Assembly: GCA_944376225.1 (NCBI GenBank)
Contig: CALWBZ010000134.1
Location: 1 to 39,893 of the forward strand
Source of the DNA: an uncultured Clostridia bacterium
Lineage (GTDB): Bacteria > Bacillota > Clostridia > Lachnospirales > Bianqueaceae
Direction: 5' to 3'
Length of the DNA: 39,893 nt
Positions 1 through 39,893 of this stretch are shown piece after piece. A program made the translations under genes and the position numbers. Below the pieces are notes generated by a model. That model did no database searches. It saw only the letters and a list, made by a program, of their open reading frames with translations, and was not told where the DNA came from. How positions within the stretch are numbered: position 1 is the stretch's first letter; each line of letters opens with the position of its first letter.

Positions 1-38
1 ACTTCAGATTCATAGGTTTCAAATACTTCAACTGCCAT
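1..38 (-). CDS. Partial gene, N-terminus only, runs off the left edge
   Basis: An ATG at 36-38 on the minus strand follows a good ribosome binding site (AAGGAG, 8-9 bases upstream). It opens a frame reading MAVEVFETYESE before leaving the window. Twelve residues are too few to name the product. It is divergent from the ion-transport operon at 558. The start and binding site are directly visible; function is unknown. Confidence 0.6.
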   Translation of the reverse strand, partial: MAVEVFETYESE

Positions 39-89
39 TAATTTGTTCTCCTTCTATTTACCATTGGTTCTCGGGTATGCCCCGGATGT

Positions 90-145
90 CTTGGCTTTGC
101 ACGCAAAGCCAAGCTTATTCTATCACTTTCCCCCGCAAAATGCAA
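90..145 (-). promoter_or_regulatory. Probable promoter and leader hairpin of the left-edge gene
   Basis: On the minus strand a -35-like TTGCAT (140-145) and a -10-like TAGAAT (117-122) are separated by 17 bases. Downstream is a perfect inverted repeat, CTTGGCTTTGC / GCAAAGCCAAG (90-100 and 103-113), at the predicted transcript start. The hairpin could protect the 5' end of the mRNA or act as an operator. Confidence 0.45.
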
Positions 146-308
146 CAAGATTTACGATTTTTTCTGATTCCTTATAATCCTGTTAACTATGCGGTTTTCC
201 CCCGTTTTCAAAATTCCCCTTTTTACAAATACTATTCTGAAAGTTTACTATGCCTATCTATGAGCCCCTCCTCCTCTCCTTAAGAAATTCCTAAATTTGA
301 TTTCGCTA
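146..308. other. Intergenic stretch with no recognised gene
   Basis: This is the left part of the gap between the edge gene and the permease at 558. It is AT-rich and pyrimidine-rich on the plus strand. A short open frame here has no ribosome binding site and no recognisable product, so nothing is called. Confidence 0.5.
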
Positions 309-337
309 TTCCACATTGAGAGGGGTTGTGATATAAT
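309..337 (+). promoter_or_regulatory. Promoter of the permease-ktrB-ktrA operon
   Basis: A weak -35 (TTCCAC, 309-314) lies 17 bases before a consensus -10 TATAAT (332-337). The -10 is extended by TG one base upstream. Transcription should begin near 344, giving a leader of about 210 bases before the ATG at 558. Confidence 0.55.
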
Positions 338-343
338 AGGCGC

Positions 344-557
344 AGCAGGGCAGGATTCTTGTCTTAGGAAAACACACCGCGTCCTGCTTTACCGCCTATA
401 GGCGGATTATTTCACTCGATTTTAGGAGGTGCTTATTTAGCGCGAAGCCAGCTATCTTTCCGTCGGTTTCCCGAAATCTCACCCGGGATGAAATAATAGG
501 GACAAGTTCCGAATACAATAGGATATCTTAATTCCTATCAGAAAGGAGCTTCTACCG
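344..557 (+). promoter_or_regulatory. Long structured 5' leader, class not recognised
   Basis: The leader contains a stem GCAGGA / TCCTGC (350-355 with 382-387), then a hairpin CCGCC-TATA-GGCGG (392-405), an isolated AGGAGGTG (425-432) with no start codon close behind it, and CCCG/CGGG pairing around 473-487. The true ribosome binding site (GAAAGGAGC) precedes the ATG at 558. Ion-transport operons often have riboswitch leaders, but no known class (ydaO, M-box, yybP) matched by eye. Confidence 0.35.
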
Positions 558-1880
558 ATGACCTTCGCGTTACTTGTATTTCTGATTACATATGTTTCTA
601 TGCTGGCGTTCCCGAAATACCGGCCCCAGATCGCTTTATGCGCCGCGTTTCTTCTGACTGCCGCCGGCGTCTGCGGTCTCTATCCCATGGATTTTGTCTC
701 TGCCGTCACCGCCGTGGATTATAACGTGCTTTTGATGATGGCAGGCACGATGGGGCTGGTAACCCTGTTCGCGGAGAGCCGGATGCCCACGCTTTTGTCC
801 GAAAAACTTCTGACTCACGTTCCCGACGTCCGTTGGGCCGTGACGATTTTGGCGCTGGCGGCCGGCGTCATCAGCGCCTTTGTGGATAACGTGGCCACCG
901 TTCTCATGATGGCCCCCGTGGGGCTTGCAATCGCTCGGAAAATCGGTATTTCTCCTGTTCCCGTCCTGATTGCCATCGCCGTCTCTTCTAATTTACAGGG
1001 CGCCGCTACGCTGGTGGGGGATACCACCAGCATCCTTCTGGGCAGTTTCGCCCAGATGAATTTCCTGGATTTCTTCTGGATGCGAGGAAAGCCGGGCATA
1101 TTCTGGGGAGTCGAACTGGGCGCTCTTGCCGCGGCTTTCGTCCTGTTCTTTCTGTTTCGCGATATGAAGCAGCCCCTTTTTGTCAAAGAAGAGACTCAGG
1201 TTACCGATTTATTTCCCACGATATTGATGGCAGCCGTCGTCCTTCTTTTTATTGTCGTATCCTTCCTGCCGACTCCTCAAGGAGAACCTTGGGCCTTTCT
1301 CTATTCTCTTCGTAACGGTCTCATCTGCTGTCTCCTGTGCGGAATCGGCCTCGTCAGGTCCTGTCTGAAAAACCGAAACAGCCGGGTGGTTCGGCGTGTT
1401 CTCAAGGACCTGGATACGGATACCCTTCTGCTGCTATTCGGTTTATTTATCGTCATCGAAGGCATCCGCCGCGCCGGCGTCATCGACGCCGTGGCGAACT
1501 GGTTTTATCTGGTGGCCGGCAACAATCCTTTCATGCTGTACACGCTGATCGTGTTGATTTCCGTCCTCCTCTCCGCCTTCATCGACAACATCCCCTATGT
1601 GGCCACGATGCTTCCCGTCGTACAGAAGATCGCCCTCCTCATGAACGGAGGCGCGGGCGTCGAGCCCTTCGTCTTTTACTTCGGTCTGCTCACGGGCGCC
1701 ACCCTCGGCGGAAATCTGACGCCGATCGGCGCTTCGGCAAACATCGTGGCGATCGGTATCCTTCGTAAACACGGAGAAACCGTGAGGACTCGCGATTTTC
1801 TCCGCATCGGCGTGCCCTTTACCGTATCCGCCGTTTTATGCGGCTATGCATATATCTGGCTGGTTTGGGGTACTCCATAA
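558..1880 (+). CDS. ArsB/NhaD-superfamily (SLC13-like) ion permease
   Basis: This 440-residue integral membrane protein belongs to the ArsB/SLC13 ion transporter superfamily, which moves anions or exchanges ions for protons. About ten to twelve hydrophobic segments are visible. The two internal halves each carry the family signature: SAFVDNVATVLMMAPV in the first half and SAFIDNIPYVATMLPV in the second, followed by GATLGGNLTPIGASANI near the C-terminus. The start follows GAAAGGAGC. The gene is first in an operon with ktrB- and ktrA-like genes (gaps of 32 and 19 bases). That favours a role in monovalent ion or pH homeostasis, but the substrate cannot be read from sequence; arsenite, citrate, sulfate and Na+/H+ remain open. 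Confidence 0.85.
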   Translation: MTFALLVFLITYVSMLAFPKYRPQIALCAAFLLTAAGVCGLYPMDFVSAVTAVDYNVLLMMAGTMGLVTLFAESRMPTLLSEKLLTHVPDVRWAVTILALAAGVISAFVDNVATVLMMAPVGLAIARKIGISPVPVLIAIAVSSNLQGAATLVGDTTSILLGSFAQMNFLDFFWMRGKPGIFWGVELGALAAAFVLFFLFRDMKQPLFVKEETQVTDLFPTILMAAVVLLFIVVSFLPTPQGEPWAFLYSLRNGLICCLLCGIGLVRSCLKNRNSRVVRRVLKDLDTDTLLLLFGLFIVIEGIRRAGVIDAVANWFYLVAGNNPFMLYTLIVLISVLLSAFIDNIPYVATMLPVVQKIALLMNGGAGVEPFVFYFGLLTGATLGGNLTPIGASANIVAIGILRKHGETVRTRDFLRIGVPFTVSAVLCGYAYIWLVWGTP

Positions 1881-1912
1881 GTTTGTCATATTATTTTTAC
1901 TGAGGTGCTATC

Positions 1913-3211
1913 ATGTTTAATCTGATTAAGCGGCAATCTCCGGGACGTATTATCGCCCTGGGGTTCGCCCTGATCATTCTAATCGGATCCTTACTGCTGA
2001 TGCTGCCCTGCAGCGTCAGAGAGGGCGTAACCGTACATTATATCGACGCCCTCTACACATCGACCAGCGCGGTCTGTGTGACGGGTCTGATCGCGATCGA
2101 CGTGGGAGATACTTTCACGCCCCTGGGACAGTTTTTCCTGGGAATGCTGATCCAGATCGGCGGTCTGGGCGTTACCTCCGTGGGCGCCGGCGTCATTCTC
2201 ATGATCGGCAAGAAGATCAACCTAAAGGGACGCAACCTGATCCGAGAGGCTTCCAACCTGGATTCCGGCAAGGGAATCGTCCGTTTCCTAAAAAGCGTTC
2301 TCTTTACTACTTTTCTGTTTGAGTTGATCGGCGCGGTCTTGAGTTTTATCGTATTCGCTCAGGATTATCCCTTCTGGCACGCGTTGGGCATCAGCCTCTT
2401 TCACTCTGTCGCCGCGTTTAATAATTCCGGGTTCGATATCCTGGGCAATTATCAGAATCTGATCCCCTATCAGAGCGACGTCCTGCTGAACCTGGTGACT
2501 TGTGCCCTGATCTTCTTTGGCGGTATCGGTTTCTTTGTCATCCGGGAGTTGTGGGCCAAGCGGTGCCGTTGGTCGAAGCTGTCCATGCATGCCAAAGTCG
2601 TTTTGTCCGTCAGTCTGGTTCTGATTGTGGTCGGTACCCTCCTCCTGAAACTTACGGAGGACGTGACTTGGCTAGGCGCCTTCTTCCAGAGCGTCTCCGC
2701 CCGTACCGCGGGATTTTCCACATATCCTTTAGGCAAATTTTCAAACGCCGGTCTTTTGGTCATGACCGTGCTCATGTTTATCGGCGCTTCTCCCGGTTCC
2801 ACGGGAGGTGGTATCAAGACGAGCACGTTTTTCGTCATTCTTCAGGGAATCAAATCCGCGGCGACGAATCAGTCCGAGCGCGCCTTCCACTACGCCATTC
2901 CTCTGGGAACTTTTCGCAAGGCGGTGGTGATCACGCTCCTATCTCTCGCCGTGGTGATCTTGGGCACTTTCTTCATGCTAATCATGGAGCCGGAGGTTAC
3001 GCTTGGCGCCGCGCTCTTTGAAATCACCAGCGCCTTCGGCACCGTGGGACTGTCTACGGGAATCACGCCGGATCTGTGCGTAGGCAGCAAACTGCTCTCG
3101 ATCTTGATTATGTATATCGGACGACTGGGTCCCTTAACGATCGCCTCCCTCTGGTATTTTAACAAGGGAGAACGGACACGCTATCCGGACGGGAACATCG
3201 CTATCGGATAA
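1913..3211 (+). CDS. ktrB: TrkH/KtrB-type potassium uptake channel subunit
   Basis: The 432-residue protein is the membrane subunit of a Ktr/Trk K+ uptake system. Four M1-P-M2 repeats are visible. Their pore loops are TSTSAVCVTGL, SVAAFNNSGFD, SVSARTAGFST and TSAFGTVGLSTG, each with the filter glycine that defines the family. The glycine-rich segment GASPGSTGGGIKTST in the third repeat matches the intramembrane gate loop. The length is normal for KtrB and shorter than proteobacterial TrkH. The gene sits between the permease and the RCK-domain subunit, as expected for a KtrAB pair. Its start has a GAGGTG ribosome binding site. Confidence 0.93.
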   Translation: MFNLIKRQSPGRIIALGFALIILIGSLLLMLPCSVREGVTVHYIDALYTSTSAVCVTGLIAIDVGDTFTPLGQFFLGMLIQIGGLGVTSVGAGVILMIGKKINLKGRNLIREASNLDSGKGIVRFLKSVLFTTFLFELIGAVLSFIVFAQDYPFWHALGISLFHSVAAFNNSGFDILGNYQNLIPYQSDVLLNLVTCALIFFGGIGFFVIRELWAKRCRWSKLSMHAKVVLSVSLVLIVVGTLLLKLTEDVTWLGAFFQSVSARTAGFSTYPLGKFSNAGLLVMTVLMFIGASPGSTGGGIKTSTFFVILQGIKSAATNQSERAFHYAIPLGTFRKAVVITLLSLAVVILGTFFMLIMEPEVTLGAALFEITSAFGTVGLSTGITPDLCVGSKLLSILIMYIGRLGPLTIASLWYFNKGERTRYPDGNIAIG

Positions 3212-3230
3212 TGGATGAGGAGGATAAATT

Positions 3231-3914
3231 ATGTTACTGCAGAAAAAGAAAGAACAAACCACTTACGGCATTATCGGCCTGGGTCGTTTTGGACACGCCT
3301 TGGCCGTAGAGCTGGCCAATTCCGGCGCGGAGCTTCTGGTCATCGACAAGGATGAAGAGAAGGTGAGGGAGCTACGTGAATATACGGAAAACGCCATTAT
3401 CATCAATACACTGGACAAAAATACGCTGGCGGACGCGGGAATCCAAAACTGCGACGTGGTGGTCGTCTGCATCGGCGAACACTTGGACTCCTCCATCCTC
3501 ACCACCTTGAATGTGGTAGGCCTGGGCGTTCCCAAGGTCATTGCCAAAGCCACCAGCCTGGAGCACGGGGAGATTCTCAAAAAACTCGGCGCCGAGGTCG
3601 TCTATCCCGAGCACGATATGGCGATTCGCTTGGCTCACCGTCTGGAAACTTCTAAGATGCTGGATTACGTACAGCTGAGCGAACGTCTCAATATCTCTAA
3701 GTTTCTGATCCCCAGACAGGCCGTGGGCAAAACCGTGCTGGATCTGAACCTGCGATCCCGTTTTGGCCTCAATATCATCGCCATCGAGAAGACGAGCCGT
3801 CAATTAATCGATAACATCACGCCCCAATATCGTTTTGAGCACAACGATATCTTGTATCTGGCCGGCGATAAAAAAGGCCTGAATAAACTTTCCGAATGGG
3901 CGGAAACGGACTGA
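3231..3914 (+). CDS. ktrA: KtrA/TrkA-type RCK gating subunit
   Basis: This 227-residue cytosolic protein gates the KtrB channel. It has an N-terminal RCK_N Rossmann domain with the nucleotide motif GLGRFG (about residues 17-22) and the acidic residue IDKD at the end of beta-2. A C-terminal RCK_C domain spans about residues 140-225. KtrA proteins bind ATP/ADP or NAD(H) in the first domain and often c-di-AMP in the second; that is family knowledge. It lies 19 bases after ktrB with GGAGGA before the ATG, and is the last gene before the terminator. Confidence 0.92.
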   Translation: MLLQKKKEQTTYGIIGLGRFGHALAVELANSGAELLVIDKDEEKVRELREYTENAIIINTLDKNTLADAGIQNCDVVVVCIGEHLDSSILTTLNVVGLGVPKVIAKATSLEHGEILKKLGAEVVYPEHDMAIRLAHRLETSKMLDYVQLSERLNISKFLIPRQAVGKTVLDLNLRSRFGLNIIAIEKTSRQLIDNITPQYRFEHNDILYLAGDKKGLNKLSEWAETD

Positions 3915-3917
3915 ATC

Positions 3918-3957
3918 AAAAAAAGGATCCCTGTCAGCATAGGGGTCCTTTTCTTAT
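3918..3957. terminator. Bidirectional terminator between ktrA and thiT
   Basis: The stem AAAGGATCCCT / AGGGGTCCTTT (3922-3932 and 3941-3951, one G-T wobble) has an 8-base loop. T-runs are present on both strands: TTTTCTT rightward and seven T's leftward. It can stop both the ktrA transcript and the convergent thiT transcript. Confidence 0.85.
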
Positions 3958-3959
3958 AT

Positions 3960-4601
3960 TTATTGTGCCTGGGCGATCGTCTTCACCCGTTCAATGGTCT
4001 TTTTCACCGCGGGAACGACCATGAAGACCACCGCGGTCAGAAGGGCTTCTCCGCCCATATAAGCGATGTTATAGCCTATGGAATAGATGACGGGATCCAT
4101 GTCTCCCGCGTATTCCGCGAAGAAGATCACGCCCGACAACACGGACATGATAAGTCGGCCGAAAACGCCCAGAATATAGCCCGCCAAAAGCCCGTCCGGA
4201 CGCTTATTGAGGAACCCGGAAAGTCCTAACATACCGAAGGCCAGCGGATAATCGATGAGAAGCTGCGCGGGATGGATCACATAAGGTCCAAGGATCAACT
4301 GGATCAATCCGTATGCCATGCCGCACAGGATTCCCTGGGCAGGTCCGTAAAAATAGCCGATCAGCGTGATGGCAAACATGCTGAAGAGGGTGATGGATCC
4401 TCCCTGGGGCATCTCCACGATCTTTAAGAAGCTCAGCACCGTGGCCAACGCCACCGCCGCCGCGGAGAACACCAACATCCTTGTGGCCTGCCTGCGGTTT
4501 TTATTCTTCCCGCTGAGTATGCCGATTCCGATCAGGATCAGCACGATCGCTACCGCCGCCGTAATCACCTGGCCATACCAGGCTTCAAAAAATTCTTGCA
4601 T
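3960..4601 (-). CDS. thiT: Energy-coupling factor thiamine transporter S-component ThiT
   Basis: The 213-residue hydrophobic protein is the substrate-binding subunit of an ECF-type thiamine importer; the ATPases and EcfT are encoded elsewhere. About six membrane segments are visible. The region from about residue 70 to 100 (GYFYGPAQGILCGMAYGLIQLILGPYVIHPAQLLIDYPLAF when read on) matches the conserved ThiT thiamine-binding loop. The assignment is strongly supported by the TPP riboswitch directly upstream. The ATG at 4601 is chosen because AAAGGAGG lies 8 bases before it; longer frames would run into the riboswitch platform. Confidence 0.92.
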   Translation of the reverse strand: MQEFFEAWYGQVITAAVAIVLILIGIGILSGKNKNRRQATRMLVFSAAAVALATVLSFLKIVEMPQGGSITLFSMFAITLIGYFYGPAQGILCGMAYGLIQLILGPYVIHPAQLLIDYPLAFGMLGLSGFLNKRPDGLLAGYILGVFGRLIMSVLSGVIFFAEYAGDMDPVIYSIGYNIAYMGGEALLTAVVFMVVPAVKKTIERVKTIAQAQ

Positions 4602-4607
4602 CAAAAT

Positions 4608-4640
4608 ATCCTCCTTTATTAAGGAGGAGAATAGGACTAC
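4608..4640 (-). promoter_or_regulatory. Ribosome-binding-site hairpin, likely riboswitch expression platform
   Basis: On the minus strand the sequence CCTCCTTAATAAAGGAGG (4610-4627) is an inverted repeat whose right arm is the thiT ribosome binding site. Just upstream is a second small hairpin, GGACT-GGGGT-AGTCC. Folding would hide the ribosome binding site, giving translational control by the TPP aptamer upstream. The repeat is seen directly; the switching role is inferred. Confidence 0.6.
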
Positions 4641-4661
4641 CCCAGTCCACGCTGACAATGG

Positions 4662-4757
4662 ACATTCGCTTCCCTACGCCGGCATGAACCGGATCAGGTA
4701 CAAAGGGTCAGTACAGGTTGCCCTGTATACTTTCTCAGTCCGCAGACTCCCCCAGCA
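4662..4757 (-). ncRNA. TPP riboswitch (THI element)
   Basis: Read on the minus strand, the conserved blocks occur in order: GGGGGAGTCTGCGGACTGAG, then ACCTGATCCGGTTCATGCCG, then GCGTAGGGAA. These are the hallmark P2/P3 CTGAGA and P4/P5 CTGATC...GCGTAGGGAA elements of the thiamine pyrophosphate aptamer. It lies upstream of thiT, a standard member of the TPP regulon. Binding of TPP is expected to reduce thiT expression. Confidence 0.95.
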
Positions 4758-4768
4758 ATACGGCTCCT

Positions 4769-4797
4769 ATTATATACCTTCTGTCGAACCCTGTCAA
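4769..4797 (-). promoter_or_regulatory. Promoter of the TPP riboswitch-thiT transcript
   Basis: A consensus TTGACA (4792-4797) and TATAAT (4769-4774) are separated by 17 bases on the minus strand. The start point is predicted just before the aptamer. This shows thiT is not simply read through from the redox genes upstream. Confidence 0.85.
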
Positions 4798-4868
4798 CAT
4801 TTCCAGGAAGAGTTCGCGAGACTCCTTAGTTCCCTTCGCTAAACATCCTCCGGCAAAATATGCTCTTT

Positions 4869-5738
4869 TTATTCTTTCTTCCCTGCCTTTTCGGAAAGAT
4901 ATTGAATCACGCTATGGGCGGCAATGTTTCCCTCTCCCACCGCCTTGGCGATTTGATAGGGCGCTCCGGTACAGTCGCCGCAAGCAAAACAGCCTGAAAT
5001 ATTGGTTGCCATGGTTCGATCTACGGGAATCAAACCATTTTCCACCGTTAAGCTTGGCAATAACGTGGTGGGGGCGATAGAAGAACGCATGCAGAATAGG
5101 GCGTCCACCGGCAGTTCCTCACCGGAGGTCAAAGTCAAGGACGCAATCTTCTCAATGCCATTGATAGCAGAAATCTTATTGGGAACGATTTCCACATTGT
5201 CCTTTTTAATCGCGCAATCCTTGTAATAAGGAAATAAGTACACCTTTTGAGCCAGCTCTGCCAAATAGATCACTTCATGCTCAAAACGTTTGTCGGCGCA
5301 TACAACGGCAATGGTCTTGCCCTTATAAAGAAAACCATCGCAGGTGGCGCAATAACTCACCCCCCTGCCCACCAACTCCTGTTCTCCGGGAATGATCTGG
5401 GACGACACCACCCCCATGGCCAAAATCAAAGACCTGGCCCGAAACATTTGGTTTTCCGCTAAGAAAGAGAAACCGCTTCTCTTAGAGTACATAATCTGAC
5501 TGACCATCTTATCTTCGATGACGAGGCCCATCCTCCGGGCATGTTCCTGAAAATGGCTGGTCATCTCCGGGCCGGTCATCATGGGAAGGCCGGGATAATT
5601 CGCAATCTTTTCCGATCTGGTCACCTTGGCGGACATCTCCTTGCTTCCAAACCAAATGATATTCTTTTCATGCAGTTTCAGATTAATGGCTGCAGAAAGA
5701 CCAGCGGGACCGGTTCCAATGATCGCGCAATCATACAT
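4869..5738 (-). CDS. Thioredoxin-reductase-like flavoprotein without canonical NADPH motifs
   Basis: This 289-residue protein has the fold of low-Mr thioredoxin reductase. The FAD-binding GTGPAGLSAA is at about residues 8-17, the redox-active CATC at 130-133, and the C-terminal FAD motif FACGDCTG near residue 263. The NADPH domain is unusual. Where the family has GGGxxA there is VVCADKRFEHE, and the HRRxxxR that holds the 2'-phosphate is replaced by LFPYYKD. Ferredoxin-dependent flavin thioredoxin reductases (FFTR) of clostridia also lack these motifs, so ferredoxin may be the donor. The ATG at 5738 has AAAGGAG 8 bases upstream; an earlier GTG overlaps that site. It is the last gene of the chaperone-thioredoxin cluster. 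Confidence 0.85.
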   Translation of the reverse strand: MYDCAIIGTGPAGLSAAINLKLHEKNIIWFGSKEMSAKVTRSEKIANYPGLPMMTGPEMTSHFQEHARRMGLVIEDKMVSQIMYSKRSGFSFLAENQMFRARSLILAMGVVSSQIIPGEQELVGRGVSYCATCDGFLYKGKTIAVVCADKRFEHEVIYLAELAQKVYLFPYYKDCAIKKDNVEIVPNKISAINGIEKIASLTLTSGEELPVDALFCMRSSIAPTTLLPSLTVENGLIPVDRTMATNISGCFACGDCTGAPYQIAKAVGEGNIAAHSVIQYLSEKAGKKE

Positions 5739-5765
5739 AACGATCACTCCTTTCGTAAAAATGGT

Positions 5766-5804
5766 AAACAGCGCTTTGACAAAATGCCCGCCAAAGCGCT
5801 GTTT
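5766..5804. repeat. Perfect 13-bp inverted repeat between the thioredoxin and reductase genes
   Basis: AAACAGCGCTTTG (5766-5778) pairs perfectly with CAAAGCGCTGTTT (5792-5804) around a 13-base loop. In the operon direction (minus) it is followed by ACCATTTTTACG, so it is a weak terminator at best. It may be an mRNA processing or stabilising stem that sets different levels for the two genes. Confidence 0.7.
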
Positions 5805-5812
5805 TTGCCGTC

Positions 5813-6130
5813 TTATTCGTAAAGCAGCGCGGCAATATACTCTTCGATCATTTCCTTGGGAAGGACGCCCACCGTACGTTCCACAACTTCGCCATCTCGC
5901 ATAAAAAGCAGAGTTGGAATGCTGTAGATGCTGTATTCCCGGGTAATCTCCGGATTATGCTCGGTGTTCAGCTTGACAAAGTTCAGATAATCCATTTTTG
6001 TGGATATTTCCTCAAAAATAGGGGTCAAAATACGGCAAGGATTGCAATGATCTCCATAGCAATCCACCACGGACACTCCCTTGGCTACAATATCATGAAA
6101 GTTTTTGTCATTCGCGTCAATGTAAGCCAT
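5813..6130 (-). CDS. Thioredoxin-family protein with HCNPC active site
   Basis: The 105-residue protein has the thioredoxin fold, with the active site CxxC at C29/C32 in the context GDHCNPCR rather than the usual WCGPCK. The loop with cis-proline (SIPTLLFM) near residue 77 is intact. An extra cysteine, C24, lies five residues before the CxxC. Its ATG overlaps the stop codon of the trigger-factor-like gene by one base (TAATG), and its ribosome binding site AAGGAGG lies inside that gene, so the two are translationally coupled. It is probably the partner of the downstream flavoprotein reductase. The missing Trp suggests specialised rather than housekeeping use. Confidence 0.9.
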   Translation of the reverse strand: MAYIDANDKNFHDIVAKGVSVVDCYGDHCNPCRILTPIFEEISTKMDYLNFVKLNTEHNPEITREYSIYSIPTLLFMRDGEVVERTVGVLPKEMIEEYIAALLYE

Positions 6131-7122
6131 TATACTACCTCCTTCAATTTGGACATGGCGTTTGCCTTAAGAATTTCTTTGGTACACTCTAAATAAACCA
6201 CTTCCATGAAATACGTCATGTTCACCTTGGCCATAACACCTTCATAATCGCTGTAGTCTATATCGAAAAGTGTTACGGATTCCACAATGCGCGCGGCCGT
6301 TTCCTCCGGCCCGTAGTGAATGCCTCCGGCATTCGCGATACCGATTTGAGCAATGTAGCCTCGGAACTGCTCCAGATTATCCTGGATTCGCTCGTTAAGC
6401 TCCGCGTTATACTTTTCAGAGTCTTCAGCCGTGACGGAACGATCCATCTCCATCCATAGTTTAGCACGGTCAATTGCCCACTGCTGCTTTTCTTGCTCGT
6501 CTTCGTAGATTTCAGCCTTTTCTAGGAAATTCTGGAAAAACCAGGCGGCAATCTTCTCAGACAGGGCCTCTTTTTTCTTCTCTTCAATCTCCTTACGGCA
6601 CCAATCCCGATACGCCTCTACCGTGGCAACTCCTTTCAATCCTTCGGTTTGCACCAAAGCATCGTTGACGACGGTATTGCTCTGACGGCTGATTTCCTCT
6701 ATCACAAGCTTTACCTTTTCCTCTCCAATCTCTGTATCAAAAGGAACTCCGACGCAGACCCCCAACACATCTTTCTCGGCCCGCTCGGCGCCGGGAAGCT
6801 CCAGCCCAGGATAGAGCAAGATTGGACGGTCGTGATACTTACCGTCGCTCAGGCACTTGCACTTGACACTATCCCCTTCGGCAACGGCTTCCGGATGCTC
6901 TACAATGAGGTGCTTAAGGCGCAGCTTCTCCACCATGGAATCGATTTCGTCTTCGATGACGGTGATAGTGGACAATTCCTCCGGCAGCTCATCTGCCATA
7001 TAATCATAGAACTTCGTTACACGAGAATTTAGATCATACTTATGGTTTGCTATAATATCTGTATGAAGCAGCCGTTGATAAAGAACAAGGGCTTCGCTGC
7101 TCATCTGATCGGGAGTTAACAT
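6130..7122 (-). CDS. Trigger-factor-like protein lacking the ribosome-binding domain
   Basis: The 330-residue product resembles the middle and C-terminal parts of trigger factor. Residues about 95-140 look like a degenerate FKBP/PPIase core (EGDSVKCKC...GVPFDTEIGEEKVKLVIEEI). Residues about 150-330 look like the helical chaperone arms (GVATVEAYRDWCRKEIEEKK and following helices). The N-terminal ribosome-docking motif GFRxGxxP is not seen. It is more likely a dedicated chaperone for a specific client than the housekeeping trigger factor. The ATG at 7122 has AGAGGTG 7 bases upstream; a GTG at 7131 lies in that binding site and is rejected. It follows the second ABC gene by one base. Function is inferred from fold resemblance only. 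Confidence 0.7.
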   Translation of the reverse strand: MLTPDQMSSEALVLYQRLLHTDIIANHKYDLNSRVTKFYDYMADELPEELSTITVIEDEIDSMVEKLRLKHLIVEHPEAVAEGDSVKCKCLSDGKYHDRPILLYPGLELPGAERAEKDVLGVCVGVPFDTEIGEEKVKLVIEEISRQSNTVVNDALVQTEGLKGVATVEAYRDWCRKEIEEKKKEALSEKIAAWFFQNFLEKAEIYEDEQEKQQWAIDRAKLWMEMDRSVTAEDSEKYNAELNERIQDNLEQFRGYIAQIGIANAGGIHYGPEETAARIVESVTLFDIDYSDYEGVMAKVNMTYFMEVVYLECTKEILKANAMSKLKEVV

Positions 7123-7123
7123 A

Positions 7124-8824
7124 TTATACACCTCTCTTAGAAAATACTTGAAAATAGGAATGATCCTTCAGTTGCTCCGGCGTACCGACGGCGTCGATTT
7201 GACCATCTTTCAAAATAATGATGTAATCGGCCATTTTGGCGGCAGAATAATTGTGGGCAATCATCACTGTCGTCTTGCCCTTCATTAAATTGGAAAGAGC
7301 CTCCGTAATGATTTTTTCGGATTTCACATCCAAATTGCTGGTAGACTCATCCAGCAGCAGATAGTCAGGATTACGCATCATCGCCCGAGCAATGGCAATA
7401 CATTGACGCTGACCGCCAGAGAAATTGCTGCCGTCCATGCCCATTTCAGCATCAAAACCACCGGGAGTTTCCATGATAAAATCATAACAATGGGCTCTTT
7501 TGGCTACGGCAATCAACTCCTCATCCGTGACATTGCGGGTAACGCCATAGCAGATATTCTCCCGCACTGTACCGGACATGACCATATTGTCCTGGGAAAC
7601 GATGCTGAAGGCGCTGCGCCAGCCCTCCAGAGCAAACTCAGCAATGTTTCTCTCTCCATAATAGATCGCCCCGGAATCGGGCGTGTAAATACGCTCTAGG
7701 AGCTTAAACATCGTGGTCTTGCCGGCACCGTTGGGACCAATAACCGCAGTGATTTTTCCCTTGGGAATGGTACAAGAAATATCCTTAAGAATCAGTTTGT
7801 CAGGCTTATAGCCAAAGCTCACGTTTTTCAACACAATATCCTCATCCGGATAATCAAAATGATCTCCTTCAGATTTTTCGTCCTCGGTGTTCATAATCTC
7901 GCAGATACGCTTCATAGTGCCGTTTGCTTTGGATAGCTCTCCAAAGTACATGATAAACTGGGTAATACGAATCAGCATCATGCCGGAAATACTGTAGAAA
8001 CCGATGACACGACCAATGGAGAGCTCGCCGGATTGCACCAGCGTGGCACCGTAAACGAAACAAATAATCAGGTTTGCTAGACTCAGCAGGTCTTCGCAGA
8101 CACCTTCAAACTGTCCTACGCCGATATTAATCAGGCCCGCCTTGTAAACCCGTCTCACCTTGTCGTTGCCATGGTCTTTTTCCTGCTTTTCAGAGACCGT
8201 CGATTTAATCAGCTTAAAGTTTCGTACCCTCTCTGACAAATATGCCATCAGCTCCGAAACTGTTTTGCGATAAAACGCGCCGGCTTTATAACTGAACTTA
8301 CAGTTAAACACGCCAACCAAAAGCGCCCAGGGAACCAGGAGCAAAAACATATTGCTCATCTTTATATTGAATTTGAACAGCTGCTGCAAAGAAATTACAG
8401 CGCCATAGGCGGTGGTCATCAGGGAAAAAAACATATTTACATACTGGCTGGAGGCATCGGCATCGGTGGTCACTCGGGTGATAAGGCCGGCGCCATTGTC
8501 CAAGTCGTTGGTAGACAATGGCAGTCGCATAATTTTGTTCCATAGCTTTACCCGTACGCCCCGGTTAATGGTGTTGAGGGAAATGCCGGAGAGATAGCCC
8601 GTAGCAATCGTTAAGATGCCGGAAACCGCGATAACACTGATATATTCTATCAGCTCGTCACTACGGATGGCATTCTGAGAAGCATCGATAATGCTGGCAG
8701 TCATGGTCATGGCTCCAACCTCCATATGGGAGCTGATCATGGACAACACCAGATAAATCATCAACAGGATCCATGGGATTTTAACATCCTTAAAAATCGT
8801 TAAATATTTTTTCAGTCTTCGCAT
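7124..8824 (-). CDS. ABC exporter half-transporter B (TMD-NBD)
   Basis: The 566-residue protein has a six-helix exporter membrane domain (about residues 15-310) fused to a nucleotide-binding domain. Visible motifs are Walker A GPNGAGKTT (about 366), signature FSGGQRQ (about 468), Walker B YLLLDES (about 493) and the H-loop MIAHNYS. No N-terminal C39 peptidase domain is present. It pairs with the preceding half-transporter. Its ATG at 8824 (GGAGGTG upstream) lies 13 bases inside the end of that gene, which indicates coupling and a heterodimer. The cargo is unknown; neighbours suggest a peptide or thiol-containing molecule. Confidence 0.9.
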   Translation of the reverse strand: MRRLKKYLTIFKDVKIPWILLMIYLVLSMISSHMEVGAMTMTASIIDASQNAIRSDELIEYISVIAVSGILTIATGYLSGISLNTINRGVRVKLWNKIMRLPLSTNDLDNGAGLITRVTTDADASSQYVNMFFSLMTTAYGAVISLQQLFKFNIKMSNMFLLLVPWALLVGVFNCKFSYKAGAFYRKTVSELMAYLSERVRNFKLIKSTVSEKQEKDHGNDKVRRVYKAGLINIGVGQFEGVCEDLLSLANLIICFVYGATLVQSGELSIGRVIGFYSISGMMLIRITQFIMYFGELSKANGTMKRICEIMNTEDEKSEGDHFDYPDEDIVLKNVSFGYKPDKLILKDISCTIPKGKITAVIGPNGAGKTTMFKLLERIYTPDSGAIYYGERNIAEFALEGWRSAFSIVSQDNMVMSGTVRENICYGVTRNVTDEELIAVAKRAHCYDFIMETPGGFDAEMGMDGSNFSGGQRQCIAIARAMMRNPDYLLLDESTSNLDVKSEKIITEALSNLMKGKTTVMIAHNYSAAKMADYIIILKDGQIDAVGTPEQLKDHSYFQVFSKRGV

Positions 8825-10545
8825 GGGCACACCTCCGCATAACGCTCTATAATACCGGAAAGTTCTTCCGGAGTGCCCTGCTTTTGTAAACATCCGTTTT
8901 CCAGAACAATCACCTGGTCCGCGATATCCAGCAGGTACAAATCATGAGTAACCATAATCACCGTTTTATCTTTGGCTGCCTCTTGAATCGCTGTCTTAAC
9001 CTTTTGGCATGCCACGGCGTCTAATGCCGCCGTAGGTTCATCTAATAAGAGGATTTGAGTATTTCTCAGCATCTCCCTAGTCAGCACAAGACGCTGCCTC
9101 TGGCCGCCGGACATAGAGGTCCCTTCCGCAGCGACCACCGTATCCAACCCCTGAGGTAAGTCTCGGATATAGTCCAGGGCACCGGTCCTTTCTGCAACCG
9201 CCAGGATTTCTTCATCCGTTACATCCCGATCCAAGCCATATGTAAATACTTGGCGCAGGCTTCCGCCAAAAATACCGGCGCCCTGATGCACCAAGGAGAT
9301 CCCTTTGCGCAACGCTCGGGAAGAAATCTTTTCTACATCGACACCGCCAATGCGCACCTCTCCCTCGTCGGCATCGTAAAATCTTTCAATCAGATGAATC
9401 GCGGTGGTCTTGCCGCTGCCGCAGAGACCGACAATGGCCGTGAAAGAATTCTCCTTCACCGTAAAGGACACATCCTTCAGCGCTGTCTTATCTCCATAGG
9501 AGAAACTAACATGGTCAAAGACAATATCTCTGGATTCAGGCATTTCCTGCAGCAGGGCAGGGTTATCAGACTGCTCCTGCGGCGCCTCCACTAACCTGGC
9601 GATACGAGCCAAACCACCCTGAATGGTCTTAAAGTTAATCCAATAGTTGATCATGGAATCAAACTTACCGGACAAGGTGCCTGCATACATGAAGAAAGCG
9701 ATCCATTGCTTGATGTCGATGATTCCCCGCTGAAGGCAAATGACACCAAACACAACGGTGACTACATTCTGCAAGACACCGATGACCGTAGAAACCGCCC
9801 CAGATACAACGCCGTATTTGACCACATCCATATTGGCCCGATACAACTCGTCAATGACTTTCTCGCCGGATGCCAGTTCCCGCGCTTCGTTAGCATTGGT
9901 TTTAATGAGGCTCAAGTGCTTGATACGCTCAGAAAGATAGCCCGTCAGGCTTCCGATTTTGCGGTAGACGCCAGCCTGCGTACGATAATTCCAACGGCCA
10001 AGGAAAATGGTGTTGAGAATCTTGATCGGCAGAATCAGGAACACGGAAATCATCAAAACAAAGTTGTAATCTCCAATAGTCTTCAGCGCCGTAAAAATAT
10101 AGTAAATATCCGGGATGATGCGTACTGCCACCACAACCATTCTTTCAATGGCAGTGTCTAAATCGTTGGTGATAGTACTGGTCAGCCCAGAGGGATCACT
10201 ATCGCCGTAATGATCCATACGAATGCCCAGCATTCGGTTCCAAACACTGGCTCTTGCCCTAGTTTTTGACAGCAGCGTAGTATAACTCTGGGATAAATAG
10301 GTCGCCCGCTGCAAAGCAAAGGCGCCTATATATACCAAAACCGCTCTTATGATGTCCCTTGAGGATAATGAGCTTGCGGACAGTTCCGCCGTTACCGAAG
10401 GCATTGCAATCAAGAAACGATTGTAAGCAATACTTAGTACAAACGCAATGAAAATCCAACCCCATGTTAAACGGAGGGCTCCAAGAGCACGAAATGTGTC
10501 CCTGAAGCCAATGGATTCTATGGAATTCTTCTTTTTTCTCCGCAT
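8812..10545 (-). CDS. ABC exporter half-transporter A (TMD-NBD)
   Basis: The 577-residue protein has an exporter-type membrane domain followed by a nucleotide-binding domain. Motifs are Walker A GLCGSGKTT (about 368), signature MSGGQRQR (about 477), Walker B ILLLDEPTAALD (about 498) and H-loop VTHD. Both the Walker B Glu and the H-loop His are present, so this half looks catalytically complete. The C-terminus ends in AEVCPCED, an unusual Cys-Pro-Cys tail. The ATG at 10545 is chosen because longer frames overlap the lipoprotein gene; its ribosome binding site is weak, so coupling to the preceding gene is likely. Confidence 0.9.
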   Translation of the reverse strand: MRRKKKNSIESIGFRDTFRALGALRLTWGWIFIAFVLSIAYNRFLIAMPSVTAELSASSLSSRDIIRAVLVYIGAFALQRATYLSQSYTTLLSKTRARASVWNRMLGIRMDHYGDSDPSGLTSTITNDLDTAIERMVVVAVRIIPDIYYIFTALKTIGDYNFVLMISVFLILPIKILNTIFLGRWNYRTQAGVYRKIGSLTGYLSERIKHLSLIKTNANEARELASGEKVIDELYRANMDVVKYGVVSGAVSTVIGVLQNVVTVVFGVICLQRGIIDIKQWIAFFMYAGTLSGKFDSMINYWINFKTIQGGLARIARLVEAPQEQSDNPALLQEMPESRDIVFDHVSFSYGDKTALKDVSFTVKENSFTAIVGLCGSGKTTAIHLIERFYDADEGEVRIGGVDVEKISSRALRKGISLVHQGAGIFGGSLRQVFTYGLDRDVTDEEILAVAERTGALDYIRDLPQGLDTVVAAEGTSMSGGQRQRLVLTREMLRNTQILLLDEPTAALDAVACQKVKTAIQEAAKDKTVIMVTHDLYLLDIADQVIVLENGCLQKQGTPEELSGIIERYAEVCPCED

Positions 10546-10555
10546 AATCGTTCTT

Positions 10556-11083
10556 TTACTTGCCGATTTCCATTTCAGCGAATGTATACGTGTCTTTGTA
10601 GTAGTTCGCATAATCGGCCGCAGTCTCTCCGGTCATCATCTGCGCGGCAATCAGCTGAGCGATGGAACCCTCCAGAACATTGGTATCCTGCACCAAAACA
10701 CCAATCAGGCCCTTAATTTCCATGGTAGGGACCATCCCAACCATAGCCTGAGCGGAAGCCTCATCGGCAAACACACAATAGGTATACTCGCCCAGAATCT
10801 TTTCCTCCTTGCCATAAATGACGATGTACTGCTCGTTAATGGTCGAACCCATGGAAGCATAAAACTGAACAAGAGGATTGCTGGAATCCGCGTGAAGCAC
10901 ATAACGTTCATCGTATTCCAGACCCTCGGGATCCGCAATGGTAACATCGTCGCTAAGCTTAATCTCCAGGACGCCTTCCTTCTTCTCACCGTCACCAGAA
11001 GTCTCGGAAGGCTGGGCGAAGAGGCTGCAGCCTGCAAGCAGGGCCATGGAAAGAATGATTGCAAGAGCCTTGATTTTTTTCAT
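10556..11083 (-). CDS. Secreted lipoprotein, first gene of the exporter operon
   Basis: The 175-residue product begins MKKIKALAIILSMALLAGC, a signal peptide with lipobox LAGC and the lipidated cysteine at residue 19. An acidic, Ser/Gly-rich linker follows. The mature domain (about 40-175) contains no motif I recognise. The gene has GGAGG before ATG 11083 and its own strong promoter. Being first in an export operon, it could be an accessory or immunity-type surface protein, but that is only inference. The ABC genes follow after 10 bases. Confidence 0.8.
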   Translation of the reverse strand: MKKIKALAIILSMALLAGCSLFAQPSETSGDGEKKEGVLEIKLSDDVTIADPEGLEYDERYVLHADSSNPLVQFYASMGSTINEQYIVIYGKEEKILGEYTYCVFADEASAQAMVGMVPTMEIKGLIGVLVQDTNVLEGSIAQLIAAQMMTGETAADYANYYKDTYTFAEMEIGK

Positions 11084-11130
11084 AATTGTTTCCTCCTGAA
11101 TGTTTTTCTTTCTTTTTTGTGCAGAAAATA

Positions 11131-11163
11131 TTCCCTGTACGCAAACAATTGTAGCACAGGGAA
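11131..11163 (-). promoter_or_regulatory. Operator-like inverted repeat around the exporter promoter -10
   Basis: TTCCCTGT (11131-11138) and ACAGGGAA (11156-11163) form a perfect 8-bp inverted repeat spaced by 17 bases and centred on the -10 box. A related CTGTACAG followed by TTTCCC lies upstream, near 11210-11225. LytTR regulators often use paired sites near -35, so the exact binding mode is open. Confidence 0.45.
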
Positions 11164-11176
11164 AGACACTCTTCAA
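11148..11176 (-). promoter_or_regulatory. Promoter of the lipoprotein-ABC-chaperone-redox operon
   Basis: On the minus strand TTGAAG (11171-11176) and TACAAT (11148-11153) are spaced by 17 bases. The predicted start is near 11141, about 58 bases before the lipoprotein ATG. It separates expression of the effector genes from the regulatory genes upstream. Confidence 0.7.
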
Positions 11177-11250
11177 TACGCTCTGCGGATTCTGTACAGT
11201 TTCCCGCCTATTTTGCACGTATTTACGCATATTCGGGAGGATCCGTAAGA

Positions 11251-11985
11251 CTAGATACAAACCGCGCCGCTACCGGTGAGTATTTCTCGAAGCTCCGGAT
11301 ATTTTGCCCGGCTGACGGGTACCTCGCCGCCTCCTGCCATACAGGCAATATGGGCTCTGCCGATGGTTGTCTGACGCAGCTGTTGGATATTGCCCAAACA
11401 GACCAAATAGGATTGATGACAGCGGAAAAAGCCGAAACCGCGGAGCATTTCTTCGATCTCATTTAAGGAGCGATGGATGGTGTATTGACGGCCGTCTACA
11501 GCGTAAAGGATATTGCTTCTGGCATTCTTTTCGATATAAGATATTTCTTCTGGATGAAAGAGTACCAGACCATCGTCCGTGTTGATGGCGATTTTCTTGG
11601 AGGGCTTTTCCTTTTTGTACTCCTCCAGACGGTGAAATACTTTCTTTAATCGCATGAAATCAATAGGCTTGGTCAAAAAGTCCAACGGTTCATAGGCATA
11701 GCCATCGATAGCATAGCCGGCGTGGCCGGTCAGAAAGACATAGGGGATAGTCTTCCCTGTATCCTTCATATATTGGGCAACGGCAAAGCCATTGGTATCG
11801 GTAAGCTCGATATCTAAAAAGGCAATATCGATAACTTCGTTTTCCATGAGACGAATGGCTTCGCCGGCAGTTTGCACACACAAGATGGTTTCCCTAGGCA
11901 CAATTTGCCCAAGAGAAGCAATGGTTGCCGCCGCCGCCTCAACAGAATCATCCAACACAAGCACGAAAGCATTCTTTTGTCGCAT
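11251..11985 (-). CDS. LytTR-family response regulator (AgrA-like)
   Basis: The 244-residue protein has a receiver domain (about 5-125) with acidic pair LDDS at 11-14, phospho-acceptor D58 in IAFLDIEL and the lysine in LTKPID. A LytTR DNA-binding domain follows (about 135-240; FHPEEISYIEKNARSNILY, then FFRCHQSYLV). It lies 15 bases after the AgrC-like kinase gene and is almost certainly its partner. The likely target is the promoter just downstream at 11148-11176. LytTR regulators commonly control peptide bacteriocin or signalling operons. Confidence 0.92.
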   Translation of the reverse strand: MRQKNAFVLVLDDSVEAAAATIASLGQIVPRETILCVQTAGEAIRLMENEVIDIAFLDIELTDTNGFAVAQYMKDTGKTIPYVFLTGHAGYAIDGYAYEPLDFLTKPIDFMRLKKVFHRLEEYKKEKPSKKIAINTDDGLVLFHPEEISYIEKNARSNILYAVDGRQYTIHRSLNEIEEMLRGFGFFRCHQSYLVCLGNIQQLRQTTIGRAHIACMAGGGEVPVSRAKYPELREILTGSGAVCI

Positions 11986-12000
11986 GAGTCAATCCTCCTT

Positions 12001-13257
12001 TTAGGTGAGAATCAAGGGGAGTTTTACGGTATATGTAACAATATCTTCGTCCAGAGTATGATACATCTGTCCTTTGAACCGGGAAATCAGCAGTTTCACT
12101 GAGGTCAGTCCCACACCCTCGTGACTGCCGCCCTTGGTGGATTGACCAGGCACTAATTGCTCCAACATGTCTCGATTGATCACCTTATTCGATACAGAAA
12201 TCACGCAAAATTCCCCTTTTTTAAAAGTAATCAGCTTGATGCCATAGGATTTATCCCTCAAACATTCCGATGCATCGATTGCGTTTTGCAAAAGATTGCC
12301 TAATACCTTATTCAGCTCATAGGAATTGACGCACACGCCGGCAAGAGGATGATGCAATTCGATTTCCATGGGGATCCCCTTAGATTCGGCTAAAAGCTTA
12401 AACGTATAAATCTGCGCGCTCACCGCCGGATCTTTGATGGTCAATAGTTCGTTAACCGCGGCTGTATCCACCGTCATATCGTCAATATATTCCAGGCACT
12501 CCTGATATTTCTCTTCCAATATAAGACCCCGAATGGTATGAATATGGAAGTTGTAATCATGACGCTGGGCACGGATGGTATACATGAAGTCTCGCAATTC
12601 GTCTAAGTTTTGTTGAGTTTCCTGCAAGCATTCCTCATTGCGCCCACTTTCCACAGCATGACACAAAAGCAAAACTCCCAGAAAATAATCTGCCGTCACC
12701 GTGAGAAAAAGCACAGGGCTATTTTCACCCAGGATACAGGCCACCACGTTCACTCCAGCCCAGATAACCACAAGGACGTAAATTAACAGTATACTCTCAT
12801 TGGGCAAAAAATCCTTAGATATATAGGTTTCCCGCCATCCTGCTTTAGGAAAAAAACGAGAGAAGGCAAAGAGAAATACTGTCAAAACTACCACAGAAAA
12901 AGCAAAAGCAATCTCTCGAAAGGGTGGCTGTACTTGGAGCCAGTCGTTCAAGGCACTCCAGATATAGCGCAAATATACGATGGAGGCTGCCAGAGTAGCA
13001 TAGCCAAACATGAGGCAAATCAATCCATCCTTTCGGTACTCTTTCTCCAAGACCGAGATCCCTACCGAAAGTCCCAGCGCGAGATAAGGCGCTCCGGATC
13101 CGACCCATGAAAGCTCCTCCACGACGGAACAAGCAATCAATAAAAGCGCCGCGATACAGGGTACGCCAAAAAGATATTGACTCTTCGCCCGAATCCAACG
13201 CATAGCAAAAAAAGAAGCTAACAACACGCTAATCGGTTTGATCACATATGTGTCCAT
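12001..13257 (-). CDS. AgrC-like sensor histidine kinase
   Basis: The 418-residue protein has six or more membrane segments in its first 200 residues. A dimerisation helix follows, with phospho-acceptor H233 in RAQRHDYNFHIH. The GHKL ATPase domain has the N box LGNLLQNAIDA and a G box GGSHEGVGLTSVKLL. This is the AgrC/GHKL_5 architecture, which usually senses peptides. No agrB or agrD gene lies in the window, so the ligand is unknown. It starts 5 bases after the small HTH gene and is followed by the LytTR regulator. Confidence 0.9.
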   Translation of the reverse strand: MDTYVIKPISVLLASFFAMRWIRAKSQYLFGVPCIAALLLIACSVVEELSWVGSGAPYLALGLSVGISVLEKEYRKDGLICLMFGYATLAASIVYLRYIWSALNDWLQVQPPFREIAFAFSVVVLTVFLFAFSRFFPKAGWRETYISKDFLPNESILLIYVLVVIWAGVNVVACILGENSPVLFLTVTADYFLGVLLLCHAVESGRNEECLQETQQNLDELRDFMYTIRAQRHDYNFHIHTIRGLILEEKYQECLEYIDDMTVDTAAVNELLTIKDPAVSAQIYTFKLLAESKGIPMEIELHHPLAGVCVNSYELNKVLGNLLQNAIDASECLRDKSYGIKLITFKKGEFCVISVSNKVINRDMLEQLVPGQSTKGGSHEGVGLTSVKLLISRFKGQMYHTLDEDIVTYTVKLPLILT

Positions 13258-13262
13258 TGCCG

Positions 13263-13484
13263 TTACCTTTGAGGATCCTTGCAGTCAATTTTCTGGGCAG
13301 TATCTTTTCTATATTTGCCGCTCTTGACTCTGGCATCCGCCGGTTTCACCGCATCTTCAGGAATCATCCAGGTATTCCCCACCTTTTGAGCGCTGGGGAT
13401 TCTCCCTTCACTGCAAAGCGTACTTACTCGGCGGGAAGAAATATCCCACTTTCTTCCTGTCTGAGTAGAAGTCATAAACTTCAT
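13263..13484 (-). CDS. Small excisionase-like helix-turn-helix protein
   Basis: The 73-residue protein contains a MerR/excisionase-type winged helix. The segment WDISSRRVSTLCSEGRIPSA followed by KVGNTWMIPEDA matches the HTH_17 pattern seen in small clostridial regulators, with a basic tail after it. It sits between a strong promoter and the kinase gene. It could autoregulate the two-component operon or be an unrelated passenger. The ATG has GGGAAGTGG upstream. Confidence 0.75.
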   Translation of the reverse strand: MKFMTSTQTGRKWDISSRRVSTLCSEGRIPSAQKVGNTWMIPEDAVKPADARVKSGKYRKDTAQKIDCKDPQR

Positions 13485-13514
13485 TGCACCACTTCCCTTC
13501 GTAAATCTGCATTC

Positions 13515-13543
13515 ATTATATTCCTTTATCGGAATAATATCAA
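13515..13543 (-). promoter_or_regulatory. Promoter of the HTH-kinase-regulator operon
   Basis: On the minus strand TTGATA (13538-13543) and consensus TATAAT (13515-13520) are separated by 17 bases. Transcription should start near 13508, just ahead of the small HTH gene. Confidence 0.8.
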
Positions 13544-13614
13544 GATTCCTTGTAAAATTCTTTAGTAGATTATCTACCTCTCATCAGCCCGGATGCTCCT
13601 TCTGCTGAAACAAG

Positions 13615-14052
13615 TCATATATCCAGTATCATTTTAATATGCGGTATTCCGTCTTCCAAAAATTCATCAGATATCTGCTTGAATCCAAATTTTTCGTAAT
13701 AACCTTTCGCATATAACTGCGCTTCAATTTTTATTTTATCTGCATTCATCATCTCTTTAGCGACTCGTATGCCTTCTCTTAAGATTACGTTTCCGAAACC
13801 CATGCCCCGTTCCGTTGTCAATACCCTGCCTATCGAAATCTCATCAAAGGATATTCCTTTATCTAAGACCCGCAGGTATGCTTTGATCTTATCATTTTCT
13901 TTTATATAAACATGATAGGCCTTCTTATCTTTATCATCCAAATCCTGATACAGACAGTTTTGTTCTAAACAAAATATCGCCACTCTTATTTTGATAATTT
14001 CATATAGTTCCTCTAGGGAAAGTTCTTCAAATCGCTTTACATATATTTCCAT
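13615..14052 (-). CDS. GNAT-family N-acetyltransferase (ElaA-like)
   Basis: The 145-residue protein matches the small ElaA-type branch of the GNAT acetyltransferase fold. The N-terminal EELYEIIKIRVAIFCLEQNC and the acetyl-CoA loop IGRVLTTERGMGFGNVILRE fit, with a C-terminal YYEKFGFKQISDEFLEDGIP. The acetyl acceptor cannot be told. The gene is clearly AT-richer than both neighbours and stands alone between two operons, so it may have been acquired separately. Its start has a modest TAGGTG ribosome binding site. Confidence 0.88.
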   Translation of the reverse strand: MEIYVKRFEELSLEELYEIIKIRVAIFCLEQNCLYQDLDDKDKKAYHVYIKENDKIKAYLRVLDKGISFDEISIGRVLTTERGMGFGNVILREGIRVAKEMMNADKIKIEAQLYAKGYYEKFGFKQISDEFLEDGIPHIKMILDI

Positions 14053-14111
14053 AATAACACCTACTCCAATCTGAACAACCTTTTTAGAGTTGTCCCTTTA
14101 CCCATCGCTTC

Positions 14112-14142
14112 AAAAAAGGGACGGAGTCACTCCTCCGCCCCT
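14112..14142 (-). terminator. Terminator after the first esterase pair
   Basis: On the minus strand GGGGCGGAG (14133-14141) pairs with CTCCGTCCC (14118-14126, one G-T wobble) and is followed by six T's. It lies directly after the esterase stop at 14148 and ends the second sugar-transport operon. Confidence 0.85.
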
Positions 14143-14147
14143 TGTCT

Positions 14148-14909
14148 TTACTCTTCTTCCATCATTCGCTTTAGAAATCCTTCTTCCAGCCTGTCGCTGC
14201 AAGTATTCGTGTGCCCGTCTCCGGAAATCATGGTGAAACGGTATCGGTACGGATCTCCCGGTATCGACCGGAAGGTGTCTCGCACCAGTTCGTTCATATC
14301 TCGCCAGGGGTCATATTCCCCGCAGCCATGATCCACGATGGGTAAAGGCCGGCCGCTTTCGGCAAGTTCTAGGGCGAGCTTCCTGACGCAATAGGGCGAT
14401 TGCTTTATATCTCCCGTACCAAACATTCGCTCTTTATCCTGCATGCGATAGGAAAAATCCGCGTCGGCCTTATCTCCCGCGCCATAGGCTCCGATGGCGC
14501 CGAAGGTCTCCGGGTTGTGTAATCCGATATAGAGGCATCCGTAACCGCCGTTTGAGAAACCGGAGATCCAGTTGTCTTCTCGACGCAGGGAAAGCTGGGG
14601 CAGGAGGCTCCGCATGATCCTGGGCAACTCTTTACCGATGTATTCGCCGAAACGGGCTCCCTGGGCCATATCCACAAAGCAGGAATGATAGGCATGGGGC
14701 AGGATGACCGCCAGATTCTCGTATTTTCCCGCATGGGCCTCGATCCGCGTGTCCCGTACCCATCCCGTCTGATCGCCGCTGCCGCCATGAAGCAGCCACA
14801 GGGTCTTTAGAGGTTCCTTGATCGTATGAGGGTTATCCGGCAGGAGCGCCCATACATCCATCCCCATCTGTAATACTTCCGACTGAATATGAAACTGCAT
14901 CAGCGTCAT
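14148..14909 (-). CDS. Alpha/beta-hydrolase esterase (esterase D/PF00756 type), copy 1
   Basis: The 253-residue cytosolic protein has a nucleophile elbow GFSNGGYG (near residue 110), an Asp region YDPWRDMN and a late His in SGDGHT. This gives a full Ser-Asp-His triad of the putative-esterase family, which includes feruloyl and acetyl esterases. It is a close paralogue of the protein at 19510-20280. It overlaps its degenerate sister gene by four bases (ATGA). Located at the end of a sugar ABC operon, it probably de-esterifies imported, acylated oligosaccharides; that substrate is inferred. Confidence 0.88.
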   Translation of the reverse strand: MTLMQFHIQSEVLQMGMDVWALLPDNPHTIKEPLKTLWLLHGGSGDQTGWVRDTRIEAHAGKYENLAVILPHAYHSCFVDMAQGARFGEYIGKELPRIMRSLLPQLSLRREDNWISGFSNGGYGCLYIGLHNPETFGAIGAYGAGDKADADFSYRMQDKERMFGTGDIKQSPYCVRKLALELAESGRPLPIVDHGCGEYDPWRDMNELVRDTFRSIPGDPYRYRFTMISGDGHTNTCSDRLEEGFLKRMMEEE

Positions 14910-15595
14910 GCTTCGCGACCTCCCCTCACATACGCGCCGAAGGCCTCTTCCAAAAGATCCTCCGTCTTAAGCGCCTCTACCTTGACCTGCTGTCCCTTCT
15001 CCGCCCATTTTCTCGCGCTCTCCAGATGCTCCTGGTCGCAGTAGATCCTCACGGGAACCTGGAAACGACCCGTGAGGGCATAGCCCTTCTCCTCAAGAGA
15101 TTCTTTCTCTCCAAAGATATACCCAGGGTTAGGCTCGTAATCCGTGCCGTACAGGCAGGAAACATCCAAGACGGGATTGACCGCCGCCGCTCCGGCAAAA
15201 CAATCCGGGGCGTTTTGCACGGCCATGAGCGCGCCGTAGCCCCCTGTGCCCACTCCCATGACCCAATGATCCTCGGCTCGTTCGGAAATGGGAAACCAGC
15301 CGGCGAGTTTTTCTGGCAATTCCTTGGTTAAATAGTCTCCCCAGGCGTACCCCGTCACACTGTTCACAAAACAGCTCTGGTTTCCGTCGATCAAGGCCAG
15401 CGCCACGCCTTCCCGGGAAGCGTAACGTTCGAGACGCGCCTGACGCATCCACTGGGTGCGGTCTTCTCCATGATCATGAAGCAGCATCAGGAGCGGATAA
15501 CGCTCCCCTGATTCCGGTTTCTGCGGCAGAAAAACCTCAATCCCCACATAGGTATGAGGCCCCTGCGCGAAGGTTTGTACTTGTATCCAGTTCAC
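14906..15595 (-). CDS. Degenerate alpha/beta-hydrolase, nucleophile Ser replaced by Thr, copy 1
   Basis: The 229-residue protein has the same fold as its neighbour (YPLLMLLHDHGEDRTQW near the oxyanion region). Its nucleophile elbow reads MGVGTGGYG, with Thr where the catalytic Ser should be. No Gly-x-Gly-His motif is seen near the C-terminus. It resembles the product of 20271-20888 (GVDTGGYG), and both sit directly before an intact esterase gene. It is probably a pseudoenzyme partner, or less likely a Thr-nucleophile hydrolase. The ribosome binding site is GAAAGGGGT. Confidence 0.8.
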   Translation of the reverse strand: MNWIQVQTFAQGPHTYVGIEVFLPQKPESGERYPLLMLLHDHGEDRTQWMRQARLERYASREGVALALIDGNQSCFVNSVTGYAWGDYLTKELPEKLAGWFPISERAEDHWVMGVGTGGYGALMAVQNAPDCFAGAAAVNPVLDVSCLYGTDYEPNPGYIFGEKESLEEKGYALTGRFQVPVRIYCDQEHLESARKWAEKGQQVKVEALKTEDLLEEAFGAYVRGGREA

Positions 15596-15628
15596 TTTGT
15601 AACCCCTTTCTTTCTCTAAAATGAATCA

Positions 15629-15771
15629 AAGCGCAGCATAGTTTTCGCCATGCTGCGCTTATGATACAATAAAATATGGTATCTTTCGAAGTTTGCCGCC
15701 CTTTGGAGGCAAACTCAAAGCGCAGCGCATTCTCTACTCGACGAGAATATTGCCATGCTGCGCTTATGATA
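15629..15771. repeat. Repeated hairpins between permease and esterase-pair genes
   Basis: AAGCGCAGCAT / ATGCTGCGCTT (15629-15639, 15650-15660) forms one hairpin. AAGCGCAGC / GCTGCGCTT (15718-15726, 15757-15765) forms a second, longer one with an inner ATTCTC/GAGAAT stem. The 20-base segment GCCATGCTGCGCTTATGATA occurs exactly twice (15647-15666 and 15752-15771). Between them is GTTTGCC / GGCAAAC (15691-15697, 15707-15713). The block fills the roughly 200-base gap inside the operon and has no strong T-run, so it may tune or process the mRNA. Confidence 0.8.
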
Positions 15772-15797
15772 TCACGTCCCCATCAAAAACGCAAGTC

Positions 15798-16664
15798 TTA
15801 TCCTTTGACCGATCCCAACAGCGCTCCCTTGGCGAAATATTTCTGCAAGAAGGGATACACGATGACGATGGGAAGGGTGCTGACGCAGATGACCGCGTAT
15901 TTAACCGCGTCGGAAGGTACCTTGGCATACTCGGACAGGCTTTCAGAACCCGCGAATCCGCCCACGGACAGGACGATGATCTGCCGAAGCCATACCTGAA
16001 TGGGCCAGTCATTGATATCATTCAGATACATCATGGCGTTGAAATAGCTGTTCCAGTGGGATACGGCATAGAACAAAGTGATCGTGGCGAAGGACGCCTT
16101 GGAAATCGGCACCACGATCCGCAAAAAGACCTGCAAGTCATTGCAGCCGTCAATTTGTGCCGATTCTTCGATGCTGTCCGGGAGTCCCTGGAAGAAGTTC
16201 TTCATGATCACCATGTTGTAGGCGCTGATCGCGATGGGCAGCCAGAGAGACCAATAGGTATCTAAGAGATGCAGATCGTTTACCACCAGGTAATTAGGAA
16301 TCATTCCCGGATTAAAAAGCATGAACACGATGACCACGCCCATCATCACCTTGCGGCCCGGCAGGTATTTCTTGGATAGGGCGTAGGCCGTAATCGATGT
16401 GATAGCCATGTTAATAAAAGTGCCTACCACCGTGATGATGACCGAGTTGACGGTACTCCTGGCCAGAACATTTGTCGTAAAAATGTACTTATAAGCATCC
16501 AGGCTGAAGGAGTTGAATCCTCCGATCATTCCCGTAGCGGAAAAAGACCCCACGATGACAAAGGCGATGGGAAAAACCATAACCACCCCGATCAATCCCA
16601 AAAACACATAGTTAAAAACATCAAACACACGGCTTCCCGCCGTCTTATTTTTGACCATAGCCAT
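15798..16664 (-). CDS. Sugar ABC permease, LplC/AraQ type, system 1
   Basis: The 288-residue inner-membrane permease has six predicted helices. The cytoplasmic EAA loop reads ESAQIDGCNDLQVFLRIVVP, the contact point for the ATPase. It ends in the family-typical PFLQKYFAKGALLGSVKG. It pairs with the LplB-type permease; its ATG overlaps that gene's TGA (TGATG) and has GGAGGG upstream. No ATPase gene is present, as is usual for this subfamily, where a shared MsmK-like ATPase serves several systems. Confidence 0.93.
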   Translation of the reverse strand: MAMVKNKTAGSRVFDVFNYVFLGLIGVVMVFPIAFVIVGSFSATGMIGGFNSFSLDAYKYIFTTNVLARSTVNSVIITVVGTFINMAITSITAYALSKKYLPGRKVMMGVVIVFMLFNPGMIPNYLVVNDLHLLDTYWSLWLPIAISAYNMVIMKNFFQGLPDSIEESAQIDGCNDLQVFLRIVVPISKASFATITLFYAVSHWNSYFNAMMYLNDINDWPIQVWLRQIIVLSVGGFAGSESLSEYAKVPSDAVKYAVICVSTLPIVIVYPFLQKYFAKGALLGSVKG

Positions 16665-17608
16665 CAGAAGATTCCCTCCTCTCCCACTCGATTCGCGATG
16701 ACATTCGTAAAGAGCACCAGGATCAGGCTGATGACCGACTTAAAGAATCCCAGCGTGGTAGAATAGCTGAAATTGCCGTTTACGATACCCTCCACGTAAA
16801 TATACGTATCAAAGACCTCCGCCACCTGCCGGTTGATGGCGTTTCTCATCAGATAGATCTGCTCAAAGCCCGTATCCATGAAACTGCCCATACGAAGGAT
16901 GAACATGGTGATAATCGTTCCCCGGATGGCCGGCAGCGTGATGTGCCACAATTGTTTCCACCGGTTCGCCCCGTCTACCACCGCCGCCTCATAGAGCTGT
17001 TCGTCCACGCTGGAAAGAGCCGCCAGATAGATGATCGTGCCCCAGCCCGCCTCCTTCCAAATCGTCTCGATGACGATCAACGGCCGAAACCAGTTGGGAT
17101 TTAACAGAAACTGAATCGGTTGTCCCCCCATGGAGGTAAGTACCTTATTGATATATCCCGTCGGCCCGATGAAAAGATACACCAAACCGACTAGAACCGA
17201 CCAGGACAAGAAGTGGGGCAGATAGATCAAAGACTGCACCACCCGCTTGTAGGCGGATCTTTTGATCTCGTTCAGAAGCAGAGACAAGATGATGGGAATC
17301 GGGAAATAGAAAATCAGATTATAAAGCGCCAGCATGATCGTATTGGAAAACAAAAGTCCAAAACTGTACACGGCGCTTCCGTTAAACATCCTCTCGAAAT
17401 TATAGAGGCCCACCCAGGGACTGCCTGTCACTCCCAGCGTCGGAAAATAATCTTGGAAGATGATAATCAGGTAACTGGCGGGATACAACTTGAATACAAT
17501 ATAAAAGATCGCGGCCGGGATCAACATGATATACAGCCATTTATAGCGTTTCAATGTCTTCCACAGGCCCTGCTTTTTTCGTACGTTGACTGTCGCTGTC
17601 TTTGCCAT
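16664..17608 (-). CDS. Sugar ABC permease, LplB type, system 1
   Basis: The 314-residue permease begins with a basic cytoplasmic stretch and has about six membrane helices. Its EAA loop reads EAAVVDGANRWKQLWHITLP, and the C-terminus FTNVIANRVGEEGIF is typical of LplB-type proteins. With the next permease it forms the channel for the substrate delivered by the upstream lipoprotein. A strong hairpin in the 64-base gap separates it from the binding-protein gene. Confidence 0.93.
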   Translation of the reverse strand: MAKTATVNVRKKQGLWKTLKRYKWLYIMLIPAAIFYIVFKLYPASYLIIIFQDYFPTLGVTGSPWVGLYNFERMFNGSAVYSFGLLFSNTIMLALYNLIFYFPIPIILSLLLNEIKRSAYKRVVQSLIYLPHFLSWSVLVGLVYLFIGPTGYINKVLTSMGGQPIQFLLNPNWFRPLIVIETIWKEAGWGTIIYLAALSSVDEQLYEAAVVDGANRWKQLWHITLPAIRGTIITMFILRMGSFMDTGFEQIYLMRNAINRQVAEVFDTYIYVEGIVNGNFSYSTTLGFFKSVISLILVLFTNVIANRVGEEGIF

Positions 17609-17634
17609 ACCACGGCCCCCTCACTTTATATTAT

Positions 17635-17659
17635 ACAGGGGGCGTATCTCGCCCCCTGT
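17635..17659. repeat. GC-rich hairpin after the system 1 binding-protein gene
   Basis: ACAGGGGGCG (17635-17644) pairs perfectly with CGCCCCCTGT (17650-17659) around 5 bases. In the operon direction only ATAATATAAAG follows, so it is probably a 3' stabiliser that keeps binding-protein mRNA more abundant than permease mRNA, a common arrangement. Confidence 0.8.
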
Positions 17660-17672
17660 TCTTTCCTTCCGA

Positions 17673-19274
17673 TTACTCGGTCACATAATTTGCCTGGATC
17701 TCGTCAAGGATCGCCTGGCCGCCGGAAGACAGCCAAGTATCCACAGCCGCCTTAAAGGCAGCCTCGTCGATGAATCCCATGATAAACTGCGCCCGCGCGT
17801 CGTAGATGAGTGAGGCCAATTCGTTTTCTTTCTGTATGTTCTCGGAAGACAGCATACCTACGGAGATATCCGGCACCGCGTACTGAGCGTTCTCCGCGTA
17901 ATGCTGCTGGATCTTGTCAAAATCGGACAGGGGCTGCCCCCAATCCTCGGCCATAAGCCTTCTGGCAAACATGTTGGCGAAGATGGATCCGGAACCGTCA
18001 GAATCCCGCAGCTCCCGCTGCTCGTCGGTGATATTGATGGTGCCGTCCGCGTTCGTCGTATAATGGATGCCTTCGATACCGATATCGACGGCCTTCGCGC
18101 ATTCATCCTGGTTCAGATCTACCATGAATTGCAGAATCTTACGCAGATCTTCCTCCGTCTTCACCGCCGAAACCGGGAATACGTTTCCGCCGCTGACGCC
18201 GGTGATATTGGAGTTAACTACCTTGTTGCCGTTCGGATCCAGGGAAAGCATCTTATAGCCGATCTTCGCGTCCGGATCATTGGCTAGGAGCGTATCGTAC
18301 TTTCCGCCGGGCGTCACCGAATTGGTGGCTGTGGTGAACATGAATCCTGCTCTTCCGTCCAACATGGGGTTATATTTGGCGCCGGAACCCAGCGTCATGA
18401 ATTCGGAATTGAGATATCCGTTCTCGTACATGTCGTGCATCATGTTCAAGCAGTCCATGTATTCATCCGTCTGGAAGTAAGCGACGACCTTGCCGTCCCT
18501 TACGCCGTAGCGGTTAGGTGCGCCGCAGGCCACGGCCAGGGTATTAAAGCCGTAATTGACTTCCTTGTCCTGATCGTCCACATAGTTAAATCCGGTAGTG
18601 TCATTGACGCCGTTCTGATCCGGATCCTGCTCGGTAAAGGCTTTGGCCAAGTCATAATAATCCTGAGCGCTCATCACCTCCGGCAGCTCGATACCCAGGT
18701 TCTCCACCCAGTCCTCGCGGTACACCATGGCGATACGGGCGTCCGGCACATAAGAAGGAATACAATACCGTCTGCCCTCCGTCAAGGAAGTATCCCGCTG
18801 CACGTCGCTCATCAGCGTATCCGTGATAAAAGGATAATCCTTAACGATATCCGTGATATCCCAGAAAGCGCCGGTTTGACACATGCGGATGTAGTTGGAA
18901 GAGCTCACGTCCGCGCCGCCCATGACCATCAGCGCGTTGTCTCCCGCCATCATGGTATTGAACTTCGTCATCGCCTCTCCGTTGGGCGTCCAAGTAACCT
19001 GAATCTCCACGTTCAGCTTTTCTTGTACGAAATCAAATACCGGATTGTTGGTCGTGCTGGGCGGTTCCTGCTCGTAGAAGCTGGCCAGCGTCGTGATCAC
19101 AAAAGGCGTATCCTCCGATACTCCCGGCGATTCTTCCCCGCCGCCCCCAGAGGTTTCCGCTTGGGATTGCTGCGGCGCCTGGGACGAAGACTCCGTCCCG
19201 CCCCCGCCGTTACAGCCCACAAGAGCCGAAACCAACATCACGAACATCAAGAATACAGCTATACCTTTTTTCAT
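17673..19274 (-). CDS. Extracellular sugar-binding lipoprotein, system 1
   Basis: The 533-residue protein starts MKKGIAVFLMFVMLVSALVGC, a signal peptide with lipobox and lipid-modified Cys, then a Ser/Gln/Gly-rich linker. The rest resembles LplA/YtcQ-type family 1 solute-binding proteins for oligosaccharides, including YREDWVENLGIELPEVMSAQ and the Ca-site-like DPDQNGVNDTTG. The ATG at 19274 is chosen for its GGAGGG ribosome binding site and the signal peptide directly after it. It is first in the second operon, followed by two permeases and the esterase pair. The specific sugar is unknown. Confidence 0.92.
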   Translation of the reverse strand: MKKGIAVFLMFVMLVSALVGCNGGGGTESSSQAPQQSQAETSGGGGEESPGVSEDTPFVITTLASFYEQEPPSTTNNPVFDFVQEKLNVEIQVTWTPNGEAMTKFNTMMAGDNALMVMGGADVSSSNYIRMCQTGAFWDITDIVKDYPFITDTLMSDVQRDTSLTEGRRYCIPSYVPDARIAMVYREDWVENLGIELPEVMSAQDYYDLAKAFTEQDPDQNGVNDTTGFNYVDDQDKEVNYGFNTLAVACGAPNRYGVRDGKVVAYFQTDEYMDCLNMMHDMYENGYLNSEFMTLGSGAKYNPMLDGRAGFMFTTATNSVTPGGKYDTLLANDPDAKIGYKMLSLDPNGNKVVNSNITGVSGGNVFPVSAVKTEEDLRKILQFMVDLNQDECAKAVDIGIEGIHYTTNADGTINITDEQRELRDSDGSGSIFANMFARRLMAEDWGQPLSDFDKIQQHYAENAQYAVPDISVGMLSSENIQKENELASLIYDARAQFIMGFIDEAAFKAAVDTWLSSGGQAILDEIQANYVTE

Positions 19275-19311
19275 GTCGAACCCTCCTTTAAAAATTAGAT
19301 TCATTGTGTAC

Positions 19312-19341
19312 ATAATAAACCCTCCCCGCATGTATTGTCAA
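19312..19341 (-). promoter_or_regulatory. Promoter of sugar-transport system 1
   Basis: Consensus TTGACA (19336-19341) and TATTAT (19312-19317) with an 18-base spacer lie on the minus strand, downstream of a terminator. The leader is short (about 30 bases). Confidence 0.7.
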
Positions 19342-19459
19342 CCCGTTTTTGTATAATCTGTCCTCATTATTTTGTTTTTATCAGTTTTTCACAAATCGAA
19401 AGCCATTTCCCGGCTATAAAAACCCCATTTTTTGTTCAAATTGTACAATCAGTAAAGAA

Positions 19460-19504
19460 CGTGAAAAAGGACATTGCGTCCTCTCTCGATTTCGCAATGT
19501 CCTT
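19460..19504 (-). terminator. Terminator after the second esterase
   Basis: AAGGACATTGCG / CGCAATGTCCTT (19467-19478 and 19493-19504) makes a perfect 12-bp stem followed on the minus strand by five T's. It lies 5 bases after the esterase stop and ends the upstream transport operon. Confidence 0.9.
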
Positions 19505-19509
19505 CTCTC

Positions 19510-20280
19510 TTATTTCCCCATCATCTTCTGTATGAAGTAGCGTATCGCTGCCTCGCAGCAGGCCGAGGAGTGTCCGAGGCCCTCCCAGATACGAAACTCG
19601 TAATGATAGGGATCCCCCGGCACGGACAGGATCGCGTCTCTGACCGTCTCGTTCATGTCCCTCCAGGGATCCTCCGACCCGCATCCGTGGCAGATGATCG
19701 GCTTTAAGCGTCCGGATGTCCCCAACTCCTTGGCGAGCTTGCTGACACAGTAGGGCGTGTCGTGCAGATCGCCTTTTCCAAACAATCGCTCCTTCTCCTG
19801 TTCGATCTTCGTAAAGTCCGCGTCCGCCTTGTCCCCCGCGCCAAAGGCTCCCACCGCGCCGTAACTCTCCGGGAAGGTGAGCCCCAGATAAAGGCTTCCG
19901 TACCCTCCGTTGGAAAATCCACTGATCCAGTTGTCCTCTCGCTTAAGCGACAGCTTCGGCAGCATCCTTCGCAGAATCGTAGGCAGCTCCTTACTCAGAT
20001 AGGTGCCGAACATGGCTCCCGACGCCGTGTCCACACAGCTGGACCCGTAGGCGTCCGGCAGGATCACCGCCAAGTTTCCGTAAGCCCCCGCGATCTCCTC
20101 GATGGCGGTGTGGCGCAGCCAGAAGGTATGATCGCCCACGCCGCCATGCATGAGCCACAGCACTTTCCAGCTTTCCGCTTCCCCGTGTTTCGGCAGGGGT
20201 TCCGGCCCCGGAACCAAGGCCCAGACGTCCGTCTCCATCTGCAGGATCCGGGAGTGAATCCGAAACCGCATCAATACCAT
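19510..20280 (-). CDS. Alpha/beta-hydrolase esterase (esterase D/PF00756 type), copy 2
   Basis: The 256-residue paralogue of the 14148-14909 protein shares long blocks such as FSNGGYG, GAGDKADADF, HGCG-x-x-DPWRDMNE and the late GLGHS. It has an intact Ser-Asp-His set and no signal peptide, so it acts in the cytosol. Its start codon overlaps the end of the degenerate sister gene by 10 bases; an alternative ATG at 20271 exists, but the longer start matches the paralogue's N-terminus. Likely role: removing acyl groups from imported glycans (inferred). Confidence 0.88.
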   Translation of the reverse strand: MVLMRFRIHSRILQMETDVWALVPGPEPLPKHGEAESWKVLWLMHGGVGDHTFWLRHTAIEEIAGAYGNLAVILPDAYGSSCVDTASGAMFGTYLSKELPTILRRMLPKLSLKREDNWISGFSNGGYGSLYLGLTFPESYGAVGAFGAGDKADADFTKIEQEKERLFGKGDLHDTPYCVSKLAKELGTSGRLKPIICHGCGSEDPWRDMNETVRDAILSVPGDPYHYEFRIWEGLGHSSACCEAAIRYFIQKMMGK

Positions 20281-20888
20281 TCTAAAGCGCCCCCTCTCTC
20301 TACCATGTCCCTGAGGGCGGCCTGCATTTTTTCCCGCAGGCTTCCGGCCCCGTCATAGATTCCTTCTCTTTCCTCTAATGCCGGATAACCGTTGCCGGGC
20401 AGATCTTCCCGCGGGCCGAACAAGACCCCGGGATCGGGACGATAGCCCTTCTCATAAAGCTCTCCCAGATCTCGCACCGGATCGACGGCGCCCCGCAGGG
20501 CATACCCGCTCACCGCCCGCAGCGCTCCGTAACCCCCGGTATCCACGCCCAGCACGCCTCGGCCCTCCCGGTCCTTTCGGATCGGGAACCAACCGGCCAG
20601 GAGTCCCGGCAGCTCATGATTCAAGAAATCGCCCCAGCGCTCTCCGCTTACGAGATTTACGAAACCGCTCTGATTCCCCTGGGGCATGGCAATCAGAACC
20701 TTCTTCTCGTCCACCGTATCTTCTAAGTACACCTTGTTCGCCCACTGATCGCGGCCCTCTCCCCGGCCATGAAGCAATACGAGCAGGGGATAAAGCCTGC
20801 CCCGCTCCATGTCTTCCGGCAGCAGCAGATCGATGCCCAGATAGGTATGGACGCTGGGCACATAGGACTGAATACAGACTCGGTTCAC
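20271..20888 (-). CDS. Degenerate alpha/beta-hydrolase, nucleophile Ser replaced by Thr, copy 2
   Basis: The 205-residue protein is related to 14906-15595 (both begin with an N-terminal xxWIQ/RVCIQ strand, then LLVLLHGRGEGRDQW). The elbow reads LGVDTGGYG, again Thr instead of Ser. It is shorter than its paralogue and lacks any C-terminal Asp/His motif. It lies one base after the serine-hydrolase gene. Conservation of the same substitution in both copies argues against random decay and for a non-catalytic partner role. Confidence 0.78.
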   Translation of the reverse strand: MNRVCIQSYVPSVHTYLGIDLLLPEDMERGRLYPLLVLLHGRGEGRDQWANKVYLEDTVDEKKVLIAMPQGNQSGFVNLVSGERWGDFLNHELPGLLAGWFPIRKDREGRGVLGVDTGGYGALRAVSGYALRGAVDPVRDLGELYEKGYRPDPGVLFGPREDLPGNGYPALEEREGIYDGAGSLREKMQAALRDMVERGGALEWY

Positions 20889-20889
20889 G

Positions 20890-22389
20890 TTATTCCTCCT
20901 TTAATACTCCGCTTTGGAAGCCCTGAAGCTCTTCCCAAAACTTCTCCGCGAATTTTTCCATGCGAAGGGTGATGCCCTCTTCAGAGAAGACAAGGCGAAT
21001 CTTCAAGACGCCCAGGAAATCTCCGACAGCATAACACAGAAGTTCCAGTACCTGTTCCCTCTGCCACGCTCCGCTCACCATGCAGGGCATATGCAGCACA
21101 GGCGGCTCCTGGGGATACCAGTATACCACGGGAGGTATTCCCTCCGCCGCTTCTTTCGAGGCGAAGCCCGGGAAATCCTGGGTCTCGTAGTACCCCAGTC
21201 CGAACCGGAGCCTATGGCCGTCCCAGGTCAGGCTCCCCCGCCCCTCCTCAAAATCGAGACTCACTTCTTTAAGATGCAGGCTCGCCCAGGTTCCTTCCTC
21301 GTTGGGAATCATGCGATAGGTCTTTCCGTTCGCCCGCTCCATCCAGGGGCTCCACAGGGCTCCCTCGTGAGGGCGTACTTCGAGACGCCGGCAATAGTCT
21401 TCCAACGCCGACCGACCGGCCCCGTCTTCCGGAAGCGCCTCCCCCGAAACGTCGGGAAGGATCTGTTGATAAAACTGTTCTTCCACCCATCCGATCTTCC
21501 CCGGCTCATCCTGCATGTCCGCCGTCATGGCAAAGACCATGTCCGCGTCGGGCATACAATAGGCCATCTGTCCGCCCATGCCCTTCATGGCAAATCCTTG
21601 GGGCGTGAGCCAGAACTGATACCCGTATCCTTCCTTTCCGTTCTCGATCTGTTTGGATACGGCGGCCTCCATATAGGCTCGGCTGATCAGCTGCTCTCCT
21701 TCCCAGCTGCCTTTCCTTAGGCTCAGCTGCGCCAGCTTGGCCAGATCCCGCAGAGTACACAAAACCCCGGATCCACCCCAGGAGGAACGCCCGTCCGGCA
21801 CCTTTACGCAGCCGGCCTCCGGCGATAACGCTAGGGGCGCGAGACGGCAGCGAAGATATTCCATAAGTTCCATGCCGCTTTGCTCCTCCACCAGCGCCGC
21901 CAGCATCATCGCCACCGAAGTATCATAGGAAAATACCTGTCCGGCTCTGTGGGTGGGCGGGCATTCGTAGGTCATGCGGATCCAGTCATGCTCCGGATTA
22001 TCGATCATCTCGTAGGGAGACGTCACGAAGGGCGTCGCCATGCACAGCATGTCCCGGATCGTCGTCTCCATCACCCAAGGATGAACCTGACTCGGCTGAC
22101 GGTCCTTAAAATAATCGCAGATAGAATCCTCCAAACGAATCTTTCCCTCGTCCGCGAGGAGTCCCACCGCCAGCGCCGTGATGCTTTTACTGGAAGAATA
22201 CATCCTATGGGGCCGATTCTTCGAGAAGGGTCTATAATACCCTTCGGCGATGATCTGTCCGTGCCGCAGGATGCAAAAACCGTGCATACAGCAGCGGGCT
22301 TCATCGATACTCCGTAGAAACGCTAAGATCTTCCGAGAGGATACCCCCATGCTCTCGGGACTAACGATATTCATCCATTTTTCTGCCAT
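20890..22389 (-). CDS. Beta-lactamase-fold serine hydrolase
   Basis: The 499-residue protein has a class C beta-lactamase/esterase domain in its first about 310 residues. SxxK is seen as SSSK (near residue 87), a YxN-like FSYDTS near 170, and a KTG-equivalent GMGGQ near 285. A C-terminal domain of about 190 residues has no recognised motif. There is no signal peptide, so it is cytosolic. Such proteins are usually esterases, peptidases or amidases rather than beta-lactamases. Placed between the binding-protein gene and the esterase pair, it probably acts on the imported substrate. Ribosome binding site AAGGAGATAAAAATG. Confidence 0.88.
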   Translation of the reverse strand: MAEKWMNIVSPESMGVSSRKILAFLRSIDEARCCMHGFCILRHGQIIAEGYYRPFSKNRPHRMYSSSKSITALAVGLLADEGKIRLEDSICDYFKDRQPSQVHPWVMETTIRDMLCMATPFVTSPYEMIDNPEHDWIRMTYECPPTHRAGQVFSYDTSVAMMLAALVEEQSGMELMEYLRCRLAPLALSPEAGCVKVPDGRSSWGGSGVLCTLRDLAKLAQLSLRKGSWEGEQLISRAYMEAAVSKQIENGKEGYGYQFWLTPQGFAMKGMGGQMAYCMPDADMVFAMTADMQDEPGKIGWVEEQFYQQILPDVSGEALPEDGAGRSALEDYCRRLEVRPHEGALWSPWMERANGKTYRMIPNEEGTWASLHLKEVSLDFEEGRGSLTWDGHRLRFGLGYYETQDFPGFASKEAAEGIPPVVYWYPQEPPVLHMPCMVSGAWQREQVLELLCYAVGDFLGVLKIRLVFSEEGITLRMEKFAEKFWEELQGFQSGVLKEE

Positions 22390-22410
22390 TTTTATCTCCT
22401 TGTATACAGA

Positions 22411-22433
22411 GGGAGCCGCCTAAAGCAGCTCCC
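22411..22433. repeat. Hairpin after the system 2 binding-protein gene
   Basis: GGGAGC (22411-22416) pairs with GCTCCC (22428-22433), extendable by GC-rich bases inside. It sits between the binding-protein stop and the serine-hydrolase start, without a T-run, and is probably an mRNA stabiliser like the one at 17635-17659. Confidence 0.6.
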
Positions 22434-22447
22434 CCGAAAACAATTCC

Positions 22448-24076
22448 TTAGCCCATGGTCTCCGCCCAGACCTGCGCTCTTTCTTCACAAACCTCGTTTC
22501 CGTACAGGGTCATGAACTCGTCCACCAAGCTGTCGTAACGGCTGTCGAATTCATCCGGGCTGCACATGATCAGGATCGTAAACATCTCTTTATACTTATC
22601 CTGCATGGAGGTGGCATACTGGGCCTCAGACTGAACCGCTTTCTTGAAATACGGGAAGAACCAGGGATCCTGTCTAGAATCCGTCATCGCCATCTCGAAC
22701 TGGATGTCCGCCTGCTCGTTATTGCACGCGCTAGTCCAGTTCTTAAATGTAGCCTCCTGGCTGCCATACCATACGTCTTCCACGATAAAACGATACTCAT
22801 AATTGCTGTTCGCGGATAACTTATCCGGTCCGTCATAATCTTCATTAATGTGGAAAACGCCTTCCTCATCCACCGTATAATGGACACCTTCGTCTCCTAA
22901 GCTCAGTCGCATCAGGTTCTCCGGCACCAACAGCCAGTCGATGTACATGATCGCTTCCTTGGCGGATTCCGAGAATCCGGGAACCATGACAAACTTGCCG
23001 TAGGGCTGGTTCGAGAGTTTCGGATGTTTCCCTTCGGAGTTGGTGAAGGGATCGCAGGCCACGTAATAGGCGCCGTCCACGTTTTCAGCCATCGTATCGA
23101 AATAACTGCCGGGCTTGTATCCCGTCAAAAGGTTCTGGGTAAAGAAGCCCACATAGCCGTTCGTGATGTCCGAATACATCTTAGAACAATCCGTATCCAG
23201 GGCAAACTCCGGGCTGATCAGCCCTTCGTTATAGCACTGGTTCAGGAAACGCACTCCGTCTTTATATCCCGGATACAGGAAGGGGTAGGTCAACGTCAGA
23301 TCTTCCTGGGTCAGGGAAGGATCCACGAAGGAATACAGCATATTAAAGTATCCGAAGGATATCTCCTGCATGCCCATGCCGCAGGGCACGTTCTGCTCGC
23401 CCACGTTCCCCGGGTCTTCGTCCCGGAAGGCGATCATCGTGTCGTACCACTCTTCCGTGGTGGTGGGCACGGGGAGACCCAGCTTATCCAGCCAGTCGCC
23501 TCGGATCGAGGATCCTACGATGCCGGATACGGGACGGGGTGAGGGGATAACCATCTGCCGGCCGTCGAACACGCCGTATTCCATGGTCTCTTCACCAATG
23601 AAGGAAGAAAGCTGCTTCCCATACTCCGCCACGAGATCCGTCAGATCCGCTAGACCGCCCTGAGAAATATAATTCTGCACCACGTTGATGTCGTAGGTGT
23701 ATACGATGTCCGGCGCCTCTTTGCCCGCCATCCATACGTTCAGGGTTGTCACTTCCTCCCATCTGGGCATGGCCACCCATTCCAGCTCGATATTATTGGG
23801 CTCTCCGAATTCCTCCTGGATCCAGTCGCACCAGTAATTATCCCCTAAGGGGAGCTGTCCGTCCAGTCCCAGATCCCAGGCGAGGATGCTCAGGTGGGTC
23901 CGGTCTCCCGAGGGAGCCGTACTCTCTTCTTTCTCCGGCTGGCTCGTTTGGCTCGTCTGGCCCTGAGCGCTCGAGCTCTCCGGCGTGGAAGATGTGCCGC
24001 CGCCCTGGCTGCAGGCCAAGAGGGACATAACCATCAGTACGCAGAGTGCCCACGCGATCCACTTTTTCGTCTTCAT
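22448..24076 (-). CDS. Extracellular sugar-binding lipoprotein, system 2
   Basis: The 542-residue protein starts MKTKKWIAWALCVLMVMSLLAC with lipobox LLAC, then a Ser/Gln/Thr linker. The mature part resembles family 1 oligosaccharide-binding proteins (RGDWLDKLGLPVPTTTEEWY; repeated aromatic residues). It lies third, after the two permeases, with AAAGGAGG before ATG 24076. It is only distantly similar to the system 1 protein, so the two systems may bind different sugars. Confidence 0.92.
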   Translation of the reverse strand: MKTKKWIAWALCVLMVMSLLACSQGGGTSSTPESSSAQGQTSQTSQPEKEESTAPSGDRTHLSILAWDLGLDGQLPLGDNYWCDWIQEEFGEPNNIELEWVAMPRWEEVTTLNVWMAGKEAPDIVYTYDINVVQNYISQGGLADLTDLVAEYGKQLSSFIGEETMEYGVFDGRQMVIPSPRPVSGIVGSSIRGDWLDKLGLPVPTTTEEWYDTMIAFRDEDPGNVGEQNVPCGMGMQEISFGYFNMLYSFVDPSLTQEDLTLTYPFLYPGYKDGVRFLNQCYNEGLISPEFALDTDCSKMYSDITNGYVGFFTQNLLTGYKPGSYFDTMAENVDGAYYVACDPFTNSEGKHPKLSNQPYGKFVMVPGFSESAKEAIMYIDWLLVPENLMRLSLGDEGVHYTVDEEGVFHINEDYDGPDKLSANSNYEYRFIVEDVWYGSQEATFKNWTSACNNEQADIQFEMAMTDSRQDPWFFPYFKKAVQSEAQYATSMQDKYKEMFTILIMCSPDEFDSRYDSLVDEFMTLYGNEVCEERAQVWAETMG

Positions 24077-24129
24077 TTGAAAACCTCCTTTAATGATTTA
24101 TTCTCTAACCTGACTCCGTCAGGATGAGC

Positions 24130-25011
24130 TCATTCCTTGATGGCGCCAATCATCACGCCATGGACAAAATATTTTTGCAGCCAAGGATACACCAACATGA
24201 TCGGAAGCGTTGTAAATACGATGCTGGCCGCCTTGATCCCCTCTTCGGCCGTTCTTTGCTCCGCCAGCTGGGGGTTATTCATCATCGTCTGGCTGGAGAG
24301 CTGGCTGCTGTTGATGATCATGTTGATCTTCTGGGGCAGGGTGTAGAGCTCCTGCTTATTGATAAAGAACTTGGCGTCCTGAAATCCGTTCCACCGCGCC
24401 ACGGCGTAGAACAGGGCCAGGGTGGCCAGGACCGGTTTCGACAGAGGCAGCACGATGCGCAGAAGAATCATGAAATCATTGCATCCGTCGATCTGGGCCG
24501 CCTCCTGCAGTCCGGCGGGAATCGAATTCATGAAGAACGTCCGCAGGATGATCACGTTAAAGGTATTGATCCCACAGGGTATAATGATGCCCCACATGTT
24601 GTTGGTTAATCCCAGGGAGCTGACCAACAGATAGTCGGGGATGATGCCTCCGCTGAAGAACATGGTAAACAAGATGACCATCATGATCGCCCGATGGCCC
24701 TTGAGCCGCTTCTGGGACAGGGGATAGGCCGTCAGGATCGTGAGCCCCATGGCGATCAGCGTCTGCAGCACCGTGGTCTTCACACTCATCCAGAGGGCGG
24801 GCATGATCGTGGGGTCGCTGACCACATTCTCATAGGAAACCAGATCGAACTCCACCGGCCAGAAGAAGACCTCTCGGGAAAGCACCGCCCTCGTGGAGCT
24901 GAGGGACAGGGAAATAACATAGACGAAGGGAATCATGCATATGATCACGATGAGGGTCATGAGGATATAATTACATACATCGAATGTTTTTTCTTTCAAA
25001 CGTGTGTTCAT
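24130..25011 (-). CDS. Sugar ABC permease, LplC/AraQ type, system 2
   Basis: The 293-residue permease has six predicted helices and the EAA loop EAAQIDGCNDFMILLRIVLP. It ends PWLQKYFVHGVMIGAIKE, the usual family end. The ATG at 25011 is preferred because AAGGAGG lies 8 bases upstream; a GTG at 25020 would abut that site. It follows the LplB-type gene by about a dozen bases. Confidence 0.92.
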   Translation of the reverse strand: MNTRLKEKTFDVCNYILMTLIVIICMIPFVYVISLSLSSTRAVLSREVFFWPVEFDLVSYENVVSDPTIMPALWMSVKTTVLQTLIAMGLTILTAYPLSQKRLKGHRAIMMVILFTMFFSGGIIPDYLLVSSLGLTNNMWGIIIPCGINTFNVIILRTFFMNSIPAGLQEAAQIDGCNDFMILLRIVLPLSKPVLATLALFYAVARWNGFQDAKFFINKQELYTLPQKINMIINSSQLSSQTMMNNPQLAEQRTAEEGIKAASIVFTTLPIMLVYPWLQKYFVHGVMIGAIKE

Positions 25012-25024
25012 CACCTTCACCTCC

Positions 25025-25942
25025 TTAGAAGATGCCGCCGCCGTCTATCTTATTGGCGATCGTATTGGTCAGTACCAAAAGCACCATGCCGATGACGGAC
25101 TGGAACAGCCCCACGGCCGTGGCCAGGCTGAAATTGGAGGACTCCAGGCCCACCCGATATACATAGGTGCTGATTACATCGGAGAACTCCCGTACCATGG
25201 TATTACCCATCACGTAGGGACGCTCAAAACCGATACTGACCAAGGAACCCATGCGCAGGATCAGCATCATTACGATGGTGGGACGAATGCCGGGCAGGGT
25301 GATATGCCAGATCCGCTGGAAACGTCCCGCGCCGTCCACGGTGGCCGCCTCATACAGTTCCTGGTTGATCCCCGCGATGGCCGCGATAAAGAGAATCGAA
25401 TTCCACCCCGCGCTCTGCCATACGCCCACGCCGCAGTATGTAAACAGCCAGTGCCATTTCTCCGTTAGGAAGGGAACGCTCTCCCCACCCAGGCGGCGGA
25501 TGATGATGTTGATCAGTCCGCTCTCCGGGGCGAACAATTGCAGAGAGATGCCGCCGATGACCACCCAGGAGATAAAATAGGGCAGGTAGATGATCGTCTG
25601 GGAGATCCTCTTATAAAGGACTCCCCGCATCTCGGAAAGCATGATCGCTAAGATGATAGGCGCCGGGAAGCTGAACAACAGATCCAGGACGTTCAGCATC
25701 AGCGTATTGCGAAACACCCTATAGAACTCGTCCATGGCGAATATGCTTCTAAAATACTTGAGCCCCACCCATTCGCTTCCCATGACGCCCTTAAAGATGT
25801 TATAATCCTTAAAGGCGACGGTCACGCCGTACATGGGCGCGTATTTGAAGACGAGATAATAGGCCAGCGGCAAGATCAGCATGGCATATAGGATCCAATC
25901 CCGCTTGATATAATACCTGATTCTTCGTTTTCTTCCTCCCAT
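25025..25942 (-). CDS. Sugar ABC permease, LplB type, system 2
   Basis: The 305-residue permease starts with an Arg/Lys-rich cytoplasmic tail and has about six helices. It carries the EAA loop EAATVDGAGRFQRIWHITLP and the C-terminal TNTIANKIDGGGIF. It is first in the upstream transport operon, 83 bases or more from any recognised promoter. The ribosome binding site is GGAGGTGAAGAG. Confidence 0.92.
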   Translation of the reverse strand: MGGRKRRIRYYIKRDWILYAMLILPLAYYLVFKYAPMYGVTVAFKDYNIFKGVMGSEWVGLKYFRSIFAMDEFYRVFRNTLMLNVLDLLFSFPAPIILAIMLSEMRGVLYKRISQTIIYLPYFISWVVIGGISLQLFAPESGLINIIIRRLGGESVPFLTEKWHWLFTYCGVGVWQSAGWNSILFIAAIAGINQELYEAATVDGAGRFQRIWHITLPGIRPTIVMMLILRMGSLVSIGFERPYVMGNTMVREFSDVISTYVYRVGLESSNFSLATAVGLFQSVIGMVLLVLTNTIANKIDGGGIF

Positions 25943-26061
25943 CTCTTCACCTCCGTGATTTTGAATAAGTTTTTACATCGCTTTCGCTTATGACTCAACA
26001 CTATCACCATGTCTTTGTTCTTTCAATCCTCATATCTGCTTTTTCCCCTATCATATTTGAC

Positions 26062-26099
26062 AAAAAACGAGGCTTCCGGAAATCCGGCGCCTCGTTTTT
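26062..26099. terminator. Bidirectional-looking terminator after the AraC regulator gene
   Basis: ACGAGGC / GCCTCGT with an inner CCGGAAATCCGG is flanked by A- and T-runs on both sides. On the minus strand it is followed by six T's. It separates the regulator transcript from the permease operon, which must therefore have its own promoter in 25943-26061. Weak -35/-10 candidates exist there (TTGAAA-17-TAGTGT), consistent with activator dependence. Confidence 0.8.
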
Positions 26100-26118
26100 G
26101 CTCTTTTCGGACTTGTTT

Positions 26119-28401
26119 TTAGGAATTTCGCTCCTTCCGGTAAACCGCCGGACTCATCCCCACCAGCTTCTTGAAGGCCCGCAGGAAACTCTGATCGTTA
26201 TTATACCCCACTTCTTCGGCGATCTGGATCACCGACTTGTTGCTCTTTGTCAGGATTTTCTTCGCGTCCTGAATCCGCAGCTGATGTATGTAGTCGGAGG
26301 GGCTGATTCCCGCGTGATCCTTAAAGATCTTGCGCGTGTAAGAATAGCTGATCCCCAGGGCGTCGGCGATCTCTCCCGCGCCGATGTTCTCCCGGTAATG
26401 TTCTTTAATATACTCTAGGATCCGCGGGTAGAGCCCTTCTTCCTCCTCCTTCGCCGCGCCGAAGAGCGCGCACAGGCAGTCTCCGAATTCCTGTTCAAAC
26501 TCCTGCAAAGAGTATCCCTGGACGCTAAAGATCTTATGGATCCTGCGGCTGTATTCCATCACCTGTTCCTCGTCCCCCACCCGTTCCGACAGTTTCCGCA
26601 GAATCGTTCCCGTCAGCTGATGCAGCATGAGAACCGCGTGTTCCACCGTCAGGTCGGGCATCTGCCGGATCTTCTGACAATAGTTTTCCACCGCTTTTCG
26701 GATCCATCCCTCGCTGCCGCCGTCCAGGCTTTCCATGAGTTCTTTTTCTTCCTCCGCGGGATACGCGCACTCTTCCGTCTTCTCCATAGGTAACTCCTCC
26801 TCCGTGATCACCGAACCCCAGCCCCGGAAGAATACCCGTCCGGAGGCCCGCAGCGCCTTTTCACCAGCCGCTATGGCTTCCCGCAGATCCCCGTAGGCTT
26901 TGGTCAACCCTGCCGCCATGTGGATCTGAAAATTTTCCTGTACATATTGAATATACCGATGCAAGAGGGAACATAATTCCTCTTTTTCTCCTCCCAGAAG
27001 GAGCAGATACATTCCCCGCTTTCCCACGTATGCCTCTCGCCCCTCCAAAGCTCCTTCCTGGAGCATCTGCATCAGGAGCTGACTCAGGAGGTCACGGAAA
27101 TAGCAGCGTTCTTCCCGCTCCATCTTTCCCCAGCGTTCGTCTTGCAGATAGAAACGCAGATAGGCCACTCGGATCTTTTTTCCCGCCGTCTGCCTCCCCA
27201 GGCCCTCGGGGATTTCCTGGGGATTGTATCCGTTAATAATCCCCGTGTGCAGCCAAGCTTCTTCCTGCTTGTTTTCCCCTTCCGCCTGGTTCTTTTTCAG
27301 GCGTTCGCCCTCCTGCTTCATGTTGGCGATGGCCCGCTTGAGAAGGGCCAGGTCTCCGCCGTTTCCCGAGAAGGGTTCGCCCTTTAGGATCTCATCCGAC
27401 AGCTGTTTGACCGGATTATATAAATACCGGCTAAGCCCATAGGCCCCCAAAAGCCCCGCCGCCAAGATCCCCGCAAGGACCAAGAGGAGCCCGTTCATAT
27501 AAGTCTCAGTCAGCGTGTTCATGGTTTCCACGGAACTCACGTCCACAAAGAGCCAATCTTCAAAGTCGGAACGATACCAGGAGACCAGCATCATCTCCCC
27601 GCCGATATCCGTCGTAAAGTATCCCGCCGCCGCGGGCTCCTGCAAGATCCTATGGATATGAGCCTCGCCGGATAGATCGGCTCCCATATATTCTCTCCTG
27701 GGATCGCACAGTACCCGGCCGCCTTCATCGATCACCTGCACATATTCCTGTCCGCCGTCATAACCCGCGTTGAGCCTGGAAGCAAGCTCCATCGCGTCCA
27801 CGTTATAAATCAGCGCTCCGGAGAGTCCCGGCGTGGTAAAGGAGGACAGCCGGTAGATATAGGTCATCACATAATCCCCCTCGTCCTTTCCCGTGGGGCT
27901 ATGCAGGGACTGTACCTTTCGCGCCGACATCCAGGCGCTGTTATCCAGACTGTTTCGTTCCTCATAACATGCCAGCCATTCCTGATCCAGGAAACTCTCG
28001 AGACGATAACACCCGTTATAGGAGGTCACCACATAGCCCGGCTCCTCCAGATAGAGGTACATGGATAGGAGCATGGGATTGGTCCGGTTCGCCGCCGACA
28101 ACCTGGCCTGGGCTTCCCGCAGGTCTCCGATGGCCACGGATTTCCCGCTCATCCCACTCTGGGCAAAGATCTGGGACAGGTTCAGCGCGTCCCGTTTGAG
28201 GGTAACCGTCAGTTCCTGCATGTATTCCTCCAGACGAACCTGATTGCTCTGTCTCGCGTCGCCGATTCTTTCCTCTGCGTATCGCTGCATGTTTTTATCG
28301 AAGGCGATCCCGCACAAGGCCATGAGAACCGCGACAAGCAAAGCCAGCGTCACAAAAATCTTCGTGAAAAACGTATATTGTAGTCTTTTTCGCGATCTCA
28401 T
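26119..28401 (-). CDS. Membrane-anchored AraC-family sensor regulator
   Basis: The 760-residue protein has a membrane helix at about 17-38, an extracytoplasmic sensor region (about 40-300) and a second helix (about 310-330). A linker and cytoplasmic region follow, then an AraC DNA-binding domain (about 660-758) with both helix-turn-helix units (ADALGISYSYTRKIFKDHAG and AEEVGYNNDQSFLRAFKKLV). This architecture is common beside LplABC-type sugar transporters in Firmicutes, where it activates the neighbouring operon in response to an external sugar. The ATG at 28401 has GGAGGG 6 bases upstream; a TTG at 28407 abuts that site. It is directly upstream of system 2. Confidence 0.92.
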   Translation of the reverse strand: MRSRKRLQYTFFTKIFVTLALLVAVLMALCGIAFDKNMQRYAEERIGDARQSNQVRLEEYMQELTVTLKRDALNLSQIFAQSGMSGKSVAIGDLREAQARLSAANRTNPMLLSMYLYLEEPGYVVTSYNGCYRLESFLDQEWLACYEERNSLDNSAWMSARKVQSLHSPTGKDEGDYVMTYIYRLSSFTTPGLSGALIYNVDAMELASRLNAGYDGGQEYVQVIDEGGRVLCDPRREYMGADLSGEAHIHRILQEPAAAGYFTTDIGGEMMLVSWYRSDFEDWLFVDVSSVETMNTLTETYMNGLLLVLAGILAAGLLGAYGLSRYLYNPVKQLSDEILKGEPFSGNGGDLALLKRAIANMKQEGERLKKNQAEGENKQEEAWLHTGIINGYNPQEIPEGLGRQTAGKKIRVAYLRFYLQDERWGKMEREERCYFRDLLSQLLMQMLQEGALEGREAYVGKRGMYLLLLGGEKEELCSLLHRYIQYVQENFQIHMAAGLTKAYGDLREAIAAGEKALRASGRVFFRGWGSVITEEELPMEKTEECAYPAEEEKELMESLDGGSEGWIRKAVENYCQKIRQMPDLTVEHAVLMLHQLTGTILRKLSERVGDEEQVMEYSRRIHKIFSVQGYSLQEFEQEFGDCLCALFGAAKEEEEGLYPRILEYIKEHYRENIGAGEIADALGISYSYTRKIFKDHAGISPSDYIHQLRIQDAKKILTKSNKSVIQIAEEVGYNNDQSFLRAFKKLVGMSPAVYRKERNS

Positions 28402-28419
28402 ACTCAACCCTCCAAAAAG

Positions 28420-28425
28420 ATTATA
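28420..28425 (-). promoter_or_regulatory. -10 element of the AraC regulator promoter
   Basis: TATAAT is present on the minus strand, 12 bases before the ribosome binding site. The best -35 (TTGTGG) is 19 bases upstream, so the promoter is probably modest. Confidence 0.5.
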
Positions 28426-28509
28426 CCTTATTCTATCCTATTTTCCACAAAAAATCAACTCCCTTGTTTTTATTTTTCATGCAGTATTCGACGGTCTATG
28501 GAAGCAAAC

Positions 28510-28562
28510 AAAAAAGAGCGACGGCAAGGTCGCTAAAAATCGCGACGAACCGACGCTCTTCC
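28510..28562 (-). terminator. Terminator after the lipoprotein gene
   Basis: On the minus strand AAGAGCGTCGG pairs with CCGTCGCTCTT (one mismatch), with an inner GTCGC/GCGAC stem, followed by six T's. It ends the yebC-ileS-lipoprotein transcript. Confidence 0.85.
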
Positions 28563-28574
28563 CTTATTGGTCTA

Positions 28575-29183
28575 TTATTCTAACCAGGAGAGTCCCGTTA
28601 GGATCTGGGCGAGGGCCTTCCCCTCGCTATCCGCCTGGCTGTCCACATATTGGAATTGATACAGGCGGTCTCCGTGTCCCATGAGTCCCGTCTGGACGAT
28701 CACGGTGTCCCTGTCTTCCATCGTAAACCGGCAAGAGAAGGCCATCACCGTATGGTTCCCGTACCGAACGACCTGGGGACCGGAAATCACCGAGGCGGAC
28801 ATCCCCGCCAGGAGGAAGGAGTTTTTCAGGTCGTCAAACATCTCCGCCTGTTCCTCCAGCATGGAATCCGTCACGTTGGAGGACATCTGGAGATAGGAGA
28901 TCGCCAGGTAGTTCCTGGAACCGTCCGTCCACTGGGGGCCCGCGATGCACCCCACCCACTCCACGTGATTGTCCGTCTCCAACAGGGAGAAGGGCTCCGA
29001 CGCCGCGTTCTCAAAAGAAGAAACGTCCGCCGCCGTCCATCCTGCCTCACAGGGGAAGGTCATGCTGCCCACCGCGTAAGTAGGCCAATTCTCCGGCGCC
29101 TTCTCGCTCGCGTCCGAATAGGAGCAAGCAAAAAGGCCAAGTCCCCATACCAGGATCAGAAACCATGCCATCATCTTTTTCAT
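28575..29183 (-). CDS. Lipoprotein of unknown function downstream of ileS
   Basis: The 202-residue product starts MKKMMAWFLILVWGLGLFAC, a signal peptide with lipobox LFAC. No known domain was recognised in the mature part, which contains a stretch around GNHTVMAFSCRFTMEDRDTV resembling small stress-response lipoproteins. The ATG at 29183 is 20 bases past the ileS stop with a GGGGAAGG ribosome binding site and no promoter of its own, so it is likely read through from the T-box transcript. A surface lipoprotein in a tRNA-synthetase operon is unexpected. Confidence 0.78.
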   Translation of the reverse strand: MKKMMAWFLILVWGLGLFACSYSDASEKAPENWPTYAVGSMTFPCEAGWTAADVSSFENAASEPFSLLETDNHVEWVGCIAGPQWTDGSRNYLAISYLQMSSNVTDSMLEEQAEMFDDLKNSFLLAGMSASVISGPQVVRYGNHTVMAFSCRFTMEDRDTVIVQTGLMGHGDRLYQFQYVDSQADSEGKALAQILTGLSWLE

Positions 29184-29203
29184 GCCAGCCTTCCCCCTCG
29201 CGT

Positions 29204-32200
29204 TTATACTCGTTTCACGGCAAAGGATACCTTCTCGCCGTTCACGTTCCATTCCTTCTCATAGGCGCCCTCGAAGGATCCGCCCTTGCCGACGTGATCC
29301 GCCAGCACGTCCTTAGCGATCGCCGCCTCGTTGGCCAGAATCCGTTTCTCGGCGGCCTCGCTGCCCCAATAGGCCACCTGAATATGATCCGTCACCTCGA
29401 ATCCGGCTTCCTTACGCATGGTCTGGAGCTTGCTGATGACCTCGCGCACGAAGCCTTCTTCCAGGAGTTCCGGGCTCAGGTTGGTGTCGAGCACCACCGT
29501 CAGCTCGCCTTCCGTCTCCGCCATGAAGCCGCTCTTCTGGGTGGACTCGATGAGAAGATCCTCCTCGGAAAGTTCCACCGTCGTCTGATCGAACTCCATG
29601 GTCAGGGGCTTACCGCTTCGCAGCGTATCCATGGCCTCGTTGCCGTCCAGTTCTCCGAGAGCCGCGCGGATCTTCCCTAGGAGTTTTCCGTACTTGGGCC
29701 CCACGGTACGCAGCTGAGGCTTAAAGATGTAGGTCGTGAAATCCCGCACGTCCTGAGTAAAGACGATCTCCTTCACGTTCAGCTCGTCGCGGATCACCGC
29801 CGCGTACTCCTCCGAAAGAGCCTCCTTCGGAGCCTTCACATACATCCGGCCGATGGGCTGACGGTTCTTGATGGCCGCGTTGTTGCGGCAGGCGCGGCCC
29901 GCCACCACGATCTCGAGCACTTCTTCCATGGCGTCTTCCAGAGCCGGATCGATCCTGCTCTCACAGCACACAGGATAGTCGCATAGGTGTACGCTTTCCG
30001 GCGCCGCCGGGTCGAATCCCGCCACCAGGTTCTGATAGATCTCCTCCGACATGAAGGGGATCATGGGGGCGGCCAGCTTCGCCACCGTCACCAGCGCTTC
30101 TCTAAGGGTCATATAGGCGTTGATCTTATCCGGGGTCATCTCCTTGCCCCAGTAACGCTCCCGTCCCCGGCGCACATACCAGTTGCTCATCTCATCCACG
30201 AAGACCTCCAGCGCCTTGGCCGCCTCGGTGATACGGTAGTTTTCGAGATGGGAATCCACCGTGCGAACGAGGGTGTTCAGCCTGGACAGGAGCCAGCGGT
30301 CCATGATGGACAGTTCTTCTTCCACAAGCCGGTGCTCCGCGGGATTAAACTGATCGATCTCCGCGTACAGCACGTAGAAGGCATAGGTATTCCACAGCGT
30401 GCCCAGGAACTTACGCTGACACTCCGTCACCGCCCCCTCATAGAACCGGCTGGGCAGCCAGGGCGCGCTGTTGGTATAGAAATACCAACGCACGGCGTCC
30501 GCGCCGAACTTCTCGAGCATCTCCATGGGATCCACCGCGTTGCCTTTGGACTTGCTCATCTTCTGTCCGTTCTCGTCCTGTACGAGACCCAGCACGATGA
30601 CATTCTTATAAGGAGCCTTATCAAACAGCACCGTGGAGATCGCCATCAGCGTATAGAACCATCCTCTGGTCTGATCCACCGCCTCGCTGATGAAATCCGC
30701 CGGGAAATGTTCCTCGAACATCTCCTTATTCTCAAAGGGATAGTGCCACTGGGCAAAGGGCATGGAACCGGAATCGAACCAGCAGTCGATGACATTGGGC
30801 ACCCGCTTCATGCTCTTACCGCACTTGGGACAAGTAAGATAAACCTGATCCACGAAGGGACGGTGCAGCTCGATATCATCGGGCACGTTCTGCCCCTTCT
30901 CCTTGAGTTCGGCGATGCTGCCCACGGCTTCTCTGTGGCCGCACTCGCACTCCCAGATATTGAGGGGCGTCCCCCAATAGCGATCCCGGGACAAGCCCCA
31001 ATCCACCACGTTTTCCAGCCAGTCGCCGAAGCGGCGCTCGCCGATGGATTTGGGAATCCAGTTGACGGTCTTATTGTTGGCCACCAGTCGGTCGCGCACC
31101 TTGGTCATGGCGATGAACCAGGTATCCTTGGCATAATACAGGAGGGGCGTGCCGCAGCGCCAGCAATGGGGATAGGAGTGGGTATAGCGGGCGGTCTTAT
31201 ACAGAAGACCGTTGTCCCTCAGCCACTGGATGATGGCGGGATCCGCCTTCTTGACAAAAGTGCCGTCCCAGAAGGTGCCGCCGGAAAGATTTCCTTGGGC
31301 GTCCACCATCTGTACGAAGGGCAGGTCGTACCGATGCCCCACCTTGGAGTCGTCCTCACCGAAGGCCGGCGCGATGTGTACGATTCCCGTACCCTCTCCC
31401 AGGGTGACATAATCCGCCCAGGTCACATACCAGGCCTTTTTCTCCGCCTTCGCGAAGGGGAAGAGGGGCTCGTACTCCATATACTCCAGGTCCTTGCCCT
31501 TATAGCGATCTAAGACCTCGTAATCTCCGCCCAGCACGGCCTCCGCCATGCCTTCCGCCAGGTAATACACCGTATCGTTCTGCCTTACCTTGACATACTC
31601 CAGGTCGGGATGTACGCAGAGAGCCACGTTGGAGGGCAGCGTCCAGGGCGTCGTGGTCCAGGCCAGGAAATAAGCGTTCTCTTCATTCTTGACCTTGAAC
31701 CGCACATACACGGTCTCCTCTTCCACTTCCTTATAACCCTGGGCCACCTCGTGGCTGGCCAGGGAGGTAACGCAGCGCGGGCAGTAGGGAACGATCTTGT
31801 GCCCTTTATACAAAAGGCCCTCGTCCCACATCTTCTTCAGCGCCCACCACATGGACTCGATATAGTTGTTGTCGTAGGTGATGTAGGGATCCTTCATGTC
31901 CGCCCAGAAGCCCACCTTGTCGGAAAACTCCTCCCACATGCCCTTATAGGTCCATACGCTTTCCTTACACTTTTCGATGAAGGGTTCGATGCCGTAGGTC
32001 TCGATCTGGTCCTTGCCGTTCAGCCCCAGCTGCTTTTCTACTTCCAGCTCCACGGGCAGTCCGTGGGTGTCCCAACCGGCCTTACGCACCACCTGATACC
32101 CCTTCATCGTACGATATCTGGGGATCAGATCCTTGATGGCTCGGGTCAGCACGTGGCCGATATGGGGCCGGCCGTTTGCCGTCGGAGGCCCGTCGTAAAA

Positions 32201-32326
32201 GGTATAGGAAGGCGCGCCTTCCCGCGTCTTCACACTCTTCTCAAATACATTCCGTTCCTTCCAGAAATCCAGGACTTCCGCTTCCCGCTCCACAAAATTC
32301 AGGTCTGTCGAAACTTTCTTATACAT
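29204..32326 (-). CDS. ileS: Isoleucyl-tRNA synthetase, type 2-like
   Basis: The 1040-residue class I synthetase attaches Ile to tRNA-Ile. The HIGH motif appears as RPHIGHVLTRAIKD (near residue 55) and KMSKS as QKMSKSKGNAVDP (589-593). CP1 editing and zinc-like CxxC clusters (CPRC, CECG, CPKC) are visible between them. The length, the HIGHVLTRAIKD context and the absence of the C-terminal zinc finger of ordinary bacterial IleRS point to the eukaryote-like type 2 enzyme, which is typically less sensitive to mupirocin. It starts 2 bases after yebC and is under the T-box at 33098-33348. Confidence 0.97.
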   Translation of the reverse strand: MYKKVSTDLNFVEREAEVLDFWKERNVFEKSVKTREGAPSYTFYDGPPTANGRPHIGHVLTRAIKDLIPRYRTMKGYQVVRKAGWDTHGLPVELEVEKQLGLNGKDQIETYGIEPFIEKCKESVWTYKGMWEEFSDKVGFWADMKDPYITYDNNYIESMWWALKKMWDEGLLYKGHKIVPYCPRCVTSLASHEVAQGYKEVEEETVYVRFKVKNEENAYFLAWTTTPWTLPSNVALCVHPDLEYVKVRQNDTVYYLAEGMAEAVLGGDYEVLDRYKGKDLEYMEYEPLFPFAKAEKKAWYVTWADYVTLGEGTGIVHIAPAFGEDDSKVGHRYDLPFVQMVDAQGNLSGGTFWDGTFVKKADPAIIQWLRDNGLLYKTARYTHSYPHCWRCGTPLLYYAKDTWFIAMTKVRDRLVANNKTVNWIPKSIGERRFGDWLENVVDWGLSRDRYWGTPLNIWECECGHREAVGSIAELKEKGQNVPDDIELHRPFVDQVYLTCPKCGKSMKRVPNVIDCWFDSGSMPFAQWHYPFENKEMFEEHFPADFISEAVDQTRGWFYTLMAISTVLFDKAPYKNVIVLGLVQDENGQKMSKSKGNAVDPMEMLEKFGADAVRWYFYTNSAPWLPSRFYEGAVTECQRKFLGTLWNTYAFYVLYAEIDQFNPAEHRLVEEELSIMDRWLLSRLNTLVRTVDSHLENYRITEAAKALEVFVDEMSNWYVRRGRERYWGKEMTPDKINAYMTLREALVTVAKLAAPMIPFMSEEIYQNLVAGFDPAAPESVHLCDYPVCCESRIDPALEDAMEEVLEIVVAGRACRNNAAIKNRQPIGRMYVKAPKEALSEEYAAVIRDELNVKEIVFTQDVRDFTTYIFKPQLRTVGPKYGKLLGKIRAALGELDGNEAMDTLRSGKPLTMEFDQTTVELSEEDLLIESTQKSGFMAETEGELTVVLDTNLSPELLEEGFVREVISKLQTMRKEAGFEVTDHIQVAYWGSEAAEKRILANEAAIAKDVLADHVGKGGSFEGAYEKEWNVNGEKVSFAVKRV

Positions 32327-32328
32327 GT

Positions 32329-33060
32329 TTATTCTTCCTCATCCCAGTTGTGCCACACATTCTGCACGTCGTCATCGTCTTCCAGCATATCCAGCAGGCT
32401 CTCCATCTTCTCCACCGCCTCCGGATCGGAGAGATTGGCCGTCGTCTGGGGAATCATGTTGATGTCCGCCTCGATCATCTCCACGCCCGCCTTCTCCAGG
32501 TTCTCACGCACCTGGGAAAAGTTCTCCGGAGCCGTCAGGATCACGCAAGAATCCTCCTCGGACTGCATATCCTCCGCGCCCGCGTCCAAAGCCTGCATCA
32601 TCAATTCGTCCTCGTCCATGCCTTCCTTCAGCTCGATGATGATCTGTCCCTTCTTATCGAACATGAAGGATACGCATCCCGTGGTGCCCATGTTGCCGCC
32701 GTTCTTGGAGAAGGCGTGGCGCACGTTGGCCGCCGTGCGGTTCTTGTTGTCCGTCAGGCACTCCACCATGATGGCGGTGCCCCCCGGCCCGTACCCTTCG
32801 TAGGTGATGGACTCGTAGGTGATGCCGCTGCCCTCTCCCGCCGCCTTCTTGATGCTGCGCATGATCGTGTCGTTCGGCATGTTGCTGGCCTTACACTTGG
32901 CGATGACGTCGCGGAGCTTACTGTTTGCCTCCGGCGTCGCCCCGCCCTCTTTTACCGCCACGGCGATCTCTCGTCCCAGCTTGGTAAAGATCTTGCCTCG
33001 TTTCGCGTCCTGCTTTTCCTTCTTGTGCTTAATATTCGCGAATTTTGAATGTCCTGACAT
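32329..33060 (-). CDS. yebC: YebC/PmpR-family protein
   Basis: The 243-residue protein starts with the family-defining [20 protein letters not shown]. It also has the conserved [13 protein letters not shown] and [11 protein letters not shown] blocks and an acidic C-terminus. Family members are described as transcription regulators and, more recently, as helpers at ribosomes stalled on proline-rich sequences. The ATG at 33060 begins exactly at the conserved N-terminus; the upstream extension belongs to the T-box. It precedes ileS in the same transcript. Confidence 0.95.
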
Positions 33061-33097
33061 TTTACTCTCCCTTTCTCTTTCCATATCCGCAAGCAAT

Positions 33098-33348
33098 AAA
33101 AAAGCTCTCATCTATAAGGACGAGAGCGCTGCTTCGTGATACCACCTTGATTTACCCCTTACCTCGCAGCAGGGGCCTCTATGAGTACCGCTATGATACT
33201 CCGACGCTGTAACGGGCATTCCCGGCGGGCTTTTATACGACCCACGGCTCCAAGGTGATCTTCGTCCGTCATTCCGCTCTTTCTCGCACCTGCCGAAAGC
33301 TCTCTGGGCCGGAATCGACACACTACTCTTCTCTTCATCGCCTGTAAC
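33098..33348 (-). ncRNA. T-box leader, isoleucine specifier
   Basis: On the minus strand a Stem I distal region (AGAGAGCTTTCGGCAGGTGC near 33284-33305) precedes the specifier loop GAAGATCACC, with the Ile codon ATC at 33257-33259. The T-box core AAGGTGGTATCACG spans 33135-33148. The TGGT bulge fits a tRNA with discriminator A, as in tRNA-Ile. An intrinsic terminator, GCTCTC / GAGAGC (33104-33127) with six T's, follows. Uncharged tRNA-Ile should favour readthrough into yebC-ileS. Confidence 0.95.
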
Positions 33349-33354
33349 AATCCT

Positions 33355-33383
33355 ATTCTATCCTAAAGCCCTTTTCCTGTCAA
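33355..33383 (-). promoter_or_regulatory. Promoter of the T-box-yebC-ileS operon
   Basis: TTGACA (33378-33383) and TAGAAT (33355-33360) with a 17-base spacer on the minus strand place the transcript start near 33348, directly at the T-box 5' end. Confidence 0.85.
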
Positions 33384-33394
33384 GCAAAAAATGA

Positions 33395-34060
33395 TTATTT
33401 TTCCGCCGGCGGATCAAAATAATGCCATGTTCCCTCCGCCTGGGCGGCCCATACCCTGCCTTCCTCTACCGGCTTCAGTTTCCCGTCGCTCATCTCTATG
33501 ATCCCGTTTTCAAAACGGGCCTGATCGACCTGGGGCACCAGAAGCCGCATGCTCACGCAATCGGTGTACTCGGTATCGAGGATCGTAAAGCCTTCCTGTA
33601 AGAGTCCGTACTGCATCTTCCCCAAAAGGGTATAATCCATGTCGATCCGGCAGCGCGCGTACTCCTCCTTCTGAATCACGAGCCCCGCCTTAAGCGCCTC
33701 CTGGGCCGCCTTAGAATAGGCCCGCACCAGTCCTCCGGTGCCCAAGAGCGTCCCGCCGAAGTACCGGGTCACGACCACGCACACGTTGCGGATATCCTCT
33801 TTCTGTAAGACGGAAAGCACGGGCATCCCCGCAGTATGGGCGGGCTCCCCGTCGTCGCTGAATCTCTCGATCATCTTTTTCTGTCCGACGCGATAGGCAT
33901 ATACGTTATGATTCGCGTCCCAATATTTCTTGCGGAGCTCATTCAAAAACGCCTCCGCCTCTCCTTCCGTCTCCACCGGCAGCACCGTGGCGATAAAACG
34001 GGACTTCTTTTCCACGATTTCCCCCTCGGCCCTGTGTAGAACCGTCCGAAACGCACCCAT
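33395..34060 (-). CDS. yigZ: YigZ/IMPACT-family protein
   Basis: The 221-residue protein carries the UPF0029/IMPACT domain: EIVEKKSRFIATVLPV, then DANHNVYAYRVG, ERFSDDGEPAHTAGMP and TRYFGGTLLGTGGLVRAYSKA. A C-terminal DUF1949-like half follows. The biochemical function of bacterial YigZ is not settled. The ATG at 34060 has AGGAGG 7 bases upstream and directly precedes the conserved region. It may be co-transcribed with yunB (53-base gap). Confidence 0.93.
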   Translation of the reverse strand: MGAFRTVLHRAEGEIVEKKSRFIATVLPVETEGEAEAFLNELRKKYWDANHNVYAYRVGQKKMIERFSDDGEPAHTAGMPVLSVLQKEDIRNVCVVVTRYFGGTLLGTGGLVRAYSKAAQEALKAGLVIQKEEYARCRIDMDYTLLGKMQYGLLQEGFTILDTEYTDCVSMRLLVPQVDQARFENGIIEMSDGKLKPVEEGRVWAAQAEGTWHYFDPPAEK

Positions 34061-34113
34061 ATCTCCGCCTCCTCTCCCCCTCATCATACCAAATTCTCGG
34101 GCGGGGCGCAAGC

Positions 34114-34773
34114 TTATTCCATAAAAACCAAAGGAACGTCGCCCGCAAAAGTCCGATCCACCAGCATGAACTGTCGGCTTGAGGTCATGATCTCATCCAT
34201 GAGGGGCGCCGCCACCTGAATGGTAAACTTAAGATCCAGCCATACCTTGTGATGCACCTGGTTGATGCCCGCCTCCTCCACCGTACTGTCGTAGTTGATG
34301 TCCGCGTTTCCGATCAGGCGCACCCGAAAGGGGATGTCCGGCCACCATCCGATAAAGATTTTCTCCCCCAGGGCGGCTCCCAGGGGAACCTGAAATTCCA
34401 CCGCGTCGTGTTCCTCGAAATACCCGTCCATGGCCGCCAGGATTTCGACCGAAAGTCTGCCGATCGCCAGCGTATCGACGCCGCAGGCGACGATATCCCC
34501 CTCGTCATCATAGTAATAGTGTACCAGATCCTCCGCCGAAATCCCGCAATCCTCGAGCCCTTCTTTAAGCGCCTCATTGGCGATTGTGCTCATCAGCGAA
34601 TCCGCGTTCATCCTGGCGTAAGCCATGACATAGGGCTTCAGTCTGCCATAGGCGATAAAGGCCGACACGAGAAACAGGATGAAGCCCGCCGCGAAGAGCC
34701 AGCGTTTCTTAAGAATGTGTCCCCGCTTTCTTGTCCTACGGGATATTTTCCTTTTATACAAGCCCTTTTCCAC
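34114..34773 (-). CDS. yunB: Sporulation protein YunB-like
   Basis: The 219-residue protein has a basic N-terminus and one membrane helix (about 27-45). The YunB pattern follows: ANEALKEGLEDCGISAEDLV, VPLGAALGEKIFIGWWPDIP and TVEEAGINQVHHKVWLDLKF. In Bacillus, yunB is a sigma-E gene expressed in the mother cell during sporulation. It supports an endospore-forming host. It is divergent from the penicillin-binding protein gene. Confidence 0.88.
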   Translation of the reverse strand: MEKGLYKRKISRRTRKRGHILKKRWLFAAGFILFLVSAFIAYGRLKPYVMAYARMNADSLMSTIANEALKEGLEDCGISAEDLVHYYYDDEGDIVACGVDTLAIGRLSVEILAAMDGYFEEHDAVEFQVPLGAALGEKIFIGWWPDIPFRVRLIGNADINYDSTVEEAGINQVHHKVWLDLKFTIQVAAPLMDEIMTSSRQFMLVDRTFAGDVPLVFME

Positions 34774-34811
34774 TCCTCGATAAAATTAACAATTGAATTA
34801 TGAAGAAACTC

Positions 34812-34840
34812 TTTTCATCCCGGTGTTTTCTTGGTATAAT
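34812..34840 (+). promoter_or_regulatory. Promoter of the class A PBP gene
   Basis: TTTTCA (34812-34817) lies 17 bases before TATAAT (34835-34840), which has an extended TG one base upstream. The ribosome binding site AAAGGAGG follows before ATG 34899. Confidence 0.65.
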
Positions 34841-34898
34841 ATGATATGTGCTGGAGTCTGTAGTTTTTTGGTATCTGGCGTTCTTAAAGGAGGTAATT

Positions 34899-37622
34899 AT
34901 GGATTATAGTAAACAGGCCAATCAACGCAAACGGCTGGAAAAAGAGGTCGATCAGCAGCGTTTGGTGTCTAAGATTTGGCTGAACATTTTACGAATTGCC
35001 TGCATATTGGTTCTCGCCGCCGTTTTCGTAGTCGGCGGTTTACTGTTGGGCGGTTTCATGGGGATCATCGATGACGCCCCCGTCCAGGACGAATATGCGA
35101 TTAATGATTTTACTTCATATATTTATGATGAAAACGGAAACGAGATGACCCCCATTTACAGTTCGGTGCTCCGCGCGGAGGTGACCATCGATCAAATCCC
35201 CGAGCACATGCAGCATGCCGTCGTCGCTATTGAGGACTCCCGGTTCTATCAGCATAACGGCATCGATATCGAGGGTATTCTTCGTTCCGGTGTCCGCATC
35301 TTGCAGGGCGGCGATCTGGAAGGCGGCAGCACGATCACCCAGCAGGTCATCAAGAACCTGGCGCTGAGTTCCGACACCGCCATGACCCGTAAGATTCAGG
35401 AATGGTACATGGCGCTGCAGTACGAATACGACCTGACGCAGGAGATGGGCAAGACCATGGCCAAGCAGCATATCCTGGAGACTTACCTGAACTACGTCAA
35501 TTTCGGCAACGGCAACTACGGCGTGCAATCCGCCTCCCGCTACTACTTCGGGAAGGACGTGAGCCAGATCACGATCGCGGAATCCGCCATCCTGGCCGGC
35601 GTCTTGAACGCCCCTTCCTACTACGATCCCGTAGAGGAACCCACGGCCTGCCGGCAACGGCAGCTTCTGGTTCTGGAGCAGATGTATAAGCAGGGTTATA
35701 TCTCCGAGTCGGAGTATCAGGCGGCCCGCAATGAGGATGTGTTTGCCCTGATCCGTGAGAATACCGCCGACGATCCTGAAGAAGAGGAAACATCGGACGT
35801 ACACTATACCTATTTCCAGGAAGCGGCGATCCTGCAGGTGCAGGAAGATCTTCAGAAAAAACTGAATATCTCTGAGGAAGCCGCCCTCAATCAGGTCTAT
35901 CACGGCGGCCTGCAGATCTATCTGTCCCAGGATCAAAGTATCCAGGATACGGTGGATTATGTGGTGGATAACGTAAACGATGTACAATATTACGGCAACT
36001 ATTATCAGCTGAGCTACGCCCTCAGCATCTACACGGAAGACCGGACAAGCTATGAGAACTTCGGTCTGTATAATCTCCTGTACGATACGGAGCAGGAGGC
36101 CCTGGACGCCATCGAATCCTACCGGGCGGAGACCCTGGCCGATTACGGCCTGACGCCGGAGGATGATGAGCGTTACGAGGAGAATTATACGATCACTCTG
36201 GAACCCCAGCTGAGCATAGTCATCATGGATTACCGCTCGGGACAGGTCAAGGCCATTTCCGCGGGCCGTGGGGAGAAAACCACCGATTTCCCGCTGAACC
36301 GCGCCACGGACACCACCAGAAACCCTGGTTCTACCTTTAAGGTACTTTCCGCCTTTACTCCCGCCCTGGACGGCGCGGGCAGGACCGCGGCCACCGTCTA
36401 TGACGACGTGCCGCTGAATCCCCTGGAGACCGGCGGCTGGTGTCCCAGAAACTCCTGGTCGAATCAGGTGTTCTACGGATTTTCGACCATCCGTCAGGGT
36501 ATCTCCTGGTCCATGAACATCGTGGCGGCCCGGTGCATTATGGACATCGGTCCGGATATGGGATACCAATATGCCACCGAACGCTTCGGCATTACCAGCC
36601 TGGAGACGGAGGATATCGCCGCGACCATGGCCCTGGGCGGCCTTTCTAACGGCGTGTCCAACCTGGAGCTTTCCGCCGCCTTCGCCTCTATCGCGAACGA
36701 CGGCACCTATATCGAACCCACCTTCTACACGAAGGTTCTGGATCACGACGGAAACCTGCTCCTGGATAAGTCCATGGACGGCCCGGATATCGTTTCCCAC
36801 GAGGCCATCAGCGATCAGAACGCCTGGATCGTGGAGGATATGATGCGGGATACGGTGGAAGACGGATTGGGTACGGCTACGACTCTGCGAGTATCCGGCG
36901 GCATGCCCATCGCGGCCAAGACAGGTACCACGGACGACGACTGGGATTACTGGCTGTCCGCTTGGACTCCCTATTATCTGTGTACTCTGTGGCTGGGATT
37001 CGACATGCAGTCCTATAGCGGCAACTATGGTTCCATGTCCTCCCCCAATCTGAACAACATCCGTTCAAATCTGTGGAACGCGATCATGCAGCCCATCCAC
37101 GAGGATCTGGAGTATCAAAACTTCGGAGATCCCCCGGAGGGTGTGACCACGGCCTATGTGTGTCCCAAGTCCGGCCTTCTGGCCACCGGCTCCTGCAGCA
37201 ATGCCTATACGGAATATTTCGCCGAGGGTACCGCGCCCACGAGCTATTGCAATGTGCATGTTTCCGTGGCGGTGTGCAGCATTACCGGCCTTTCGCCTTC
37301 TTCTACCTGCCCCGTGGAATACCGCAGCGGTGTGAGAAGAGACGAGGATCTTAACGAGCTGGCCCAGATCCTGGCCCAGCGTAACCCGAGCCTAGGCTTC
37401 TCCCCCACCTATGTGAAAGACTATGTTCCCACGCCTTCGGCCACCTGTCCCGGGCATTATGTAGCCCCGGATCCTACGCCCAGCACGCCGGAGAGCAGTG
37501 GATCCGAGTCCAGTGGAAGCGGTTCTAATTCCAGCGGAGGCGGTTCCGAAACCGGCGGCGGAGATACCGGAACCGGGGGCGGAGACACCCCCACCGGCGA
37601 GGATACGCAGACCGGCGGCTGA
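34899..37622 (+). CDS. Class A penicillin-binding protein (PBP1A-type)
   Basis: The 907-residue bifunctional enzyme polymerises and cross-links peptidoglycan. It has one N-terminal membrane helix (about 30-55). The GT51 glycosyltransferase domain has EDSRFYQHNGID with the catalytic Glu near 112 and GGSTITQQVIKNL. The transpeptidase domain has STFK (near 478), SMN (near 538) and KTGT (near 674). The last about 60 residues are a low-complexity Ser/Gly/Thr/Pro tail, probably in the cell wall. The start at 34899 follows AAAGGAGG. The gene has its own terminator. Confidence 0.96.
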   Translation: MDYSKQANQRKRLEKEVDQQRLVSKIWLNILRIACILVLAAVFVVGGLLLGGFMGIIDDAPVQDEYAINDFTSYIYDENGNEMTPIYSSVLRAEVTIDQIPEHMQHAVVAIEDSRFYQHNGIDIEGILRSGVRILQGGDLEGGSTITQQVIKNLALSSDTAMTRKIQEWYMALQYEYDLTQEMGKTMAKQHILETYLNYVNFGNGNYGVQSASRYYFGKDVSQITIAESAILAGVLNAPSYYDPVEEPTACRQRQLLVLEQMYKQGYISESEYQAARNEDVFALIRENTADDPEEEETSDVHYTYFQEAAILQVQEDLQKKLNISEEAALNQVYHGGLQIYLSQDQSIQDTVDYVVDNVNDVQYYGNYYQLSYALSIYTEDRTSYENFGLYNLLYDTEQEALDAIESYRAETLADYGLTPEDDERYEENYTITLEPQLSIVIMDYRSGQVKAISAGRGEKTTDFPLNRATDTTRNPGSTFKVLSAFTPALDGAGRTAATVYDDVPLNPLETGGWCPRNSWSNQVFYGFSTIRQGISWSMNIVAARCIMDIGPDMGYQYATERFGITSLETEDIAATMALGGLSNGVSNLELSAAFASIANDGTYIEPTFYTKVLDHDGNLLLDKSMDGPDIVSHEAISDQNAWIVEDMMRDTVEDGLGTATTLRVSGGMPIAAKTGTTDDDWDYWLSAWTPYYLCTLWLGFDMQSYSGNYGSMSSPNLNNIRSNLWNAIMQPIHEDLEYQNFGDPPEGVTTAYVCPKSGLLATGSCSNAYTEYFAEGTAPTSYCNVHVSVAVCSITGLSPSSTCPVEYRSGVRRDEDLNELAQILAQRNPSLGFSPTYVKDYVPTPSATCPGHYVAPDPTPSTPESSGSESSGSGSNSSGGGSETGGGDTGTGGGDTPTGEDTQTGG

Positions 37623-37635
37623 TGAACGATAAACA

Positions 37636-37690
37636 GAGCCGTTATTTCATAGATGAATCATCGTCTATGGAATAACGGCTCCTTTTTTAT
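37636..37690 (+). terminator. Terminator after the PBP gene
   Basis: An 18-bp stem (37636-37653 with 37664-37681, starting GAGCCGTTATTTC) with a 10-base loop is followed by six T's. Confidence 0.93.
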
Positions 37691-37954
37691 TGATTTTATA
37701 GACGGAAAACTTAATATAACTTCTTGCAAGTGTTTATTGAATCGAGGAAAAAGCCTGTATTATCAGCGGTTTCCCCGGACGAGAGATTATAATGAGCTTA
37801 TCTCTGGCCAGATGGAGCAGTGAGCCATGTTCCTCCATCTGGTGTATAGCTACAATGATTTAGCCTTAATTTCCCAATAAGCACCTCCAATGTAATTGTG
37901 TTAATTCCCTCTTGAACAGACAAATAGCAACTTCTCTAACCTTTAAGCAGGACT
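37691..37954. other. Intergenic stretch with a hairpin and possible gene remnant
   Basis: The stretch lies between the PBP terminator and the antiporter stop. It contains an inverted repeat CCAGATGGAG / CTCCATCTGG (37808-37817, 37833-37842). On the minus strand a 34-codon frame ending in LIIISRPGKPLIIQAFSSIQ has no ribosome binding site, so it may be the tail of a lost gene. No functional gene is called. Confidence 0.4.
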
Positions 37955-39190
37955 TTACCCTGCATTGCTTTCAATATTCGCATCGTTTGTGCGCCCTTCT
38001 TTCGTCAAAAGTTTTTTATAAGTTAAATCAACTCCAAAAGCTCCTATGGGCGCGGTAATCAATATTCCCAGGACAGCAACCGATAAAACAATCTGACCGC
38101 ATGGCAATCCCATAGCTAATGGCACAGAGCCAATGGCCGCCTGCACAGTTGCCTTTGGAAGATAGGCAATCATACAAAACAGGCGTTCCTTTTTTGTCAT
38201 ATCCGTTCCTACTAAACAAAGTGAAACACCAATGGAGCGAAAAACAAGGGCAAGCAATATCATCAAAACAGTAGCTATTCCGGCCTCCAGCGTATAACGA
38301 ATATCTACTGCCGCACCGACCAAAACAAACAGAATTACTTCGGCCGCAAGCCAGAGCTTTCCGAATTTTTCAGAAAGCCGCTTTGATACAAAAGCAATGC
38401 TTTTTATTTTAAGAACACACGCCATGCTGACAACTGCTAACAGACCGGAAACAGACACAATTTCCTCAAGCCATGTTTCAATAGACATAAGCATAAATGA
38501 CACACCGAGCACGATAATCACTTTTATGCTATTTCTGACACAATGCTTGTGAGCGTATGCTGTTTCAAAAAATAGGCTTAGAATATATCCAGCAATGGCT
38601 CCCAGTAATATCCCGAGGATAATTGAAACAGGGATATTCACAAAATCCATGATGTTTGCACTTCCGCCTTGAGCCATATTGGTGAAGGTGGAAAACAGCA
38701 CAATTACAAAAATATCATCACAAGATGATCCGGCCATGATCAACTGAGGGATACTCTTTTGGGTTCCGTATTTTTGTTCCATTAGCTGGATCATACGGGG
38801 CACAACCACAGCAGGAGATACAGCGGCAAGCACAGCCCCCATAATCGCTGCTTCAATCCTGTTTATCCCCAAAAGATACGGGGCAAATAAAAAATACCCC
38901 AGTATCTCACAACTCGCTGGAACAAATGACATTAGGACAGCAGGCCGTCCCACTTTTCTCAGATCTGCCAGATTAAGTGATAACCCCGCCTTCAGTAGTA
39001 TGATGATAAGGGCCATCTGGCGTAGTTCCGCAGAGATTGATAAAATTGCCGGATCAAGTAAATCCAAAATATAGGGACCAAGTACCACCCCGGTAATCAA
39101 CATACCTATAATTCGTGGCAACTTCAGCCTTTGACAGATCGCCGCCATAGCTAACCCCACAAGGAAAATCAATGATAACGATGAAAGCAT
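37955..39190 (-). CDS. Cation/proton antiporter (CPA family) under fluoride riboswitch
   Basis: The 411-residue membrane protein has about 12 helices. It fits the CPA Na+/H+ exchanger fold: LPRIIGMLITGVVLGPYIL at the start, then AAVSPAVVVPRM and the acidic pair GSSCDDIFVIVLF in mid-membrane. Its base composition is AT-richer than the upstream genes. Fluoride-riboswitch regulons are known to include CrcB/Fluc, CLC-F and some Na+/H+ antiporters, so this one may help during fluoride stress. The ATG has AGGAGG upstream. Confidence 0.9.
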   Translation of the reverse strand: MLSSLSLIFLVGLAMAAICQRLKLPRIIGMLITGVVLGPYILDLLDPAILSISAELRQMALIIILLKAGLSLNLADLRKVGRPAVLMSFVPASCEILGYFLFAPYLLGINRIEAAIMGAVLAAVSPAVVVPRMIQLMEQKYGTQKSIPQLIMAGSSCDDIFVIVLFSTFTNMAQGGSANIMDFVNIPVSIILGILLGAIAGYILSLFFETAYAHKHCVRNSIKVIIVLGVSFMLMSIETWLEEIVSVSGLLAVVSMACVLKIKSIAFVSKRLSEKFGKLWLAAEVILFVLVGAAVDIRYTLEAGIATVLMILLALVFRSIGVSLCLVGTDMTKKERLFCMIAYLPKATVQAAIGSVPLAMGLPCGQIVLSVAVLGILITAPIGAFGVDLTYKKLLTKEGRTNDANIESNAG

Positions 39191-39249
39191 AATGTTCCTC
39201 CTGTTACTAAATTTTTTAAATTTGAAAGTTTTCGCTTTTTATTCAAAAA

Positions 39250-39293
39250 CAAAAAAGCTGATGAACTCTACGAATGTTCGTAAAGTCATCAGC
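39250..39293 (-). terminator. Second leader terminator before the antiporter gene
   Basis: On the minus strand GCTGATGACTTTACGAA pairs with the mirrored arm at 39257-39274 and is followed by TTTTTTGTTTTTG. It resembles the first leader terminator and lies between it and the antiporter start. Confidence 0.8.
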
Positions 39294-39330
39294 CAATACG
39301 CAAAGTAAGCGTTATATGAGTAGCTTTCAA

Positions 39331-39376
39331 AATAAAAGCCAATGACTCTACTAACTTAAAGTAGAAGTCATTAGCT
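39331..39376 (-). terminator. Riboswitch-overlapping terminator
   Basis: AGCTAATGACTTCTACT (39360-39376 on minus) pairs with AGTAGAGTCATTGGCT (39337-39352), followed by TTTTATT. Its left arm overlaps the 3' part of the fluoride aptamer, so ligand binding and termination exclude each other. Confidence 0.85.
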
Positions 39377-39416
39377 CGAAAGCGGTTTTGGTTTCCCACG
39401 GGAGAACTTCATTCCC
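39361..39416 (-). ncRNA. Fluoride riboswitch (crcB motif)
   Basis: The minus strand reads GGGAATGAAGTTCTCCC, then an insert, then AAACCGCTTTCGAGCTAATG and ACTTCTAC. This matches the crcB motif order G-rich stem with (G)ATG, pseudoknot CCC, AACCGC and GCTgATGA..CTAC. The promoter puts the transcript start at the first G. It controls an antiporter, consistent with known targets of this class. Confidence 0.8.
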
Positions 39417-39423
39417 AATTCAA

Positions 39424-39452
39424 ATTATATATCATACGACTCTACAAGTCAA
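39424..39452 (-). promoter_or_regulatory. Promoter of the fluoride riboswitch-antiporter transcript
   Basis: TTGACT (39447-39452) and TATAAT (39424-39429) with a 17-base spacer on the minus strand. The start point near 39417 coincides with the aptamer 5' end. Confidence 0.85.
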
Positions 39453-39553
39453 GTAAAACAAAACAGAAACACGAAAACAAATAGTCAGTAGTATGAAAAT
39501 AAAAGTCGTTTAAATACTAATACCCGAAATGTAAAATTACATTAGGTGATATT

Positions 39554-39625
39554 ATGAAGTTTGAGAGAGATGAACGACGATTTGATTTTCACGATATAGG
39601 GCTCGCCATCAAGCGGGCGCGGGAG
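39554..39625 (+). pseudogene. Truncated N-terminus of an XRE-type regulator
   Basis: The first 24 codons (beginning MKFERDERRFDFHD and ending IGLAIKRARE) look like the start of XRE repressors found in integrative elements, up to the first helix of the HTH. After about 39625 the frame changes into unrelated sequence (PPRFLPPRAP...). The gene is therefore cut off, apparently by a deletion or recombination joint inside a GC-rich tract. Confidence 0.5.
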
Positions 39626-39677
39626 CCTCCTCGGTTTTTGCCGCCTCGGGCCCCGTGTTCAGTTTTTCATCTGCCAT
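39609..39677 (-). pseudogene. Truncated small mobile-element gene
   Basis: An ATG at 39677 with AAAGGAGG upstream opens a 22-codon frame, MADEKLNTGPEAAKTEE and on, that ends where it runs into the XRE fragment. Its start resembles TnpW-like proteins of Tn4451-type elements, from memory only. It overlaps and converges with the truncated regulator. Confidence 0.35.
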
Positions 39678-39732
39678 TCACTAACCTCCTTTTCGTGAAA
39701 GTTGCACAATTTTCGGACTTAAATTTCTGTGA

Positions 39733-39888
39733 TTATTTTTTGACCTCCTTCCGGTCTATCCACGCAAAAAAGCCACCCAAGATAGCACCTGGACGGCCTT
39801 TCGCGTAATGTGATAGATCAATTTTTATTTTTTTCGGATTGCAGGCTCCGAAAAGCCTTGTATTTACAGCGTTCCTAATATGAAACAA
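39733..39888 (-). CDS. Possible small or partial ORF at right edge
   Basis: A 51-codon frame with a TTG as its only start, reading LFHIRNAVNTRLFGACNPKK at first and ending GGFFAWIDRKEVKK. No ribosome binding site is visible within the window. It could be a fragment from the same mobile element. I do not recognise it. Confidence 0.25.
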   Translation of the reverse strand: MFHIRNAVNTRLFGACNPKKIKIDLSHYAKGRPGAILGGFFAWIDRKEVKK

Positions 39889-39893
39889 TCATA

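Follow-up and report, generated by a model that had tools for sequence, protein, structure and literature searches.

The stretch of DNA analyzed here, referred to as the window, comprises 39,893 nucleotides of a contig from an uncultured Clostridia bacterium of the family Bianqueaceae and carries two pairs of esterase-like genes, which raises the question of why a bacterium would keep a degenerate esterase homologue directly beside an intact one. A preliminary description reported two minus-strand pairs in which the degenerate homologue overlaps an intact GFSNGGYG gene and lies 5' of it, and this arrangement was borne out by the coordinates of the open reading frames (Table 1) and by the Pfam family PF00756, which is matched above the cut-off by all four proteins. 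The overlap amounts to 4 bases between psA and enA and to 10 bases between psB and enB. With identities of 59% between the intact members, 48% between the degenerate members (over 172 residues), and 35% between psA and enA (over 138 residues), and with PF00756 in all four, pairs A and B can be regarded as real paralogues.

Table 1. Features of the window that are discussed in the text
Feature	Position	Strand	Description
enA, intact esterase of pair A	14148..14909	-	253 aa, GFSNGGYG; predicted triad Ser119, Asp200, His233
psA, upstream pseudoesterase of pair A	14906..15595	-	229 aa, GVGTGGYG; Gly116 in the nucleophile column, Thr117 at +1; acid and His columns empty
Transporter block between pairs A and B	15798..19331	-	
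Second ORF read as permease, between the pairs	15798-16664	-	by inspection
ORF read as permease, between the pairs	16664-17608	-	by inspection
Solute-binding protein, between the pairs	17673-19331	-	Pfam SBP_bac_1
enB, intact esterase of pair B	19510..20280	-	256 aa, GFSNGGYG; Asp and His present
psB, upstream pseudoesterase of pair B	20271..20888	-	205 aa, GVDTGGYG; Asp in the nucleophile column; C-terminal part shortened
Upstream part of the same-strand cluster	20890..28407	-	regulator, two permease-like ORFs, solute-binding protein, hydrolase
Beta-lactamase-fold hydrolase	20890-22389	-	PF00144; directly upstream of psB
Second solute-binding protein	22448-24076	-	weak match; upstream cluster part
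AraC-type regulator	26119-28407	-	upstream cluster part

Both pairs are embedded in a cluster of genes on one strand that also encodes an AraC-type regulator, two transporter gene sets, and a beta-lactamase-fold hydrolase. The same order is found in a second genome of the genus, G002, including that of the two permease ORFs between the pairs. In G002, an ORF with the same start and size as the PF00144 hydrolase of the window is located upstream of psB. Scans of the cluster for promoters and terminators returned counts only moderately above those of shuffled controls.

The preliminary description proposed that a threonine replaces the nucleophile in the GVxTGGYG motif of the upstream members. 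In a G-x-S-x-G motif, the nucleophile is the third residue. When the motifs are aligned with G-F-S-N-G of the intact members, G-V-G-T-G of psA and G-V-D-T-G of psB place Gly and Asp, respectively, in the nucleophile column, and the Thr aligns with the Asn of the intact members and the Met of canonical relatives. Predicted structures of moderate confidence (pLDDT 77 to 80) place the residues in the same register: in enA, Ser119 sits between a strand (residues 113 to 118) and a helix (residues 120 to 131), and in psA, Gly116 sits between the corresponding strand (residues 110 to 115) and helix (residues 117 to 128). The threonine thus occupies the +1 position, and the alignments and predicted structures together rule it out as the nucleophile.

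An alignment of 54 proteins extends this result beyond the window. The Ser and the catalytic His are missing from each of the 13 degenerate rows, and the acid survives in only some of them; the other 41 rows contain Ser, His, and either Asp or Glu. The absence of the C-terminal catalytic His, noted at the outset for the two copies of the window, is therefore a property of all 13 degenerate members. The +1 threonine is not fixed, being found in 5 of the 13 and replaced by Met in the remaining 8, and with Ser and His absent from every one of them, a Thr-based enzyme, which had been offered as one possibility, can be set aside. Serine at this site in homologues had been named as an observation that would speak against the proposal; it was found, at the true nucleophile column, only in deeper, active upstream relatives. 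The intact members have the expected features of EstA/FphF-type serine esterases, namely, PF00756, the alpha/beta-hydrolase fold (predicted, of the two, for enA), and a Ser-Asp-His triad that lies, as judged by comparison of enA with its relatives, in the positions typical of the family. psA and psB lack the Ser nucleophile and the catalytic His of such an esterase, and they lack the conserved Thr at the nucleophile position that a Thr-nucleophile hydrolase would have; psA, psB, psC, and psX, the last two being introduced below, are homologues of an active family that have lost its catalytic residues. In the enzymes of pair C (L003:456-1229 and orthologues), the catalytic acid is Glu rather than Asp in 5 of 5 cases, and Ser and His are kept.

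A different chemistry is nevertheless suggested by psB and by the psA proteins of genomes G001 and G006, all of which have Asp as the residue aligned with the nucleophile, since an enzyme with altered catalysis could use this Asp in the GVD copies, as dehalogenases and epoxide hydrolases do, if not the Thr. However, Gly and Asp alternate at this column inside one orthologous group, and the His that Asp-nucleophile hydrolases need is absent from all 13 degenerate proteins, both of which are inconsistent with Asp as a nucleophile; with the Thr located at +1, we consider an enzyme of changed chemistry to be highly improbable.

The pattern had been described as occurring in two diverged copies. 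Both copies were confirmed, but the count was understated, as the source genome (G000) contains a third pair, pair C, on contig C74, with GLGMGGYG in the upstream member (psC) and GLSNGAYG in the downstream member. Corresponding pairs are present in the same-genus genomes G001 and G002, in "Candidatus Cottocaccamicrobium excrementipullorum" (L007), and in the sister-genus genomes G005 and G006. The fetched loci contain 122 distinct esterase-like ORFs, 13 of which were found to have an elbow without Ser, and all 13 are the upstream partner of an intact gene; a further 10 ORFs were missed by the search pattern, 8 of which were read and have the Ser (including the one in L009), the other two being in L030 and L040. 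Surveys at the levels of order, class, and family indicate that the downstream GFSN/GLSN subfamily is rare. It recurs in another family of the order, where it occurs in two states, with the upstream gene either live or degenerate. Outgroup tandems in which the gene order is the same and the upstream member has a complete Ser-Asp-His triad were found in G067, G319, G358, G1005, and G1008. The tandem of G865, which belongs to the other family, has a degenerate upstream gene (psX) with the motif GIGTGGYT, and the same motif is present in its relative G1088, where the assembly divides the gene between contigs. Other tandem esterase duplicates of the order, namely, G849 (L152:4305-5928), L022, and L059, have the motif Ser in both members, which indicates that the loss of catalysis is not caused by tandem duplication alone.

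In a maximum-likelihood tree, the upstream members, live and dead, form one clade (support 100/97) and the downstream members another (100/99), which suggests that the tandem is old. The 13 degenerate members, among them psX of G865 on a long branch, form a single clade (100/95) inside the upstream clade. Removal of the triad columns left these groups in place (upstream, 100/97; downstream, 100/98; degenerate, 98/94), and a tree built from the N-terminal part alone gave the same grouping with weak support (75). Four trees in which the loss was split, with psX, psA plus psB, psC, or psC plus psX held with the live upstream members, gave AU p values of 0.02 to 0.04, each mildly significant and obtained for groupings that were picked after the tree had been seen. 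Several separate losses of catalysis are thus mildly rejected, and the single loss persists without the triad columns. In the best tree, the downstream partners of the dead members do not group as one clade, although a tree in which they do is not rejected (AU p = 0.256). Since the degenerate members are one clade within the upstream clade, the simplest and most likely reading of the sequences is that catalysis was lost once and that the dead member was then kept through duplications.

Is the dead member maintained, or is it merely slow to disappear? Between G002 and "Ca. C. excrementipullorum," dN/dS is 0.11 for psA (dS, 0.63) and 0.042 for enA (dS, 0.81), both at unsaturated dS. Across psA, psB, and psC, all of which show the signature of purifying selection, the values range from 0.06 to 0.16, those other than 0.11 resting on dS of 1.8 or more. 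The reading frame is intact in every complete copy of the degenerate member. Together, the dN/dS values and the integrity of the frames exclude simple decay of the upstream gene. The rate of evolution of the pseudo members is roughly double that of their partners. The N-terminal half is the better conserved one: its identity is 0.71 for the pseudo members versus 0.79 for the enzymes, and in the C-terminal half, which in the enzyme holds the acid and the His, it is 0.47 versus 0.72. Q7 and T15 are fixed or nearly so in the dead clade and rare in live relatives, and W100 is invariant among the dead members and also occurs in 3 of the 5 live upstream ones. The faster evolution and the shortened C terminus, along with the overlapping start and stop codons of pairs A and B, could also be expected of a decaying duplicate that is kept only because its translation opens the downstream ribosome-binding site; dN/dS near 0.1, intact frames, an N-terminal half conserved almost as well as that of the enzyme, and the survival of three separate pairs speak against this, and we regard such an explanation as quite improbable. 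The earlier suggestion that selection keeps the degenerate member is upheld by the dN/dS of about 0.11, the intact frames, the single degenerate clade, and the three paralogous pairs. On the evidence of its sequence, the upstream gene is a conserved pseudoesterase under purifying selection.

What the pseudoesterase is kept for can be approached through its genomic context. The two genes of pair A are adjacent in five genomes and in at least four different neighborhoods, next to a repeat protein in L007, a rhamnosidase and a lyase-like gene in G001, and unrelated genes in G006. Pair C in G001 adjoins GH115 and trehalase-like genes. The location of several pairs in loci for glycan uptake or degradation would suit a free-standing ligand binder, which would hold an acylated sugar in the old pocket as a sensor or carrier, catalyze nothing, and make no contact with the esterase. 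Such a protein would also be expected to retain the complete fold and the scaffold of the first half of the pocket, and the pseudoesterases do so, down to the elbow glycines and His40 in the HG loop. However, strict adjacency to one kind of esterase, maintained through duplications and changes of neighborhood, would not be expected of it, and conservation is lowest in the C-terminal half, from which a large share of the pocket and lid is built in proteins of this fold. We therefore consider a free-standing binder unlikely.

A regulatory or structural partner role of the degenerate member, one of the options in the preliminary description, is the best remaining explanation. On this view, the pseudoesterase derives from an active esterase and retains the alpha/beta-hydrolase fold at full or slightly reduced length, and its triad has been stripped of Ser and His and, in the majority of copies, of the acid as well. 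Its gene overlaps or abuts that of the active sister, to which it is probably coupled in translation. Keeping the scaffold while losing the active-site half, the protein could take one subunit place in an esterase oligomer, where it might stabilize, position, or tune the active esterase. The live esterase, in turn, is predicted to act in the cytoplasm, where it would strip imported, modified glycans of short acyl groups, as suggested by the absence of an evident signal peptide from the N termini, which were read, and by the importer genes nearby. In its entirety, the reading that a pseudoesterase without a triad is a noncatalytic partner of a live esterase that deacylates imported glycans in the cytoplasm has, in our estimate, a probability of about 0.6. 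The missing catalytic residues, the single degenerate clade, the purifying selection, and a linkage that outlasts changes of neighborhood are computational results, and we infer the physical association, the direction of the effect, and the substrate.

Loss of the partner bears on this reading from both sides. Two orphan enA-type enzymes (L137:4946-5740, on contig C4 of G005, and G007:C151:10363-11106) are nested in the enA clade and have no pseudo partner adjacent to them. The persistence of the live enzyme in G005 and G007 indicates that the dead partner is dispensable in some settings and counts against a universal need for it. Conversely, an orphan accumulated 44 unique changes versus 13 in its paired sister in G006 (p = 4e-5 with enA of the window as the outgroup; weak, with p = 0.06 to 0.08, with the distant enB outgroup), and this faster evolution after the loss of psA, a single event, counts in favor of the partner role.

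The closest solved relatives of both kinds of protein are the EstA/FphF/FrmB-like esterases of Firmicutes (PF00756; PDB 2uz0, 4rot, 6vh9, and 7l0a) and the metagenomic esterase 4rgy, and in Foldseek searches, the models of psA and enA were both best matched by EstA/FphF-type esterases. The pairs share with these esterases the fold, the size, and the lack of an evident signal peptide, and the intact members also share the GxSxGGYG elbow and the Asp and His positions. They differ from them in the two-gene unit, in the upstream members without Ser and His, and in the unusual Asn that follows the nucleophile of the intact members (GFSNGGYG versus GLSMGGYG). Mycobacterial MPT51, which is generally described as catalytically inactive, is another protein with an esterase fold and no working triad. 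It has the antigen 85 fold (PDB 1r88) and is a weak sequence match to psA but differs in being secreted and in not forming an overlapping pair with an EstA-type esterase. FphF, an active relative, crystallizes as a tetramer and is dimeric in solution (PMC8957240), which makes a hetero-oligomer modeled on the homo-oligomers of the family plausible; by this analogy, the pseudoesterase probably joins an EstA/FphF-type esterase of the cytoplasm as a subunit of a hetero-oligomer. In function, the nearest parallel is the AdoMetDC prozyme of Trypanosoma (PMC5201418), likewise an inactive homologue retained under selection with an active enzyme. It differs from the pairs described here in its fold and domain of life; strict gene adjacency is a feature of these pairs, in which any activating effect would be putative.

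In summary, these pairs exemplify a known kind, the dead paralogue beside a live enzyme, and for their esterase lineage we found no description of a pseudoesterase pair in the open-access literature that was searched. Most known cases of a dead paralogue controlling a live enzyme come from eukaryotes. Tentatively, the pairs may represent a bacterial pseudoesterase lineage in which one loss of the triad in an ancient tandem gave rise to a dedicated regulatory subunit and then to several dead/live pairs for different glycan uptake loci. A practical consequence is that such upstream genes should not be annotated as esterases. Since the states before and after the change are both extant, as outgroup tandems with two live members, tandems with one dead member, and orphan live genes that have lost their partner, this family offers a compact system for testing how enzymes are turned into subunits.
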